A stretch of DNA of 64,000 nucleotides. Source: Chloroflexota bacterium (GTDB lineage Bacteria > Chloroflexota > Anaerolineae > Anaerolineales > Villigracilaceae). Below, piece after piece: positions 1-64,000 of the stretch; the stretch's first letter is position 1, and each line of letters begins with the position of its first letter. The notes beneath the pieces were generated by a model that made no database searches, was not told the DNA's origin, and saw only the letters and a list, made by a program, of their open reading frames with translations. The position numbers were made by a program, and so were the translations under genes. Location: NCBI GenBank assembly GCA_016866215.1, contig VGNE01000011.1:1-64000 (forward strand). The letters are read 5' to 3'.

Positions 1-131
1 GCTTGAGCATTTTCTTCACTTTTGTGTATACTCGGTAGCAATCAGTCATTTTGGCAGCACCTCTTTGGTTTGGTTACCGTGAGTGTACCTCAATGACTGA
101 TTTCCCTCGTATTTGTACGGTAGAGAATTAA
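1..131. other. gene-free window edge with an inverted repeat
   Basis: I see no convincing coding frame here. An 11-nt arm AATCAGTCATT at 40-50 is matched by AATGACTGATT at 92-102, with 41 nt between them. It could be part of a longer repeat or a terminator of a gene outside the window; function unknown. Confidence 0.35.
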
Positions 132-164
132 ATAAAAAAAAAGCCCGCTTTGGATGGCGGACTT
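132..164 (-). terminator. intrinsic terminator after the anti-sigma gene
   Basis: On the minus strand AAGTCCGC and GCGGGCTT form an 8-bp stem with an 8-nt loop, followed by a run of at least nine T. It lies directly after the stop of the anti-sigma factor gene, so it ends the sigma/anti-sigma transcript. Confidence 0.8.
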
Positions 165-182
165 TTACGAATTAGAGAAGGA

Positions 183-923
183 TTAGAACTCCACGCCGAA
201 CACTTTCGGACCTGTGGGCTGGTCGCTGCCCCCGGCAGGTTCAATGGTGACGCCAATTCCAGTATAAGCCTGCAACGCTTCGTTTGAAGCAAGCGAAGCA
301 ATTGTAATGTTGCGGTCATGGTTCACATTAAACAAGCCCGCGCTTACGCGACCATCATCGGGTTCGATGAACCATATTTGATAGGTTTCCCCTTTTTTCA
401 ATTCAGGAAGATTGGAAAGGATCAGGATCGCGGAATTCTTTTCACGGTTGACGATCAGGGAGCCAGCCACGTTCCCATCACTGACGGGAAGAGTATATGC
501 GCCAGGCGAAGCGATCATAGCAAGGGCTGTCTGTTCCATTTCAAGTTGGCGGGCGAGTTCGGCTTGTTGGCTTTGCAGCGCGCGCATTTGAAAGGAAGAG
601 AATAAATTCATGCCCAGCAGGAGCGCGAAGGCTGTTGCTATGGCGAATTGACCAAAGGACCACTGCAACTGCCAGCGCGGACGGACTGACTTCTTCGCGC
701 TTGGCAGGCGCGCCGCGAGAGTCCGCTTCAGGGCGGGACGAGGGGTTTGGGGTGGCAGAGCAGACAAAAGTCCAGCGCTGACGCGTTGGTAGTCCGCCAG
801 TTCGGCACGGCATGAGTCACACGTCTGCAAATGGACTTGCAGGGCGGCGGTCTCGTCCGCATCCAATGCGCCGAGCGCGTAGGCGGACAGATTCTCACGG
901 AAAAGAAGATGGTTGTCGGTCAT
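183..923 (-). CDS. anti-sigma factor, RskA-like membrane protein
   Basis: Probably holds the ECF sigma factor encoded just upstream inactive at the membrane. The cytoplasmic N-terminus carries a zinc-binding anti-sigma motif, H31-x3-C35-x2-C38. One hydrophobic segment lies near residues 90-110 and is followed by an extracytoplasmic RskA-type C-terminal domain (residues 140-246, with YQIWFIEPDDGR). The gene is co-directional with the sigma gene, 51 bp downstream of it, the usual order for such pairs. In known RskA-type systems the signal is relieved by regulated proteolysis; an RseP-like protease is encoded at 43307-44419, but a link is only inference. Confidence 0.85.
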   Translation of the reverse strand: MTDNHLLFRENLSAYALGALDADETAALQVHLQTCDSCRAELADYQRVSAGLLSALPPQTPRPALKRTLAARLPSAKKSVRPRWQLQWSFGQFAIATAFALLLGMNLFSSFQMRALQSQQAELARQLEMEQTALAMIASPGAYTLPVSDGNVAGSLIVNREKNSAILILSNLPELKKGETYQIWFIEPDDGRVSAGLFNVNHDRNITIASLASNEALQAYTGIGVTIEPAGGSDQPTGPKVFGVEF

Positions 924-974
924 GGAATGCTCTTTCTCTAATAATAGATACGCTAAAAGAACCGCTTTTGGATT

Positions 975-1529
975 TTACTCCGAGTCGTCTTTTCGCCACT
1001 CGCGGCGCAGGGATTCCATCGCGCTACGCATTCGGCTTTTGACAGTGCCGAGAGGCCAGCCAAGAACTTCGGCGATTTCACTCTGACTCATGCCCTGATA
1101 AAAAGCCAGCTCGATCACCTGACGTTGTTCTTCGGGCAGGGATTGAACCGCAAAATACATGCTTCGCCAGCGCGCTTCGGAAGTGAGTGAATCTTCACTG
1201 GCAATGGATTGCCAGGTTGTCTCAGGGTCTTCGGAATCGGATAACGTGGGTCGGCGGCCTTCGAGCCGCAGACGGTCAAGCGCGGTGCGGCGGGCAATGG
1301 TGAGGAGCCAAACCAGCAGGGAACCGCGTTCTGCCAGATACTGGCGGGCGCGGCTCCAGAGTTTAAAAAACGTATCCTGCGTGGCTTCCTCGGCCAGCAT
1401 GGGTTCACCCAATATCCGCAGGGTCAGCGCGTGTACGCGGCTGGCATAGCGGTCATAGAGCACAAGGAAGGCGCGTTCATCTCCATCCGCCACTTTCGCA
1501 ACCAGTTCGGTATCGTCGAGATTGATCAC
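975..1529 (-). CDS. ECF RNA polymerase sigma factor
   Basis: Directs RNA polymerase to a stress regulon. Sigma-2 covers about residues 22-88 and includes EATQDTFFKLW; sigma-4 covers 120-175 with the helix-turn-helix QSEIAEVLGWPLGTVKSRM. The 184-residue length is normal for an ECF factor. The start is GTG at 1529, chosen because a TACAAT box lies exactly 6 nt upstream, which would give a leaderless mRNA. It is paired with the RskA-like anti-sigma factor; the divergent TlpA/CcdA genes may be targets, but this is inferred only from proximity. Confidence 0.88.
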   Translation of the reverse strand: MINLDDTELVAKVADGDERAFLVLYDRYASRVHALTLRILGEPMLAEEATQDTFFKLWSRARQYLAERGSLLVWLLTIARRTALDRLRLEGRRPTLSDSEDPETTWQSIASEDSLTSEARWRSMYFAVQSLPEEQRQVIELAFYQGMSQSEIAEVLGWPLGTVKSRMRSAMESLRREWRKDDSE

Positions 1530-1535
1530 ACTTCC

Positions 1536-1541
1536 ATTGTA
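1536..1541 (-). promoter_or_regulatory. -10 box, leaderless start of the sigma gene
   Basis: TACAAT on the minus strand, 6 nt before the GTG start at 1529. A weak AAGACA sits about 19 nt further upstream. The divergent TlpA gene lies 170 bp away, so this gap carries both promoters. The words CGTAAGG and TGTAAGG repeat at about 1629-1660 and could be an ECF-type site, unproven. Confidence 0.5.
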
Positions 1542-1699
1542 CCGAATTAAAGCGGACTTATGTCTTTGAAAATTATGGGGATCCTTTGTGTAACGGGGGT
1601 ATGTTTCCCAAAAGTTAATTCATACTTTCGTAAGGATTTGGCAGGGCTTTTGTAAGGTGGAATTGTTACCATCGGCATCTAATTCAAAAAAGGAGATCT

Positions 1700-2347
1700 A
1701 TGAAAACCCAAATTACACTTTTTAGTCTGATGCTTTTGATGGCAGTTGCACTTACTGCATGCGGAGGAACATCTACACCAGCTGTAATGATGGAAAAGGA
1801 AACGCCAACTGCTGACGTGATGATGGAAAAAGAAACACCGACCGCAGGCGCGATGATGAATGACGCTACAGCCTCGCCTGAAGCGATGATGGAAAGCCCA
1901 GCCTGGTACTCCGCGTCTCTCACCGACGCCAGCACAGGGCAGGCTTTCACGGTCAACGATTTCAAAGGCAAGGTTCTGCTGGTGGAAACCCTGGCGATGT
2001 GGTGCTCCAACTGCAAAAAACAACAGGTGCAAGTTAAAGCTTTACACACATTGCTTGGCGAACGGGACGACTTTATAAGCCTGGGTTTGGACATTGACCC
2101 GAATGAAAACGCCGCTGACCTCAAGGGATACGTGGAAAGCAACGGCTTCGACTGGCTGTATGCAGTAGCCCCGCTTGACGTTGCGCGCGAGATTTCAACG
2201 CTCTACGGCGACCAGTTCCTGAACCCGCCCTCCACCCCCATGCTGGTAATTGACCGCCACGGTGCCGCACATCCGCTGCCGTTTGGCATCAAAAGCGCGG
2301 ATGAATTGTTGCAGTTCATTCAACCCTTCCTGGACGGAGCGATGTAA
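1700..2347 (+). CDS. TlpA-like thioredoxin-fold lipoprotein
   Basis: An extracytoplasmic thiol-disulfide oxidoreductase anchored as a lipoprotein. The signal peptide ends in a lipobox with Cys21. Residues 28-70 form a low-complexity linker in which a unit of the type MMEKETPTA is repeated and then degenerates; the repeat is visible in the DNA at about 1788-1860. The redoxin domain (75-215) has W-C102-S-N-C105 and a cis-Pro region, PPSTPMLVID. The RBS is AAGGAGAT. The neighbouring ccdA would supply electrons across the membrane. The family could serve cytochrome c maturation or oxidative repair; the substrate is unknown. Confidence 0.82.
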   Translation: MKTQITLFSLMLLMAVALTACGGTSTPAVMMEKETPTADVMMEKETPTAGAMMNDATASPEAMMESPAWYSASLTDASTGQAFTVNDFKGKVLLVETLAMWCSNCKKQQVQVKALHTLLGERDDFISLGLDIDPNENAADLKGYVESNGFDWLYAVAPLDVAREISTLYGDQFLNPPSTPMLVIDRHGAAHPLPFGIKSADELLQFIQPFLDGAM

Positions 2348-2360
2348 TTAATTTTATAAG

Positions 2361-2453
2361 TAGGGGCGACCCGCCAGGTTGAAATATTCAAGATGCATAA
2401 CTGGAAGCCCATGCGCACCGGTACGCTTGATGGCCGTGAAGGGTCGCCCCTGC
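2361..2453. repeat. palindromic element between tlpA-like gene and ccdA
   Basis: 11-nt perfect arms AGGGGCGACCC (2362-2372) and GGGTCGCCCCT (2441-2451) bracket a 68-nt centre. It fills most of the 122-bp gap. The arms resemble the shorter hairpins at 33522 and 40316, so it is probably a dispersed repeat and not a dedicated terminator. Confidence 0.6.
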
Positions 2454-2469
2454 AACAGGTATTCATATT

Positions 2470-3141
2470 ATGGAAATCATCATCACATCTTTAACCATTG
2501 GACTGCTTGCCACAACCAGTCCTTGCGTATTGCCTTTATATCCCGGCTTTCTTGCCTATCTCAGCGGCGGACAGGAAGGCTTGCAGGGAAAGTTCAGCCG
2601 TTATTTTCTTGGTTTTTTTGTTTTATTCGGCGTGTTGACCATGATGCTTGCGCTCGGCGGCATTATCGCCCTGCTTTCAATATCCGTTGGAAAGGCTCTG
2701 GTTGTTGTCATCCCAATTGCAGACCTGATCATCATCGCATTTGGCGTGATGTTGATGTTCAATATCAATCCATTTAAGAAGCTCCCGCAGATTCAGGTTC
2801 CGTTTTTGTCGCATCCATTTGCGAATGCTTTTGTGTATGGATTGTTATACGGACCCATCGCATTGCCATGCTCCGGCCCATTGGTGGTGAGCATCTTTGC
2901 ATTGTCGCTCACCATTGCAGATGCCCTGGGAAAATTAAACGTATTCTTCTGGTTCGGGATGGGGTTTGGAGCTCCTTTATTGGTCTTGTCATTTCTTTCA
3001 GGCGCGGCGCAACGCTGGATCACACGCCAATTTGCGCTGCGAGCGCGCTTGATCAACCTAGTAAGTGGATTGTTATTACTGGGAGTTGGAATTTACGATT
3101 TGACGATCAACTGGCCCTTGATCAGCTCATATCTCGCATAA
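2470..3141 (+). CDS. ccdA: CcdA-like cytochrome c biogenesis / thiol reductant transporter
   Basis: A membrane protein of 223 residues with about six transmembrane helices that moves reducing equivalents from cytoplasmic thioredoxin to extracytoplasmic thiol proteins. The two family cysteines are visible in TSPCVLPLYPG (helix 1) and ALPCSGPLV (helix 4). The TlpA-like lipoprotein immediately upstream is the likely partner. The 3' end overlaps the stump of a STAS gene on the other strand, so the locus has been rearranged here. Confidence 0.88.
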   Translation: MEIIITSLTIGLLATTSPCVLPLYPGFLAYLSGGQEGLQGKFSRYFLGFFVLFGVLTMMLALGGIIALLSISVGKALVVVIPIADLIIIAFGVMLMFNINPFKKLPQIQVPFLSHPFANAFVYGLLYGPIALPCSGPLVVSIFALSLTIADALGKLNVFFWFGMGFGAPLLVLSFLSGAAQRWITRQFALRARLINLVSGLLLLGVGIYDLTINWPLISSYLA

Positions 3142-3273
3142 AACCCATGCATCCCGAGCCTCCGCAAACAACAACTCCTCGCTTTGGGCGTCCAGCCAGC
3201 CGTTCAAATGGAGTACAGTAACAGGCACATTTCCCTGCAATTGTTCTTTTGTGATCTTTAATGCAATATCCAT
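3127..3273 (-). pseudogene. truncated STAS-domain anti-anti-sigma factor
   Basis: From ATG at 3273, with a good RBS (GGAGG 5 nt upstream), the frame encodes 48 residues beginning MDIALKITKEQLQGNVP and containing VTVLHLNGWLDAQSEELLF. This matches the first half of a STAS anti-sigma-factor antagonist, normally about 100 residues. It then runs into the antisense of the ccdA 3' end and stops. The conserved Ser/Thr phosphorylation segment is missing. Most likely the remnant of a gene cut by the event that placed ccdA here. Confidence 0.6.
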
Positions 3274-3489
3274 GGTTCCTCCAATTTGACGAATTATATG
3301 TCCAATCGAATGGAATGAGAACCTTTCGCCTCGCCCGTGACCACTTCAACACGGCTCCGGGCAGGCTTGAACCTGTCCCACTGAAACCATACCCGGACTG
3401 GCTGAAGACCGGACCTTGAATAGTTGTAGTGAAAAAGACTGCAGGAAGCAATTTTGAAAGACATACAGACACGATATGAAAATGGCATA
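3274..3489. other. gene-free gap
   Basis: 216 bp with no frame I believe in. It contains the RBS of the STAS remnant near 3276-3283, and I see no further structure. Confidence 0.4.
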
Positions 3490-5043
3490 TTAAGGCAGTT
3501 GCGTATTTGTGTCACATTGATTTTCTGAATATTTATATATTAACCATGTATCAATTTCCTGCTCAAAACAGTAATGAGATTGCAGAATTGCGATTCTTGT
3601 AGCCACGGACTCTGTATGAATCGGAAATTCGTACAGGGGGATGGGGGTATCTGTCTTGATTATTAATGGCGGGCGGTTTTGAATTACATCGTCTAAGAAT
3701 TCAAGTATTAGTCCTTCGTCCACATATTCTTCTCGTTGAAGCGGATATTGATAGGTGAAACGGGTCGGGCTTTTTCGCTGTGTATAATAATTCATGGATG
3801 TCTCAGCCCCCCATAATAAAACATACTCGCTGGGCATCGTGTTGTCTTCTATATAATTAATAATATTTTTATTGTCATACAGTTTTCGATAGGTATAGAG
3901 TGTGTTCATGTAACCATCAAAGGAAAACCATGCAATCAAGCCTGCGATGCCCAATGCCAAAACAACCTTGACTGTCTTGGGGATTTTCAAGGTTGAAGCC
4001 ATTGAAACGAATATCGAAAAGGTGAGTCCCGTGAAAATAGCCAGCACTGGCAGTAAGGTCATATAATAATGGGGATAGGATTTTCTGGGGATGCCGATCA
4101 GAATCAATTCGATGGGCAGGTTGATCAATCCAACAAAAAGCAAAGGCAGGGCCTTCTCAACGGAGTTTTTCCTAAATAGGGTCAGGATCAGGGCGGCAAC
4201 GTATCCGATCATGGAAAACTGGAACAGACCTGTTCTTGTCAACAACTTTAATCCATTGGTAATTGAATCTTGCCGGGTTGTAAAACCAGCATCGCCAAAT
4301 GAAGAATAGATAACATTATATTCAAATGCCGCGCTCCAGAATTGCGCAAATGCGCCCTGTATACTGAAGAAAACCACGATGAGCAGGCTGACTGTCAAAC
4401 CTCCAAGAGCGATAAACCATAACTCACGCAGCCATTGACGGCCTTGTTTTGACATTAACCTCTGGATAGTCAAATAAATGGCAATCGCAATCCAAATCCC
4501 GATTGCGGTTTGTTTCAAAAAGAAGGCGCTGGCTCCGGTTAACCCAATTAAGAAAAATATCCACTGCGGGCGCTTGGATTTATCGGCGTGATAAACCAGC
4601 CATAATGCGCTGAACTGTAATGGCAGCGTAAATTCAGTCGGGATATTTCCTCCTTGAAGCACATAGACAAGGGACAACAGCCAAAGCAGTAAACTTATTA
4701 AGGCCGCGAAAAATCCAAGAGTTTTCTTGAAGAGTTGAAAGCCAATATATGCGGCCAAAAAAAGGGCAACCAGTTCGATCAGCCACACGCCCCAGCGAGA
4801 ATTATTTGCAATGGCCAGCCCCAAGGCATTGATGTAAAAGATGATCGGCGGTTTATGATCCCATACATCCCGATATGGAAGTTCGCCATTTAAGATTCGC
4901 CAGCCTGTATACAGAAACACCCCCGAGTCACTATAGATGAATTTCATATTCAATGGACTGACTGGCAGCAGGACACACAGCGCTCCAGAGAATACCAGTA
5001 ATTTTTCCCAGCTTCGATCTATGATTTTTCGTAATGCTTTCAT
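3490..5043 (-). CDS. GT39/ArnT-like polytopic glycosyltransferase
   Basis: A membrane glycosyltransferase of the dolichyl-phosphate-mannose/ArnT type, expected to move a sugar from a polyprenyl carrier to an extracytoplasmic acceptor. About ten hydrophobic segments are followed by a soluble C-terminal part. The signature is in the first periplasmic loop, DSGVFLYTGWRILNGELP then DVWDHKPP. I chose ATG 5043; the frame is open to TTG 5067. It lies convergent to ccdA at the edge of the polysaccharide cluster. The substrate is unknown. Confidence 0.75.
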   Translation of the reverse strand: MKALRKIIDRSWEKLLVFSGALCVLLPVSPLNMKFIYSDSGVFLYTGWRILNGELPYRDVWDHKPPIIFYINALGLAIANNSRWGVWLIELVALFLAAYIGFQLFKKTLGFFAALISLLLWLLSLVYVLQGGNIPTEFTLPLQFSALWLVYHADKSKRPQWIFFLIGLTGASAFFLKQTAIGIWIAIAIYLTIQRLMSKQGRQWLRELWFIALGGLTVSLLIVVFFSIQGAFAQFWSAAFEYNVIYSSFGDAGFTTRQDSITNGLKLLTRTGLFQFSMIGYVAALILTLFRKNSVEKALPLLFVGLINLPIELILIGIPRKSYPHYYMTLLPVLAIFTGLTFSIFVSMASTLKIPKTVKVVLALGIAGLIAWFSFDGYMNTLYTYRKLYDNKNIINYIEDNTMPSEYVLLWGAETSMNYYTQRKSPTRFTYQYPLQREEYVDEGLILEFLDDVIQNRPPLIIKTDTPIPLYEFPIHTESVATRIAILQSHYCFEQEIDTWLIYKYSENQCDTNTQLP

Positions 5044-5404
5044 GGTTTTAATTTGGATGCTCTGCAAAAAAACAAGTGATTAGACAAGCTATGCCGGCAG
5101 GAAATATCGGTTCAATTCACCTGCCAAATTGGAAGTATACCAAATGGGTTTATGGGCAAGGCATTCTCCAACTTAACTTTTTACCTTAGTAATTATTAAA
5201 TCCCTGCTCATACTTTTACGATACAATATGCTTTCCCTATGAAAGAAAACCCTTCTTTTTCCACCTGCCTCGGTCTGGCGATCCGCTTCCATGACCTCAG
5301 CGACCTGCCATTCGATCTTCATCATGGTCAGCAATTGTGCCCGACGCTTACCTACGATACTAATGTGTGAAATTTTAACCCGATTTGGAAGGATCTAATC
5401 CGGA
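5044..5404. other. intergenic region of the polysaccharide cluster
   Basis: 361 bp between two divergent membrane-protein genes. Plus-strand frame 5239-5370 (ATG, 43 residues, starting MKENPSFSTCLGLAIRFHDL) follows a TACAAT box at 5222-5227. It resembles no family I know and may be the beginning of a deleted gene. Both divergent promoters must lie here. Confidence 0.35.
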
Positions 5405-6907
5405 ATGCGATCTGAAATAAGGAATTACGCAACCCATATTTTTCGCTACGTTATCGGCGCATGTGCTTTTGCGATGCTGGCGGCCATCGTTATGTATGCC
5501 TATCTGGGCACTTTCTCGCGCTATCTATCGGATGATTATTGTGAGGCTGTGCGATTCGAAAATTCTTCTCCGGTTGCGGCCGTGATCGAACGTTATACTG
5601 CCGAGAATTGGCCCAGAGCCACCATGCGTTATTCCAACCTGCTTTTTATCGGGTTCAGTGAGTTGATGGGGAAAAACAATATGCCGATTACAATCACTTC
5701 CATGGTATTGCTCTGGGTTGCGAATTTAGTTTGGTGTGTTTATGAAATCCGAAAAGCCTTAAAAATTGATTGGGTTGGTCAAATGGATATATTTTTTGGC
5801 TCAACCCTTGGATTTTTTAGCCTATTGCAAGCCCCAAACCTTTTTCAAACCATTTACTGGCGTTCAGCCATGATGACGCATTTTGCACCGTTGGTATTCG
5901 GCTCATTCCTGTTTGCCTTTTTGGTGAAACAAATGAGACTCGTGGAGAGTCAATCTGTTTCTCAGTCGATTAATTTGATCATCTTCTTTGCCGCGTTTAT
6001 TATTGCAGGGTTTTCAGAGCCGCCAACTACGACCATGCTGGCCGCCCTGCCCTTGCTTATGATCGTAGTCTGGATTTTGGGAAAGCCTTCTTCAAAACAA
6101 AAACAACTTACCCTGCTTGCATGGGCTTTTGCAGGGGTATTTCTGGGATTGATGGCGATGATCCTCTCGCCAGCCAGCACGAGCATGGCTCAGGAAAAAA
6201 CCCTGAATATCGTCGAGATACTGGGTAATTCATTTCTCTACAGTTTTCTCTTCATGATCGATTCCTTGAGGACCCTTCCACTACCGTTTTTTATTTCTGC
6301 ACTCATCCCTCTCATGCTGATTTGGTTATATCACCAGGTTGGAACATCGACATTGCCCAGAGAGAAAAAACGCTCAATTTTACTCCTTATGATCGTCATA
6401 CCATTTTTGGTATGGCTGTTGATTGCGGCTGGATTCTCTCCCAGCGTTTACGGACAGGGATTTCCTGTTGAGCGGATGCGTTTTCTAGCTCGTACCCTGA
6501 TGATTGCGGCTTTTATGGTTGAGGGCATATTGTTCGGTTTATTGCTAAAGGACTTACAATTCAAGCCCAATCGTGAAATTGGACGATGGGCGGTTCTGGT
6601 GTTATTCGCGTCGCTTGCCATTGTTTATCCTTTGAGGACGTTGTTCAATATTAATAAATTTAATGTCCCTGAATACCGCGCCCGCGCCGAATTGTGGGAC
6701 CTGCGCGAAGCTTACATCCTCCGCTATGCAGGTTTTGGCGAAAGCGACCTCATTGTTCCGGGGTTTCCAGGTGTGTATCAAATAAAAGAATTGGACAGCG
6801 ACCCAAATCACTGGGTCAATAAATGTGCGGCGCAATATTATGGCGTGAATTCGATCCGCAGTGTGACAGTGCCGGATGAAAATATGTTGGAATATTTAAA
6901 TGAATAA
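5405..6907 (+). CDS. polytopic membrane protein, DUF6056-like
   Basis: 500 residues with about eleven transmembrane helices. An early extracytoplasmic segment reads SRYLSDDYCEAVRF, and a soluble C-terminal tail (420-500) contains DPNHWVNKCAAQYYG. The double Asp after helix 1 resembles the catalytic region of GT-C glycosyltransferases and of DUF6056 proteins, so it may transfer or modify surface sugars; this is inference. The RBS is GGAAGGA. It overlaps the following sulfotransferase gene by 8 bp, suggesting translational coupling. Confidence 0.6.
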   Translation: MRSEIRNYATHIFRYVIGACAFAMLAAIVMYAYLGTFSRYLSDDYCEAVRFENSSPVAAVIERYTAENWPRATMRYSNLLFIGFSELMGKNNMPITITSMVLLWVANLVWCVYEIRKALKIDWVGQMDIFFGSTLGFFSLLQAPNLFQTIYWRSAMMTHFAPLVFGSFLFAFLVKQMRLVESQSVSQSINLIIFFAAFIIAGFSEPPTTTMLAALPLLMIVVWILGKPSSKQKQLTLLAWAFAGVFLGLMAMILSPASTSMAQEKTLNIVEILGNSFLYSFLFMIDSLRTLPLPFFISALIPLMLIWLYHQVGTSTLPREKKRSILLLMIVIPFLVWLLIAAGFSPSVYGQGFPVERMRFLARTLMIAAFMVEGILFGLLLKDLQFKPNREIGRWAVLVLFASLAIVYPLRTLFNINKFNVPEYRARAELWDLREAYILRYAGFGESDLIVPGFPGVYQIKELDSDPNHWVNKCAAQYYGVNSIRSVTVPDENMLEYLNE

Positions 6908-7820
6908 TGCCCCCCCCATCCTGGTCACCGGCGCGCATCGCAGCGGCACAACCTGGGTCGGCAAAATGCTGGCCGCCGACGCCGATACGGCGTATATCAG
7001 CGAGCCGCTGAATGTTTTGCATCGTCCAGGGGTATTTCGCGCCCCGGTAAAATATTGGTACACCTTTATCAACCACGAGAACGCACCGGAATACCTGTCT
7101 GCTTTTCGCGACCTGCTCAATTTTCAGTACCACCCCTGGCTTGAAATCAAATCCATTCGTTCGGGCAAAGACTTTCTGCGCATGGGGCGAGACTTTCACA
7201 CCTTCTTCATCGGCAGTATGCATGGACAGCGCGCATTGCTCAAAGATCCATTTGCTGTTTTTTCGGCTGTCTGGTTTGCACAAACCTTGAATTGCGAAAT
7301 TGTGTTCACCATCCGCCACCCTGCCGCATTTGCCAGCAGTCTCAAACTTTTGAATTGGCATTTTGATTTTCGTGACCTGCTAAATCAACCCATGCTCATG
7401 CGCGATCATTTGGAAGCCGACCGTGCCGACATGGGATCGATTCAAGCGGATGATATGATCGGCCAATCAGCATTGCTCTGGCGGATGATCTACCGTTCGG
7501 TTCATTCGACCATCAGCCTGTTCCCCCGCTTCAACATTGTTCGCCATGAAGACCTTTCCCTCGATCCCGTCACAGGGTATAAATCGTTGTACGAGTCTCT
7601 GGGATTAACCTTTACCGAAAAAGTCGAAGACATCATTCTCAATTCCAGTAGTTCCGAAAACCCGCGAGAACGCTCGCAGAAAAGAGTCCATTCCGTGAAG
7701 TTAGACAGCCGCGCAAACCTTGCCAATTGGAAAAAACGATTGACCTCCGAAGAAATCGCCCGCATCCGCAAAATGACCGAATCCGTGTCTCATCTTTTTT
7801 ATTCCGATAATGAATGGTAA
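6900..7820 (+). CDS. sulfotransferase (PAPS-dependent)
   Basis: Transfers sulfate from PAPS, probably to a surface glycan. The 5'-phosphosulfate loop is GAHRSGTTW (residues 8-16) and the 3'-phosphate motif is in VFTIRHPAAFASSL; the 306-residue length is normal. It overlaps the upstream membrane protein gene and precedes a GT2 gene, so it belongs to the polysaccharide operon. A second, unrelated-looking sulfotransferase is encoded at 10768-11499. Confidence 0.85.
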   Translation: MNNAPPILVTGAHRSGTTWVGKMLAADADTAYISEPLNVLHRPGVFRAPVKYWYTFINHENAPEYLSAFRDLLNFQYHPWLEIKSIRSGKDFLRMGRDFHTFFIGSMHGQRALLKDPFAVFSAVWFAQTLNCEIVFTIRHPAAFASSLKLLNWHFDFRDLLNQPMLMRDHLEADRADMGSIQADDMIGQSALLWRMIYRSVHSTISLFPRFNIVRHEDLSLDPVTGYKSLYESLGLTFTEKVEDIILNSSSSENPRERSQKRVHSVKLDSRANLANWKKRLTSEEIARIRKMTESVSHLFYSDNEW

Positions 7821-7865
7821 CAATTCTCTAGTCTCTAATCTCTTTTTACCAATTACTTTTTACCA

Positions 7866-8651
7866 ATGACCAATCTCCCTCTCGTCTCCATCATCACTCC
7901 ATCTTTCAATCAAGCGCAATTCCTTGAGGAAACGATCCAATCCGTACTGGGACAGGATTATCCGCAGATTGAATACATCATCGTAGACGGCGGCTCCACC
8001 GATGGCAGTGTGGATATGATCAAAAAACATGCGGGCAGACTCGCCTGGTGGGTCAGCGAGCAGGATCAAGGTCAGACCGATGCGATCAACAAAGGCTTCG
8101 CCCATTCAAAGGGCGAAGTCCTGGCATGGATCAATTCAGACGATACCTACAATCCATGTGCAGTTGGACAGGCTGTAAAATACTTAATTGAAAATCCTGA
8201 TGTTGCAATGGTTTATGCTGACTGCAATTTCATCAACGAAGCAGGACAGGTGGTCGGTAAATTTAATTCAAAGCAAACAGATTATCGCCGACTGCGCGCA
8301 GGCTATGTCCACATCCCGCAACAGACCATGTTCTTCCGCGCCAAATACTGGCAGGAACTTGGTCCGCTTGACCCGTCCTTTTACTTTGCTATGGATTATG
8401 ATTTGTGGACTCGTATTGCATCCAAAGCCCCTATCAAATATCTCGCCGGCCAAACGTGGGCTAACTTTCGAATTCATGATTTAGGGAAGACCACAACTCA
8501 GGATGACCGTTGTTGGCCTGAAATGCTTCGCGTACATTATCGCGATGGCGGTGGTTTTTTCTCTTTGATTGTGGCAAAATACTATCTACGAAAAGTTATT
8601 GGCCCGCTATGGAAGTGGCGGATTCGGAAATCTGTAATTCGTGATGCGTGA
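7866..8651 (+). CDS. family 2 glycosyltransferase
   Basis: A cytoplasmic GT-A fold enzyme that adds a sugar from a nucleotide donor. It starts with the typical SIITPSFNQAQFLEETIQSV, has VDGGSTDGS near residue 40, the metal-binding INSDDTY and an acceptor-side YFAMDYDLW motif. The gap before it (7821-7865) consists of repeated words such as TCTAATCTC and TTACCAATTACTTTTTACC, part of the short-word repeat class described in the findings. Confidence 0.88.
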   Translation: MTNLPLVSIITPSFNQAQFLEETIQSVLGQDYPQIEYIIVDGGSTDGSVDMIKKHAGRLAWWVSEQDQGQTDAINKGFAHSKGEVLAWINSDDTYNPCAVGQAVKYLIENPDVAMVYADCNFINEAGQVVGKFNSKQTDYRRLRAGYVHIPQQTMFFRAKYWQELGPLDPSFYFAMDYDLWTRIASKAPIKYLAGQTWANFRIHDLGKTTTQDDRCWPEMLRVHYRDGGGFFSLIVAKYYLRKVIGPLWKWRIRKSVIRDA

Positions 8652-8675
8652 TTTACGGATTACGAATTACTCATC

Positions 8676-9320
8676 ATGCAAAGAATCTCAACCATGAACC
8701 ATATCCTTCTTCCTCCCTCTCTTGAAGACCTTATCCGCCTGCTTAAAGCCTGGCGATTTTGGGTATTCGGCTCAATTATCGGCGCGTTGATCGGAGCGGC
8801 TGTTTACTTTATTGTCCCGCCGCCATATCGAGCCAAAGCCACTGTCAATGTGGATTTCAACCTCGAGCAAGCCTGGCCGCAGGAGACTGACCGTCAGCAT
8901 TTTTATTATCTCGAACGCGAGTCACGTAAACTGGAAGAGATTGCATGGTCTGATGAGATTATGAGTTCGTTATCTTCTCAATCTGGAATTCCGATTGAAG
9001 ACTTGAGAAATAATAAATTGCAACTCAGTCAACCCGCCGAAGCAGGCTGGCATTTCTATGCTGGTGACAGCGATCCTCAAATTGCAGAATCGCTTGCATC
9101 TTTGTGGGCGAAAGCGTTTGTCCAAAAAGTGCAGGCCGAAATAGAAGCCGGCAATATCAATGAATTTTTAAAACTTGAAGTGACACAATCCAAGAATTTG
9201 CCCAAAGAACGAAACGTCCCTTTGAGCGGATATTTACTCGCAGGCTCTATGGGCTTTCTCACACTGGCAGTATTTGTTGTGTTGTTCACTAAGCCAAAAA
9301 ACAAAAGAAAAGCTCTGTGA
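8676..9320 (+). CDS. Wzz-like polysaccharide chain-length protein
   Basis: An inner-membrane polysaccharide co-polymerase. One transmembrane helix lies near residues 30-50 and a second near 186-206, with a periplasmic region between. At 214 residues it is short compared with full Wzz proteins, and it has no C-terminal tyrosine-kinase domain. The start could be ATG 8676 or ATG 8694 (MNHILLPPSL); the second resembles family starts better. It likely works with the ligase/polymerase gene, which starts in its last codons. Confidence 0.7.
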   Translation: MQRISTMNHILLPPSLEDLIRLLKAWRFWVFGSIIGALIGAAVYFIVPPPYRAKATVNVDFNLEQAWPQETDRQHFYYLERESRKLEEIAWSDEIMSSLSSQSGIPIEDLRNNKLQLSQPAEAGWHFYAGDSDPQIAESLASLWAKAFVQKVQAEIEAGNINEFLKLEVTQSKNLPKERNVPLSGYLLAGSMGFLTLAVFVVLFTKPKNKRKAL

Positions 9321-10771
9321 TCTCCGTGCGCGAAGCGTCTGTTGTGAAAGATCTTAATAAACTTTCCCGCATCCTTTGGGGTGCGGCATTGTTGACCATA
9401 CCCGTCACAAGTTTTCGCTGGTTTCCATTTCTGGACGAAGGTACGTTGGTCCGCCCGCTTGCGTTATATCCGCTAGCACTGCTCCTCCCTCTTTTGTTGA
9501 TTCAAGCCTGGCGCGGAAAAATAAATTTATATTTTGCTGGCGCGTTTGTCGCGCTTGGGGCGTTTGTCCTCTTTGTTTTTACAGCAACCAGCTTTGGGAT
9601 TTTGATTGACCCGATCCCTCTTCGCGGACAGGAATATCTCGGGCGCGCCATCCGCGCTTTGGCGACTCTGCTTATTGGGGGAGCCTTCTTTATTTCTGCC
9701 GTGTGGATGAACAAAAATGAAGATGATCTGCGTTTTTCTGTGAAATGGATTTTTGCTGGCTTGGGCCTTACCATTGCATGGAGCAGTTTGCAGGTCGTTA
9801 CGTTTTACACGGGCCTGCTCGATAAAGAAATGGTCACGCACTGGCAGCTCGCATTTTCGATGCGCGAACTCGTCCGCACGGATCGCATCTCCGGCCTGGC
9901 GTATGAACCTGCCTGGCTCGCGGGACAACTTGCTACGATCTTCATCCCATTTTTATTCGCTGCCGTATTGACGAATTTCCGCCTCACGCGCCTGAAGGGA
10001 CTGGAGCCTGTTCTATTGACATTATCATTGCTGACGCTTTTAGCCACCTACTCACGCGGCGGGTTGTTGACCACAATTGCCGCGGCAGGGTTAACTTTTT
10101 TGCTGCTTGGGCGCGATATGATTCGCTCAACATGGACCTGGTTTATCAACGGCTTTCGCGGGCGCGTAATGGGCATGCTCTTTCGTATTGGAATGATCCT
10201 TGTCATTGTGGGTATATTTTCTGGCTCATTTCTCTTCCTAAGCCAGAAAAATTTCTTCCGCCGTTTATGGGAAACGGATGCAGAAAATCTAAGCGAATAT
10301 ATGGTGGATATCAATGCCGGCGCGCGCAGCGCATATTCCACGGGCGCATTGTCTGCTTATGAAGAATATCCACTGACAGGTGTTGGACTCGGCGCAAGCG
10401 GTTTCTATATTTATCAAAACCTGCCTGATTGGGCGCTCACCACTGTGCCTGAAATTGCAAAACAACTAAATCCAGAAAACCGTTTGTATCCAAACCCTAA
10501 AAACCTGTATGTTCGTTTACTGGCTGAAACAGGCTTGATCGGTTTCTTTTTATTTATTGCATTTCAATTTAACGTACTCGGCGAAATACTTTCTCTTCTG
10601 CGCCGCAATGAACTCTGGGCGCGCTTTGCCGCCGCTGCCGGTGTATTTGCATGGCTGGCCATTGCCTTTTATAATTTCACACAGGATTCGCTCACAACGC
10701 CCAATATCTGGCTGATCTCTGGCATACTGGTTGGGCTGTCTGCCACTTCATCGCATAAGGAAATCAAATGA
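9317..10771 (+). CDS. O-antigen ligase/polymerase-like membrane protein
   Basis: A Wzy/WaaL-type protein of 484 residues with about 12 transmembrane helices and one large periplasmic loop (roughly 310-400), where the family keeps its catalytic residues. The loop includes YPLTGVGLGASGFY and NPKNLYVRLLAETGLIG, typical of Wzy_C. The start is GTG overlapping the previous stop by 4 bp. It polymerises or ligates the exported glycan; which of the two cannot be told from sequence. Confidence 0.8.
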   Translation: MISVREASVVKDLNKLSRILWGAALLTIPVTSFRWFPFLDEGTLVRPLALYPLALLLPLLLIQAWRGKINLYFAGAFVALGAFVLFVFTATSFGILIDPIPLRGQEYLGRAIRALATLLIGGAFFISAVWMNKNEDDLRFSVKWIFAGLGLTIAWSSLQVVTFYTGLLDKEMVTHWQLAFSMRELVRTDRISGLAYEPAWLAGQLATIFIPFLFAAVLTNFRLTRLKGLEPVLLTLSLLTLLATYSRGGLLTTIAAAGLTFLLLGRDMIRSTWTWFINGFRGRVMGMLFRIGMILVIVGIFSGSFLFLSQKNFFRRLWETDAENLSEYMVDINAGARSAYSTGALSAYEEYPLTGVGLGASGFYIYQNLPDWALTTVPEIAKQLNPENRLYPNPKNLYVRLLAETGLIGFFLFIAFQFNVLGEILSLLRRNELWARFAAAAGVFAWLAIAFYNFTQDSLTTPNIWLISGILVGLSATSSHKEIK

Positions 10772-11499
10772 TCGTTCTTTCCGTGGGTATGCCCCGCGCA
10801 GGTTCAGGCTGGCACTACAATCTCATCCATGATCTGATGAAAACAACAGGTTGTGCTGATGCGCATGACATTCGTGAGAAATACCGCCTGCAAAATATTT
10901 TAACCGAAGTCAATTGCAACATCGGCGTGCTGTCTGCGCGCAGACTTGGCCTGGTGAGCCTGCCCGCTATTTTGGGTAATACTTTTGTCATCAAAGCGCA
11001 CGCAGGGCCGACAAACGCCTCGCGCCTGCTCTCGAGTTTGGGATTGCTTCGCATCACTTACATTTATCGCGACCCGCGCGACGCCATGCTCTCCGCCTAT
11101 GATTTTGGTCAACGCGCGCTTGCAAAGGGACAACCGAATGCTTTTTCACATCTCTCTGATTTTGAAAAATGTGTGAACTTTATGATGCAGTATGTTCACA
11201 TTTGGGAAAAATGGGTACATGAGAAAAACGTACTCATCGCCCGCTACGAGGACCTGTTGACGAACTATGAGGAGGAATCTGCCAAACTGGTGAACTATCT
11301 CAGATTAGACGGGAACAAGCCTGATGTGCGCGCGGTGATCAAGCAGTATCGTCCGGGTTCAAATGATGATCAACCGGGCCTGCATTTCTTCAAAGGCAAA
11401 ATAGGCAGATTCCGTGAAGTTTATCCTGAGGCGCAAAAGCAGGTGCTAAAAGAGAAATTAGCCAAATACCTGCCCAGCATGGGATACGAAGCCGAATGA
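10768..11499 (+). CDS. sulfotransferase domain protein
   Basis: A second PAPS-dependent sulfotransferase, 243 residues. The phosphosulfate loop is GMPRAGSGWHY at the extreme N-terminus and the 3'-phosphate motif is YIYRDPRDAMLSAYDFG, close to the classical RDPRD form. Its start overlaps the upstream stop (ATGA). It is clearly different from the enzyme at 6900-7820, so the glycan probably carries sulfate at more than one kind of position. Confidence 0.83.
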   Translation: MIVLSVGMPRAGSGWHYNLIHDLMKTTGCADAHDIREKYRLQNILTEVNCNIGVLSARRLGLVSLPAILGNTFVIKAHAGPTNASRLLSSLGLLRITYIYRDPRDAMLSAYDFGQRALAKGQPNAFSHLSDFEKCVNFMMQYVHIWEKWVHEKNVLIARYEDLLTNYEEESAKLVNYLRLDGNKPDVRAVIKQYRPGSNDDQPGLHFFKGKIGRFREVYPEAQKQVLKEKLAKYLPSMGYEAE

Positions 11500-11568
11500 A
11501 GTGTATTCCCTCTATATCATCCCTCACCTTGTCCTCCCACAGATTTATCGTTATGATGGATAAAAGTC

Positions 11569-13326
11569 ATGATGCAAAAATTTGAGACACCCTATGCGGC
11601 AGACTGGTTTGCCATTTCAATACGATGGATCATGCTGGTGGGACTGATCTTATCGCTTGGGCTGGCTCAAAAAATTGAGGTTGTTTCCATGTGGCCGCTC
11701 GGCATAATGATCCTATGGAACATCCTGATGACCGCCCTTGCAAGTTTGAATGTGCGGATCACCTATCTTCGCCAGATCAATGTATTGGTGGACTTGGTTT
11801 TGGCAGGAGTTTTTTTCCTGGTGCAGGGTGGTCTGCGCGGACCTGGGTTTTGGATTGGTCTGTTGCCCATTCTGACAGGTTCGATCTACTTTGCATTCTT
11901 GGGGGCATTGATCCCTGCATTACTTTTTTCCGGGCTGGTTTTTTATATGGGAATCCAGGTTCAGAGAGAATTTTCTCATACGCTGGTTAATATGGGAATA
12001 TTGACTGGGTTGAGCCTCTTCTTTGGTCTCCTGGGACGCCGCATGATGTTGCAAATGAGACAAAACCGCGCCTTGTCGCTGGATGTGGATGAAAAGTTAC
12101 GTATCGCTCAAAACGAGCGTATGCGCGCCATTTATGAGTTGACATCAACCCTTTCCTCCACGCTCAGTTATAAACGGATGCTTGAATCCGTCCTGGATAT
12201 GAGCGCGACAGCCTTGAATCCTGATCCTGAACAATCTGTCAATGATCCACTGGTGGGCGCAGCGTTGTTATTCAACAGCGGCAAATTACGGATCGGCTCT
12301 GCGCGGGGATTCACGAGCGCGGATATGCGCGCAAGTTTTGACGGCGCGGAAGGTGTCTTGAAAAAAGCGCTGGATGAAGGCGAGTCAATCACTTTCAAGG
12401 ATATTGGCTATGACCATGAACTTGGGCATGTTATCGCACTCAGAAACTGCATCAGTGGATATTGTTTCCCTTTGCGCAGCGGCTTAAATGTTTATGGTGT
12501 TTTATTATTTGCCCATCCCGAACCTGACTACTTTAATTCAGAACGACTGAAACTGCTTGATTTTATAGGAAAGCAGGCAGTGGTAGCCATTCAAAATGCA
12601 CGTTTGTATCAGGACCTTGTCGAAGAGAAGGAACACATGATAGAAGTGCATGAGGAAGCGCGCAAGAAACTGGCGCGTGATCTGCACGATGGTCCTACTC
12701 AATCCATTGCGGCGATGGCGATGCGGTTGAATATTACCAGACGCATGATGTTAAAGGACATCGAAGGGGCCGGCGCGGAGATCGTCAAGCTGGAGGAACT
12801 TGCGCAGCGCACCACGCAGGAGATCCGTCATATGCTTTTCACCTTGCGCCCGCTCATCCTTGAGTCACAGGGGCTTTCCGCGGCAGTGCAAGCCATGGCG
12901 GATAAAATGATGGAAACCTACGCCCAAAAAGTGGTGGTGAACATTGACGAACAGGTTACAACACAATTGGAGATGGGGAAACAGGGTGTGATCTTTTACA
13001 TCATTGAAGAAGCTGTCAACAATGCGCGCAAACATGCTTCTGCTGAGGCCATTACGGTGCGCCTGCGGCAAATGGAATCCGACATTGCGCTCTTGGAGAT
13101 CCTGGATAACGGTGTGGGATTTGATATGAAGTCCATGTCAGAGTCCTATGACCAACGCGCAAGCAGCAGTCTTGGCATGGTCAACCTGCGCGAACGCTCT
13201 GAACTTGTGAACGGCTTATTGCAAATCGATTCTGCCCCAGGTAAGGGCACAAAAATACAGGTCTATATTCCTCTCACCGAGGAAGCCGCAGATCGTTTGA
13301 ATCATCCTCAAAGTAAGAATAAATAA
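11569..13326 (+). CDS. NarL-type sensor histidine kinase with GAF domain
   Basis: Membrane sensor kinase. About six transmembrane helices occupy residues 15-165, a GAF domain about 195-355, then the HisKA_3 dimerisation helix with ARDLHDGPTQS, whose phospho-accepting His is near 373, and a HATPase domain to 585 (N box EEAVNNARKHA, G box DNGVGFD). This class pairs with NarL/LuxR response regulators. None is adjacent; the nearest in this window is at 46577-47236. The stop overlaps the start of the hydrolase gene. Confidence 0.85.
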   Translation: MMQKFETPYAADWFAISIRWIMLVGLILSLGLAQKIEVVSMWPLGIMILWNILMTALASLNVRITYLRQINVLVDLVLAGVFFLVQGGLRGPGFWIGLLPILTGSIYFAFLGALIPALLFSGLVFYMGIQVQREFSHTLVNMGILTGLSLFFGLLGRRMMLQMRQNRALSLDVDEKLRIAQNERMRAIYELTSTLSSTLSYKRMLESVLDMSATALNPDPEQSVNDPLVGAALLFNSGKLRIGSARGFTSADMRASFDGAEGVLKKALDEGESITFKDIGYDHELGHVIALRNCISGYCFPLRSGLNVYGVLLFAHPEPDYFNSERLKLLDFIGKQAVVAIQNARLYQDLVEEKEHMIEVHEEARKKLARDLHDGPTQSIAAMAMRLNITRRMMLKDIEGAGAEIVKLEELAQRTTQEIRHMLFTLRPLILESQGLSAAVQAMADKMMETYAQKVVVNIDEQVTTQLEMGKQGVIFYIIEEAVNNARKHASAEAITVRLRQMESDIALLEILDNGVGFDMKSMSESYDQRASSSLGMVNLRERSELVNGLLQIDSAPGKGTKIQVYIPLTEEAADRLNHPQSKNK

Positions 13327-14108
13327 TGCCCGTATCCGCAGGGTATCATTATTTTGCCCATCCAGCAGAGCAGCAACATTCCAAACGCCCGCCCGTGATC
13401 TTGATCCACGGGGCGGGCGGTAATTATTTAAATTGGCCTCCGCAAATCAGGCGGCTGGCTGGCGAAAGAATTTACGCGCTCGACCTGCCCGGGCATGGGC
13501 AATCCGAAGGAATTGGCAGGCATTCGATCGATGAGTATGCCGAGGATGTGCTGAAATTCATGAAAGTATTAAATATCCGCGCGGCGGTTCTGGCGGGCAT
13601 ATCCATGGGGAGCGCCATTGCGCTGACACTTGCCTTGAAACAACCAAAAAAAATTGTCGGGCTGGCTCTATTGGGCGGTGGCGCAAAAATGCGCGTGGCT
13701 TCCAAAATCCTTGAAACCGCAGGCAATTCATATACATTTAAATCCACTGTAGAGATGATCAATGAGAATTGTTTCAGCGCAAATACCTCGCCAACTTTGA
13801 TACAACTTTCAAAACATCATATGCTTAAAATACGCCCGCCCGTTTTGCTGGGCGATTTTCTCGCATGTAATGAATTTGATGTAACGGATCAGTTGGAAAA
13901 AATTACCATCCCTGCGCTGATTGTTTGCGGTTCTGAGGATAAGATGATGCCCTTGAAACATTCACAGTCTTTGCATGAGGGCATCGCCAGTTCCCAACTT
14001 CATGTGCTTGAAAATGCCGGGCATATGGTGATGTTGGAACAGCCTGCTCGGGTTGCCAGTTTGTTAAAGAAATTTATGGATGAATTACCGCTTCGTTCTG
14101 CGCTTTAG
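13326..14108 (+). CDS. alpha/beta hydrolase
   Basis: A soluble alpha/beta-hydrolase of 260 residues. The oxyanion-hole motif HGAGGN is near residue 28, the nucleophile elbow is GISMGS (Ser near 94), the acid is in CGSEDKMMP and the catalytic His in ENAGHMVMLEQP. The start overlaps the histidine kinase stop by 1 bp (TAATG), so the two are coupled. The substrate is unknown; a link to the kinase signal is possible but unproven. Confidence 0.83.
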   Translation: MPVSAGYHYFAHPAEQQHSKRPPVILIHGAGGNYLNWPPQIRRLAGERIYALDLPGHGQSEGIGRHSIDEYAEDVLKFMKVLNIRAAVLAGISMGSAIALTLALKQPKKIVGLALLGGGAKMRVASKILETAGNSYTFKSTVEMINENCFSANTSPTLIQLSKHHMLKIRPPVLLGDFLACNEFDVTDQLEKITIPALIVCGSEDKMMPLKHSQSLHEGIASSQLHVLENAGHMVMLEQPARVASLLKKFMDELPLRSAL

Positions 14109-14115
14109 CCTGCTT

Positions 14116-14751
14116 CTACACCCCAAACATTTTCTTTAAGACGGGCATGGCCTTCATCACCGCCAGCGCACGATGGCTGACGTGGTTTTTTTCTACCATG
14201 TCCAATTCAGCCATTGTTTTGTTCAACTCCGGGATGAAAAAGATCGGGTCATAGCCAAAGCCGCCGCTACCGCGTTCTGTGGGGATGATCTCGCCGAAGC
14301 AATTTCCCTCGGCAAGTACCACTTCACCGGTTGGTTTTGCGATGGCAATCGTGGCATGGAAATGAGCTTTCCATGGGCGGGGCTTGTCTTTTAAATTCTG
14401 TAATAACAAGGCGCGGCGATCCGCATCACCCCCCTCTTTCTCTCCCCCCATTTTCTCCGAAAATGGGGGGAGACGGAGGGGGGCGTAACGCGCGGAATAA
14501 AGCCCGGGCGCGCCATCCAGCGCATTCACTTCGAGGCCGGAGTCATCGGCAAGTGAGATCAGTCCGCTTGCTTGGGCGAAGGCCAGCGCTTTTTTGGATG
14601 AGTTTTCGGCATAAGTGCTGCCATCTTCAGCCACTTCGAGAGATAAATTAATATCCGCAGGAGTGAGGAGTCGGATGCCGGTATCTTTCAATAGGTCTTG
14701 CAATTCTATAACTTTGCCGTTGTTGTTTGTGGCGATGAGGAGTTTGTTCAT
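14116..14751 (-). CDS. rdgB: XTP/dITP diphosphatase (RdgB/HAM1)
   Basis: Hydrolyses non-canonical purine triphosphates such as dITP and XTP to keep them out of DNA. The N-terminal ATNNNGKVIEL motif, LADDSGLEV and GSGGFGYDPIFF are all typical. At 211 residues it is longer than the usual 195-200, because a palindromic repeat is inserted in frame after SARYAP and encodes about 20 residues (LRLPPFSEKMGGEKEGG). The insertion lies in the loop after the active-site strand. An AATAAT box 6 nt before ATG 14751 suggests a leaderless start. Confidence 0.9.
   Translation of the reverse strand: MNKLLIATNNNGKVIELQDLLKDTGIRLLTPADINLSLEVAEDGSTYAENSSKKALAFAQASGLISLADDSGLEVNALDGAPGLYSARYAPLRLPPFSEKMGGEKEGGDADRRALLLQNLKDKPRPWKAHFHATIAIAKPTGEVVLAEGNCFGEIIPTERGSGGFGYDPIFFIPELNKTMAELDMVEKNHVSHRALAVMKAMPVLKKMFGV
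14428..14485. repeat. long palindrome inserted in frame in rdgB
   Basis: 14-nt perfect arms CTCCCCCCATTTTC (14442-14455) and GAAAATGGGGGGAG (14459-14472) with a 3-nt loop, enclosed by outer arms CCCCCCTC and GAGGGGGG. It is read through in the rdgB frame without a stop and explains the extra residues in the protein. Confidence 0.8.
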
Positions 14752-14761
14752 GGTTGTATTA

Positions 14762-15886
14762 TTATGAGGTAATTTGTACTTTTGCCCAGTCCGTATGTTC
14801 TTTTACAAGCGCATCATCACCATGCATGGCTTGCTCGAGGATCGGTATGTCCTTTTCGTTTCCGCGGTTGCCGATGGCGACGGCCACATTTCTTAAGTAG
14901 CCTCGTCGTTTTGCGCGTTTGATCGGGCTTTTCTTGAAGCGCTGGTTAAACTCAACGGATGACAGGAGCAGGTCTGAGGTTAAGACAGGCAGCGGGATTT
15001 TAGTCTCGAAGGCGGAATCAGCTGGCTGTGAGAATCGATTCCACGGGCAGACTTGCTGACAGATATCGCATCCAAAAATCCAGGTGCTCATTTGCGGACG
15101 AATGTCTTCGGGAATCTCGTCTTTATTTTCGATGGTCAAATAGGAAATGCAACGGCGCGCATCGAGAGTACGGTCTGGCAAAATACATTTTGTGGGACAG
15201 GCTGTGATACAACGGATACATGTGCCGCATTGGTCGGTGGCAAATGGTTCGTCGGGAATGAGTTCGATGCCAAGCAGTATCTCTGCCAGAAAAAAAGTGG
15301 AGCCTGCCCGGGGATTGATCAGCATGGAGTTTTTGCCGATCCAGCCCAGTCCTGCGCGTTGCGCAAGTTCGCGTTCGAGTATGGGGCCGCTGTCTGTGTA
15401 ATAGCGGTTGGGGATATGGTACCTGACTTGTTCTTCGATAAATGTAACAATGGCTTGTAATTTTTGGGGGAGGATGTCGTGGTAATCATCACCGAGGGCG
15501 TAAGATGCAATTTTGAAATTGGGATCTCCCCCTTCGGGGACTTCGCGATTCGGCGGCTTGGTTGAATCTTGATTATGTTGATTTGTAAATTCGCCGCCTG
15601 CATCTCGACAGGCTCGATGCGTCGTTCGACCACCATTTAAAATTGGCGAATATGGAATTGCGAGTACAAGAATGGATTTGCAATCAGGCAGGATATGTTT
15701 GGGGTCTGCACGGCGTGTGCGGCTTCGTTCTTCGGCGAGATACTGCATTGTGGCGTGCATGTTTTGGTTGAGCCAATCTTCAAAGATGTTGTAATGATCG
15801 GGCGGCTCGCAAGAAGTAACGCCAGCCAGGATAAATCCCAGCTGGCGCGCTTTGTCTCTGATGGCTTGTTTTAGATCGTCGTTCAA
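14762..15886 (-). CDS. queG: epoxyqueuosine reductase
   Basis: Reduces epoxyqueuosine to queuosine in tRNA, using cobalamin and two 4Fe-4S clusters. The ferredoxin-type motifs are CGTCIRCITACPTKC and CDICQQVCPWN; a HEAT-like end (KRRGYLRNVAVAIGN) follows. I place the start at TTG 15886, 5 nt before the upstream stop, because the longer frame to 15979 runs into the lipoprotein gene and lacks family similarity. Between PYSPIL and KIASYALGDDYHD there are about 45 extra residues, apparently from an inserted repeat. Confidence 0.85.
   Translation of the reverse strand: MNDDLKQAIRDKARQLGFILAGVTSCEPPDHYNIFEDWLNQNMHATMQYLAEERSRTRRADPKHILPDCKSILVLAIPYSPILNGGRTTHRACRDAGGEFTNQHNQDSTKPPNREVPEGGDPNFKIASYALGDDYHDILPQKLQAIVTFIEEQVRYHIPNRYYTDSGPILERELAQRAGLGWIGKNSMLINPRAGSTFFLAEILLGIELIPDEPFATDQCGTCIRCITACPTKCILPDRTLDARRCISYLTIENKDEIPEDIRPQMSTWIFGCDICQQVCPWNRFSQPADSAFETKIPLPVLTSDLLLSSVEFNQRFKKSPIKRAKRRGYLRNVAVAIGNRGNEKDIPILEQAMHGDDALVKEHTDWAKVQITS
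15528..15640. repeat. probable in-frame insertion in queG
   Basis: This stretch encodes residues absent from the QueG I know. It contains the word TCGACAGGCTCGATGCG, a relative of the CCTTCGACA..GCTCAGGG core seen in trmD, cysM and the ABC ATPase gene, and partly inverted GGCGGC/GCCGCC words. Its ends are uncertain. Confidence 0.4.
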
Positions 15887-15890
15887 AACT

Positions 15891-16505
15891 TTATTGGACA
15901 ATGATCTTGGTGTTAAGCTCCACCCCAAATGGAACGCCATTCGGAGCAGACATTTGCCAGGCACTGATATAGTTCCCAATCTTCTCAGGTGCCTTTAGGT
16001 TGACAGTAACTTCAACCTCTTCACCCGGTTGCACAACGATACTGAGTGGTATGGGCTGACCGTTCATTTTCTCTCCATATAAATAGATCAATCCATATCC
16101 TTCTCCCCATGCGCAGGTACCTGTATTTTTTATCCTCCATGTTTTTACGAATTCCTGGCCCGGCGTCATTTGCGTACCATCTACTATGGTTACATCTACA
16201 GTTGCCCGATCAATAGATAAGTCGTTACACGGTACGCCTGGCGTACCGAGCGCAATTTGAGTAGGGTCAGTTGCGAAGGCGATGGTCGGGGTTTCTGTCG
16301 GCGTTTCCGGTGTGGGTGTCTGTGTGGGCGGCAGGGGCGTGCGGGTAAAAGCGGCCGCTGTCAGCGTGAATTCCGCCACGACCGTGTATGCCGCTGAAGT
16401 GCGGATCGCCATGACATCCGGCGGTGGCTCAACAGGCAGGGCAGGCGCGCAGGCGCTGGAAAGGAATGTAATTACTAACAGAAAGATGGATGCGTAAGTT
16501 TTCAT
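15891..16505 (-). CDS. lipoprotein with NBR1-type Ig-like domain (paralogue 4)
   Basis: Surface lipoprotein: signal peptide with lipobox SSACAP, a Pro/Thr-rich linker (about 55-85) and one C-terminal Ig-like domain of the next-to-BRCA1 type with FVKTWRIKNTGTCAWGEGY. In other proteins this domain acts in protein-protein or carbohydrate contact; its role here is unknown. The start is ATG 16505, with RBS GAGAGGAT; the longer frame to 16577 would overlap the upstream gene. It is the last of four tandem paralogues. Confidence 0.78.
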   Translation of the reverse strand: MKTYASIFLLVITFLSSACAPALPVEPPPDVMAIRTSAAYTVVAEFTLTAAAFTRTPLPPTQTPTPETPTETPTIAFATDPTQIALGTPGVPCNDLSIDRATVDVTIVDGTQMTPGQEFVKTWRIKNTGTCAWGEGYGLIYLYGEKMNGQPIPLSIVVQPGEEVEVTVNLKAPEKIGNYISAWQMSAPNGVPFGVELNTKIIVQ

Positions 16506-16515
16506 CGATCCTCTC

Positions 16516-17259
16516 TTAATTTTCCACGGAAATAAATTTGACCCAGACAAGTGATCCAAACAGGTTGCCTGCGTCATCTTTTAGTTTCCAATACCATATA
16601 TATTCGCCTTTTTTATTGGGGGCTTTCAAATCCACAGTAAAGGACCTACTTTCGCCTGGCTTGGTGAAGACGCTATTTTTAGTCAAGACTTCATCCTTGC
16701 CATAGTATCCGATGGAAGCGCCCTCCGGGCTCGTGGAAAATTCGGGCCTGAAAGAAAAGGAATAACCCTCGTCCCAGGTGCAGGTCCCGGTATTCAGGAA
16801 TTCAAAACTTTTCCGGAATTCCTTGCCAATCAGGATCGTGGCGCCATCAAAGGGCGCAGATTCGCTTACCAGCCACCCATCATTACAGCCGTTGGATGTT
16901 GTAAATGTGGAATAAGCGCCCACGATTGGCGCGAGGGATGGGTTTGCCAGCGGTGTTAATCCGGGCTGTTGGGTGTTGAAAGCAAAGGGAGTGTTTGTGC
17001 CACCAAGGGGTGCAAATGTGGGAAACCCACCCGGTGTGGATGTGGGCAGAGGGATGTTGGTTGGTAGCGATGCAGGCGGAAGCGCCTGCGCGGTCTGTGT
17101 CTGCTGTAATGCCGCTTGTGTGCTGACGTTGTTAAAAGCCTGCGTCTGGATCGCCCCTGCATCTTCAGTCGGTGCGGGCGCTGCGCCCAGATTGCAGGCA
17201 CTCAGAGTGATGGTAAGTAAAGCTGTGCCTGCCAGCCAAAATAATTTGCGAAATTTCAT
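16516..17259 (-). CDS. lipoprotein with NBR1-type Ig-like domain (paralogue 3)
   Basis: 247 residues: lipobox LSACNLG, a long Gln/Pro/Thr linker (30-110) and an Ig-like domain with FRKSFEFLNTGTCTWDEGY. The domain ends in YIWYWKLKDDAGNLFGSLVWVKF, diverged from its neighbours. The ATG lies behind an AGGTAATATAA leader. It is followed after 10 bp by paralogue 4, so the two are co-transcribed. Confidence 0.78.
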   Translation of the reverse strand: MKFRKLFWLAGTALLTITLSACNLGAAPAPTEDAGAIQTQAFNNVSTQAALQQTQTAQALPPASLPTNIPLPTSTPGGFPTFAPLGGTNTPFAFNTQQPGLTPLANPSLAPIVGAYSTFTTSNGCNDGWLVSESAPFDGATILIGKEFRKSFEFLNTGTCTWDEGYSFSFRPEFSTSPEGASIGYYGKDEVLTKNSVFTKPGESRSFTVDLKAPNKKGEYIWYWKLKDDAGNLFGSLVWVKFISVEN

Positions 17260-17378
17260 TTATATTACCTCCGAAAATGGTTAACAATATTATAACGCAC
17301 CTACGGGGAGGGTGTATCGGTGAGTGAGGCGGTGCTCACAAATTCATAAGCAAAATAGGAAGCGGGTAATGGTTCCCA

Positions 17379-17420
17379 AACAAAAAGGGAAGCCCGCCCG
17401 CGCTGACTTCCCTTTTTGTT
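17379..17420 (-). terminator. intrinsic terminator between Ig-lipoprotein genes
   Basis: Arms AACAAAAAGGGAAG (17379-17392) and CTTCCCTTTTTGTT (17407-17420) form a 14-bp stem with T-rich flanks, just downstream of the gene at 17427-18371. It separates paralogue 2 from paralogues 3 and 4. Confidence 0.75.
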
Positions 17421-17426
17421 ATTGAA

Positions 17427-18371
17427 TTACGGGCAATGAAAACCGAAACCGACTGAGGGATATTCTCTATAATCAGGTTCTGTTAATACGATCGCAAACC
17501 AGCGATTATCATTTTGTGAAGCGGCGCGGTTAAGTTTCCATACGCGAGAAACCGTTTTTGTTCCAGCGGCTTTCAATACAATGGTCTGCGGATTTGAATC
17601 GTTGCCGTCTGATTGAAGCCAGTGATATATGAATTCCAGGGGACCGTTGGTGGTAAAGGTGGCGTAGGCCGTATAGGTGGTATTTGCAGGGCAACCCGTT
17701 AGTGGTTCGCGAGTGACACTCAACTCCATTTTTGTAACGGCGTATTTTTGTTTTATAGAGGAGGAAACTACGATCTCCGTGTAGAAGGCCGCTTGGTATG
17801 CACCCACGCCATAATTGATATTGTCGGGAGTCTGGAGTTTCCACTCGGAGCGATAGGTGCCGTCTGCTGTGGGGGCGATCAATACCAGCGAGATCGGTAC
17901 GGTTTGTCCGGGGCCGACAACTTGCGGCAGGTTGTAAACATAGCCGCCGCCCATAATGTCACCAGACCAATAGACGATCTTGTAGCTGGTATCCCAAACG
18001 CAATTACTTGTGTTGGTGATCTCCCAGGTCTTTGTAAATTGTGTGCCGGGTTTGAAGATCGTCCCATCCACAATGGTTTCGCTCACCAGGCTGGCTTTTG
18101 CACATTCGGCTTTTGAAGTATTCGAAGGCGGGACTGTCGAGGTTAGCAGGACCAGCGGTGTTGGCAACTGGAACGGCGTTTGTGTAGGGATCACAGGCGC
18201 AGAGGGGGTTGCCGTATTTGCAACTTCAACTGTGGTTTGCGCGGCGACGGTCTGCGCGACCGAGGTTTGGATGACGGCTCCCTGTGTGGAGGTATCTGGG
18301 CCGCAGGCGGTAATGAGCAGAACTATGGTTGCACTTATGGAGAACAGTAAGTATTTTATTGATTTAATCAT
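17427..18371 (-). CDS. lipoprotein with NBR1-type Ig-like domain (paralogue 2)
   Basis: 314 residues. A lipobox-like ITACGP follows the signal helix, then a Thr/Val-rich linker, then the NBR1-type Ig domain (FTKTWEITNTSNCVWDTSY, about 105-205). A second, different beta-rich domain (about 210-314) contains Cys pairs and ends in GFGFHCP. The domain order makes this paralogue larger than 3 and 4. Probably surface exposed; ligand unknown. Confidence 0.77.
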   Translation of the reverse strand: MIKSIKYLLFSISATIVLLITACGPDTSTQGAVIQTSVAQTVAAQTTVEVANTATPSAPVIPTQTPFQLPTPLVLLTSTVPPSNTSKAECAKASLVSETIVDGTIFKPGTQFTKTWEITNTSNCVWDTSYKIVYWSGDIMGGGYVYNLPQVVGPGQTVPISLVLIAPTADGTYRSEWKLQTPDNINYGVGAYQAAFYTEIVVSSSIKQKYAVTKMELSVTREPLTGCPANTTYTAYATFTTNGPLEFIYHWLQSDGNDSNPQTIVLKAAGTKTVSRVWKLNRAASQNDNRWFAIVLTEPDYREYPSVGFGFHCP

Positions 18372-18465
18372 TTTTTTCCTTTCATCTACTGGGAATATTA
18401 TACTGTTAAAGCAGAGCGCCCGGAGAACCGAGCGCTCGACCTACTGAATACTCTGTGTGCAGAAA

Positions 18466-19581
18466 TTACGGCGAATAGGTAATCGTCAATGTCACGGGTG
18501 CAAGGATCAGAACATCGTCAATAGTCCCATCGCCATCAGTTAAAGTATCTTTGAATTGCAGACGGATTTGGAAACGCGAGGAGCCTACTGCGCCTTGGAC
18601 CGCGGAGATGAAGCCAGCATCAGAGTAAGGGGCCTCCAATTCGGCAGTATTGCACCAACGAGTGATAGCCCCCACCGCTCCCGGGGGAACAAAGTCGCTG
18701 GCATCCACTACGCCATAGTTTTGCACATAAGCGCGCAGACAACCGAGCGTCGCAAATGGATCGGCACGCACCTGACTCCCGCCCTTTAATAAAATTGATG
18801 CATTTTGAATCGTTGATCCAGAAGGAACTCCTGAAATATCAAAACTTAGGAATGCCTCCACGCCCAGGTTGCTCGAGCTATCCCCGGCGGCTACGGTCAA
18901 CGGATTGACTGAGCCGTCGCTAAGCACTAGCCCACTTTCGCCAGCCATATAAGTTAAGTTAACAGTGTGTGAAGACGCCACGGTATTTGTCGCGGTCGGC
19001 GGGTTTTGTACTTTAATCTGAACATAGAATTTTCCAAACAACACACCCGATCCGTCTCGTAATTTCCAGTTCCCGGTGTAATCGCCGGTGGAGGCGGGAG
19101 CGGTTAAGTTAACTGAAATGTCTATGGTTTGGCCAGGGCTGACGTTGCCAACCAAAGCCTGTGTGGAGGGTCCATTCATAGCGTTGCCATCCGAGAATGC
19201 GATGGCATAGGAAGGTGTCCAGGCACAAGTGCCAACGTTTTTGAGACGCCAGGTTTTTGTGAAGGTTTGTCCGGGCGTCATGATGGTCCCATCCGGGATG
19301 GTGACGTCTGTAATGAATTGCATCACATTGCAGCTTGATGTGGGAGGAGGGGGCGGTGTGTTTGTCAAAACAGGCAGGGGGAGGAAGGTCAGTGTGGCTG
19401 TGACCGGGAGCGGGGTATTGGTGTTTGCTACAAGCGGGGTGGCGCTCAGCAACGCTTCTATAGTTTCCGCGGCGGCGGTCAGGCTTAATCCTTCGCCCTG
19501 GCTTTTCGAAGGCAGGTTACATGCCCCAAGAAACAAGGCGGCAATCATCAACAGATTGAAAAGGCGTGTTTTCTTCTTCAT
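18466..19581 (-). CDS. lipoprotein with NBR1-type Ig-like domain (paralogue 1)
   Basis: 371 residues. Lipobox LGACNLP, Pro/Thr linker, NBR1-type Ig domain (FTKTWRLKNVGTCAWTPSY, about 100-195), then a C-terminal jelly-roll-like domain of about 170 residues (VNLTYMAGESGLVLSDGSV at its start, ending LILAPVTLTITYSP). The added domain resembles the CBM/DNRLRE-type beta sandwiches often found on surface proteins; that assignment is tentative. First gene of the tandem array. Confidence 0.77.
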   Translation of the reverse strand: MKKKTRLFNLLMIAALFLGACNLPSKSQGEGLSLTAAAETIEALLSATPLVANTNTPLPVTATLTFLPLPVLTNTPPPPPTSSCNVMQFITDVTIPDGTIMTPGQTFTKTWRLKNVGTCAWTPSYAIAFSDGNAMNGPSTQALVGNVSPGQTIDISVNLTAPASTGDYTGNWKLRDGSGVLFGKFYVQIKVQNPPTATNTVASSHTVNLTYMAGESGLVLSDGSVNPLTVAAGDSSSNLGVEAFLSFDISGVPSGSTIQNASILLKGGSQVRADPFATLGCLRAYVQNYGVVDASDFVPPGAVGAITRWCNTAELEAPYSDAGFISAVQGAVGSSRFQIRLQFKDTLTDGDGTIDDVLILAPVTLTITYSP

Positions 19582-19660
19582 GATTTTCTTCTCCTTCGTG
19601 ATGAGTGTATTTTACCGCAGGTTGAGTTGGAGCGTTCGCCGCGCATTTCTTAGAAAATGT

Positions 19661-19768
19661 CCCATCATTGCGAGCCGCCGCTCTCGTACTTTGGCGGCGA
19701 AGCAATCTCCTCGTCGAGTTTGGGATTGCTTCGGACAAGAACAAGAACGCCCTCGCAATGACGGATGT
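19661..19768. repeat. palindromic repeat, CATTGCGAG/CTCGCAATG family
   Basis: A roughly 100-bp element in the gap 19582-19852. Outer arms CATTGCGAG and CTCGCAATG, inner arms around GAAGCAATCTCCTCGTCGA and GGGATTGCTTCGG. A second member with the same inner words lies at 63805-63900, there inside a coding frame. I see nothing else in this 271-bp gap. Confidence 0.65.
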
Positions 19769-19852
19769 TTCTTGGTGGAATCAAAATAGGGTGCGCGAGA
19801 ACTCTTGTTTGGGTGAAGCAGGCTAAAGGTCTGGAAAGATGCGATGAGGTTA

Positions 19853-21427
19853 TTATGCGGTTTCCACGTGTGCGCCAGCCATCCACAATCCAAGTTGTTC
19901 GCGAGTGGACTTTTTTGTTTCCACCATTGCGACGATCTGACCGCGATACATGACGGCAATACGATCCGAGAGCGCCATGATCTCATCCAGTTCGGCGGAG
20001 ACGAGCAGGACAGCCGCGCCGTTGTCGCGCATCTTGACGATCACGCTGTGGATATACTCGATGGAGCCAACGTCGAGGCCGCGCGTGGGCTGGTTGGCGA
20101 TGACGAGTTTTACGCTGCGGCTGAGTTCACGCGCCACGATCACCTTTTGCTGGTTACCTCCAGAGAGTTTTCCCGCGTTCACAAATGGAGATGGCGTGCG
20201 CACATCGAATGCGCTGATGAGTCTGCGCGCGTTTTCATCGAGCGCCTTAGGTTGAATCACACCACGCTTGCTAAACGGCGGGTGATAATAATCGCAAAGC
20301 GCCATGTTATCGGCAACGCTGTAACTCATTACCAGGCCATGGCGCTGGCGGTCTTCAGGAATGTGAGCAAGTCCCGTTTCTGTCATGACGCGAGGTGGTT
20401 TTCCTGTGACGTCATGTCCGCTAATGAAGACCTTGCCTCCAGTTGGGTGGCGCAAGCCTGTAAGCGCTTCGGAAAGTTCGGTCTGTCCGTTGCCTTGTAC
20501 GCCGGCGATGCCAAGTACTTCACCGCCGCGCACAAAGAAGGAAACATGATGAACTGTTTCCAGATCACGCTGGTCGCGCACGGAGAGGTTTTCCACTTTT
20601 AGGACAGCCTCTTTTGCTTCGTGGTCTTTCTTATCCACTGTGAGAATCACCTGCCGCCCAACCATCATGTTGGCTAATTGGGCAGAATCGGTTTCCGATG
20701 GAAGAACTGTATTAATGACGCGTCCCGCGCGCATGACGGTGATGCGGTCTGCTATGGCGAGGGCTTCTTTTAGTTTGTGGGTGATGAAGATGATGGACAC
20801 GCCGCGCGCTGTCAGGTCGCGCATGATACGGAAGAGGTCTTCTGCTTCCTGCGGCGTGAGTACTGCGGTGGGTTCATCAAGGATCACGATCTCGGCATTG
20901 CGATACAGGGTTTTGACGATCTCAACGCGTTGCTGCAAGCCTACGGGTAAGTCGCCAACCAACGCATTCGGGTCTGCGTCGAGGCCGTATTGTTTTGAGA
21001 TTTCATTGATTTTTGCCGCGACAGTATTACGGTCCAGTGCGCCGCGTTTGATGGTTTCATCCCCAAGCATGACGTTTTCCGCAACGGTAAAGACCGGAAT
21101 AAGCATGAAGTGTTGATGCACCATACCAATGCCGAGCGAGATGGAATCATTTGGAGAATGGATTGCGGCAGTTTTTCCGTTGACGATTACATCGCCTTTA
21201 TCGGGACGATGCAAACCGTAGATTAGATTCATCAAGGTGCTTTTGCCCGCGCCGTTTTCTCCAAGCAAGGCGTGGATCTCGCCCTTGCGAAGGTCGAAGT
21301 TGACTTTGTCATTGGCAAGTACGCCGGGAAATTGTTTGGTGATGCCTTTGGCTTCCAGAACGATATTTGTTTCGATCCTTCGACGCGGCTCAGGGCGGGC
21401 TTCGCTCAACATGTAGTTTTCAGTCAT
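19853..21427 (-). CDS. ABC importer ATPase, nucleoside/simple sugar type (duplicated)
   Basis: Energises uptake with the two permeases upstream and the BMP lipoproteins. Two ABC modules, each about 240 residues: the first has Walker A GENGAGKS and Walker B IVILDEPTAVL; the second has a degenerate Walker A (GVQGNGQTE) and signature LSGGNQQKV. This asymmetry is typical of the sugar/nucleoside family. Residues 7-20 (LSEARPEPRRRIET) precede the domain and are encoded by an inserted repeat, so the true core starts near IVLEAKGITKQF. Confidence 0.9.
   Translation of the reverse strand: MTENYMLSEARPEPRRRIETNIVLEAKGITKQFPGVLANDKVNFDLRKGEIHALLGENGAGKSTLMNLIYGLHRPDKGDVIVNGKTAAIHSPNDSISLGIGMVHQHFMLIPVFTVAENVMLGDETIKRGALDRNTVAAKINEISKQYGLDADPNALVGDLPVGLQQRVEIVKTLYRNAEIVILDEPTAVLTPQEAEDLFRIMRDLTARGVSIIFITHKLKEALAIADRITVMRAGRVINTVLPSETDSAQLANMMVGRQVILTVDKKDHEAKEAVLKVENLSVRDQRDLETVHHVSFFVRGGEVLGIAGVQGNGQTELSEALTGLRHPTGGKVFISGHDVTGKPPRVMTETGLAHIPEDRQRHGLVMSYSVADNMALCDYYHPPFSKRGVIQPKALDENARRLISAFDVRTPSPFVNAGKLSGGNQQKVIVARELSRSVKLVIANQPTRGLDVGSIEYIHSVIVKMRDNGAAVLLVSAELDEIMALSDRIAVMYRGQIVAMVETKKSTREQLGLWMAGAHVETA
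21379..21415. repeat. CCTTCGAC..GCTCAGGGC repeat in the 5' end of the ABC ATPase gene
   Basis: Plus-strand reading contains CCTTCGACGCGGCTCAGGGC followed by GGGCTTCGCTCAAC. It matches the core words in cysM (62026) and, inverted, trmD (about 27900). It encodes the non-conserved N-terminal residues of the ATPase. Confidence 0.6.
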
Positions 21428-21436
21428 ATCCGCCTC

Positions 21437-22507
21437 TTATTTCTCGTAGGGAACGCCATCTGCGGCGGGTGGTGTGGTTTTGCCGATGATGCCCGTCAGG
21501 ATCAGCATGGTCAGGATGTAGGGCGCCAGGCCAACGATGTAGGAATTCTTGAGGAAGGCCCATTCGGGTAGGATCAATTCGCGGAAGAATTGCAGGTTTA
21601 TTTGCATGGCTTGCGCCGTTCCAAAGACCAGCGAGGCCGCCCAGGCTCCGATGGGTGTCCAGTTGCCGAAAATCATAGCGGCCAGAGAGATAAAGCCGCG
21701 GCCGTTGGTCATAAGCGGCTCGAAAGAAGGGACGGATTGAAGGGTGAAGTACGCCCCTCCCAACCCGGCCATACAGCCACCGATGATGACGTTCGCATAG
21801 CGCATACGCGCCACATTGATGCCGACTGTATCGGCCGCCCGCGGATGCTCACCAACGGCCCGTGTCCGTAGTCCCCAGCGGGTGTAGAACAGCACATAGT
21901 GAGTGATAAAAACAAGCGCGATGGCCGCGATCGTGATCGGCTGTTGGTCGAACATGCGGCCGAAGGTGGGGACATCCGCCAATAGCGGGACACGGATGCT
22001 TGGCAGGATGCCTGGGGCGTGCGGCACGTTGCCCCCAAAGATACTGCCTTCTTCGAAGAACAGTTGGCGGTTCAGAAACCCCGTAATCCCGATCGCCAGA
22101 ATGTTGATGACCGTGCCTCCGATGATTTGATCTACTTTGAATGTGATCGAGAGCGCGGCGTGCAGAAGCGCGAACAGCGCCCCGCTAAGAACGGCCGCGA
22201 TGACGCCGACGATCAAGCTAGGCATCGGCGCGAATCCGAAGATGGAGTTCATATAAATGGAAGCCAGCCATCCAAAGAAAGCGGCGGCCAGCATCATCCC
22301 TTCGATGCCAATATTTACTACGCCTGCGCGTTCACAGTAGATACCCGAAAGTGCGCCCAGCGTGAGCGGCGTAGCCACCGCGATGGTGGTCGCCAGCATA
22401 CTGGTGATGATCACCATCGGCGGTGTTTGATTCTTTCCGATCAGCACAACGACACCGAACAGGATCGCTATAACAAGCGCTATGACACCAAAACGCCGCC
22501 AGTCCAT
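21437..22507 (-). CDS. ABC importer permease (second subunit)
   Basis: A 356-residue membrane protein of the branched-chain/nucleoside permease family, about nine helices. It has GIYCERAGVVNIGIEGMML and, near the C-terminus, FISLAAMIFGNWTPIGAW, the EAA-like coupling loop. It sits 9 bp before the ATPase gene and 10 bp after the other permease, clearly one operon. Confidence 0.88.
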   Translation of the reverse strand: MDWRRFGVIALVIAILFGVVVLIGKNQTPPMVIITSMLATTIAVATPLTLGALSGIYCERAGVVNIGIEGMMLAAAFFGWLASIYMNSIFGFAPMPSLIVGVIAAVLSGALFALLHAALSITFKVDQIIGGTVINILAIGITGFLNRQLFFEEGSIFGGNVPHAPGILPSIRVPLLADVPTFGRMFDQQPITIAAIALVFITHYVLFYTRWGLRTRAVGEHPRAADTVGINVARMRYANVIIGGCMAGLGGAYFTLQSVPSFEPLMTNGRGFISLAAMIFGNWTPIGAWAASLVFGTAQAMQINLQFFRELILPEWAFLKNSYIVGLAPYILTMLILTGIIGKTTPPAADGVPYEK

Positions 22508-22517
22508 ATTGATTCTC

Positions 22518-23669
22518 CTAGCCTCCCCAGCCGCGCGTAAGCACCACGCGTTCTTCGCGAGCGCGCAGGCGGTAGAGATAGCGAATGATTGCCTCGGCAG
22601 CCACTAACAGCAGGATGAGCGCTTGGATGACAGAGATGATGTCCACCGGAATCTGGGTCAGAAACTGCATACGTGTGGCGCCATTGCGCATGGCTCCGAA
22701 CAGAATGGCGGCAATTACCACTCCCAGAGGATGGGTCTTGCCCAGCAGGGCGATGGCAATTGCGTCGAAACCGTAACCAACTGAAAATCCGAGTTCGTGG
22801 CGGTAATTCAGGGCGGTGACTTCGATCGTCCCGGCCAATCCGGCCAATAATCCAGAGAGCGCCATGGTTAGCACAATCGTCCGTTTGACATTGATGCCCG
22901 CGTACTTGGCCGCATCCGGATTGGCGCCAACCGTGCGAATCTCAAAGCCGAGGGTAGTCTTCCACAACAGCCACCAGACCAGGAAGGCAACCAGCAGTGC
23001 CAGCGCAAATCCCCAATGGACGCGGAAACCCTCGAACAGCGGCGGGATGCGGGCGCTCTCCGCGATTGAGGGCGTGCGCGCTACCACGTTAAGGGGATTG
23101 GGATCCTTCATCGGCGCATTGAGCAGAAACGAGGTCATGTTGAGCGCGATGTAGTTCATCATGATCGTGTTAATGACTTCATGTCCGCCGGTATAAGCCT
23201 TGAGCGCTCCGGGGATGGCCGCCCACAACGCCCCGGCCAGCATACCTCCGCCCACCGCCAGTGGAATATGGATGATTGCAGGCAGGGAAATGCCAAGCAG
23301 ATCAGGCAAGGCATAACCAATCAGCGCCGAGACCACCGCGCCGAAGGCCAGTTGCCCCTCCGCGCCGATGTTGAACAGGCCGCCCTTGAATGCTAGCGCC
23401 ACAGCCAGCCCGGCAAAGATGTATGGGGTAGCCCATACAGCCGTTTCACTGAGAGCCTTTGTCGAACCAAAAGCGCCTTGAAAGAGACCCAGGTAGGCAT
23501 AGATTGGATTGCCGCCCGCAAAGGCGATCACCAGGCCGCCCAAGATCATGGCGGTCAGCACAGCCAGTAAAGGCACTAACAACGCATCCATGCTGGCGCG
23601 CAGAATTTGCCTTAGGTCATGGGATTGTGAGGTCGTTTGTTCAGCTGATTTCGCCATCGTTTCTCTCAA
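22518..23669 (-). CDS. ABC importer permease (first subunit)
   Basis: 383 residues, about ten helices, same permease family as its neighbour. FKGGLFNIGAEGQLAFGA and GYGFDAIAIALLGKTHPLG are the conserved cytoplasmic segments. Composition here is higher in G and C than in nearby genes. Together with the other permease it forms the heterodimeric channel of a BMP-dependent nucleoside or sugar importer. Confidence 0.88.
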   Translation of the reverse strand: MRETMAKSAEQTTSQSHDLRQILRASMDALLVPLLAVLTAMILGGLVIAFAGGNPIYAYLGLFQGAFGSTKALSETAVWATPYIFAGLAVALAFKGGLFNIGAEGQLAFGAVVSALIGYALPDLLGISLPAIIHIPLAVGGGMLAGALWAAIPGALKAYTGGHEVINTIMMNYIALNMTSFLLNAPMKDPNPLNVVARTPSIAESARIPPLFEGFRVHWGFALALLVAFLVWWLLWKTTLGFEIRTVGANPDAAKYAGINVKRTIVLTMALSGLLAGLAGTIEVTALNYRHELGFSVGYGFDAIAIALLGKTHPLGVVIAAILFGAMRNGATRMQFLTQIPVDIISVIQALILLLVAAEAIIRYLYRLRAREERVVLTRGWGG

Positions 23670-23686
23670 GCCTCGATTTCTTGCAA

Positions 23687-23722
23687 GAAAGGGGAAAGAG
23701 AGAATTCTCTCTTTCCCCTTTC
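23687..23722 (-). terminator. perfect palindrome between BMP gene and permease gene
   Basis: 18-nt arms GAAAGGGGAAAGAGAGAA and TTCTCTCTTTCCCCTTTC with no loop nucleotides between them. It lies 25 bp downstream of the substrate-binding protein gene. Such hairpins often reduce read-through, giving more binding protein than permease; that role is inferred. Confidence 0.7.
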
Positions 23723-23747
23723 CGTTTACTGCAGGGTCATGCAGATA

Positions 23748-24800
23748 TTACGGCTTGACCGGAGGAACGTTGGTCTGGAGCGAGCCATCCAGCAAAGCCG
23801 CGTTGATCTCTTCCATCTTGGCTTTGACTTCGGCGGGCACTTCGGCATCCAGGTCATGGTACGGCGCGTAACCGCCCTTGCCCAGGAAGTTGCCGCTGGG
23901 GAAGCTGCCTTCCTTGGCCAGTTTGATCAGATCGAAGGTGCCAGGGGTGAGCAACTTCAGGGCGCTGGAGAGCAGGCGCGGGGCCGCCTCGGGCAGGGTG
24001 TAGTACTGGTCGGTGTCCACGCCGATGGCATAGACGCCGCGCTGCGCCGCAGCGGTGACCGCGCCGTTGCCGGTCTTGCCGCCGCCGCCGAAGATCACGT
24101 CGGCATCCTTGTCAATCATCGAGTTGGCCGTCGCTGCGCCCCACTCGGGGTCGGTGAAGGTCTTGTCGAAGCCGACATCGCTGTGGTAAACGATGAAGAT
24201 CTCGATATCGGGGTTGATGTACATCGCGCCGGCGCGATAGCCTTCGCCGAAGCGCCAGACGGGCGGTACCACATCGGTGCCGAACACGCCGCCGATCTTT
24301 TTGCTCTTGGTCATTTGCGCGGCGAGGGCGCCCACCAGGAAGCCAGCCTGATCCTCGGGGAAGACGAGTCCGGCGAGGTTGGCGATATCGTTGGTGGTAT
24401 CTTCATCGTACTGCCAGGCCTGGAACTGATCAACGCCGATGAAGTCCACATCCGGGTACTGCACGGCCGCCGCCGCAGTGGCCTCACCCAGGGCAAAGCC
24501 AACGGTGACGATGACATCATAGCCGGCATCCGCGAAGGTAGAGATGTTCTTGGCATAGTCCTTCGAGTCGGTAGTCTCGATGTACTGGACTATTGCGCCC
24601 AAGTCTGACTCGGCCTGCTTCACGCCTTCCCAGGTGGACTGGTTGAAGGACTTATCGTCAATCTTGCCGACATCCGTCACCATGCCAACGCAGAACACAT
24701 CTGCCTTGGTGCAATCTGCTTCACTGGGCGCACCACCGCAAGCCGCGAGCACCATCGAAGCCACGAGCAACAGGGCTATAACAAAATACAGTTTTTTCAT
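23748..24800 (-). CDS. BMP family substrate-binding lipoprotein 1
   Basis: Captures nucleosides or related sugars outside the cell for the importer downstream. Start placed at ATG 24800 (MKKLYFVIALLLVAS), preceded by RBS AGGAGAAG; the frame is open 16 codons further. Lipobox VLAACGG. The BMP fold has VCVGMVTDVGKIDDKSFNQS-like opening residues and GGGGKTGNGAVTAA. Purine nucleosides are the known ligands of many members, but the ligand here is unproven. Confidence 0.87.
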   Translation of the reverse strand: MKKLYFVIALLLVASMVLAACGGAPSEADCTKADVFCVGMVTDVGKIDDKSFNQSTWEGVKQAESDLGAIVQYIETTDSKDYAKNISTFADAGYDVIVTVGFALGEATAAAAVQYPDVDFIGVDQFQAWQYDEDTTNDIANLAGLVFPEDQAGFLVGALAAQMTKSKKIGGVFGTDVVPPVWRFGEGYRAGAMYINPDIEIFIVYHSDVGFDKTFTDPEWGAATANSMIDKDADVIFGGGGKTGNGAVTAAAQRGVYAIGVDTDQYYTLPEAAPRLLSSALKLLTPGTFDLIKLAKEGSFPSGNFLGKGGYAPYHDLDAEVPAEVKAKMEEINAALLDGSLQTNVPPVKP

Positions 24801-24906
24801 TTTTCTTCTCCTAGAAGAGTAAGGGTTTTCGGCCTGCTTTTTAAGCAAAGCCTTACGACATTACAAGTATATATCTTTATTTTTTATTGTGCAAGCCTGA
24901 ACAATA

Positions 24907-25953
24907 CTAGGGTTTCTCAAACGATACACCCGTCTTGATCTCTCCTTTCCACAGCCCAATCAGCAAAATATCCATTTCCTGTGTCAAACTTTCCGGGAAT
25001 TTCTGATTAAGCGGCACGTACTTAATTTGACTTAATCGCGGCTCACTGATATTTCCATCCTTCAGCCGACGGATCACGTTCTGGACCTCGAAACTGGCTC
25101 TGCCAAAAATAGAGGTCACTACACTGGAACCTGATTCTGCCGGCACCGTTGCCTGATCCCGTTCTGCCCCAATTGCAGGGACATTTGCCTGCGATGCCGC
25201 GCGCAACGCCCCCTGCCCAGTACCTCCACCTGCCGCGAAGATCACATCCACTCCGCGTTGAATTAATTTCTGTGCCGTGTCATATCCCCAGGTTTCATCA
25301 ATAAATAATTTCTCGCTGCTGCCATCCTCGCGATAGATCACCTGGACTTTTATCTTTTCATCTGTAAATTTTGCGCCCGCGCGGAATCCCTCGCAATATC
25401 TCCACATCGAATCAATGCCGGAGGTCTCGCATACCGCGCCGATGATCTGTATTTCTGAAATGCGCGCCGCCAGTGCCCCTGCGACGAATCCCATTTGGTC
25501 TTCCGCAAATGTGACGGGGATAATATTCGGGCGTGTTTCTTCATAAGGCTGGTTCATGCCGATGAAAACAGAGCCAAGATAAAAGTCCGAGGCTCGAAGC
25601 GTTTCGTCGCGCATGCCTATTCCTGTGGTAATGATCACGTCATACCCATTTTCAGCAAAATAGGCGATGTTCTTTTCGTAATCGCGTGTATCCACTGATT
25701 CGATATACTCGATTTGGTCAACGAGTCCATTTGCTTTGGCTTCTTCCAACCCAGCCCATGTATCTTGATTCATGCCATGATCGTTAATGCCAAGGGTATC
25801 TGTCACCAGCCCCGCACAGAAGACATCTTCCCGAAAACAATCTGACGATTGCAGGCAGGCCGAAAGAATAAACACGAAGGACACAAAGTACACAAAGAAA
25901 AAACCTTTGTGACCTTCGTGTACTTTGTGTTTAAAGTCCTTTAGCAAAAGCAT
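24907..25953 (-). CDS. BMP family substrate-binding lipoprotein 2
   Basis: A diverged paralogue of the protein encoded at 23748-24800, with FCAGLVTDTLGINDHGMNQ and AAGGGTGQGALRAA. Lipobox ILSACLQ. The N-terminal residues before it (KHKVHEGHKGFFFVYFVSF) are encoded by an inverted pair of short words, so the signal peptide has been rebuilt by a repeat. It begins 3 bp after the MFS gene stop. Two binding proteins for one importer could widen ligand range. Confidence 0.82.
   Translation of the reverse strand: MLLLKDFKHKVHEGHKGFFFVYFVSFVFILSACLQSSDCFREDVFCAGLVTDTLGINDHGMNQDTWAGLEEAKANGLVDQIEYIESVDTRDYEKNIAYFAENGYDVIITTGIGMRDETLRASDFYLGSVFIGMNQPYEETRPNIIPVTFAEDQMGFVAGALAARISEIQIIGAVCETSGIDSMWRYCEGFRAGAKFTDEKIKVQVIYREDGSSEKLFIDETWGYDTAQKLIQRGVDVIFAAGGGTGQGALRAASQANVPAIGAERDQATVPAESGSSVVTSIFGRASFEVQNVIRRLKDGNISEPRLSQIKYVPLNQKFPESLTQEMDILLIGLWKGEIKTGVSFEKP
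25870..25935. repeat. inverted short-word repeat in the signal peptide of BMP 2
   Basis: AACACGAAGGACACAAAGT...CACAAAG is followed after a few bases by CTTTGTG...CTTCGTGTACTTTGTGTT, an imperfect inverted repeat. It is in frame and encodes the basic and hydrophobic part of the signal sequence. Confidence 0.6.
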
Positions 25954-25956
25954 TTC

Positions 25957-27228
25957 TCAGCGTGTCGCTTCGCCGCGTTTCACTCCGAGCATCAGCCATA
26001 ACGCGATCAGCATGAACATTGGCGCGATCAACATGATGACGTTGTAATTGTCCCCTGTCAGTTGAATTGCCAGGCCGTTCACGTTTGGACCGACGATCGC
26101 TGAAAACGTGGAGAATAGATAATACAAACCAGTGAACGTGCCGATGCGCGCCGCGCTGGTTAAATCCACGATCATGGGCAGGGAGTTGATGTTGATGAAA
26201 GCCCAACCTGCGCCGCCAAAGATCAGCAGAACGCCTGCAAGAGTGAGCATGCGCGCGCCGCCTTCCACGAGCGGAATGCCCACCAAAGGCAGCGGAGCAA
26301 TGCCTGTCAGCAAGGCGCTGGCTGGCGTAATATAAAGAAGTACTAAAATGATGGTAATAATCATCAAGCCCATGGAGATCGTGTTGCGACGCCCGATTTT
26401 TCCTGCGATGTATCCGGATGGGATCGCAAACAACACAAAGAACAAAGGGAGTACAGAAAGCAATGTGGCTCCGTCGCCCTCATGCAGGCCGAGGTGATTC
26501 TTTGCATAAAGCGTAAAGAATGTATCCACGGCTGAGAAGCCAATGAACCAGAAGAAGATGGCGAAGAGGATACGGATTCCACTTTTATCTTCGTTGGTGA
26601 ACACTTCGCGCAGGCTGGCGAGTATGCCGGGTTGTTCTTCTGTTGAATATTCTTTTGGTTCTTCAATGAAGAGATATACAGCGAGCGCGGAGAGAAGAAC
26701 CAATCCCGATCCTAGCCAGAAAGGAAAGTTGGGACTCATTTTATATAGTATGCCGCCCGTTTGCAGGGCAATGATCGCGCCAATACCGCCCATAAAATTG
26801 ATGATGCCATTCGCCTGCGAGCGAAAAGCAGACGGCGTAATATCGGGCATGAGCGCGATCACTGGGGTGCGCCATAATGCCGCGCTTAATAACAATGTGC
26901 TTGTGCAGGCTACGAACAAGGGCAGCGCAGCGGGGAGCGGGATCAAACCAAACGCAACGGCAGTGATCGGCGCGCCAATCAGCAGGAATGGAATGCGACG
27001 TCCCATGGGCGTGCGCAATCTATCTGACCATGCGCCGACGGGCGGTTGAATGAACAACGCCGCGATATTATCCAGTGTCATAAAGAAACCGACGATGATG
27101 GGTGAGAGATGGAATTTTTCTGAAAGAAAGATGGGGACAAAGGCGTTATATACTCCCCAAACCACACTTAAACCAAAAAAGCCAAAGCCGAGCAGGAAGG
27201 TCTTGCCGTAGTTCAGTCTTGTTGCCAT
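25957..27228 (-). CDS. MFS transporter
   Basis: A 423-residue major facilitator with 12 helices. The loop 2-3 motif is PPVGAWSDRLRTPMGRR and the matching C-terminal motif is GYIAGKIGRRNT. The overall pattern (FGVYNAFVPIFL, then FIQPPVGAWSD) resembles the sugar-cation symporter/SLC45-like branch. RBS GGAGGAAA. First gene of the run leading into the BMP importer, so it may handle a related substrate. Confidence 0.8.
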   Translation of the reverse strand: MATRLNYGKTFLLGFGFFGLSVVWGVYNAFVPIFLSEKFHLSPIIVGFFMTLDNIAALFIQPPVGAWSDRLRTPMGRRIPFLLIGAPITAVAFGLIPLPAALPLFVACTSTLLLSAALWRTPVIALMPDITPSAFRSQANGIINFMGGIGAIIALQTGGILYKMSPNFPFWLGSGLVLLSALAVYLFIEEPKEYSTEEQPGILASLREVFTNEDKSGIRILFAIFFWFIGFSAVDTFFTLYAKNHLGLHEGDGATLLSVLPLFFVLFAIPSGYIAGKIGRRNTISMGLMIITIILVLLYITPASALLTGIAPLPLVGIPLVEGGARMLTLAGVLLIFGGAGWAFININSLPMIVDLTSAARIGTFTGLYYLFSTFSAIVGPNVNGLAIQLTGDNYNVIMLIAPMFMLIALWLMLGVKRGEATR

Positions 27229-27335
27229 GTTTTCCTCCAGAGAAAATGTTGTGTGTTAGATGTTGTGTGTTACGTGTTGAGTATTGAGTTGATGGTCTTG
27301 ATACGCAATACGAATTACGGAACACGCAACACGAT
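27229..27335. repeat. short-word repeats between trmD and the MFS gene
   Basis: Reiterated words GTTGTGTGTTAGATG, GTTGTGTGTTACGTG and ATACGCAATACGAATTACGG fill the gap of 107 bp. They belong to the STRR-like class described in the findings. Confidence 0.55.
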
Positions 27336-28157
27336 TTACAATTTATCCAGAAACTTCAAATCTTCCTTACTCAATTCCGTTTTTTCCAACATATCGGGGC
27401 GTTTTTTAAAAGTTCTCAACAACGCCTGCTGGCGGCGCCATTTTTCTATTTTCGCATGGTCGCCTGAAAGCAAAATATCGGGCACTTTCCAGCCGCGAAA
27501 TTCAGGCGGACGTGTGTAATGCGGATATTCGAGCAGACCCATGGCATGTGAGTCATCTTGTGCGCCGGTGGGGTCGCCCAACACATCGGGTAATAATCGT
27601 GCAATCGCGTCTATGAGGATCAACGCGGGCAGTTCGCCGCCTGTCAGCACGTAATCGCCAATGGAGATTTCATCTGTCACAAGATGCTCACGGATGCGTT
27701 CGTCAATCCCTTCGTAACGTCCGCACAGCAAAACAATGCGCGGGTATTGGGAGAGTTCCTGTGCGATGCTCTGGTTGAAGACGCGTCCCTGTGGAGTGAG
27801 TAAAATAATTGGGATGTTTGAATCGGGCCCGGGCGAGGAAGGAGGCGGTTCGCCCTGAGCGGAAGCCGAGCGTTCTTCGAGGCTGTAGCGGTGTCCTGAG
27901 CCTGTCGAAGGGTCGAAGGGCGTATGTATTCCCAGTACAGATTCTATCGCTTCAAACACAGGTTCTGGTTTCATCACCATCCCACCGCCGCCGCCATAGG
28001 GCGTGTCGTCGGTCATGTGGTGCTTGTCATGTGTGTAATCGCGAATGTTATGCACGCGCACGTTGATCAAATCCCGTTCACGGGCGCGTTTGATGATGCT
28101 GGTTTCAAGATAAGAGGGGAACACTTCGGGCAGGAGGGTGAAGACCTCAAATTGCAT
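27336..28157 (-). CDS. trmD: tRNA (guanine37-N1)-methyltransferase
   Basis: Methylates G37 of tRNAs with SAM, preventing +1 frameshifts. Key motifs are [31 protein letters not shown] and [15 protein letters not shown], the trefoil knot. 273 residues against a usual 230-250: about 30 residues (from [10 protein letters not shown] to PPPSSPG) are inserted between the G-rich loop and [11 protein letters not shown], encoded by a repeat. A TAAAAT box 6 nt before the ATG suggests a leaderless mRNA. Confidence 0.92.
27826..27925. repeat. palindromic repeat inserted in frame in trmD
   Basis: Contains CCTGAGCCTGTCGAAGGG and CGCCCTGAGCGGAAGCCGAG on the plus strand. The first is the reverse complement of the CCTTCGACA..GCTCAGG core in cysM and the ABC ATPase gene. 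The reading frame of trmD is kept across it. Confidence 0.65.
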
Positions 28158-28466
28158 AAAGCGATTTTAACATAGAAGTTTTTTGGTGTGTTGTTTGCGC
28201 CGTTGAGATTTGCTACCATTTTGATCGAAGGATTTTCTATTTAGAACTAACCTTGAAGATTGGAAGACGATTCCAGGAAATAATAAAATCATACGGTTGA
28301 ACCAGATCAGGATCGCGATTGAAGCTGCAATCCTGAATAGATATCCGCTTGGACATGGGCGTTTCCTTAAAAGCAGCAGGTTTGCTCACTCGAAGACGTT
28401 AGAAGCAAATTAGAATTCGAAACCCGCTGCTTGACGATGCTTTCCTGCGGATGGTAATATGAATTC
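28158..28466. other. divergent promoter region, trmD / TPR gene
   Basis: About 309 bp without a gene. On the plus strand TTGACG (28431-28436), an 18-nt spacer and TAATAT (28455-28460) end 6 nt before the ATG of the TPR gene, a good leaderless promoter. The minus-strand TAAAAT of trmD lies near 28164-28169. The middle shows no structure I can name. Confidence 0.6.
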
Positions 28467-29756
28467 ATGTATCTAAAAGGAAGTAAATGGAGTATGAACC
28501 GTCGCAGAACCAGACCCAACTGGTTCCGCATTATTTTGCTCTGCCTGCTCGTGTTGGGCGGCTCGTATGTCAATCGGTTCATTCTCCCGAATCAAACTCC
28601 CCTCGGCGTATCTTCGCCAACGCCAACAACCGCGCCCGATACGTTCATTGCGCAGGCTGAAGAGTTGTTCAAACAAGGCAAGCTGATCCCTGCCATTGAT
28701 GCCTACCGTCAGGCAATTTCATCGCGTCGTGACGACCCCGCTATTTACGTCATGCTGGCGCGCACTCTTGTTTTTGCAGGCCAGTATAAAGAAGCGCAGA
28801 CCAATGCTGAAGATGCATTACTGCTTAATCCGGGCAATTCCATGGCGCATGCTGTGCTTGCCTGGGCGCTCAGTTTTCAAAGCGAGTATCTCGAAGCTGA
28901 ATCCAGCATCAAACGCGCATTGGAACTTGATCCCAATAATGCCATGGCTCATGCGTATTATGTCGAGATCCTGGTTGATTCCTACTATAACGGAACAGGT
29001 TCTTTCGAAGGTGTTGAAAAGGCAATTGAGGAATCAAAAGTTGCCATTGCACTGGCGCCGAATACATTGGAAACCCATCGCGCGCGCGGTATTATTCTTG
29101 AAGCCACAGCCAATTATGAGGAAGCCATCCGCGAATACGAAGCCGCGATCGCGATCAATAGCAATATCGCGGATTTGCATCTTAATATTGGGAACAACTA
29201 TCGCGCCCTCGGAATTTATGACAAAGCGGTCGAATCTTACACGCGTGCGAACGCCCTTAACCCTGAGAACCCATTACCTGATCTGTATATGTCCCGCACC
29301 TATGCCACCATTGGCGAGTATGGCAAAGCCATGCAGTATGCTGAATCTGCTGTGGTAGATGACCCTGCGGATACAAATCTGCGCGGCAACCTGGGCGTCA
29401 TGTACTATCGCAATTCATACTGGCCCGAAGCCGTTGAGCAATTTAGATATGTAGCCAATGGCGGGTTCACGGAGGATGGCGTTCAACTTGATGCAATTGC
29501 TCTTACCCCGAGCGCCCGAATTGCAGAATATTATTTCACATACGGACTCGCGCTTGCGCGTCTGAATCAATGCGGCGAGGCTTTGCAGATCGCGCAGATG
29601 ATCATTGCCCGCGTTCCATCAGATGAACTGGCGGTGGAGAATGCCAATGCGATCAACAGCCGTTGTGAACAAAATCTTTTGCGGACTCCAGTTCCGCTTC
29701 CTCCTACGGGGACGTTTGATTCTGTTTCGACGGCTGCGCCTACGCCCACACCATGA
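28467..29756 (+). CDS. membrane-anchored TPR protein (first of pair)
   Basis: 429 residues: a basic N-terminus, one transmembrane helix (about 18-36), a Pro/Thr linker and then roughly eight tetratricopeptide repeats (60-330), for example AYRQAISSRRDDPAIYVML and AESSIKRALELDPNNAMAHA. A Pro/Thr-rich tail follows. TPR arrays bind other proteins; the partner is unknown. The stop overlaps the next TPR gene by 4 bp, so the two products probably act together at the membrane. Confidence 0.75.
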   Translation: MYLKGSKWSMNRRRTRPNWFRIILLCLLVLGGSYVNRFILPNQTPLGVSSPTPTTAPDTFIAQAEELFKQGKLIPAIDAYRQAISSRRDDPAIYVMLARTLVFAGQYKEAQTNAEDALLLNPGNSMAHAVLAWALSFQSEYLEAESSIKRALELDPNNAMAHAYYVEILVDSYYNGTGSFEGVEKAIEESKVAIALAPNTLETHRARGIILEATANYEEAIREYEAAIAINSNIADLHLNIGNNYRALGIYDKAVESYTRANALNPENPLPDLYMSRTYATIGEYGKAMQYAESAVVDDPADTNLRGNLGVMYYRNSYWPEAVEQFRYVANGGFTEDGVQLDAIALTPSARIAEYYFTYGLALARLNQCGEALQIAQMIIARVPSDELAVENANAINSRCEQNLLRTPVPLPPTGTFDSVSTAAPTPTP

Positions 29757-31198
29757 ATATTAACCAAAGACGCAACATCTTTCGCCGCCGCGCTGAATCC
29801 AATGTCTATCGCATGTTCTTCTGGGTCATTTTGATACTCGGAGGGATTTGGCTGATCCGCTCTGTGGATCAGGGCGAGATCAAGCCTTTGTTTTTGCCCA
29901 CCCCCACCCCCACACGGTTTGCCCAATCTTATGCAATTGAAGGGGATGCCTTATTTACAGCCGGCAAGTTGGAAGATTCCATTGCCGCAGATGGCAAGGT
30001 AAGTCCCGGCGCGATTACTGCCTACCGCGAAGCTGTAAAGGTGAATCCGAACGATGTGAATGCGTGGGCGAGGTTGTCGCGAATTCAAACGTATTCCACG
30101 GCTCAGCTTGTAAAAAGAGATGCCATTCTAGTTCGTCTGGAAGAGGCCATCGCGTCCGCTGAAAAAGCTGTGGAAGTAAACCCTGATGACAGTTATGCTC
30201 ATGCAGTCTATGCCTTTGCATTGAATTGGAGGGCGTCATTCGTTGCAGATGATCGTGAAAGACAGGCCCTGCTGACAAAATCTGAGCAGGAGGCCGTGCG
30301 CGCTTTGCAATTGGATAATACCAACACGCTCGCATTGGCTTTCTACGCCGAAGTGTTGGTGGACCAGCAAAAATGGACGCAAGCCCAGCAAAACATCGAG
30401 CAGGCTTTGGAACGGGATCCATCTTTGATGGATGTGCATCGGGTCCACGCATATGTACTTGAATCGCTGGGTGAATACGCGCTCGCAATCGAAGCCTATG
30501 ACCGCGCCATTGCAATCGCGCCAAACCTGACGTTTTTATATCTGCGGGCGGGAGCGGGGTATCGCCGCCTTGCGTTTGAAAGCCCCAACGAGCAAGTTCA
30601 ACGCCAGCTTTACGAAAAATCACTTGAATATTTCGCACAGACCGCTCGCATCAACCAGCAGTTGGGTGTGCAGGACCCGGCGCCGTATCTCTCCATTGCG
30701 AGGACATATTCCCAGATGGGTGAGTTCTTCATTGCCATCCGCAACGTGCAGAAGACCATCGAATTCCAACCTGATAACCCGGTTTTTTACGGCGAGTTGG
30801 GCGTGCTGTATCACAAAAACCGCAATTATGAGACCGGTATCCTGGCGCTCAAATGCGTGGTGCGGGGTTGCACTGCAGAAGAATCCTGTGATGGACGCGG
30901 GGGATGTGGACCCAATGACACTCCCGCGGATGTAGTGGGACTTCCGCTCACGATCAGCACGGTCTATTATTACGATGTCTATGCTTCCGAATTAGCGGCC
31001 TTGAGTACACCCAAAAAGAGTTATTGTGACGAAGCGCTGGCAGTAGCATCAGAGATCGAAGCCTCAGAATTCGATAACGACCCCAACATTGCCGCAGATA
31101 TTGTAGTGGTTCGTATTTTCTGTACCTTCGCACCCGAAACGCCAACTGTAACTCTTGAGCCTGCCCTGATAGATACAACGCCAACCGCAAAGCCGTGA
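29753..31198 (+). CDS. membrane-anchored TPR protein (second of pair)
   Basis: 481 residues with the same plan as its partner: one helix (about 20-40), a short Pro/Thr linker, then TPRs over 50-380, including ALERDPSLMDVHRVHAYVL and AIEAYDRAIAIAPNLTFLY. Near 375-395 a Cys-rich insert (CVVRGCTAEESCDGRGGCG) could bind metal or form disulfides if outside; unusual for TPR proteins. The end is Thr/Pro-rich. Function unknown. Confidence 0.73.
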   Translation: MNINQRRNIFRRRAESNVYRMFFWVILILGGIWLIRSVDQGEIKPLFLPTPTPTRFAQSYAIEGDALFTAGKLEDSIAADGKVSPGAITAYREAVKVNPNDVNAWARLSRIQTYSTAQLVKRDAILVRLEEAIASAEKAVEVNPDDSYAHAVYAFALNWRASFVADDRERQALLTKSEQEAVRALQLDNTNTLALAFYAEVLVDQQKWTQAQQNIEQALERDPSLMDVHRVHAYVLESLGEYALAIEAYDRAIAIAPNLTFLYLRAGAGYRRLAFESPNEQVQRQLYEKSLEYFAQTARINQQLGVQDPAPYLSIARTYSQMGEFFIAIRNVQKTIEFQPDNPVFYGELGVLYHKNRNYETGILALKCVVRGCTAEESCDGRGGCGPNDTPADVVGLPLTISTVYYYDVYASELAALSTPKKSYCDEALAVASEIEASEFDNDPNIAADIVVVRIFCTFAPETPTVTLEPALIDTTPTAKP

Positions 31199-31362
31199 TG
31201 TTTTAAGGAATGCGGCCTTTAGTTCGTATTCTGCTAAAGAGGGGGAATGCTTATTGGAACTGAACCAGCCCACAGTTAAATCCGAGGCGGTGTCCTGTGA
31301 GCGGTGAAGCCTTGTCGAAAAGCGTAATACGTCAGAGTTTTGTAAGAATTTTTACAATCCCC

Positions 31363-31391
31363 TTGACTTGACCAATTTAACTGGGTAATAT
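31363..31391 (+). promoter_or_regulatory. sigma-A promoter of groESL
   Basis: TTGACT at 31363-31368, 17-nt spacer, TAATAT at 31386-31391. The predicted start of transcription (about 31398) falls inside the CIRCE operator, so HrcA bound there would block initiation. Confidence 0.8.
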
Positions 31392-31396
31392 TGCAA

Positions 31397-31423
31397 TTAG
31401 CACTCTCGGTAATCGAGTGCTAA
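31397..31423 (+). promoter_or_regulatory. CIRCE operator (HrcA site)
   Basis: TTAGCACTC (31397-31405), 9-nt spacer, GAGTGCTAA (31415-31423): a perfect copy of the 9-9-9 heat-shock operator. hrcA itself is not in the window. Confidence 0.97.
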
Positions 31424-31467
31424 TTGTGTGTTTATTCAAAATTTCAAATCCCTTATGGAGGCAAGAA

Positions 31468-31764
31468 ATGGCAAAAATCTCATTTAAACCTTTGGGCGGC
31501 CGCGTGCTGGTGGATCCCATCGAACAGGAAGAAGTTACCGCTGGCGGTATCGTTCTTCCCGAAACCGCGAAGGAAAAACCACAGCAGGCGAAGGTGCTGG
31601 CTGTTGGCCCCGGTGACCGAAATGACAAGGGCGAACGCGTCGCCATGGATGTGAAAGTCGGTGATGTGGTGCTCTTCGCCAAGTACTCTGGTACTGAAGT
31701 CAAAATGGATGGCAAGAAATTGCTGATCATGCGCGAAAGTGATCTTCTCGGTATCGTCGGATAA
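31468..31764 (+). CDS. groES: co-chaperonin GroES
   Basis: Heptameric lid of GroEL. 98 residues from ATG 31468, which has RBS GGAGG 6 nt upstream; the frame runs further up but only through the leader. [21 protein letters not shown], the mobile loop and [21 protein letters not shown] are all typical. First gene of groESL under CIRCE control. Confidence 0.97.
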
Positions 31765-31837
31765 TTCTGTCGCTCCTGCGGCGCCAACTTAGGCGCCGAG
31801 GAAAACCCTAAAGCAAAAAACTCAAAGGATGTGAACT

Positions 31838-33499
31838 ATGGCTGCTAAACAAATTGTATTTTCAGAAGAAGCCCGCCGTAAGCTTAAGAACGGCATGACA
31901 GTAGTTGCGAACGCTGTTTCCGCAACCCTCGGCCCCAAAGGCCGCAATGTGGCAATTGACCGCAAATTCGGTTCCCCCACCATTACACATGACGGCGTTT
32001 CCGTTGCAAAGGAAATCGAGCTCGAAGACCCGTTCGAGAATATGGGTGCGCAACTTTTGAAGGAAGCCGCTCAGAAAACCAATGATATTGCCGGTGACGG
32101 TACAACCACCTCCACCATTTTGGCTTATGCCATCGTTACCGAGGGCTTGAAGGCTCTCGAAGCGGGTTATAACCCCATGCTGCTCAAGCGCGGCATTGAA
32201 CTTGCCACCGAAACCGTTGTTACCGAACTCAAAAAGAACTCTGTCAAGATCGATACCAAGGAAGAGATCGCATCTGTTGCAACCAACTCGGCGGCGGATG
32301 CAGAAATCGGTGACTTGATTGCCCGCGTCATGGACAAGGTCGGCAAAGACGGCGTTATCACCGTCGAAGAGTCCAAGACCATGCAATTCGAAGAAGATTA
32401 TGTCGAAGGTATGCAGTTTGACCGTGGTTACCTCTCCCCCTACTTCATCACCAGCGCCGAACATATGGAAGCCCAGATCAGCGACGCCTATGTCCTGATC
32501 TACGACAAGAAGATCTCCGCCGCGCAGGACATCGTTCCTTTGCTTGAGAAGCTCGTCCAGCTTGGCAAGCGTGAACTCGTCATCATCGCTGAAGATGTGG
32601 ACGGTGAAGCCCTCGCCACCCTCATTTTGAACAAGATCCGCGGTATGCTCAATGTGCTCGCCATCAAGGCTCCCGGCTTCGGTGACCGCCGCAAAGCCAT
32701 GTTGCAAGACATAGCTGTGCTGACTGGCGGACAGGTCATCTCCGAAGAGACCGGTCGTAAACTCGAATCCGCTACCGTGCAAGACCTTGGCCGCGCCGAG
32801 AAGGTTATCTCTGACAAAGAGAATACCACCATCATTGGCGGCAAGGGCAAGAAGAGTGAAATCGAAGGCCGCATCAAGGAAATCCGCATCGAGACCGACA
32901 AGAGCACCAGCGATTACGACAAGGAAAAGCTTCAGGAACGTCTCGCCAAGCTCAGCGGTGGTGTTGCCATCATCCGCGTTGGCGCCGCAACGGAAACTGA
33001 AATGAAGGAAAAGAAGCACCGCGTGGAAGATGCCCTCTCAGCGGCGCGAGCCGCAGTTGAAGAAGGAATTGTCCCCGGTGGTGAAATCTCCCTCATCAAC
33101 GCCGCTGTCAAACTGGATAAACTCGCCAAGTTACATGCTGAAGATGCGAATGAAGAAATCAAAGTCGGCATCAACATTGTCAAGAAGGCGCTCGAAGCCC
33201 CGATCCGCAAACTCGCTTCAAATGCTGGCGAAGATGGTTCCGTCATCATTGACACTGTGCGCCGCACCGCCGCCGAGAAAAAGAATTCGAACATCGGCTT
33301 CAATGTGCTGACCGGCGAATACGTGGACATGATCAAAGTCGGCGTGATTGACCCCGTCAAAGTTGTGCGCGGCGCTCTCGAAAACGCTGCATCCATCGCC
33401 GCGATGATCCTGACTACAGACGTGCTCATCACTGACATGCCTGAGAAAGAAAAGGCCCCTGCCATGCCTCCTGGCGGCATGGGCGGTATGGACTACTAA
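31838..33499 (+). CDS. groEL: chaperonin GroEL
   Basis: 60-kDa chaperonin, 553 residues, complete. ATP-binding AGDGTTTST and the apical and equatorial segments are conserved, and the tail ends in a Gly/Met-rich [10 protein letters not shown]. It lies 73 bp after groES. High G+C at third positions fits a highly expressed gene. A long antisense frame over the same region is only a shadow. Confidence 0.98.
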
Positions 33500-33521
33500 A
33501 CCTGCCCACCAACAAATCTGT

Positions 33522-33554
33522 AGGGACACAGCGACGCTGTGTCCCTGCGTTTTT
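33522..33554 (+). terminator. groESL terminator
   Basis: AGGGACACAGCG and CGCTGTGTCCCT form a 12-bp arm pair with a minimal loop, followed by GCGTTTTT. It stands 22 bp after the groEL stop. The arms resemble those of other hairpins in the window (2361, 40316). Confidence 0.85.
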
Positions 33555-33558
33555 AATT

Positions 33559-33564
33559 TATAAT
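33559..33564 (+). promoter_or_regulatory. -10 box, leaderless start of the parvulin gene
   Basis: TATAAT followed by 6 nt and the ATG at 33571. No clear -35 is visible because the groEL terminator lies immediately upstream. Confidence 0.55.
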
Positions 33565-33570
33565 GCTGGA

Positions 33571-34518
33571 ATGCTTTTAAAATCCCGTTTCATAAACAAG
33601 ACCTCGGAAGCCTCACGTAAGACTCCTCAAATAGGACGAATCTCAACAGACTTCCGAAGTCTGCTATTAATCATCGCTTTTGGATTAAGCGCCTGCGCCT
33701 CGTTCTGGACAACTCACACGCCCACTCCCCAACTGCCAACTGCCACGCCCGAGCCTCCGACTGCCACTCCTCCGCCCTCGGTGGCGATTGTAAATGGAGA
33801 GTACATTACCCTTGCGGAGTTTCAAGCCGAGCTGGCGCGCTATCAATCCGCTCAGACTGCGCTGGGTGTCACTGTTTCAGATGAGGCAGCAAATAAGATT
33901 GTTCTGGAAGATATGATCACGCAATTTTTATTGGCCCAAACCGCGAGGGAATCGAATTTCAATTTGACAGAATCAGACCTCCAGTCCAGAATGGATGCGC
34001 TGGCTTCTGAAATCGGTGGGGCACAAGACTTGTCGGCATGGCAGTCTGCCTACGGCTACGACGATGCGACATTTCAAGTCGCATTGAAGCGTTCGGTTGA
34101 ATCTGCCTGGATGCGGGATAAAATCATTGCGGATGTGCCAGCTGTTGTTGAACAAATTCACGTGCGCCAGATTTTGACCTATAATGAGGAAGATGCGCGC
34201 GCAGCGCTTGAAGAGTTAAAAGCTGGTGCGGATTTTGATGAAATTGCTGCATTGTATGATCCGATCACACTTGGCGAGTTGGGATGGGTGCCGCGCGGTT
34301 ATCTGTTGGATGCAAGCGCCGATGAGGCTGTCTTTGCTTTACAGGCTGGCATGTATTCTGAGATTATTGCAACCAATGCCGGCTATCATATCTTTAAGGC
34401 GCTTGAACGCGGTGATCATCCGTTATCCCCGGATGCCTTACTGACCATGCAGGAACTGGCTTTAAGAAACTGGCTTGTTGAAAAACGCGCAAATAGTGAT
34501 ATTGTATTAGCCCCATGA
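33571..34518 (+). CDS. parvulin-type peptidyl-prolyl isomerase lipoprotein
   Basis: An extracytoplasmic foldase of the SurA/PrsA kind. Signal region, lipobox near LSACAS, Pro/Thr linker (50-70), a SurA-N-like helical part (75-185) and one rotamase domain (about 190-300) with IHVRQILTYNEEDARAAL and GELGWVPRG. The first 30 residues include a short palindrome in frame (CAGACTTCCGAAGTCTG, 33647-33663) encoding STDFRSLL. Position behind groESL fits a folding function. Confidence 0.82.
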   Translation: MLLKSRFINKTSEASRKTPQIGRISTDFRSLLLIIAFGLSACASFWTTHTPTPQLPTATPEPPTATPPPSVAIVNGEYITLAEFQAELARYQSAQTALGVTVSDEAANKIVLEDMITQFLLAQTARESNFNLTESDLQSRMDALASEIGGAQDLSAWQSAYGYDDATFQVALKRSVESAWMRDKIIADVPAVVEQIHVRQILTYNEEDARAALEELKAGADFDEIAALYDPITLGELGWVPRGYLLDASADEAVFALQAGMYSEIIATNAGYHIFKALERGDHPLSPDALLTMQELALRNWLVEKRANSDIVLAP

Positions 34519-34573
34519 GATTGGCGTGGAAATCCTTATCTTTTGAAATAAGAATTATTTTCGGAGCAGCAGA

Positions 34574-35296
34574 ATGAGCAATTACAACTATAAAGAACCT
34601 CGCGCACCTAAAAAGAAAAGCTCCCGCATTCAGTTGTGGGATTTGTTAAGTATGCTCACTTTGATCGTTGCGCTATGTGTTGGCCTGTACTTTGTGGCGA
34701 TCTTCCTGATGCCCAACTCCGCTTTTAATCCTTTTCCGCCTGCCCCACCCAATCTTAATTTACCTCCCACTCCTACCATCACAGCGATTCAATTACAGCC
34801 AACGTGGACACTCACTCCTGCAAATGTGACTGAAACGCCCACCCTCTTGCCAACTTTCACCTTGCAGCCATCGCCAACGATTGTATCGCTGGTGACTCCC
34901 CCATTACCCACCAAGACACCCAAAGCGCCCTTCTCTGCGACCATCACCTACATTGACAGTACGATCATTCATCCCGAACCGGGTTGCAACTGGCAGGGCG
35001 TAGGCGGAACGATCGTGGATGCCAACAATGCAGATATGCTGCGCATCACCATCCGCCTCGTCGGTTTTTATAACGGTAAAACAAAGAACGAGTTGACTGT
35101 CAGCAGTATTGCTCCCGCCTATGGAAAATCCGGCTACGAATTTTTCCTGGGCACAGTGCCATTATCATCCAGGGGTGAATTATACATTCAGATCCTGGAC
35201 CAGGCTGGCCTGCCTCTCTCTGACAATGTTTACATTGATACCTTTAAGGATTGTTCCAAGAACCTGGTGCTGGTGAGATTCAAGAAGAATCCTTGA
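34574..35296 (+). CDS. single-pass membrane protein, unknown function
   Basis: 240 residues that I do not recognise as a family. A Lys-rich cytoplasmic start, one helix (about 25-47), a long Pro/Thr linker (50-115) and a C-terminal beta-rich domain with two Cys (HPEPGCNWQGVGGTIVDANN and DTFKDCSKNLVLV), which could form a disulfide outside the cell. The layout is like the Pro/Thr-linker lipoproteins at 15891-19581 but without a lipobox. 55 bp after the parvulin gene. Confidence 0.6.
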   Translation: MSNYNYKEPRAPKKKSSRIQLWDLLSMLTLIVALCVGLYFVAIFLMPNSAFNPFPPAPPNLNLPPTPTITAIQLQPTWTLTPANVTETPTLLPTFTLQPSPTIVSLVTPPLPTKTPKAPFSATITYIDSTIIHPEPGCNWQGVGGTIVDANNADMLRITIRLVGFYNGKTKNELTVSSIAPAYGKSGYEFFLGTVPLSSRGELYIQILDQAGLPLSDNVYIDTFKDCSKNLVLVRFKKNP

Positions 35297-35354
35297 TCTG
35301 GAATTTGAGGAATTAAAGAAGAGAAGGGTGAAGATAAAAGTAAGAAGTGATAAG

Positions 35355-35391
35355 ACAAAGTCCGTTGTTTAATCAGCAACGGACTTTGTTT
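35355..35391. terminator. bidirectional terminator
   Basis: ACAAAGTCCGTTG and CAACGGACTTTGT form a 13-bp stem with T-rich ends on both strands. It separates the convergent membrane protein gene and ilvE. The bases after it (TTTACCTGTTTACCTGTCTA) are short-word repeats. Confidence 0.85.
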
Positions 35392-35433
35392 ACCTGTTTA
35401 CCTGTCTACTTGTTTGCCTGTATACGATTTCCC

Positions 35434-36366
35434 CTACCTCACTTCCAAATTCCAATTTTGATATTTTGGATGTTTTGCGCGCACTACATCATCGAAAAGC
35501 GACCGTAATTTGGTTGTGACTGGCCCCATCAGTCCTGCGCCGACAGGGCGGTGATCAATCCTGGTCACTGCCACAACCTGCGCGGCAGTACCCGTCATAA
35601 ACATTTCTTCTGCAATAAAAACTTCGGTACGGTCAATCGAACGTTCGACGACCTGGATCCCAAGTTCGTTACGAGCCAATTCAATGATGGAGCGGCGTGT
35701 AATGCCCTCGAGGATATTATCCGTCACAGGCGGGGTGACCAGCACACCATCACGCACCATGAAAATATTCATCGCCGAACCTTCGGAGACATGACCATTT
35801 TGATCGAGTACCAATGCTTCATCAAAGCCTGCGCGATTCGCATCGGTCTTAATCAACGCTGAATTTGCATATGCGCCGGCCACTTTTCCGCGCGCAGGAA
35901 TGGCATTATCGTCTATCCGCCGCCAAGAGGAAAAAGTCGCGTGCGCGTTTGTATCATTCTTAACGTATTTTTCATATTTCATGACGAACATGCAATATTC
36001 ATCTTTTAGCTCATGCAGTTTCACACCGATGCCCAGATCGGCTTTGTAAATCGTGGGACGCAGGTAAATATCCTCTTTCCAATCATCCGCCCGCAATATA
36101 TCCAGCGTGAGTTGTGTCAAACTCTCCTCATCGTATGGAATATCCATCGCCATCATTTTCCCTGAATTTAATAAGCGGCGGAAATGGTCAAAGGGACGAA
36201 AAACGAAGAGACGTTTCTTCTCTTCGTTCCAATAGGCCCGCATGCCGCCGAAAACGGCGGTCCCATATAAAAAGCCGTGCGTGGCAATGTTAATCTTTGC
36301 CTCGCTTAAGGGAATTATTTTTCCCTCAAAGAAAGCGTGCTTCGTGAGATCCACTGACTCCTCCAA
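35434..36366 (-). CDS. ilvE: branched-chain amino acid aminotransferase
   Basis: Final transamination in Leu, Ile and Val synthesis, PLP-dependent class IV. 310 residues with HGFLYGTAVFGGMRAYW, the PLP-lysine region GAYANSALIKTDANRAG, and EGSAMNIFMV near the phosphate-binding turn. RBS GGAGGA before the ATG. Single gene between convergent and divergent neighbours. Confidence 0.93.
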   Translation of the reverse strand: MEESVDLTKHAFFEGKIIPLSEAKINIATHGFLYGTAVFGGMRAYWNEEKKRLFVFRPFDHFRRLLNSGKMMAMDIPYDEESLTQLTLDILRADDWKEDIYLRPTIYKADLGIGVKLHELKDEYCMFVMKYEKYVKNDTNAHATFSSWRRIDDNAIPARGKVAGAYANSALIKTDANRAGFDEALVLDQNGHVSEGSAMNIFMVRDGVLVTPPVTDNILEGITRRSIIELARNELGIQVVERSIDRTEVFIAEEMFMTGTAAQVVAVTRIDHRPVGAGLMGPVTTKLRSLFDDVVRAKHPKYQNWNLEVR

Positions 36367-36475
36367 AGTTATTTTGAATTGATTGGATTGAAATTATAAC
36401 TCATACAACGCATTCGTTATTTGGACACCTCGCTTCCTCCTGCACCCATGCCTGCATCTGTCCCCAAACAGGCTC

Positions 36476-36504
36476 TTGACAAAAAGTGGTTTCGTGCTTA
36501 AAAT
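36476..36504 (+). promoter_or_regulatory. strong promoter of the ArsR-type gene
   Basis: TTGACA (36476-36481), 17-nt spacer, TAAAAT (36499-36504); both boxes are near consensus. Confidence 0.8.
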
Positions 36505-36514
36505 CTAATTCGAT

Positions 36515-36530
36515 ATTTATCAAAATAAAT
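36515..36530 (+). promoter_or_regulatory. possible autoregulatory operator
   Basis: Perfect inverted repeat ATTTAT-CAAA-ATAAAT directly downstream of the start of transcription and 15 bp before the regulator gene. ArsR proteins usually bind such AT-rich palindromes at their own promoters, so autoregulation is likely, though not shown. Confidence 0.5.
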
Positions 36531-36545
36531 CTATGGAAGTGAAGT

Positions 36546-37097
36546 ATGAACGAAATGCTTGATTTTGTAAAAGCCATATCCGACGCGAACCGCCTAAAAA
36601 TTATCGGCTTGCTTGCCCAACAACCCTACAGCGTGGAAGAACTCGCCGCACTGCTCAACTTGAAACCATCCACAGTTTCGCATCATCTGGCGAGGCTGGC
36701 GCAAATTGGATTGGTCAGCGCGAGAACAGAGAGCTACTACAATGTCTATCAACTTGACGAAAAAGCATTGCAAAGCAAATCGCGCGATCTTTTCTCGCAG
36801 GAGAATCTAGCCGCCTCGGTTGCCGATGTGGACGCAGATGCCTATGACAACAAAGTGATCAAGGATTACATCCGCAAGGATGGCAGCCTGAAAATCATCC
36901 CAGCCCAGCGCAAAAAACTGGAAGCCGTATTGCGCCATGTGGTCAAGGCTTTTAAGGTCGGCAAACGTTACAGCGAGAAGCAGGTTAATGAAATCTTAAG
37001 TGGCTATCACGAAGATACTGCCACCTTGCGGCGGGAACTGGTTGGTTATGGATTAATGAAACGCGAAGGCGGAGGTGGGGATTACTGGCGGGAATGA
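36546..37097 (+). CDS. ArsR-family regulator with DUF2087 domain
   Basis: 183 residues. The winged helix-turn-helix (1-75) has SVEELAALLNLKPSTVSHHLARL; the C-terminal 85 residues form a DUF2087 domain (RKKLEAVLRHVVKAFKVGKRYSEKQV region, ending KREGGGGDYWRE). No Cys metal site of the classical ArsR type is visible, so it probably does not sense arsenic or zinc in the usual way. It ends tail to tail with the DUF711 operon. Confidence 0.8.
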   Translation: MNEMLDFVKAISDANRLKIIGLLAQQPYSVEELAALLNLKPSTVSHHLARLAQIGLVSARTESYYNVYQLDEKALQSKSRDLFSQENLAASVADVDADAYDNKVIKDYIRKDGSLKIIPAQRKKLEAVLRHVVKAFKVGKRYSEKQVNEILSGYHEDTATLRRELVGYGLMKREGGGGDYWRE

Positions 37098-37113
37098 AAG
37101 AAAATTCAAACAA

Positions 37114-38340
37114 TTAAACGTTGGGACGTTTTGTTTGCAGTGAAAAACCTTCATTGCCACTCAGTGGATAATTCAGCGGCGCAGAGTCCAAAGACATAAC
37201 CCGGCTGTTTGCAAAGAAGGTGAAATCAAAATTCGTGGCATCGCCTGCTTTTTTACCGGGGACGGGCATCAGCCGCGCAGTGAGCGGTTTGTCCAATCTC
37301 ATCGCCAGCGCGGATAGATCCAGCAATAGCGGCGTGATCTGTTCGGCAGTGGTATCCCCTGGCAATGGGACTGTATCCAGCCCAGTTCCACAAACGACAG
37401 AATAAAGCAGGGCATCTTTGATCGTCAGCGCACCTTCAGCAGCGCGTTTTGCAAGGACAGAATCTTCAAGTATCGGCTGCATAAATCCACTAAAGCCGGT
37501 ATGAGGGAAGTCGGCGCGGTCAACGGCTTCGGTCAAAATAGCGGCAGCGGCAAGTGAGCCGTGCAAGCCAATTTTTGAAACACCCATATTTTCCACGGCG
37601 CGGCCAAGTGAATGAGCATCATCGGGGTACGGAGCGAGGGAAAAATCAATGCCACAGAAAATTAGGGATTGGTAAGTAGGGATTAGGGATTGGGCAATAC
37701 GAGAAATGGTTTGACCATGTTTGGTAATGGAAGCGGTCAATTCCCGTCGTCTTTCGTCTATGGTCTGTCGTCCCGCAAACGCATCTACCGCCAAATCTGC
37801 TGCCTCAGTAGCAATCGCAAACGCGGGTTGATCCTGATCCCAATACGCGGCGGGGAAGAATGGCGCGCCCGCTTTGACATTTGCCAGCGCGGCAAACCTG
37901 AGATTTGCGAATCCATTCGGGTCAGGCGGCGCGCACTTGACGATCACCTCTGCGCAGGCTTTGACTTGCGCAAGGTGGATTTTATCGCCCCCTGTCATTG
38001 CGCCGCTAAAGAAAATATTTTCGCTTGCGGCAATAGCCTCAGGAATGACCTGATAACTGCGCGGAAACTCAGGCAACGCAGGTCCCAATGACGCATACGA
38101 AATTCCCGCCTCTTGAATTGCCTCCGCAAATTGACTTGCAAATTTAGGCAATTCATCAATTTTATTTTCGCCAAGCAACATTGGGAATGGGATTGTGGCC
38201 AGCCGCACCGTCTGCACTTCGTATCCCGCCGCTTCATACGCAGACTTTGCCTGCGCAAGAAATTCCCCCGCTTTTCGCAAGGCGTTTTCATCAAGCGGAT
38301 ATTTTGGGTTTAGGAAATAGGTAATTGAACGGATTTTCAT
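37114..38340 (-). CDS. DUF711 (UPF0210) family protein
   Basis: 408 residues, conserved in bacteria and archaea but of unknown biochemical function. KIRSITYFLNPKYP at the start and GTGLDTVPLPGDTTAEQI near the C-terminus are family hallmarks. Near 205-225 the segment AQSLIPTYQSLIF is encoded by reiterated words (GGGATTGGTAAGTAGGGATT at about 37667-37687), an in-frame short-word insertion. Its start overlaps the upstream gene stop by 4 bp. Confidence 0.8.
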   Translation of the reverse strand: MKIRSITYFLNPKYPLDENALRKAGEFLAQAKSAYEAAGYEVQTVRLATIPFPMLLGENKIDELPKFASQFAEAIQEAGISYASLGPALPEFPRSYQVIPEAIAASENIFFSGAMTGGDKIHLAQVKACAEVIVKCAPPDPNGFANLRFAALANVKAGAPFFPAAYWDQDQPAFAIATEAADLAVDAFAGRQTIDERRRELTASITKHGQTISRIAQSLIPTYQSLIFCGIDFSLAPYPDDAHSLGRAVENMGVSKIGLHGSLAAAAILTEAVDRADFPHTGFSGFMQPILEDSVLAKRAAEGALTIKDALLYSVVCGTGLDTVPLPGDTTAEQITPLLLDLSALAMRLDKPLTARLMPVPGKKAGDATNFDFTFFANSRVMSLDSAPLNYPLSGNEGFSLQTKRPNV

Positions 38341-38918
38341 AATTCTCTACCAACGTATTCTCTGCCGTAGCCCCAAAGGAATTTATCAAGTTCCTTGAAG
38401 CTAAACTGAGTTAAGTTATAGTGTCTCCTAAAAGATTCGACAATCTCTTTGTAGCGTGGATAGTATCGAAGGTCAGTCTGTTTGAATTCTTCGAATCTAT
38501 CCTGATTACGATATGCCCAAAGCAATTGGTCAACATAGCTGTCATATATTGGATACATTTCTGGCTGATGCCAATGACAGTATTTGCTTGCAAAAGAATA
38601 ATTGTTTCGTGTTTTACCATTAACCTCTATGCGTGCAATTTTGTCAATAAGTTCTGGTGAGCCCTCTCGAAGTTCGACATCTATTTTTTCTTTCACGATA
38701 TGTTCTGCCATTTTTACAATTGCATAAATATTTGTGTAATACAGGGAATTAAGAACTGCGGCTTTTATAAGGACATCACGCAAATCAGAGTTGTCTGGAT
38801 ATTTTCCAAACAACTCTGATAGTGTATTCTCAACGATAACAAGGCTGTTATTGCTGTCAAATTTGTTTATGTACTTTTGAATTAGTTCAACAGATGGAAG
38901 TTCAATTGTTTTATTCAT
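38337..38918 (-). CDS. hypothetical helical protein, unrecognised
   Basis: 193 residues, mostly helix, no signal peptide. The segment NYSFASKYCHWHQPEMYPIYDSYV is reminiscent of poorly described proteins distantly related to HhH DNA glycosylases, but I cannot assign it. The gene is clearly more AT-rich than its neighbours, a sign of transfer, yet it overlaps both by 4 bp (38337-38340 and 38915-38918) and so is translationally coupled in the middle of a conserved operon. Confidence 0.6.
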   Translation of the reverse strand: MNKTIELPSVELIQKYINKFDSNNSLVIVENTLSELFGKYPDNSDLRDVLIKAAVLNSLYYTNIYAIVKMAEHIVKEKIDVELREGSPELIDKIARIEVNGKTRNNYSFASKYCHWHQPEMYPIYDSYVDQLLWAYRNQDRFEEFKQTDLRYYPRYKEIVESFRRHYNLTQFSFKELDKFLWGYGREYVGREL

Positions 38919-39688
38919 GATTTCCTCTGTCTCACAACTTCAAACATCAACACTGACCCAGCCACTCCGGCATTCAACGATTCGATATTTCCGCTCATAG
39001 GAATACTGATCTTTTGATTTGCTAACTTCTTTGCAGACTCACTCGCGCCATCTGCCTCGCCTCCGATAATCAAAGCCAATGGCTGGCGTAAATCAACTTC
39101 CCAGCAAGATTGTCCGTTCATATCGGCAAGGTATACTCGTTGATTCGCTGACTCGCAGAATCGATTTATTTCATCCCATGTCATCGCATGGATCGGCAAC
39201 TTAAAATGCGCACCCATACCAGAGCGGATGACTTTCGGCGCAAACGCATCCGTTGATTCGGGAGGGAGAAGCACAGCCTGCACGCCAGCCGCAGCTGCAG
39301 TCCGCAACAATGTGCCGAGATTGCCCGGGTCGCGGATCTGGTCTGGAATGAGAATAAAATCAAGAGAATTAGAGATTGGGAGATTGGAGATTTCGAGAAC
39401 AGCAAGAATACCTTGTGGTGTTTCGGTTTCACTCAATGATTGCATCAAACTTTCTGATATTTCATCTACTTCAACTACACGAGACGTTAGTCGTTCGATA
39501 AGCGACCTTCCACGTTTGCTAAGCGTGTTATCGTATAGCGCAAACCTAATTCTCCAATCTCTAATCTCTGCCTCTTCCACTAATCGCACGCCTTCAATCA
39601 CAAAAGCATTTGCTTCTCGGCGCTCTTTTGCGCGACCTTGCAATGCACGGATCAGTTTTATCTTTGAGTTTTGGTTGGATGTGATCAT
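38915..39688 (-). CDS. SpoU/TrmH-family RNA 2'-O-methyltransferase
   Basis: Methylates ribose in rRNA or tRNA with SAM. An N-terminal substrate-binding part (REANAFVIEGVRLVEEA) precedes the knot domain with PDQIRDPGNLGTLLRTA, LIIGGEADGAS and the C-terminal IPMSGNIESLNAGVAGSV. The target nucleotide cannot be told. LEISNLPISNSLDF before the knot comes from the word GAGATTGGGAGATTGGAGAT, a short-word insertion. First gene of a three-gene coupled operon. Confidence 0.87.
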   Translation of the reverse strand: MITSNQNSKIKLIRALQGRAKERREANAFVIEGVRLVEEAEIRDWRIRFALYDNTLSKRGRSLIERLTSRVVEVDEISESLMQSLSETETPQGILAVLEISNLPISNSLDFILIPDQIRDPGNLGTLLRTAAAAGVQAVLLPPESTDAFAPKVIRSGMGAHFKLPIHAMTWDEINRFCESANQRVYLADMNGQSCWEVDLRQPLALIIGGEADGASESAKKLANQKISIPMSGNIESLNAGVAGSVLMFEVVRQRKS

Positions 39689-39729
39689 GAGCGATGGTCA
39701 GGGGAGCATGGATAAATGGGTGAAAATAA

Positions 39730-40290
39730 TTAACCGTTCTCCATTCTCCAGGTTTTCAAAAATATATCAATCGTTGCCTGGTCAAACAAGACAAGTCGAA
39801 TTGTTTTTAATTTCGAATGCTCTTTTTCAAGATATTCATCAATTGATTTGAAAATGATACCCGCCGCACGGTCTTTTGGAAAACCAAAAATACCTGTTGA
39901 AATAGCGGGCATGGCAATGGATGAACATTTCAATTCATCAGCCACCCGCAATGAGCCGGTGACTGCGTCTGCAAGTTTTTTATCTTCATCACCGTCACCC
40001 CAAACGGGACCCACAGCGTGGATTACATATTTCGCAGGCAGCGCCCCGCCCGAGGTCCAGGCTGGATGCGCATGAGGGACGAGTCCATGTTGCTGAATCC
40101 ATTTGTCGCTTTCTTCCTGGATCACATCCCCGCCGCGGCGCACGATAGCCCAGGCCACACCGCCGCCATGCTGCAAATGTTCATTGGCCGCATTGACGAT
40201 AGCATCCACTTTGTCAGTAGTGATGTCGCCTTGAACGATTTGCAGGGCTTGGCCTGTTGATAAGTTTTTTTCAACCAAAACGGAATTCAT
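39730..40290 (-). CDS. macro-domain protein (ADP-ribose binding)
   Basis: 186 residues, one macro domain: IVQGDITTDKVDAIVNAAN, GGGVAWAIVRRGG and AISTGIFGFPKDRAAG are the ADP-ribose contact loops. Members hydrolyse O-acetyl-ADP-ribose or remove ADP-ribose from proteins. A TAAAAT box at 40302-40297 ends 6 nt before the ATG, so the mRNA may be leaderless. It reads in the same direction as the infC operon, which ends 58 bp upstream. Confidence 0.88.
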   Translation of the reverse strand: MNSVLVEKNLSTGQALQIVQGDITTDKVDAIVNAANEHLQHGGGVAWAIVRRGGDVIQEESDKWIQQHGLVPHAHPAWTSGGALPAKYVIHAVGPVWGDGDEDKKLADAVTGSLRVADELKCSSIAMPAISTGIFGFPKDRAAGIIFKSIDEYLEKEHSKLKTIRLVLFDQATIDIFLKTWRMENG

Positions 40291-40315
40291 TTTTCTATTT
40301 TACCCCTTTAAAGTT

Positions 40316-40342
40316 GTAGGTCACGCTTCAAGCGTGACCTAC
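40316..40342 (-). terminator. hairpin after rplT
   Basis: GTAGGTCACGCTT and AAGCGTGACCTAC form a 13-bp stem with a 1-nt loop. There is no long T tract on the minus strand, so it may be a weak terminator or a dispersed palindrome that serves as one. Confidence 0.6.
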
Positions 40343-40347
40343 ATAAG

Positions 40348-40689
40348 TTACTTTGTTTTCGCCACAACCGCGGCGAATGCCTGCGGATTGCGGATTGCGA
40401 TATCGGCCAGCATCTTGCGGTTGAGCTCGATCTTTGCCTTCTTAAGCGCAGCCACCAATTTGCTGTAGGTGGTGCCATTCATACGCGCCGCGGCATTGAT
40501 ACGGGCGATCCACAACTTGCGCAGATCGCGTTTGCGTACGCGGCGATCACGAGTGGCGTACCACAGGCTCTTCAGCATAGCTTCGTTTGCACGTTTGAAT
40601 AACAAGTGCTTCGAGCCGCGCTGTCCCTTCGTGATCTTCAAAACTTTTTTGTGACGTAGATGCCCTTGCGGGCCTCCTTTTACGCGCAT
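40348..40689 (-). CDS. rplT: 50S ribosomal protein L20
   Basis: 113 residues, complete. Essential for early 50S assembly; in known systems also an autogenous repressor of this operon. [29 protein letters not shown]-type basic helices and [13 protein letters not shown] are diagnostic. Last gene of infC-rpmI-rplT. RBS GGAGGTATAAG. Confidence 0.97.
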
Positions 40690-40795
40690 TTCTTATACCT
40701 CCTGCAAACCCGCGGGCGTCGGCACGCTATATGCGTATGCCAGTTGCGTACACCCGAAAGCCGCAAATAAAAATTGACGATACCCGGAATATCGA

Positions 40796-41026
40796 TTATT
40801 CCATGTTTGGAGCAAGGCGCTTGATGCGTTTTATGTACTTGCGTCCCACTACGGGGACCATTTCGCTCAATAATGCCTTTGTGCGGTCAGAAGTGCGGCG
40901 GCGCAAATGGCTTTTGCCGCCTTTCGTTCGCACAAGTATGCCGGAGCCGGTTAAACGAAATCTTTTGGATGTCGCTTTGTGGGTCTTCAGCTTTAATTTA
41001 CCAGACTTCTTTGCTTTGCGAGGCAT
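40796..41026 (-). CDS. rpmI: 50S ribosomal protein L35
   Basis: 76 residues from ATG 41026 (MPRKAKKSGKLKLKTHKATS), preceded by GGAGAAAA; the frame extends 16 codons upstream without similarity. FRLTGSGILVRTKGGKSHL and the basic tail are typical. The C-terminus is about ten residues longer than usual (KRIKRLAPNME). Between infC and rplT as in most bacteria. Confidence 0.95.
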   Translation of the reverse strand: MPRKAKKSGKLKLKTHKATSKRFRLTGSGILVRTKGGKSHLRRRTSDRTKALLSEMVPVVGRKYIKRIKRLAPNME

Positions 41027-41112
41027 TGCTGGTTTTCTCCTTTCAGGCAAAATTAACCGCGGGACATTATTCACGCCCGCGGACGATCAACATCTTTGGG
41101 GACTTACAACGC

Positions 41113-41685
41113 TCAGACCTCCGCTTCAGACTTAACCTCAGCCTGCTCGCTTTTTTCCTTCTTTTTTACTGTGCCTTTAGCAGGCACCAACACGACGAGC
41201 ATGGTGCGGCCTTCCATTTGAGGCGCGACTTCGATCGTAGCGATGTCAGACAAGTCTTGAGCGATCTCTTTCAAATCTTCCAGTGCGATCTCAGGGTAAT
41301 CCATTTCACGGCCGCGAAATTTGACGGTCACGCGCACTTTATGTCCTTGACTCAGCCAGCGGCGGGCATCATCCACTTTGAAATCGCGATGGGCTACGTT
41401 CGTCTTGGGCCGCAGGCGGATTTCCTTGAGCTCGATCTTGGTCTGAGTTTTCTTGGCCTCACGTTCCTTCTTTGCTTTTTCGTAAATGAATTTCCCAAAA
41501 TCCATTACACGGCAAACTGGCGGCGTGGCGCCGGGTGAGACTTCAACCAGGTCCATTTCAGCATCACGGGCGATTTGCAGTGCCTGGCGAATCGGCACAA
41601 CACCCACGTTTCCGCCATCTGGGCCAATCAGACGAACCTCCGCGACGCGGATGCCCTCATTTACTCGAAATTCGTTAGCGCTTAT
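41113..41685 (-). CDS. infC: translation initiation factor IF-3, ATA start
   Basis: Binds 30S, checks the start codon and keeps subunits apart. The only ordinary start in frame, GTG 41607, would remove the conserved N-domain strand FRVNEGIRVAEVRLIGPDGG. Reading upstream, ATA at 41685 stands 6-7 nt behind AGGAG and gives 190 residues with a full N domain, Lys-rich linker and C domain (KVRVTVKFRGREM). IF-3 genes are known for rare AUU/AUC/AUA starts that IF-3 itself disfavours, giving autoregulation. The C-terminus is Lys/Glu-rich. Confidence 0.93.
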   Translation of the reverse strand: MSANEFRVNEGIRVAEVRLIGPDGGNVGVVPIRQALQIARDAEMDLVEVSPGATPPVCRVMDFGKFIYEKAKKEREAKKTQTKIELKEIRLRPKTNVAHRDFKVDDARRWLSQGHKVRVTVKFRGREMDYPEIALEDLKEIAQDLSDIATIEVAPQMEGRTMLVVLVPAKGTVKKKEKSEQAEVKSEAEV

Positions 41686-41699
41686 GAGTTTCTCCTCTT

Positions 41700-41777
41700 G
41701 TATACAGAAAACAAACCCAGCTCTCGGCTGGATTTTTTAGCGGGCAAATAATACCATGAAGGCTGGTGAGTCGTCAA
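41700..41777 (-). promoter_or_regulatory. infC operon promoter and leader hairpin
   Basis: Minus strand: TTGACG (41777-41772), 18-nt spacer, TATTAT (41753-41748). The leader then forms CCAGC-CGAGA-GCTGG followed by GTTTGTTTT (about 41700-41730), a small attenuator-like hairpin before the SD of infC. Its role, perhaps in L20 or IF-3 control, is inferred. Confidence 0.6.
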
Positions 41778-41780
41778 TAA

Positions 41781-41808
41781 AATAGAGCCGAGTGTACTCG
41801 GCTCTATT
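41781..41808 (-). terminator. terminator of trxA
   Basis: AATAGAGCCGAGT and ACTCGGCTCTATT, 13-bp stem, 2-nt loop, T-rich end. It separates trxA from the infC promoter that starts 4 bp later. Confidence 0.88.
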
Positions 41809-41810
41809 CA

Positions 41811-42134
41811 TCACAAATGCGGACTGACTTTGGCTTCCAGTTTTTCCTTTGGGTGAAACCCCGTCATACGTTCCTTGATCTCGCCGCCTTTGAAAAGCAT
41901 AAGGGTCGGGATACCCATCACGCCGTATTTCATCATGAGATTTGGGTTCAAATCGGCGTCGAGTTTTACAACCTTAACCTTGCCATCCCATTCGCCGGCA
42001 AGTTGTTTGACGATCGGTTCGATCATTTTACATGGCTGGCACCACGCGGCTGTGAAATCCACCAGGACGGGCAGTTCCGCGCTGATGACTTCATCTTGAA
42101 AGTCTGATTCGGTTACATATTTTACATCTGTCAT
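41811..42134 (-). CDS. trxA: thioredoxin
   Basis: 107-residue cytoplasmic disulfide reductase. Redox motif AAWCQPCKMIEP (Q in place of the usual G in CGPC), cis-Pro in MGIPTLMLFKGGE. RBS GGAGGCA. The CQPC form is found in several deep-branching bacteria and may shift the redox potential. A single-gene transcript. Confidence 0.95.
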   Translation of the reverse strand: MTDVKYVTESDFQDEVISAELPVLVDFTAAWCQPCKMIEPIVKQLAGEWDGKVKVVKLDADLNPNLMMKYGVMGIPTLMLFKGGEIKERMTGFHPKEKLEAKVSPHL

Positions 42135-42228
42135 TTTTTGCCTCCAGGCACATAGACGGCATGTTGTTTGACATTATTACGTTGACGCCTGAATTTTGCC
42201 GTGATAAAATGCAGTCCGCTTTAGGAAT

Positions 42229-42300
42229 GGGCGCGTAGCTCAATGGCAGAGCAGTAGCCTTTTAAGCTATTTGTTGAGGGTTCGACCCCCTCCGCGCTCA
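42229..42300 (+). tRNA. tRNA-Lys (anticodon TTT)
   Basis: 72 nt folding into a full cloverleaf. Acceptor GGGCGCG pairs with CGCGCTC (one G-T), D arm GCTC/GAGC, anticodon stem GTAGC/GCTAT with loop CTTTTAA, T arm GAGGG/CCCTC with TTCGACC. The discriminator is A. CCA is not encoded. Confidence 0.96.
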
Positions 42301-42301
42301 C

Positions 42302-42329
42302 AAAAAAGCATCCCATTGGGATGCTTTTT
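42302..42329. terminator. bidirectional terminator after tRNA-Lys
   Basis: AAAAAGCATCCC(A) and (T)GGGATGCTTTTT form a stem with A and T runs on both sides. It serves the tRNA on the plus strand and the HEAT gene on the minus strand. Confidence 0.87.
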
Positions 42330-42332
42330 AAT

Positions 42333-43304
42333 TTATTCATTTTCATCGATGTCTTCTGCGTCCAGTGACAAAAGATCGAATTTGTCCAACTCTTCGTTGA
42401 AGTCCAGGTTTTCAAGGGCATCCTCAAGAAAAGCGACGAGGTCTTCGTCCTCGGTTTGTTCGATCAAGTGGACGAGGTAAATGCGCGCATCATCACCGCC
42501 AATCTGCGACAAAGACCAGATGACCGCGGAGATGACATCATCGTCCTCCTCTTCATCTTCAAGCATTTGAAGCATGATCGGACCCGCCTCTTCAATGCTG
42601 AGTTCGCCCGCGGCTTCGGCAGCAGCCAGACGGATGCGTGGGTCTTCTTCCAGTAGTTTGCTGACTACATCATCATTCCAGCGGTTATCGTGGGAGCGTC
42701 CCATGGCGCGCAAGCTGCTGGCAACCCAGGTTGGGTCGGCGCGTTGAAATGCAGATTCGATCATGTTGGCCATTTCATCACGCGAAGAATAGCCGAGGGA
42801 TTCGAGCGCGCGTTTGCGCAAAGAGGGATTGTCTTCGCTGCGGATTACGGACATCAAGGCGTCTTCCACTTTTCGTTGAAATTTCTCGTCCAGATCCTCC
42901 AATTCGCCAAGCAGGACAAATTCCCCCAGCAGGTTCGCGGATTCCATGCGCGGAGCGAGGTCTACGTCGTTGAGGAAAATGTCTATTAATGTGTCTACAA
43001 GTTCAGGGTCGTTTGATTCGGCTAGTAATCCAATCGCACGCGCGCGGACTTCTCCATCCGCATCGTTCAATAGCGCCCTGCCGATCTCTTCGTAGGAGAC
43101 GAGCACCTCCGAGTTGAGGTGGGATAGAAGCTCTTCGAGCAGGAGTAGTTTTCGGTTAGGTTTGACGCTGGGCCACACATCCAGAAAAAGCCGCAGGGAC
43201 TTAGGATCCAGGTCGGAATAATGTTGGAGGTGGCTGTGCGGGATTTCCTTTTTGGAATCCAGCAAATGATCGAGAACGGATTGGAAGGTAATGGTTTCAG
43301 ACAT
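42333..43304 (-). CDS. HEAT-repeat protein
   Basis: About 323 residues from ATG 43304 (MSETITFQSVLDHLLDSKKE), 2 bp after the rseP stop; the longer frame to 43412 only overlaps rseP. Alpha-solenoid repeats such as VRARAIGLLAESNDPELVD and IRLAAAEAAGELSIEEAGP run through 80-270, and the end is very acidic (LLSLDAEDIDENE). No catalytic motif. Likely a scaffold; function unknown. Conserved pairing with rseP would be informative. Confidence 0.75.
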   Translation of the reverse strand: MSETITFQSVLDHLLDSKKEIPHSHLQHYSDLDPKSLRLFLDVWPSVKPNRKLLLLEELLSHLNSEVLVSYEEIGRALLNDADGEVRARAIGLLAESNDPELVDTLIDIFLNDVDLAPRMESANLLGEFVLLGELEDLDEKFQRKVEDALMSVIRSEDNPSLRKRALESLGYSSRDEMANMIESAFQRADPTWVASSLRAMGRSHDNRWNDDVVSKLLEEDPRIRLAAAEAAGELSIEEAGPIMLQMLEDEEEDDDVISAVIWSLSQIGGDDARIYLVHLIEQTEDEDLVAFLEDALENLDFNEELDKFDLLSLDAEDIDENE

Positions 43305-43306
43305 GT

Positions 43307-44419
43307 TTATGGTGTCGGGAAGGAAGCGGGGTTGACGAAATCCATCACATTCACAAAGAGCATCAGGCTGATCAGCAGGAGCATGGCAATGCCATTGACC
43401 ATGTTTTCCCATTCGGCAGGTATGCGCTTGCGGAAGAGAATTTCAGGAATCGTAAAAAGGATGCGTCCACCGTCCAGCGCGGGGATGGGGAAGAGATTAA
43501 GCACACCGAGTGAAATGCTCAATACGCCGATTAGATTGAGAGTCCAATTTGTGGGCTTGGACGCGCCTGAACCAGATGGCGCAGATGCAACTTCCTGGCG
43601 GCTTGATATATCCTCCTCGACTGCCACATCGAATATATCGAAAATACCTTTGAAACCGATAAAACGGGCATCTTCAGGAGCGACTGCGCCGCGAATAAGC
43701 GCGATAGGAAGATACGCAATCGTGGCGGCTTGGATACCCGTTATCGCAAATCCGCCAGTCAGGCTTTCACCGAATGTTGCGGGGCGGGTTGGGTAGCCAA
43801 GTCCCACGCCAAGCGCGCCTTCGTTTTTCTTTCTGGTGGATAGCGGCGTGGCCATGATGGTGAGTTGTTTGCCGTTGCGCTCGATCAATAACTCAACGGG
43901 CTGGTCGAGGTTTTGCTGAATGATCGCAATGGCTGGCTGTACTTCACTGACGCTTTCGCCGTTGATGGCTAGCAGAATATCGCCAGATTGAATATTTGCC
44001 AGTTGTGCCGGCGAATTCTCAGAAACGGTATCGATCTTGATCGAGCCAGGAACCGGAACGCCTTCAAAGGCAATCAGAAAAGAAAACACCACAACAGCCG
44101 TGATGAGATTCATCAACGGACCAGCGAACAAAACCACTAATCGCTTCCACGGGTTCGCAGATGCCAGTCCGCCGGGCACGTTAGGGTCGTTCTCGCCTTT
44201 TGGTCGAATAAATCCGCCCAGCGGCAAAGCATGAAGCGTGAACGCTGTCCCCTGCCAAGTGAAGAGAGTCGCAAGTTTATACGAAGGCAACCCGAAGCCA
44301 AATTCTTCCACTTCGATCCCGGCCCAACGAGCGGCAATAAAGTGCCCCAATTCATGCACAAAGATCATCCCGCCCAATGCGAAGAGGAAGATGATTAACG
44401 TTACGAAACCAGATACCAT
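43307..44419 (-). CDS. rseP: site-2 protease RseP/M50 family
   Basis: Intramembrane zinc metalloprotease, 370 residues. HELGH at residues 22-26 binds zinc, a PDZ domain follows (about 115-190) with PAQLANIQSGDILLAINGE, and the second metal motif is NLFPIPALDGGRILF. Four helices. Family members cut anti-sigma factors and leftover signal peptides; the RskA-like protein at 183-923 is a possible substrate. Confidence 0.92.
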   Translation of the reverse strand: MVSGFVTLIIFLFALGGMIFVHELGHFIAARWAGIEVEEFGFGLPSYKLATLFTWQGTAFTLHALPLGGFIRPKGENDPNVPGGLASANPWKRLVVLFAGPLMNLITAVVVFSFLIAFEGVPVPGSIKIDTVSENSPAQLANIQSGDILLAINGESVSEVQPAIAIIQQNLDQPVELLIERNGKQLTIMATPLSTRKKNEGALGVGLGYPTRPATFGESLTGGFAITGIQAATIAYLPIALIRGAVAPEDARFIGFKGIFDIFDVAVEEDISSRQEVASAPSGSGASKPTNWTLNLIGVLSISLGVLNLFPIPALDGGRILFTIPEILFRKRIPAEWENMVNGIAMLLLISLMLFVNVMDFVNPASFPTP

Positions 44420-44700
44420 TTTTTCCTTACTTCAGACTTCGAAAGTCTGTTAAAAATATTTTAGGCTGGAAAGCCCAGTGAAGAGCTAGTCTACATGACG
44501 ACGAAGCGGATTATATCTTCAAATGGATTTGATTGAAGTTAATGTTTCATTAGACGAAATGCCTCGTTCCGCCCCCGCCGACGGCTGATTCTGGTTTGAG
44601 ATGCTTTTTTCTCAGCCGCAGACTTCGGAGATTCCCGTCAGTTTGGGAGGCAATGCAAGCCGGAAGCACCTGAATTGGTAAAGCATTTATAATGCTTTGC
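44420..44700. other. intergenic region rseP / M23 peptidase
   Basis: 281 bp. Contains CAGACTTCGAAAGTCTG (44433-44449), nearly the same small palindrome as in the parvulin gene at 33647. At the right edge TATAAT (44688-44693) lies 7 nt before ATG 44701, a leaderless promoter. Nothing else recognised. Confidence 0.5.
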
Positions 44701-45396
44701 ATGTCTAAAAAACTCATCTTTCTCGCTGTCCCTGTGGCCATCGCCGTTGCAGGAATTTACCTGTACTTTAACTTTGGGAGAGACTCCGCCCGCAAAACAC
44801 AAGTTTTTAACTGGTTCCGCGATCCATCGTCAAGGCCTGAGTTTATGATGACTGCTGGAACAAAATGCGGCGAGGCGCCATTTATTTTCCCCACCAATGG
44901 TTTGATCGGATTTATCTGGGACGATTCATTCCGCCCCGGTCACCGCCACGCTGGAGTGGATATTTTCTCAGGGACAGAGGTTGGCGTGACGCCTGTCATT
45001 GCAGCTTACCCGGGCTACCTCACCCGCCAGGCAGATTGGATTTCCACGGTTATCATCCGCGTGCCACAAGACCCGCTCGAGCCTGCGCGCCAAATCTGGG
45101 TCTACTATACTCATATGGCAGATAAGCAGGGAAATTCCTTTATCTCGTCACAATTCCTAGCAGGTACAGAAGAGCACTATATAAAGGCAGGTACACTTCT
45201 AGGCTATCAAGGAAATTACTCCGGCGACACAAATAACCCGACTGGCTTGCATTTGCACATTTCCATTGTGAAGGATGATGGCTTTGGGAATTTCAAGAGC
45301 GAACTAGAAATACAAAACACTTATGATCCCTCGCCATATTTTGGATTGCCTTTGAATGCAAACCTCAACCCGGATACGATACCGGTGTGTGAGTGA
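44701..45396 (+). CDS. M23-family peptidase (LytM-like)
   Basis: 231 residues from ATG 44701; the frame opens at 44692 but that ATG overlaps the -10 box. A signal anchor (about 3-22) is followed by a zinc-peptidase domain with HRHAGVDIFSG (H-x3-D type) and GLHLHISI (H-x-H). Members cut peptidoglycan cross-bridges or act as scaffolds. Both metal motifs are present, so it may be active. The substrate is unknown. Confidence 0.78.
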   Translation: MSKKLIFLAVPVAIAVAGIYLYFNFGRDSARKTQVFNWFRDPSSRPEFMMTAGTKCGEAPFIFPTNGLIGFIWDDSFRPGHRHAGVDIFSGTEVGVTPVIAAYPGYLTRQADWISTVIIRVPQDPLEPARQIWVYYTHMADKQGNSFISSQFLAGTEEHYIKAGTLLGYQGNYSGDTNNPTGLHLHISIVKDDGFGNFKSELEIQNTYDPSPYFGLPLNANLNPDTIPVCE

Positions 45397-45440
45397 TGCG
45401 TCAGTTGCGAGGTATCAGGTGTCAGGTATCAGGAAAAAAG

Positions 45441-46067
45441 ATGAATAATTTAAAAGATAAAGTTGTTTTAATCACTGGCGCGGGGAAGGGTGCGGGACGC
45501 GCGCTGGCGGTGGCCTTCGCAGAGCGCGGCGCACTCGTTGCCGTAAATGACATATCTCCCAACAATGTGGAACAGGTCGCTGCTGGAATTATTGCTCATG
45601 GCGGAAAAGCCAAAGCCTATGTTGAAGATATTGCCAAAAAGGCAGGCGCTCAAACTTTGGTTAGGCAGGTGGAAGCCGATCTCGGCCAGATTGCTATTCT
45701 GATCAATCATGCGGCAGTGGAACCTCACGCACCCTTGCTCACTATGGATGAATGGGATTGGCATCGTACTTTGGATGTAAATCTGACAGGCGCATTTTTA
45801 ATGATCCAGTCTGTGGGCCGCGTGATGCAGGCATCGTCTCCGCAGGCGGGTACAGGCAAAGGGGTGATCATAAATATCGTCGCCGGAGCAGGTGAAGGCG
45901 CGGAAGCGGAGCGAGAGGCGGGGGCTTATCTATCAAGCAAGGCGGGGCTGGCTGAGTTATCCCGTCAGGCAAATCAGGAATTAAGTCCGCAGGGCGTGCA
46001 GGTGTATGCCGTTGAAAATTCTGCGGATGTGGTCCACCATATACTTTCTTTGCTGGAGGCAAAATGA
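45441..46067 (+). CDS. short-chain dehydrogenase/reductase
   Basis: 208 residues from ATG 45441 (MNNLKDKVVLITGAG); upstream codons come from the repeated words GGTATCAGGTGTCAGGTATC. NAD(P)-binding TGAGKGAGRA and NHAAVE are clear. The active-site Tyr-x3-Lys is AYLSSK, so Tyr and Lys are present, but the domain is about 40 residues shorter than typical SDRs at the C-terminus. Substrate unknown. Confidence 0.8.
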   Translation: MNNLKDKVVLITGAGKGAGRALAVAFAERGALVAVNDISPNNVEQVAAGIIAHGGKAKAYVEDIAKKAGAQTLVRQVEADLGQIAILINHAAVEPHAPLLTMDEWDWHRTLDVNLTGAFLMIQSVGRVMQASSPQAGTGKGVIINIVAGAGEGAEAEREAGAYLSSKAGLAELSRQANQELSPQGVQVYAVENSADVVHHILSLLEAK

Positions 46068-46531
46068 AGGAATTACTTGAATATCGCGAGAAAATGATAA
46101 CAAGACTGGCTGATGCGGCGCAGGAATTTTGTTCTGCGTGCAGGGCATTTGATGACCCATTTACAAAAGTGGAGGGCGAATGGACGGCGCATCAGATCGC
46201 GTCACACACGCGAGATGTGGATAAGATGATTTACGGCGCACGCATTCGTCAGACGTTGAATGAGGAGAATCCCGAATTCAAAAGTTTCGACGCGGACGCT
46301 TGGATGGCTGAGCATTACAACAAGGATGAACCGCTTGAAAATATTTTGAGCGATTTTTCTGCAAATATGGATGATTTGTGTACCATCCTGCAACCCATGC
46401 CGCGCAAGGCATGGTCCCGCGAAAGCCGACACGAGACGATGGGAGGCGGATTGACTTTGCAATTGTGGGTTGAACGCAGTCTGGCCCACATAGAGGAGCA
46501 TTTGCTGGCATTGAAAAAAGCCAAAATTTAG
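46064..46531 (+). CDS. DinB-like four-helix protein
   Basis: 155 residues of the DinB/YfiT type. TAHQIASHTRDVDKMIYG and a later ERSLAHIEEHLLAL supply three His that usually bind a divalent metal in the helix bundle. Members are thiol transferases or of unknown role. The start overlaps the SDR stop by 4 bp, so the two are coupled. Confidence 0.78.
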   Translation: MKELLEYREKMITRLADAAQEFCSACRAFDDPFTKVEGEWTAHQIASHTRDVDKMIYGARIRQTLNEENPEFKSFDADAWMAEHYNKDEPLENILSDFSANMDDLCTILQPMPRKAWSRESRHETMGGGLTLQLWVERSLAHIEEHLLALKKAKI

Positions 46532-46564
46532 TGAATTTTTCTCGTTTACTGCATATTCCTGAGG

Positions 46565-46570
46565 TAAAAT
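46565..46570 (+). promoter_or_regulatory. -10 box, leaderless start of response regulator gene
   Basis: TAAAAT followed by AAGCAA and ATG 46577. No SD is possible in a 6-nt leader. Confidence 0.55.
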
Positions 46571-46576
46571 AAGCAA

Positions 46577-47236
46577 ATGAAAAAACAACGAATTATCCTG
46601 GTAGATGATCACGAGGTGGTACGGCTGGGCTTGAAATCCCTGCTGGACCGTCACCCTCAGTTTGATGTAGTTGGAGAAGCTGGCTCAGCGCGTGAGGCGC
46701 TCGAACAAACAGCCTCTCTGAAACCTGATGTTGTCGTGATGGATATTCGCCTGCCCGGCACATCGGGGATCGAAGCCTGTGAACAAATTACTGCTCAATA
46801 CCCGAACACAAAAGTAATCATGCTCACTTCATATGCCGAGGATGAAATGCTGTTCTCCGCGATCCGTGCAGGGGCTTCGGGATACATCCTCAAGCAAATT
46901 GGAAGCGAAGATCTGATCAAGGCAATTGAATCTGTTGGGCGCGGTGAAGCCTTGCTCGACCCTGCTGTGACCCAGCGTGTATTTCAGGAAGTGCGCCGCG
47001 CCGTCAAAGAGGAGGAGGCTTCGGCTTTCGCTCATTTGAGTCAACAGGAAAAACATGTGCTTTTGTTGGTCTCTGAAGGCAAGACCAACCGCGAGATCGC
47101 AAAGAGTTTGTTCCTCGGTGAAGGTACGGTTAGAAATTATGTTTCGAGCATCCTCTCGAAATTGAGTGTGAACAACCGCGCTGAAGCGGCTGCCTACGCA
47201 GTGGAACATAGTTTGAGAGAATACATTTCAAATTAG
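46577..47236 (+). CDS. NarL/LuxR-family response regulator
   Basis: 219 residues. The receiver domain (4-120) has [15 protein letters not shown], the phospho-Asp in [13 protein letters not shown] and the switch Thr/Lys region [10 protein letters not shown]; the C-terminal HTH (150-215) has [30 protein letters not shown]. Resembles DevR/LiaR. No kinase is adjacent; the kinase at 11569-13326 is of the right class but 33 kb away. Confidence 0.9.
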
Positions 47237-49631
<2,395 letters not shown>

Positions 49632-49634
49632 TTC

Positions 49635-50489
49635 ATGAAATTTATATCAATTGATGTGGAGACGGCAAATGCTGATTTGGCAAGTATTTGTCAAATAGGC
49701 ATTGTTACATTTCAAGATGAGAAAATTGTCGAGATTTGGGAAACTTACATTAACCCAGAAGACGAGTTTGATTTTATGAATATATCAATCCACGGTATAG
49801 ATGAGCATACGGTGATGAAAGCGCCCACTTTCCCAAATATTTTTCAAGATGTTCGTTTACGCCTTGAAGGCCAAGTCGTTGTAAGCCATATGCCTTTTGA
49901 CAGGATAGCAATAGGTCAGGTCATTGAAAAATATAAATTATCGACTTTCACGTGCGATTGGCTGGATTCAGCTAAAGTCGCCCGTAGGACGTGGACTGAA
50001 TTTGCCTATTCAGGATATGGGCTTAAGAATTTATCTGAAATGTTAGGAATAGAGTTCAAACATCACAATGCTGCAGAAGATGCTCGTGTAGCGGGTGAAA
50101 TTCTTTTGAAAGCCACACAAGAAACATCGATTAATATTAATGATTGGTTCGATAGAGTAAAGAGACCAATATTTATTCAACCCTATCGAGAAAAAATAAA
50201 AAGAGAAGGTAGTCCAGATGGGCACTTATATGGTGAAGTAGTAGTTTTTACTGGCGCATTAACTATTCCCCGTCAGCATGCAGCCGATTTAGCTGCTAGT
50301 TCAGGCTGTCAAGTTAATCCATCAGTTACTGAAATCACAACCATACTTGTTGTCGGCAACCAAGATGTTAGGAGACTTGCTGGCCATGAAAAAAGTTCAA
50401 AACACCGAAAGGCAGAGATGCTTATCGAAAAAGGAAACAATATCCGTATTTTGACTGAAAGTGATTTTATGAAACTCGCGGAAGAATAA
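49635..50489 (+). CDS. DEDDh 3'-5' exonuclease with C-terminal BRCT domain
   Basis: 284 residues. The exonuclease (1-165) has FISIDVETANADLASICQIG (first D and E), the middle Asp motif HMPFDRIA, and HHNAAEDARVAGEI (last H and D). A BRCT domain follows (about 195-284, GEVVVFTGALTIPRQHAADL). This is the DnaQ-like/BRCT architecture seen in DNA repair. Only 3 bp after ligA and equally AT-rich, so the ligA 3' half and this gene may have come together. Confidence 0.85.
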   Translation: MKFISIDVETANADLASICQIGIVTFQDEKIVEIWETYINPEDEFDFMNISIHGIDEHTVMKAPTFPNIFQDVRLRLEGQVVVSHMPFDRIAIGQVIEKYKLSTFTCDWLDSAKVARRTWTEFAYSGYGLKNLSEMLGIEFKHHNAAEDARVAGEILLKATQETSININDWFDRVKRPIFIQPYREKIKREGSPDGHLYGEVVVFTGALTIPRQHAADLAASSGCQVNPSVTEITTILVVGNQDVRRLAGHEKSSKHRKAEMLIEKGNNIRILTESDFMKLAEE

Positions 50490-50567
50490 TTCTAGTCTTC
50501 GCGCGTCAGCTAGACAGAAACTTTCGCCTCGACTAAACTTACGCCATTCTGCTTTGGAGGCTCTTAA

Positions 50568-51779
50568 ATGGATATGAATAACATTGATAATGCCACTACC
50601 AGGCGCATCGCCGCATTACAGGCGCGCGTGGATACCATGAAAGAACACAATTATTATTTTTACAACCAACCGATTGAAGAGATTTTAGATGGGGCCAGGG
50701 TGCGCGTCAACGGGCGGATCATGGGGATGTATGCTTCCTATTCCTACCTCGGCCTGGTCGGGCATCCGAGAATTAACGAGGCGGCGAAGAAAGCGGTTGA
50801 CCAATGGGGAACGGGCACAAACGGCGTCCGCACACTGGCAGGGACATTGACCCTGCACAATGAATTAGAAGAAACGATTGCGAACTTCAAGCATACGGAA
50901 GCCGCGATTACGTACACATCCGGCTATGTGACCAACCTGACCGTCATCTCCACTTTGATGGGACGCGGCGATTACGTCTTTTCAGACAAGATCAACCACG
51001 CCTCGATTGTAGATGGATGTCTGATGTCTGGCGCGGAGTTCCGCCGTTTCCGTCATAATGATATGGAGCATCTCGAAGGCTTGCTCAAAAATGCGCCAGC
51101 CGATGTTGCCAAACTGGTCATCGCGGATTCGGTCTTCAGCATGGACGGCGATATCATTGACCTGCCGAAGATCGTGGAAATAAGCAAGAAGTACAACGCC
51201 TGGCTGATGATTGACGAGGCTCACTCGGTCGGTGTGCTCGGCAAAAAAGGCACAGGCATCGAAGAGCATTTTGGCATAGGGGATGTGATCGATATCAAGA
51301 TGGGTACGCTGAGCAAGACCATCCCCTCCGTCGGCGGATACGTGGCCGCGAAGAAAGATATGATTAATTATTTGCGTCACGGAAGTCGTGCTTACATCTT
51401 TTCAGCGGCGTTGCCTCCCGCGCAAGCCGCCGCGGCCAACGAAGCCTTCAAAGTCATATTGGATGAACCCTGGCGCATTGAAAGACTCAATGAAAATACC
51501 AAACAATTCATTGACGGTTTGAAAGGTATGGGATTTGACACCCTGCTCACAGAAACAGCTATTGTGCCCGTGTTGTGCGTAACAGATGAACGTGCTTTTG
51601 AACTCACAAAGCAATGCCAGGAAAGGGACGTGTTCGTTTTGCCGGTAGTCTCCCCGGCTGTGCAGGAGGGCATGTCACGCCTGCGAGCCACCGTGACTGC
51701 GGTGCATGAACCAGGCGAGATCGAACGCGCAATGGATGTGATCTACGAAGCCGGGAAGAGAATGGGGATGGTAAAGTAA
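50568..51779 (+). CDS. alpha-oxoamine synthase family PLP enzyme
   Basis: Condenses an amino acid with an acyl-CoA. 403 residues with SYSYLGLVGHPRI, GTGTNGVRTLAGT, DEAHSVGVLGKKGTG and the PLP-lysine motif GTLSKTIPSVGGY. It may be glycine C-acetyltransferase, 8-amino-7-oxononanoate synthase or serine palmitoyltransferase; no bio or sphingolipid genes are nearby to decide. RBS GGAGG. Confidence 0.85.
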   Translation: MDMNNIDNATTRRIAALQARVDTMKEHNYYFYNQPIEEILDGARVRVNGRIMGMYASYSYLGLVGHPRINEAAKKAVDQWGTGTNGVRTLAGTLTLHNELEETIANFKHTEAAITYTSGYVTNLTVISTLMGRGDYVFSDKINHASIVDGCLMSGAEFRRFRHNDMEHLEGLLKNAPADVAKLVIADSVFSMDGDIIDLPKIVEISKKYNAWLMIDEAHSVGVLGKKGTGIEEHFGIGDVIDIKMGTLSKTIPSVGGYVAAKKDMINYLRHGSRAYIFSAALPPAQAAAANEAFKVILDEPWRIERLNENTKQFIDGLKGMGFDTLLTETAIVPVLCVTDERAFELTKQCQERDVFVLPVVSPAVQEGMSRLRATVTAVHEPGEIERAMDVIYEAGKRMGMVK

Positions 51780-51780
51780 C

Positions 51781-51936
51781 GCAATTCGCTTTGCTGAGGC
51801 AAAATCCACTGGCGCGGATACGGTTGCAGTGGGCGGTCCATTCTGTTTGACGATGATGAGTGACACATCGAAAGCAAATGGCGGGGATATTCAAGTAAAG
51901 GATGTGGCGGAGATCGTGGCGGAGAGAATGAAGTGA
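51781..51936 (+). pseudogene. C-terminal remnant of an Fe-S oxidoreductase (CCG domain)
   Basis: In frame immediately after the upstream stop: RFAEAKSTGADTVAVGG then PFCLTMMSDTSKANGG and KDVAEIVAERMK before a TGA. This is the end of a heterodisulfide-reductase-type CCG protein, where the family has CPFC; here the first Cys is Gly. No start codon and no N-terminal 90 percent. A decayed fragment. Confidence 0.65.
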
Positions 51937-51963
51937 GAAAGTGATCAGTAATCAGTGAGTAGT

Positions 51964-51999
51964 GGACGGATTGACTAAAAAGTCAAATCCGCCTCTTTT
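51964..51999. terminator. hairpin after the Fe-S remnant
   Basis: GGACGGATTGACT and AGTCAAATCCGCC pair with one bulge, followed by TCTTTT on the plus strand. Just before it GTGATCAGTAATCAGTGA is a short-word repeat. Confidence 0.55.
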
Positions 52000-52033
52000 G
52001 GAATGATACTGAATATGGACTATGGGAGGTAGT

Positions 52034-52248
52034 ATGACCAAAAAGAAAAAGCGCTTGCAAGGATAAGGCAAAACCCAAAACACGTCCGCTTTGAGGAATT
52101 AGAATCCATTCTTCTTCGGCTTGGATTCAAGAAAAGGCAGGATGGCACAAGCCATGCAATGTTCATACTCGGTAAACACATCATCAACATTCCAAAACGA
52201 AAACCGTTTGTAAAGCCCAAATATGTTGGTTATGCTGGAAGCGCTTGA
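52034..52248 (+). pseudogene. HicA-type toxin gene with a 1-nt frameshift
   Basis: ATG 52034 behind GGGAGG opens a frame that ends after ten codons. One base more in the A run at 52040-52044 would join it to a frame encoding ALARIRQNPKHVRFEELESI, then LRLGFKKRQDGTSHAMFILG and IPKRKPFVKPKYV, a good HicA-like dsRBD-fold mRNA interferase with the catalytic His in SHAMF. No hicB antitoxin follows. Either a decayed toxin or a base-calling error in a homopolymer. Confidence 0.6.
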
Positions 52249-52280
52249 TGCATTACGCACCTTTAAAAATAGCAACCAAT

Positions 52281-52319
52281 AAAAGAGCGGCACACCCTTA
52301 AGGGTGTGCCGCTCTTTTA
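52281..52319. terminator. bidirectional terminator
   Basis: Perfect 19-nt arms AAAAGAGCGGCACACCCTT / AAGGGTGTGCCGCTCTTTT with T runs on both strands. It ends the pyruvate dehydrogenase operon on the minus strand 2 bp from the E2 stop. Confidence 0.92.
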
Positions 52320-52320
52320 T

Positions 52321-53571
52321 TTACATCAACATCCTGACGGGATTTTCAAGGAAGCCCGCCAGCGCTTGCATGAACTGGGCTGCTTCTGCTCCGTCGCTGA
52401 CGCGGTGGTCAACGGAGATGGTGGCTTTCATTCTCCAGCCTGCTTTGATCTGACCGTTCTCGACCACAGGCACTTCTCTTGCGGAACTGATCGCTAATAT
52501 CCCAGCTTCGGGTGGATTGATGATGGCGATGAAATCTTCAACATCGTACATTCCTAGATTGGATGTAGAGAAGGTCGAGCCATCTATATCCTCGGGTTTG
52601 ACTTTGCCTTCGCGGGCGCGGCTTGCCATGGCTTTAACTTCACCGGAGATCTGGCGCAGGGTTTTTTGATCGGTGTCTTTGACGACTACGGTCATCAGTC
52701 CGCCGGGGACGGTGACTGCTACGCCGACATTAATATGACCAAATTGCACGATCTTGTCGCCGTTGAGGGTTGCGTTCAAATTGGGGAATTGACGTAACGA
52801 CAATGCCACGCCTTTGAGAATAAAGTCATTGACGGAAACTTTATTGTCATCGGCCACAAAGGAATTGATCTGCCTGCGCGCATCCATCAATGCATCCATT
52901 TTGAATTCGTGGGTCACATAGAAGTGGGGGATGGTTGTCTTGGATTCAACAAGTCTGCGGCCGATGGCTTGGCGGAGTTTGGTGGTTTGAATTACGCGAT
53001 CTTCGTAATTCGTAATTCGTGATTCGTAAATGGGTGCGACAGGGTCAGATTGCTCACTGATTACTGATAACTGATTACTGGCCAGCGCCGCTTCAATATC
53101 TTTGCGGATAATGCGCCCACCGGGTCCAGTGCCTTGCACGTTGGCGAGATTCACTTTGTTGTCACGCGCAACCTTCTTCGCAAGCGGACTCGCTTTGACG
53201 GAACCAGTTTCCAGCGGAGATGATGTTTGTTGAACAGGAGTGGCGCGAGGCGCCATCGGCTGAGTCTGAGGCGCAGGCTTTTCATCCACTTTCGGCTTGA
53301 CACCTGACACTTCGACACTTGACACTTGCTCTCCTGCATTTCCCACAATCGCAATCGGCGCATTGACCGGAACCATCGTGCCTTGATCGACGATGAGTTG
53401 CAGCACAACGCCGCTCGCCGAAGATTCAACTTCAACGGTGGCTTTGTCGGTTTCGATCTCGGCCAGCACGTCGCCTTTATTGATATTCTCGCCGACCTGT
53501 TTCACCCAGCGGACGAGCAAACCCTCAGCCATGTCAAAGCCGAGTTTGGGCATGGAAATTGTTTCAGCCAT
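52321..53571 (-). CDS. pdhC: 2-oxoacid dehydrogenase E2 (dihydrolipoamide acyltransferase)
   Basis: 416 residues. Lipoyl domain (1-78) with the lipoylated Lys in EIETDKATVEVES, a Pro/Gln linker, E3-binding domain (about 128-165, KVNLANVQGTGPGGRIIRKD), second linker and catalytic domain (190-416) ending DHRVSDGAEAAQFM. The second linker (NQLSVISEQ to YESRITNYED) is encoded by short-word repeats TAATTCGTAATTCGTGATTC and CTGATTACTGATAACTGATT. Stop of E1beta abuts its start. Confidence 0.93.
   Translation of the reverse strand: MAETISMPKLGFDMAEGLLVRWVKQVGENINKGDVLAEIETDKATVEVESSASGVVLQLIVDQGTMVPVNAPIAIVGNAGEQVSSVEVSGVKPKVDEKPAPQTQPMAPRATPVQQTSSPLETGSVKASPLAKKVARDNKVNLANVQGTGPGGRIIRKDIEAALASNQLSVISEQSDPVAPIYESRITNYEDRVIQTTKLRQAIGRRLVESKTTIPHFYVTHEFKMDALMDARRQINSFVADDNKVSVNDFILKGVALSLRQFPNLNATLNGDKIVQFGHINVGVAVTVPGGLMTVVVKDTDQKTLRQISGEVKAMASRAREGKVKPEDIDGSTFSTSNLGMYDVEDFIAIINPPEAGILAISSAREVPVVENGQIKAGWRMKATISVDHRVSDGAEAAQFMQALAGFLENPVRMLM
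52995..53085. repeat. short-word repeats in the E2 inter-domain linker
   Basis: CGTAATTCGTAATTCGTGAT (about 53003-53022) and CTGATTACTGATAACTGATT (about 53057-53076). Both are in frame, in a region of the protein that tolerates length change. A third cluster, GACACCTGACACTTCGACAC, lies at 53308-53327 in the first linker. Confidence 0.65.
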
Positions 53572-54545
53572 TATTTCAAAACCTCCTTGACCGCCGCGGT
53601 GATGTCAGCCACCTGCGGGAGCGCGGCTTGTTCGAGCGTGCGGTTGTAGGGGAGCGGAACTTCTTTTTGCGCCACGCGGATGATGGGCGCGTCAACGTAA
53701 TCAAAAGCTTCTTCGTAAATACGGCTGACGATCTCGCTGCCGACGCCATAGGATTTCCATCCTTCTTCAACGACGACTGCGCGATTTGTTTTCTTGAACG
53801 ATTCCAAAACAGGTTCCATGTCGAGTGGACGAAGTGTGCGAAGATCAACGACCTCAACTTCGATGCCTTCTTTGGACAATTCTTCCGTCGCCTTCATCGA
53901 AAGCTCAAGACCTTTGCAATAGGTGACGATGGTGACGTCTTTACCCGCGCGTTGCACTTTGGATTTGCCAATTGGAATTGTGTACTCGCCCTCAGGCACT
54001 TCGCCGCGGACTTGATACATGGTTGCGTGTTCGATGAACAAAATCGGATCATTCGACCTGATGGCGGATTTGAGCAATCCTTTGGCATCTTCCGGCGTCC
54101 CAGGGCTGACAACTTTCAGACCGGGGAAATGCGCGAAGACCGCATCGGGAGTTTGCGAGTGCGTTGCGCCGAGTTGACGCCCGCCGCCGCCGACTGCGCG
54201 AATCACCAAAGGTAATGTAAATTGTCCACCAAACATGTAATGTAGTTTGGGCGCCTGGTTGACGATGTAGTCCATCGCGGAGAAGCCAAAGTTGATGGTC
54301 ATCAATTCTGCGACTGGGCGTTGACCCACCATCGCCGCGCCAATCGCGCCGCCGATGATGGCATTCTCCGCGATGGGCGTATCTTTGACGCGCATCGCAC
54401 CGTATTTATCGTAAAAGCCTTTGGTCACCGCATATGTGCCGCCCCAAACGCCGACTTCTTCACCCATAATAAAAACAGTCGGGTCGCGATCCATTTCTTC
54501 CATAAGAGCCTGCGAGATTGCCTCGCGCATTGTTATTTTGGGCAT
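53571..54545 (-). CDS. pdhB: 2-oxoacid dehydrogenase E1 beta subunit
   Basis: Second half of the thiamin-diphosphate E1. 324 residues from ATG 54545 (MPKITMREAISQALMEEMDR); the longer frame to 54605 consists of short-word repeats. GEEVGVWGGTYAVTKGFYDKYG and VVEEGWKSYGVG are typical. Shares one base with the E2 gene. Pyruvate is the most likely substrate, but acetoin dehydrogenase has the same layout. Confidence 0.92.
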   Translation of the reverse strand: MPKITMREAISQALMEEMDRDPTVFIMGEEVGVWGGTYAVTKGFYDKYGAMRVKDTPIAENAIIGGAIGAAMVGQRPVAELMTINFGFSAMDYIVNQAPKLHYMFGGQFTLPLVIRAVGGGGRQLGATHSQTPDAVFAHFPGLKVVSPGTPEDAKGLLKSAIRSNDPILFIEHATMYQVRGEVPEGEYTIPIGKSKVQRAGKDVTIVTYCKGLELSMKATEELSKEGIEVEVVDLRTLRPLDMEPVLESFKKTNRAVVVEEGWKSYGVGSEIVSRIYEEAFDYVDAPIIRVAQKEVPLPYNRTLEQAALPQVADITAAVKEVLK

Positions 54546-54661
54546 GTGTGATTCCTTGTGTGTCAGTAAAAATATACACAAGTAGACAAGTAAACACGTA
54601 GCCATGTAAACAGGTGATGACTTGTAAACCTGTATACTTGTATACCTGTCTACCTGTCTAC
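54546..54661. repeat. short-word repeats between E1 alpha and E1 beta genes
   Basis: GTAGACAAGTAAACACGTAG, TGTAAACAGGTGATGACTTG and TGTATACTTGTATACCTGTC run one after another. The same words occur at 35391-35425 and 61365-61390. Confidence 0.65.
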
Positions 54662-55618
54662 CTAATCCGCATAAATATCTGTATACAACTCTTCCATTGC
54701 AGGCTCAGGACTCGCCTCAGCGAATTCAACAGCCTTTGCAATTTCCTCTTCCACGCGCGCTTCGATTTCATCCAACACTTTTTTGGTGGCAACTTTCTTT
54801 TCAAGCAACTGCTTGTTGAATATCCCGATCGGGTCATTCTCCTGCCACTTTTTCACTTCTTCCTGCTTGCGATAGCGCTCAGGGTCACCCATGGAATGCC
54901 CGCGGAAACGATAAGTGTCAATTTCAAGTAAAAAAGGCTGGGAATTTTTGCGAACGAATTCAAGCGCATCTTGCGCGGCATCGTAAACCTTCATTACGTC
55001 CATGCCGTCCACCTGACCATTCTTCATGCCATAACCTTCAGCCTTTTGGCGAATGTCAGTCACAGCCGAAGCGCGTTCCACTGTTGTGCCCATGCCGTAT
55101 TGATTGTTTTCACAAACCCACAGCACGCGCAAGTTCCAGGTTTTGGCAATATTTAATGCCTCGTGGAAATAGCCAATATTCGTTGCGCCCTCGCCGAACA
55201 TACAAATGGTGACATTGTCATTACCTGCATATTGGTCGCCGATTGCTAATCCCGCAGCGATGGGGAGGTGACCGCCTACGATGGCATGTCCGCCCCACAG
55301 GTTCTTGGAGGTATCCGCCATGTGCATCGAACCACCCTTGCCTTTAGACATGCCCGTGGTTTTGCCGAGCAATTCCGCTATCACTTCATTTGCAGAAACC
55401 CCGCAGTTCAACGCTACACCGTGGTCACGATAGGCTGTGATCACACGGTCACGCGCTTCACGCGCCGCGATTAAACCTGTCGAAACCGCTTCCTGTCCGA
55501 TGTACAGGTGCATGAAACCGCCGATCTTGCCTTGCTGGTACAGTTCCGCGCCGCGTTCTTCCAGGCGGCGGATCAACACCATCTGGTAATACAAATCGAG
55601 TTGTTGTTCTTTCTTCAT
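54662..55618 (-). CDS. pdhA: 2-oxoacid dehydrogenase E1 alpha subunit
   Basis: 318 residues from ATG 55618 (MKKEQQLDLYYQMVLIRRLE); the frame is open to 55780 but upstream it reads through an inverted repeat. Thiamin-diphosphate motif GDNATNIGYFHEALN-like segment FGEGATNIGYFHEALN, YRDHGVALNCG and the phosphorylation-loop region YRFRGHSMGDPERYR. The E3 (lipoamide dehydrogenase) is not in the window. First gene of the operon. Confidence 0.92.
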   Translation of the reverse strand: MKKEQQLDLYYQMVLIRRLEERGAELYQQGKIGGFMHLYIGQEAVSTGLIAAREARDRVITAYRDHGVALNCGVSANEVIAELLGKTTGMSKGKGGSMHMADTSKNLWGGHAIVGGHLPIAAGLAIGDQYAGNDNVTICMFGEGATNIGYFHEALNIAKTWNLRVLWVCENNQYGMGTTVERASAVTDIRQKAEGYGMKNGQVDGMDVMKVYDAAQDALEFVRKNSQPFLLEIDTYRFRGHSMGDPERYRKQEEVKKWQENDPIGIFNKQLLEKKVATKKVLDEIEARVEEEIAKAVEFAEASPEPAMEELYTDIYAD

Positions 55619-55634
55619 CAAAACTCCGCTATTA

Positions 55635-55730
55635 AAACCTGACATGTCTCCGCAAGGCATTAACCAGAGATGACCTTCTTCCACGCGATGATTGAGGATA
55701 GGAACAGCGCGAGTGAGACATGTCAGGTTT
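55635..55730. repeat. 96-bp inverted-repeat element upstream of pdhA
   Basis: Perfect 16-nt arms AAACCTGACATGTCTC (55635-55650) and GAGACATGTCAGGTTT (55715-55730), 64 nt between. It is MITE-like in form. A second small hairpin, CCGGGGATGTCCCGG, lies at about 55751-55765. The gap 55619-55882 carries no gene; it must hold the pdh promoter, and TAAAAT (55873-55878) serves the plus-strand HEAT gene. Confidence 0.65.
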
Positions 55731-55882
55731 GGTTTCAGGCAAAATAACACCGGGGATGTCCCGGCGTTGTGCTTTCCCATCGTTCAAGGACGGCATTATA
55801 GCCGAAATTCATACCATTTTGGTGCAAATTCCAAATCCTGAGAACTTTTGATAGCCTCGCGCCAATTTGTTGTAAAATTGGG

Positions 55883-57034
55883 ATGGGAGTAATCATGGAC
55901 TGGCTCACTGGCTCAAAACAAGGTGAAGCGAAAAAGCTAATTTCCCAACTTGCAGATTCCACCAAGCGCGACATCGCCGCACAGGAATTGGTCAAATTGG
56001 GTGCAGACTCCGTGCCGCTATTGATCGATGCGCTTCAGACCCAAGATTTGAGCCTGCTCCTGATCTATCAGCATATTCTCGCCCGAATCCCCTCTGCTTC
56101 GCCCCATCTGATAAAGACTCTTGGGGGCGCGCATCCCATCCTGCGTGGGCGCGCGGCTGAAGTGTTTTCCATCAGTAAAGATAAAACCGCCATTTCCGCC
56201 TTGCTTGCAGCATTGAATGGGGAGTATTACACCGTTCGTTCGCGTGCCGCTTTGGCATTGGGAGATATCGGTGACGCTCGTGTAATCCCTGCTTTATTTC
56301 CCTTGCTCAAAGATAAAGATGATGAAGTCCGCGTCGCAGCATGTACTGCCATTGGTAAATTCCGCGACTCATCCACATTTGATGAAATCACAAATGTATT
56401 ACTGGATGACCCAGAAATAGAAGTGCGTCAATCTGCCGCAAAAGCATTGGGTGAGACGAAACATCCCGCTGCGATCCCATTTTTGATGGAAGCCCTGCGC
56501 GATTCATATTGGTGGTATGAAAAAGAGCAAGCCGCGCTTGTGTTATTGAATGCGATTGAGATGATGGGTCCCGCGGTTGTCGAGCCATTGATCGAAGCAT
56601 TGGATGATCGCGAAGGGACGGTCCGCAAATTTGCCGCGACGGTTTTAGGTAACCTGCGGGACATGCGTGCCATGGAAGAGTTGGGCATGGCCGTGTATGA
56701 CCTGCACCATGAAGTAAGTCAAGCTGCAGCGGAGGCGCTTGCCAAATTTGGCGCACCAGCTGTCGATGTGTTGAGGGATGCGTTGCGTCATCCGGAAGCT
56801 GCTGTCCGCGAGCAGGCGATCATCGGGCTGGGAAAGATTCAGGATGCGCGCGTCGCGCCGTTAATGATCGACATGTTGAATGATCCTGAAAGGATCGTGC
56901 AAAAACAGGCCATGCGCTTGCTTGGCAGTCTGGGGGATACACGGGCTGTTTCTGCCTTGCAGGAAATAGCATCCAACCGCGCTGATCGGGAGATGTCCGC
57001 GCTGGCGAAGCAAATGCTCGAGTTGAAAAAGTGA
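55883..57034 (+). CDS. HEAT/PBS-lyase-repeat protein
   Basis: 383 residues made almost wholly of 31-residue HEAT-like repeats, such as DDEVRVAACTAIGKFRDSST, EIEVRQSAAKALGETKHPAA and EAAVREQAIIGLGKIQDARV. Soluble alpha-solenoid, probably a binding scaffold. ATG 55883 is only 4 nt after the TAAAAT box; ATG 55895 in the same frame is also possible. Different from the acidic HEAT protein at 42333-43304. Confidence 0.78.
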   Translation: MGVIMDWLTGSKQGEAKKLISQLADSTKRDIAAQELVKLGADSVPLLIDALQTQDLSLLLIYQHILARIPSASPHLIKTLGGAHPILRGRAAEVFSISKDKTAISALLAALNGEYYTVRSRAALALGDIGDARVIPALFPLLKDKDDEVRVAACTAIGKFRDSSTFDEITNVLLDDPEIEVRQSAAKALGETKHPAAIPFLMEALRDSYWWYEKEQAALVLLNAIEMMGPAVVEPLIEALDDREGTVRKFAATVLGNLRDMRAMEELGMAVYDLHHEVSQAAAEALAKFGAPAVDVLRDALRHPEAAVREQAIIGLGKIQDARVAPLMIDMLNDPERIVQKQAMRLLGSLGDTRAVSALQEIASNRADREMSALAKQMLELKK

Positions 57035-57059
57035 AAATCCCCTTCCAGTGACTATCACT

Positions 57060-57977
57060 TTATATTTCTAGAAAAGAGTCGATCGCAGGGGCAATGCCTG
57101 TCAGGTCGTGAATGTCTTTTTGGATTTCACTTCTTTTATTTTTATCCCCAAATAATAAGAGTGGAACATGCGCGGCAGTATGCCTGCGCGTGGATAGATC
57201 TTCCATATTGCCATGATCCGAGGTGAGCAGGATCAGGTTGTTTTTGTCCCGCCAGTTTGCAAGCAAGCCTTTTAGCACGCCGTCAAATGTTTCAAGTTGT
57301 TGAACGGCCGAGGACATATCCTGTTTGTGACCGGCGTAATCGCTGGCCCAGTATTCAAAGAAGGAGAAATCATATTGTTGTGCCAGTTCAGCGAGTTTTA
57401 CGCCGGCCGTTTCTGGCTCGAATAATGGAGCATCCGCGAAGCCGAGAAAACTATGCCAGCCTGCGCCTGTGAAATCGGCTGAAAGAGCGTTGCCTGCGTA
57501 ATAATCCTCATCCGTGAAGAGGGTCAGGCCGGCATTTGTCAGCGCGAGCGGGACGGATGAATATAAGCGTTTGCCTGAGTCTATTCCGTGAAAGTAGCGT
57601 GGGGGATAAGCGTTCAGCAAGGCTGTTTTCTTGCCTGCTTTAATGGTTTTTGAAAATATTGTCGCGCCGTCCAGATATTGCGCGACTTCTGAATTCGGCT
57701 TGGGGCCGTAGTGATAGCCAATTTCGGCAGGGATGTTGATGCCCGTCAGCAAGACCGCCTGCCCGGTTGCGGATTGAGGCAAACCTTTTACACCGAGTCC
57801 CGCGTCGATGGGGAGCAAGGTGACCTGGTCGCTTTCGTAGGGCGCGGCGCTTTTTATCATTTTTTGTCCGCCCAACAAAGATTGTAAATAAGGCATTTCT
57901 GCGCGGACGAAGGGATTGACTTCAGGGTTGTCTTCGCCCAAGCCAATACCGTCGATGAAAATGAAGAGGAGTTTCAT
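57060..57977 (-). CDS. alkaline-phosphatase-superfamily metalloenzyme (phosphomutase-like)
   Basis: 305 residues. The N-terminal metal site LLFIFIDGIGLGEDN, a Ser/Thr nucleophile region GLPQSATGQAVLLTG and the C-terminal TSDHGNMEDLSTRRHTAAH follow the pattern of cofactor-independent phosphoglycerate mutase and phosphopentomutase, but the protein is shorter than either. Substrate unknown. Convergent with the HEAT gene. Confidence 0.75.
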   Translation of the reverse strand: MKLLFIFIDGIGLGEDNPEVNPFVRAEMPYLQSLLGGQKMIKSAAPYESDQVTLLPIDAGLGVKGLPQSATGQAVLLTGINIPAEIGYHYGPKPNSEVAQYLDGATIFSKTIKAGKKTALLNAYPPRYFHGIDSGKRLYSSVPLALTNAGLTLFTDEDYYAGNALSADFTGAGWHSFLGFADAPLFEPETAGVKLAELAQQYDFSFFEYWASDYAGHKQDMSSAVQQLETFDGVLKGLLANWRDKNNLILLTSDHGNMEDLSTRRHTAAHVPLLLFGDKNKRSEIQKDIHDLTGIAPAIDSFLEI

Positions 57978-58037
57978 AGAAAAGGATGAGGGATATGTAA
58001 TGCGTGTACTTGCTGCGTTGTTTGCGTATTTCCGTAT

Positions 58038-58607
58038 CTATTTGAGGTTTTGATACAAGAACCATGCGGATGGTCGTTCTTTTTTATCGAAGCCGTCTTT
58101 GCGGGAGAGGAGAGTCAAGCCGCGGGCTGAGATCAGGTCAATATCCGCCTCGGCAAGCCCGGGTCCGGGAAGGTGCGCCTCTGGTTTGAAGAATCCGTAC
58201 ATGAGCCAAAATCCGTTGGGAGCGAGGATGCGCGTCAGTTGAGTCAGATAATCCTGTTTGTTTTCAATGCCGTGAAAACATCCCAGGTCCAGTGCGAAGT
58301 CAAATTGACCTAAGACGTTTTTCATTCGTGTGGCGTCATCCACAAAGACTTCGGCCTGGATGCCTGCTTTTTTTAATTTTCGTTTTGCGATCTGCACGGC
58401 GCGGGATGCGAAATCAAAACCTGTTACCTGCCAGCCTGCGTTTGCAAGCGTGATGATGTTAGTGCCAGTACCGCAGCCAATATCAATGGCGCAGCTGGCT
58501 TTGTAGTGCGAGATGAATTCGTAAAGTTCGGGAGGGGTGATGCCGCTATCCCAGGGCGCTTTGCCAAAGTAGGCGAGATTGAATTTTAGGCGGCGGAGAA
58601 AGTTCAT
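58038..58607 (-). CDS. class I SAM-dependent methyltransferase
   Basis: 189 residues from ATG 58607; the frame extends upstream but that is the thioredoxin-fold gene in another frame. SAM motif I is AIDIGCGTGTNII, followed by VTGFDFASRAVQIAKRKL and FALDLGCFHGIE. It begins with ...PWDSGITPPELYEFI, common in thiopurine- or tellurite-type methyltransferases. Start and the stop of the upstream gene share ATGA, so translation is coupled. Confidence 0.85.
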   Translation of the reverse strand: MNFLRRLKFNLAYFGKAPWDSGITPPELYEFISHYKASCAIDIGCGTGTNIITLANAGWQVTGFDFASRAVQIAKRKLKKAGIQAEVFVDDATRMKNVLGQFDFALDLGCFHGIENKQDYLTQLTRILAPNGFWLMYGFFKPEAHLPGPGLAEADIDLISARGLTLLSRKDGFDKKERPSAWFLYQNLK

Positions 58608-59104
58608 TTGAGTGAGTCGCGTACTTTTTGTGGATCGAATTCTCCGACCATGCGCCATAATTCATGACCCTCGGCATCGAAGAAAATAAAGGTGGGCGTG
58701 AATTCAAAGCCATACACGGGAGCCAGTTCCATTCCGACTGAATCTTGAATGTTAAGACGGATGATATGAATTTTTTTGCCAATGCTGATTTGGTTATTGA
58801 GTTCATTTTCAAGCTCGTCAACGGCGGGCTTAATTACGGTACAGCCAATTCAATAGGGAGATTGGAACTCAAGCAGAACGGGCGTGCCGGCACCGATCAA
58901 ATCCCGTACCATTTTTGCATCTTCCATCAGCGGGGTCTGCCGCGGGTGTAAAATACTCCAGGCAGTGAAGAGTCCTATGATGATGACTCCAAAGGCCAGG
59001 TAGTCATTCCACTTGGGTTTGTTCGTGAGCAAAATTAATCCGGCGATAAAGACCAGACCGACTGCAAATATGATAAAGGAATACTGATTGGCCAACAAAT
59101 TCAC
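58604..59104 (-). CDS. thioredoxin-fold membrane protein with in-frame TGA at the redox site
   Basis: From GTG 59104 the frame gives two hydrophobic helices (about 8-24 and 35-52) and then a thioredoxin domain. After VLLEFQSPY codon 85 is TGA (58850-58852), followed without any shift by IGCTVIKPAVDELENEL, EFTPTFIFFDAEGHELW and a TGA stop at 58604-58606. TGA thus replaces the first Cys of a CxxC motif (U85-I-G-C88). Either selenocysteine or a recent nonsense mutation (one base from TGC/TGT). The downstream part is well conserved and its stop overlaps the methyltransferase start, which favours function. Confidence 0.65.
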
Positions 59105-59163
59105 GCGGGTTTCTGGATCAGGGTGATATTAAATGTCATGATTAATCTGTGACGCTCAATACT

Positions 59164-59192
59164 TTGACAATTCAATTGAGTTCTTTTACAAT
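59164..59192 (+). promoter_or_regulatory. promoter of the EF-G-like gene
   Basis: TTGACA (59164-59169), 17-nt spacer, TACAAT (59187-59192). Start of transcription near 59199 leaves a leader with GGAAGG before ATG 59237. On the other strand TAATAT (about 59128-59133) may serve the thioredoxin-fold gene. Confidence 0.8.
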
Positions 59193-59236
59193 CGGGCAAC
59201 TTGCTTCATATCCTACGTAATAGGAAGGCTATTTCC

Positions 59237-61333
59237 ATGAAAGAGTATACCACCGAGCATCTTCGCAATATCGCACTGGTTTCGCATGGAGGCGCGGGGA
59301 AGACGATGTTGGCGGAGTCATTTCTGCATGCGACCGGGGCAACCACTCGTCTCGGAAAAGTTGAGGATGGAACGACGGTTTCAGATTATGATGATGAGGA
59401 ACACCGTCGAAAGATATCCATCTATGCAAGTGTAATTCCCATTGAACATCGCGACCATAAAATAAACGTCATAGACGCGCCGGGCTTCACTGATTTTGTG
59501 GGAGAGATCATCTCTGCCCTGAGTGTTGCTGATGGCGCGGTTATTTTAGTGGATGCAGTTTCGGGTGTGGAGGTTGGAACGGAGGTCGCGTGGCGTTACG
59601 CGGACGAATTCAACCTTCCGCGCTGTTTTGTTATTAACAAAATGGACCGCGACAACGCCAACTTTGAAGAAGTCTATAACACCATTGAAGCCTTTGTAAA
59701 GGCGCATGGAAAGCGCGCCATCAAGGTACATTTGCCGATCGGTGAGAAATCGGGTTTCAAAGGTGTAGTGGATATCATTGGTATGAAAGCCTACATGGGT
59801 GACGGCAATACCATTGCCGAGATCCCAGCGGATTTACAAGAAGCAGCGGAGAAAGCGCACTTTGCAGCGGTGGAAGCGGCGGCAGAGGGCGAAGACGAGC
59901 TGATGGAAAAATATCTCGAGAACGGTTCCCTCACTGACGCGGAGATGGTGCGCGGGCTGGAGGATGTGGTCTACGCTGGAGCATTTGTCCCTGTGTTCTG
60001 TGCCGCTGGCGGACATGAAGTTGGGGCAATCGCATTGCTCAACGACATCATTGACCTGATGCCCTCGCCGTTGAATGCACCAAAACGTGTTGCGCAAGGC
60101 AACGCTGCGCGTGGCGAAGAGACATTGAAGCCGGCAGATACCGAACCCTTGGCCGCGTATGTTTGGAAGACCACCGCCGACCCGTTCGTTGGCAGGATGA
60201 GTTACTTCCGTGTCTACTCTGGTTCCATTCAGGCGGATGGACATTTGTGGAATCAAAACAAGGGCGTAGATGAACGTATTTCTGGTTTGCATTTTCAACG
60301 CGGCAAGGAAGCGATTGCGGCAAAGGTGGTTCATGCTGGCGATATTGCCGCTGTTTCCAAATTAACCGCAACTGCCACAGGGGATACATTTTGTGAGAAG
60401 GATCATCCACTCACGATCGAAAAACCGAAATTCCCTGCTGCGTTGTATCGAGTGGCAATCACCCCAAAGAGTCAGGCTGATGCGGCAAAAATCTCGCCTA
60501 CGTTGACTCGCCTGTGTGAAGAGGATATGACCCTCTTGTGGGAAAACGATCCCATTACCCATGAGACTGTTTTGAAGGGCATGGGTGACCAGCACATTGA
60601 CGTGGCGCTGCATCGCGCTCAGGCCAAGTTCCAGGTGGGTCTTGCCACGCATGAGCCGCGCGTTCCTTATCGCGAAGGAATTACACGCAAAGCCAGTGGT
60701 CAATATCGTCACAAGAAGCAAAGCGGCGGCTCAGGTCAATTCGGCGAAGTGCATCTTCGCATCGAGCCTTTGCCCACAGCCGACTTTGAGTTTGCAGACG
60801 AACTCGTCGGGATGAATTTGTCGAAGTCTTATTTGCCTCCGATTGAAAAGGGCATTAAGGCGATGATGGAACGCGGCGCCTTCGCGGGCTATCCCATGAG
60901 CAATGTCAAAGTGATCGTGTACGATGGCAAGGAGCATGAAGTGGATTCCAAGCCTGTGGCGTTTGAAATTGCAGGACGTGAAGCCTTCAAGCTTGCGGTG
61001 AATGATGCTGGCCCGGTCTTGTTTGAGCCGATCATGAACATTCGTGTCACTGTTCCGGATGCGAACATGGGCGACGTGATGAGCGATCTCAACACACGCC
61101 GCGGCCGTGTGCAGGGCACAGATTCAGAACATGGCAATACCGTCATTGTGGCGCATGTGCCCCTGGCTGAATTGTTACGCTATACAACACAACTCCGCTC
61201 CATCACCGGTGGGCGCGGCTACTTCACGATGGAGTTCGATCATTACGCTACAGTTCCAGCTCACATCACAGGTCCGATCATCGAAGCGCATAAGAAGGAA
61301 ATGGAAGCGAAGAAGGAAGAGCAGGGAATGTAG
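59237..61333 (+). CDS. elongation factor G paralogue (EF-G-like GTPase)
   Basis: 698 residues from ATG 59237 (RBS GGAAGG). Five-domain EF-G layout: G domain with SHGGAGKTMLAE instead of the usual AHIDAGKTT, DAPGFTDF, NKMDRDNANF; domain II; domain IV with GSGQFGEVHLRIEP and a C-terminal GGRGYFTMEFDHY. The altered G1 loop is typical of the EF-G2/FusA-like clade, which is not the main translocase. A normal fusA must lie elsewhere. Role could be ribosome rescue or recycling. Confidence 0.85.
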   Translation: MKEYTTEHLRNIALVSHGGAGKTMLAESFLHATGATTRLGKVEDGTTVSDYDDEEHRRKISIYASVIPIEHRDHKINVIDAPGFTDFVGEIISALSVADGAVILVDAVSGVEVGTEVAWRYADEFNLPRCFVINKMDRDNANFEEVYNTIEAFVKAHGKRAIKVHLPIGEKSGFKGVVDIIGMKAYMGDGNTIAEIPADLQEAAEKAHFAAVEAAAEGEDELMEKYLENGSLTDAEMVRGLEDVVYAGAFVPVFCAAGGHEVGAIALLNDIIDLMPSPLNAPKRVAQGNAARGEETLKPADTEPLAAYVWKTTADPFVGRMSYFRVYSGSIQADGHLWNQNKGVDERISGLHFQRGKEAIAAKVVHAGDIAAVSKLTATATGDTFCEKDHPLTIEKPKFPAALYRVAITPKSQADAAKISPTLTRLCEEDMTLLWENDPITHETVLKGMGDQHIDVALHRAQAKFQVGLATHEPRVPYREGITRKASGQYRHKKQSGGSGQFGEVHLRIEPLPTADFEFADELVGMNLSKSYLPPIEKGIKAMMERGAFAGYPMSNVKVIVYDGKEHEVDSKPVAFEIAGREAFKLAVNDAGPVLFEPIMNIRVTVPDANMGDVMSDLNTRRGRVQGTDSEHGNTVIVAHVPLAELLRYTTQLRSITGGRGYFTMEFDHYATVPAHITGPIIEAHKKEMEAKKEEQGM

Positions 61334-61368
61334 TCAGTGATCAGTAATTAGCAAAAAGTCCCGACCTG

Positions 61369-61397
61369 TTTACTTGTCTACTCGTATACGTTAAAAT
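61369..61397 (+). promoter_or_regulatory. leaderless promoter of the sulfur-carrier gene
   Basis: TTTACT (61369-61374), 17-nt spacer, TAAAAT (61392-61397), then 6 nt to GTG 61404. Short-word repeats overlap the -35 region. Confidence 0.5.
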
Positions 61398-61403
61398 ATC
61401 CCC

Positions 61404-61676
61404 GTGCCTACTGTCCGTTTTCCTGCTCCCATGAAATTTTATGTTGATCACCAGAGCGAATTTTTTGTCGCTGGTTCAACGGTCAATGAATTGATCGAGA
61501 ATGTGCTTGTGAAGTATCCAACTCTCAAGCCCCATTTGTTCGATGCCGATGGCGATTTGCGTCGTCATTTTAATATTTTTGTAAATGGCATTCACCTGCG
61601 CGAGCTTGCTGGAATGGAAACACAATTGAAGGAGGATGATAAGATCATCCTAATGGCATCTGCGGCCGGGGGATAA
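61404..61676 (+). CDS. cysO: ubiquitin-like sulfur carrier protein (CysO/MoaD/ThiS fold)
   Basis: 90 residues from GTG 61404. A beta-grasp protein ending exactly in ...ILMASAAGG, the free diglycine that is adenylated and turned into a thiocarboxylate. The sequence VKYPTLKPHLFDADGDLRRHF resembles CysO-type carriers more than ThiS. With the cysteine synthase, JAMM protease and E1-like enzyme that follow, it should donate sulfide to O-phosphoserine or O-acetylserine. Symbol used by analogy. Confidence 0.85.
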   Translation: MPTVRFPAPMKFYVDHQSEFFVAGSTVNELIENVLVKYPTLKPHLFDADGDLRRHFNIFVNGIHLRELAGMETQLKEDDKIILMASAAGG

Positions 61677-61684
61677 TTTTTCTA

Positions 61685-61712
61685 TTGACAAATTCGGTAA
61701 GATGCGTAAAAT
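61685..61712 (+). promoter_or_regulatory. promoter of the cysteine synthase transcript
   Basis: TTGACA (61685-61690), 16-nt spacer, TAAAAT (61707-61712). Predicted start near 61719, so the leader ORF at 61727 would have only about 8 nt in front of it. Confidence 0.75.
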
Positions 61713-61726
61713 AGCGGACATCTATT

Positions 61727-61780
61727 ATGAAGCTTATGAAACCATTCAACTATTGCTTGTGTCTATCGCGGGGCTCGTAA
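61727..61780 (+). CDS. candidate leader peptide with Cys codons
   Basis: ATG to TAA, 17 residues: MKLMKPFNYCLCLSRGS, with two Cys codons (TGC 61754-61756, TGT 61760-61762) one codon apart. It lies between a strong promoter and the cysteine synthase gene. The last four sense codons fall inside one arm of a strong RNA pairing. Such an arrangement is that of amino-acid-responsive attenuators; cysteine leaders are known in actinobacteria. Unproven here. Confidence 0.5.
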   Translation: MKLMKPFNYCLCLSRGS

Positions 61781-61879
61781 CCACCGCCTGAGACACTCCT
61801 GCATTCAACACATCAGACGGTTGGAACGACCCCCGCTTGCAAACTTTTGCTAAGTGTGGCGTTGTTTCGCCGTCTTTTT
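61768..61879 (+). promoter_or_regulatory. candidate cysteine attenuator
   Basis: GCGGGGCTCG (61768-61777, end of the leader ORF) can pair with CGACCCCCGC (61827-61836), 9 of 10 bp. AGACGG (61815-61820) can pair with CCGTCT (61870-61875). GGCG-TTGTTT-CGCC (61858-61871) followed by GTCTTTTTG is a terminator-like hairpin. A ribosome stalled at the Cys codons would cover or free the first arm. Confidence 0.45.
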
Positions 61880-61915
61880 GTTTACCTGTTGATTACTTTT
61901 TAATTAAGGACGATT

Positions 61916-62959
61916 ATGACTTTACTGGATTTTAGACTAACTGATACAAATGCTATTCCTCTGGATGGACTCATATCTCATGTAGGGGATACACCTCTTC
62001 TTCCGCTTCGCAGCGTGACCCTTCGACACGCTCAGGGCGGCGCCTTGAAGCTGTCTCCGCGTGTAAAGGTTTTTATCAAGGCTGAATGGTTTAACCCGGG
62101 CGGCTCGGTGAAAGACCGCCCCGCGTTGAACATTATTCAGAATGCGCTCATCAATGGTGATTTGCTCCCATCGCCGTCCTTCGCGAAGCATCCCTCTGGG
62201 ACAGCGGCGGGGACGCTGCCAAGAGCGCGCTATAAACGTTTGCTGGATTCCACTTCTGGCAACATGGGAATTTCATACGCCACCTTTGGCGCGGCATTAG
62301 GGATTCCTGTCACATTTGCGATTCCTGCCAGCGCCAGCCCGGAGCGTTTGACTCTCTTGCGTGCATTGGGTGCGGAAGTTGTTCTCACTAATCCATCTGA
62401 AGGTTCTGATGGCGCGATATTGAAAGCCCGTGAAATGGTGGAGAAAACCCCGGATCGGTATTGGTACGCCAATCAATACAACAATCCTGCAAACTGGCAG
62501 GCGCATTATTTATCCACCGGGCCCGAGATCCTTGCTCAGACGAATGGACAGGTGACTCATTTCATCGCGGGGCTTGGCACCTCAGGCACTTTGATGGGCA
62601 CAGGGAAATATCTACGTGAGCATTTGCCAAATGTAAAAATTTTGGCTTTCCAACCTGACGCACCCTTCCATGGACTCGAGGGCCTCAAGCACATGCCTAG
62701 TGCGATCAAGCCTGGGATTTATGATGAGTCATTGGCGGGCGAGCCTCTTGCAGTAAAGACCGAAGCGGCGTACGCGATGGTAAGTCGCCTGGCGCGGGAG
62801 GAAGGTCTCTTCGTTGGCATCTCCTCCGGCGCGGCGGCTGTCGCGGCTTTACAGGTCGCAAGTCAATTGGAGGAGGGAGTCATCGTTACGATCTTTCCTG
62901 ACGCGGGCTATAAATATCTGAGTGACAAATCTCTTTGGGAGACAGACAATGGACGATAG
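61916..62959 (+). CDS. cysM: cysteine synthase family PLP enzyme (CysM-like)
   Basis: 347 residues. GDTPLLPL, the PLP-lysine motif NPGGSVKDRPAL, STSGNMGIS (phosphate and substrate loop), GLGTSGTLMGTGKYL and SSGAAAVAAL. In a cluster with a thiocarboxylate carrier and JAMM protease it is likely to make cysteine on the carrier protein, as CysM does in mycobacteria. Two in-frame insertions, VTLRHAQGGALKLSP and SFAKHPSGTAAGTLPRARYK, are encoded by repeats and lengthen it by about 30 residues. Confidence 0.88.
   Translation: MTLLDFRLTDTNAIPLDGLISHVGDTPLLPLRSVTLRHAQGGALKLSPRVKVFIKAEWFNPGGSVKDRPALNIIQNALINGDLLPSPSFAKHPSGTAAGTLPRARYKRLLDSTSGNMGISYATFGAALGIPVTFAIPASASPERLTLLRALGAEVVLTNPSEGSDGAILKAREMVEKTPDRYWYANQYNNPANWQAHYLSTGPEILAQTNGQVTHFIAGLGTSGTLMGTGKYLREHLPNVKILAFQPDAPFHGLEGLKHMPSAIKPGIYDESLAGEPLAVKTEAAYAMVSRLAREEGLFVGISSGAAAVAALQVASQLEEGVIVTIFPDAGYKYLSDKSLWETDNGR
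62020..62048. repeat. CCTTCGACACGCTCAGGGCGG repeat in cysM
   Basis: The plus strand has CCTTCGACACGCTCAGGGC in frame between two conserved strands of the enzyme. Same core as at 21379 and, inverted, near 27900. A second insertion lies at about 62165-62225 but shares only short GC-rich words with it. Confidence 0.6.
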
Positions 62960-63019
62960 ACGATTGACCATGCTTATCGTCCATTATCTGTTGTCCATTG
63001 TCAATGCGAAAGGTTAATC

Positions 63020-63433
63020 ATGGCGCTAAAAATTTCCGAAGTTCTTCTTGAACAAATTCATGCCAATGGCGAACATGCCTATCCCGAAGAAAGCGCTGGT
63101 TTTCTCATTGGCGGCGAAGGCAAAGTTGAAGAAATATTCCCCCTGCCAAATGCGCGTGAAGATTCAGCGCGGCATAACCGTTATCTGATCACGCCCGAAG
63201 ATTATCTCAAAGCCGAAGTAACAGCGGACAAGCTCGGGCTGAGTCTGATCGGCGTCTTTCATTCGCATCCAAACCATCCGAATCGCCCGTCCGAATTTGA
63301 CCGCGATTGGGCGCAGCCATTTTTCTCCTATATCATCACGAGTGTGAATGCAGGCAAGGCAATCGAAAGCCGCTCATGGAGATTGCTGGAAGATCGTTCG
63401 AAATTTGAAGAGGAAGAAATAAAAATTTTATAA
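63020..63433 (+). CDS. JAMM/MPN metalloprotease (Mec-like)
   Basis: 137 residues. The zinc site is complete: Glu in EESAGFLIGG and H-S-H-P-x7-S-x2-D in FHSHPNHPNRPSEFDRDW. In Mycobacterium the related Mec enzyme frees cysteine from CysO-cysteine by cutting after the diglycine; other members trim tails from sulfur carriers. The gap before it (62960-63019) has words GACAATGGACGATAGACGAT and GTCCATTATCTGTTGTCCAT. Confidence 0.88.
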   Translation: MALKISEVLLEQIHANGEHAYPEESAGFLIGGEGKVEEIFPLPNAREDSARHNRYLITPEDYLKAEVTADKLGLSLIGVFHSHPNHPNRPSEFDRDWAQPFFSYIITSVNAGKAIESRSWRLLEDRSKFEEEEIKIL

Positions 63434-63528
63434 TCACTCTGGTGGTCGCGTATCGAGATCACAGGGTATCATAATTACTTTGAATAACATATGATAGAAA
63501 ACATAAAAGGAAAAGAGTAGAATAAATT

Positions 63529-63924
63529 ATGACAACTTTGAAGATCCCCACACCCCTGCGCGCCTACACCAGCGGACAAAGCGAAGTGAATGTGGCAGGC
63601 GTAAAAATTTCAGAAGCTTTAACCGACCTGGTTGCCCAGTATCCCGCGCTCAAACCGCACCTATTCAACGATAACGGCGGCTTGCGTCCGTTTGTGAATC
63701 TATTTGTCGGCGAGCATAACATCAAAGACCTGCAAGGCGTGGAGACGCCCATCAAGGCTGGCGATAGGATTATGTTGATCCCATCTATTGCGGGTGGAAA
63801 GCCATGTCGTTGCGAGGAGCGCTCTTGTTCTTTGCGACGAAGCAATCTCCATGTCACGAGGAGATTGCTTCGTCGAGCTAAAGCCCTCCTCGCAAAGACA
63901 TATGAAATTGGGAGGAATCCATGA
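63529..63924 (+). CDS. second sulfur-carrier protein with a 41-residue tail after GG
   Basis: 131 residues. Residues 1-90 are a beta-grasp carrier like the one at 61404-61676 (QYPALKPHLFNDNGGLRPF; ends IMLIPSIAGG at 89-90). The frame does not stop there but continues through a palindromic repeat for 41 residues (KPCRCEERSCSLRRSNLHV onwards, basic and Cys-rich). Unless the tail is removed, the carrier cannot be adenylated. A JAMM protease is encoded just upstream. The stop overlaps the next start (ATGA). Confidence 0.85.
   Translation: MTTLKIPTPLRAYTSGQSEVNVAGVKISEALTDLVAQYPALKPHLFNDNGGLRPFVNLFVGEHNIKDLQGVETPIKAGDRIMLIPSIAGGKPCRCEERSCSLRRSNLHVTRRLLRRAKALLAKTYEIGRNP
63805..63900. repeat. palindromic repeat forming the 3' end of the sulfur-carrier gene
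   Basis: Inner arms CGACGAAGCAATCTCC (63835-63850) and GGAGATTGCTTCGTCG (63860-63875), 16 bp perfect, loop 9 nt; outer arms TGTCGTTGCGAGGA and TCCTCGCAAAGACA nearly complementary. Related to the intergenic copy at 19661-19768. Confidence 0.82.
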
Positions 63925-64000
63925 TCGAAGAACTCACCCACGAACAAATTCTGCGTTACTCGCGTCACCTGCTCATGCCCGAAGTCGGTTTGCGCGGACA
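63921..64000 (+). CDS. moeB: E1-like adenylyltransferase (MoeB/ThiF family), partial
   Basis: Runs off the window. The first residues, MIEELTHEQILRYSRHLLMP then EVGLRGQ, are the standard start of MoeB/MoeZ/ThiF proteins, which adenylate the diglycine end of sulfur carriers and, when fused to a rhodanese domain, pass sulfur to it. RBS GGAGG at 63911, inside the repeat-derived tail of the previous gene; 4-bp overlap. Confidence 0.85.
   Translation, partial: MIEELTHEQILRYSRHLLMPEVGLRG

Follow-up and report, generated by a model that had tools for sequence, protein, structure and literature searches.

An in-frame TGA and a covarying stem-loop mark a predicted membrane-anchored thioredoxin-like selenoprotein family in Chloroflexota

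Results and Discussion

Organization of the locus

The window analyzed here is a 64,000-nucleotide stretch of DNA from a Chloroflexota bacterium, the features of which are listed in Table 1. On the minus strand, a reading frame extends from GTG 59104 to a terminal TGA at 58604-58606 and is interrupted only once, by a TGA at 58850-58852, after which it stays open for 81 codons (...QSPY-U-IGC-TVIKP...FTPTF...SLK), exactly as described in a first-pass annotation made from the DNA sequence. Aligned homologs begin at or near the same place. That annotation regarded the gene as a thioredoxin-fold gene with TGA at the first position of its CxxC motif, and Pfam agrees: the read-through protein exceeds the gathering scores of both Thioredoxin_2 (PF13098; 37 bits, cut-off 27, E=4.5e-9) and Thioredoxin (PF00085; 33.1 bits, cut-off 23.5, E=6e-8). 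Among 29 family members, PF00085 is matched at E<=0.001 by all 29 and PF13098 by 28. The invariant Pro137 is presumably the cis-Pro position of the thioredoxin fold.

Table 1. Features of the selenoprotein locus (positions in the window)
Feature	Position	Strand	Remarks
Predicted selenoprotein CDS	58607..59104	-	166 residues with TGA as Sec; GTG start
Predicted transmembrane helix 1, residues 7-26	59027..59086	-	AlphaFold2 helix; almost no acidic residues in 141 rows
Predicted transmembrane helix 2, residues 32-52	58949..59011	-	AlphaFold2 helix; almost no acidic residues in 141 rows
Putative Sec85 codon TGA, first position of UxxC	58850..58852	-	TGA in 125/162 rows, TGC/TGT in 37/162
Cys88 codon TGT, second Cys of UxxC	58841..58843	-	Cys in 157/162 rows, Ser in 5/162
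Putative SECIS stem-loop	58811..58831	-	Arms 58823-58831 and 58811-58819; triloop GUU 58820-58822; from covariation and folding
Pro137 codon	58694..58696	-	Invariant in 29-row and 61-row alignments
Downstream methyltransferase	58038..58607	-	Methyltransf_25, E=6.5e-18; ATG overlaps selenoprotein stop
EF-G-like protein, locus marker	59201..61333	+	Divergent upstream neighbor; homolog upstream and divergent at 98/126 other loci

The terminal TGA shares bases with the ATG of the methyltransferase gene (ATGA, 58604-58607), an overlap that had already been pointed out and that holds. The same ATGA is found at the stop in 52 of 110 selenocysteine (Sec) rows and 9 of 31 Cys rows, and given this overlap, translation of the methyltransferase may be coupled to Sec insertion upstream. 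Neighborhoods were compared across 126 loci other than the window's own, of which at least 72 have a methyltransferase homolog downstream, with some contigs ending early. Across these loci the conserved neighbors (EF-G-like protein, metalloenzyme and methyltransferase) recur, with no redox partner among them. Further along the window (61404-63924, plus strand), a ThiS-like gene, a PLP-dependent enzyme gene, a JAB-domain gene and a second ThiS-like gene lie in a row that, in our reading, resembles the CysO-CysM-Mec cysteine pathway.

Protein fold and membrane placement

An AlphaFold2 model built with 61 sequences (pLDDT 88.5, pTM 0.66) shows two N-terminal helices followed by a thioredoxin domain. 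The top PDB matches found by Foldseek are thioredoxins, with E-values from 2.2e-8; the 50 matches listed are either thioredoxins or, by title, complexes and other entries, in which we take the matching chain to be a thioredoxin or thioredoxin fusion. Canonical thioredoxin is soluble and has no transmembrane helix, unlike the protein described here with its two N-terminal hydrophobic helices, and the window protein scores 35.1 bits against the canonical thioredoxin equivalog model TIGR01068, for which the cut-off is 96.8.

If both helices cross the membrane, the charged residues flanking them point to an orientation. In 141 rows, the loop between the helices contains on average 1.91 K+R and 0.94 D+E per row, compared with 0.21 and 0.30, respectively, before helix 1 and 1.60 and 1.63 after helix 2. 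Because the net positive charge sits in the inter-helix loop, a topology with both protein ends outside is favored, and on these charge counts the thioredoxin domain is probably extracytoplasmic. ResA, CcmG and TlpA are membrane-anchored thiol-disulfide oxidoreductases that have a thioredoxin domain on the outer face, and the window protein would work alike if it is extracytoplasmic, differing from them in its two helices and in Sec. A domain that instead faces the cytoplasm, is reduced by thioredoxin reductase and acts near the membrane would fit the fact that ordinary thioredoxins are the top hits by both structure and sequence and that DsbE-type models remain far below cut-off (DsbE/CcmG model TIGR00385, 13.1 bits, cut-off 123.15); set against the charge of the inter-helix loop, we consider this placement of the selenoprotein rather unlikely.

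The source genome encodes DsbD_TM (CcdA-like) proteins that score above cut-off, one of them within the window, and a CcdA/DsbD_TM protein is a candidate electron donor for an extracytoplasmic thioredoxin domain. The gene in the window adjoins, at 1700-3141 on the plus strand, one for a Redoxin-domain protein with a WCSNC motif; this pair could possibly constitute an extracytoplasmic reducing pathway.

The TGA codon is conserved and alternates only with cysteine codons

We collected homologs in several ways and read the codon at the site. A search of the order matched 272 of 301 genomes at E<=0.001, many of the matches being other thioredoxins. The order set consists of the best 90 matches, in 89 genomes and including the window's own gene, with weaker matches, some of them fragments with other stops, set aside; it contains 74 TGA, 14 TGC and 2 TGT codons. 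A second scan, of named genome contigs, used two peptide patterns free of the site itself (PVLLEFQSP and TPTFIFFD). The best 80 of its 96 relatives carry 58 TGA and 22 Cys codons; 41 of these 80 repeat earlier rows, and the 39 new ones comprise 26 TGA and 13 Cys. Nearly all of the named relatives are metagenome-assembled genomes (MAGs), and by title 78 of the best 80 are Anaerolineales, Anaerolineae or other Chloroflexota and two are Akkermansia. The latter two contigs (L187 and L188), whose titles name Akkermansia muciniphila, have identical copies of a Cys-form member, which falls among the Chloroflexota rows, and are perhaps mislabelled MAGs.

A search at the level of the phylum, with E<=1e-15 as the limit, gave matches in 62 of 400 genomes and found TGA forms outside the order too, such that the family is spread across Chloroflexota and is far from universal in the phylum. 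Twelve phylum loci contributed 10 TGA and 2 Cys rows, and 20 further phylum regions, once three WCGxC thioredoxins had been removed, contributed 15 TGA and 6 Cys rows. To find the site in each row, we looked for [CU]xxC close to where it should lie, with no failures among the first 90 rows, the 80-row scan and the 12 phylum loci; five rows that failed this pattern in the later phylum set were read separately and are UxxS.

In total, TGA occupies the site in 125 of 162 rows and TGC or TGT in the remaining 37, with no other codon seen; exact repeats were removed between two of the collections only, so that a few identical rows remain in this count (for example, L028/L029 and L187/L188). With every row that lacks TGA having a Cys codon, the TGA/Cys pairing is far beyond chance. 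Aligning homologs at this codon had been proposed as a check, in the expectation of Cys or TGA, and this is the outcome. Decay of the frame after the TGA in relatives had been named as grounds for abandoning the idea, and the opposite is seen: pairwise identity within a set of 110 Sec rows averages 0.51 for residues 54-84, before the site, and 0.50 for residues 89-165, after it, indicating similar protein constraint on both sides. A base-call error at the TGA is implausible given that the same TGA is present in many other assemblies. Furthermore, TGA is the terminal stop in 67 of the 110 Sec-form genes, and the genetic code is therefore not reassigned.

A covarying stem-loop downstream of the TGA

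Sec-form genes share a core, CCC-GUC-GUN-GAC-GGG or a variant of it, that lies 24-38 nt downstream of the first base of the UGA and in which GUC/GAC alternates with AUC/GAU and CCC/GGG with CCU/AGG, along with a few CCG/CGG. In the window, the loop of this element is 27 nt after the UGA and the stem contains two C.A mismatches. The first-pass annotation had instead drawn attention to a short GGCT/AGCC hairpin immediately after the TGA (58827-58846), while finding no convincing bacterial SECIS. We reject that hairpin as the SECIS since it is not the conserved element; the stem-loop that is conserved lies further downstream, at 58811-58831.

Across 74 Sec sequences (73 distinct), standard pairs fill 88.7% of the cells of an 8-bp stem (shuffles, 82.4%), changes on both sides of the stem are seen in 52 cells (shuffles, 20.1 +/- 3.1), and the covariation score is 0.249 (shuffles, 0.136). 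None of 500 shuffles, which ignore relatedness, reached the observed value for any of the three measures. Three stem pairs show a double change, a number that does not exceed shuffles (475 of 500), and RNAalifold returned no consensus structure for all 74 sequences. Sliding the 3' arm by 1-3 columns leaves at most 44.7% of cells paired, and the 16 Cys-form sequences are 46.1% paired, which is within their shuffles. The stem was picked by eye on the same 74 sequences, and the covariation test consequently leans its way; the rows added later are a fairer test, and in these, Sec rows have 85.9% (26 new rows) and 90.0% (10 phylum rows) of their core cells paired, versus 41.0% (13 new rows) and 66.7% (2 phylum rows) for Cys rows.

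Over the full collection the contrast between the two forms is sharp. At least four of the six core pairs are present in all 125 Sec rows but only 4 of 37 Cys rows, the other 33 having three or fewer, and the central pair is part of the minimum-energy fold of 33 nt in 122 of 125 Sec rows versus 1 of 37 Cys rows. The loop begins with GU (GU-N) in 125 of 125 Sec rows. In 109 of 110 Sec rows, C is the third base of the Val, Ile or Ala codon in the 5' arm; elsewhere in Sec-form genes, GTC accounts for 487 of 1392 Val codons.

A published model of the bacterial SECIS, as given in the accessible text of PMC13188914, has an apical loop of 3-9 nt with G within the first two positions, a stem of 4-16 bp, a distance of 16-37 nt from the UGA and a minimum free energy of at most -7.5 kcal/mol, and the same source states that some known elements break the model. 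The spacing of 27 nt, the triloop and its leading G fit this shape, and 96 of 125 Sec rows reach the energy limit over 33 nt. The window's own hairpin falls short of it, at -6.2 kcal/mol over 33 nt and -6.6 kcal/mol over 45 nt (z 0.03). Covariation and folding thus support the stem as a property of the family, and the copy in the window misses the limit by its own energy.

Probable exchange of selenocysteine and cysteine

Sec is the commoner form of the family in Chloroflexota and is probably old. The trees were built by a quick method and many of their forks are weak, making all counts of changes rough: a 141-row tree needs 15 Sec/Cys changes, only 6 of them forced by well-supported branches, and the ingroup of a 162-row tree needs 16. 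For rooting, we used the three WCGxC-type thioredoxins, which have Cys, as an outgroup, and included the diverged Cys rows L239 and L243 in the 162-row analysis; an earlier tree had left out all five.

The reverse history, in which Cys ancestors acquired Sec on many occasions and Sec is not an old state lost again and again, is the trend described for thiol-based oxidoreductase families in the accessible text of PMC1794560 and PMC13188914. Parsimony with the Cys outgroup also makes a Cys root one step cheaper, at 17 changes compared with 18 for a Sec root (17 Sec to Cys and 1 Cys to Sec). However, even that cheapest Cys-root solution comprises 15 Sec-to-Cys and 2 Cys-to-Sec changes, and one-way scenarios over the 162 rows need 41 events if only gains are allowed versus 19 if only losses are. 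Sec predominates on both of the deepest ingroup branches (115 of 151 and 10 of 11), and one Cys gene, L059, keeps all six core SECIS pairs. Repeated gain is therefore improbable in our judgment, although the branch support behind these counts is weak. If an old Sec with approximately 15 Cys replacements is true, the family runs counter to the trend described for thiol-oxidoreductase selenoproteins.

In the five UxxS rows from the phylum, the second Cys has become Ser, the TGA is kept and CCC...GGG are still opposed. These are found at L228, L231, L235, L237 and L240; in two genomes, at L228 (1501-1980 and 2255-2737, plus strand) and L231 (two copies, minus strand), a UxxC copy and a UxxS copy are in tandem. 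Retention of Sec in UxxS may point to selenium-only chemistry.

Selenocysteine machinery and interpretation

The source genome (3.74 Mb, 128 contigs, 97% complete) contains selA (560 bits, cut-off 267.9), selB (354 bits, cut-off 242.25), selD (346 bits, cut-off 125) and a tRNA-Sec (66.4 bits, gathering score 47) that ARAGORN likewise calls tRNA-SeC with anticodon tca. A search of the genome for these four genes had been suggested and finds them all. The lack of sel genes in the window, which had been counted against Sec, is correct for the window itself, and it loses its weight with all of them elsewhere in the same genome. Two of the genome's other genes carry an in-frame TGA of their own: selD (...STCAGUASKL...) and the gene for formate dehydrogenase alpha at C23:43882-45882 (L225; ...ARLUHSSTVAG..., UHSS). 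Like the seleno-thioredoxin, FdhA and SelD are Sec-type genes of this genome; they differ from it in having unrelated folds and functions.

In a survey of 80 genomes that left out 9 Sec-form genomes, selA passed the cut-off in 63 of 64 Sec-form genomes, compared with 12 of the 16 that have the Cys form (Fisher p=0.005). The Sec-form exception, G002, has only a 27-bit piece of selA at a contig edge. Most Cys-form genomes nonetheless keep selA; the four without it fall outside the window's family, and as three of them are only 63-86% complete, absence is not proven there. A companion survey with the same omissions, covering one selenoprotein family, detected TGA-bearing formate dehydrogenase alpha (model, E<=1e-60; the place of the TGA checked in the source genome only) in 43 of 64 Sec-form genomes, among which G262 also has a TAA and G189 is a contig-edge piece. 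Sixteen of the 21 genomes without it are at least 90% complete, and in these 21 the Sec system may be kept by another selenoprotein.

Taken with the TGA/Cys pairing, the conserved frame and the covarying stem-loop, the machinery supports the original proposal of a selenoprotein candidate, and the in-frame TGA at 58850-58852 is, judged from sequence, almost certainly a Sec codon. In the mechanism that we propose, SelB with Sec-tRNA-Sec would decode the in-frame UGA as Sec, directed by the stem-loop about 21-41 nt downstream. Two transmembrane helices would anchor the product, its thioredoxin domain most likely facing outward from the membrane, and the Sec85-Cys88 pair would exchange electrons with disulfides or other oxidized substrates via a selenenylsulfide, a redox direction and substrate that we infer, as we do any function beyond thiol/selenol oxidoreductase. 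Several lineages would later have swapped Sec for Cys and thereafter been without the stem-loop. We assign this explanation as a whole, including a Sec that is probably old, a probability of roughly 93%.

Two rival explanations have next to nothing left to recommend them. A pseudogene or sequencing error, in which mutation or misreading turned a Cys codon into TGA and the product ends early, would take advantage of TGA being one base from TGC or TGT, of the 37 Cys rows among 162 and of a window hairpin that is unremarkable by energy, but for the family as a whole it is refuted by conservation, with TGA in 125 rows, a frame as conserved after the TGA as before it, and a covarying stem limited to TGA rows. 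Reading of TGA as a standard amino acid, through a reassigned code or nonspecific read-through, is equally far-fetched: any such code would leave the frame open, yet TGA terminates 67 of 110 Sec-form genes, Cys codons are the sole alternative at the site, and both Sec machinery and SECIS are present.

Returning to the Sec reading, a broader history can be proposed that we regard as only slightly better than an even bet. The membrane thioredoxin of Chloroflexota would have contained Sec since a deep ancestor and kept it in most lineages that hold the gene, with approximately 15 Sec-to-Cys replacements followed by SECIS decay and with the UxxS forms hinting at chemistry by selenium only; in about one-third of the Sec-form genomes examined, this protein, rather than formate dehydrogenase, would be a main keeper of the Sec system.

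Relation to known selenoproteins

Sec-containing thioredoxin (PF00085, UxxC) and thiol:disulfide interchange selenoprotein (PF13098, UxxC) are known kinds, listed in Table 1 of PMC13188914. The present family shares with them the thioredoxin fold, Sec at the first CxxC position and a bacterial SECIS, and by description is set apart by two N-terminal transmembrane helices and by being mostly Sec in Chloroflexota and mostly at one chromosomal locus. TsoB, a rhodanese/DsbD fusion-like selenoprotein (NF045694), matches 19 of the 29 family members at E<=0.01; against the window protein it reaches 12.1 bits with a cut-off of 805, over the thioredoxin part only. SaoT (NF040730) and the HUIPC type (NF047660) gave no match to the window protein at E<=0.1, nor are they among the families listed for the 29 members at E<=0.01.

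In the full-text literature, a scope that leaves out preprints, supplements and most subscription papers, we recognized no description of this family. The accessible portions of PMC13188914, PMC9312934, PMC1088965, PMC1794560, PMC5322559, PMC12013277, PMC5736913 and PMC4959059 contain no Chloroflexota thioredoxin-like selenoprotein, and a term search of the available text of PMC5029168 found nothing. A 2006 study (PMC1794560), in its accessible part, reports three selenoproteins in Chloroflexi and counts Sec-to-Cys events in four families, with none for thioredoxin; a 2026 review (PMC13188914), likewise seen in its accessible part, describes Sec-to-Cys replacement as rare and occurring mainly in FdhA and SelD. 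UxxC seleno-thioredoxins as such are known, and what appears to be new, on the strength of predictions from sequence, is one that is membrane-anchored, mostly Sec and Chloroflexota-wide.

Within one thioredoxin-like family, nature has provided a set of Sec/Cys replacements in which SECIS decay can be seen, and the reasons for retaining or losing Sec can thus be tested directly. The family also illustrates how easily one can overlook a redox protein that is probably located at the cell surface, here in a large and mostly uncultured group, because the standard code shows its genes as truncated. According to the accessible text of PMC4959059, an Anaerolinea isolate has a Sec elongation factor while lacking any dehydrogenase annotated as containing Sec, an oddity that the present family could explain.
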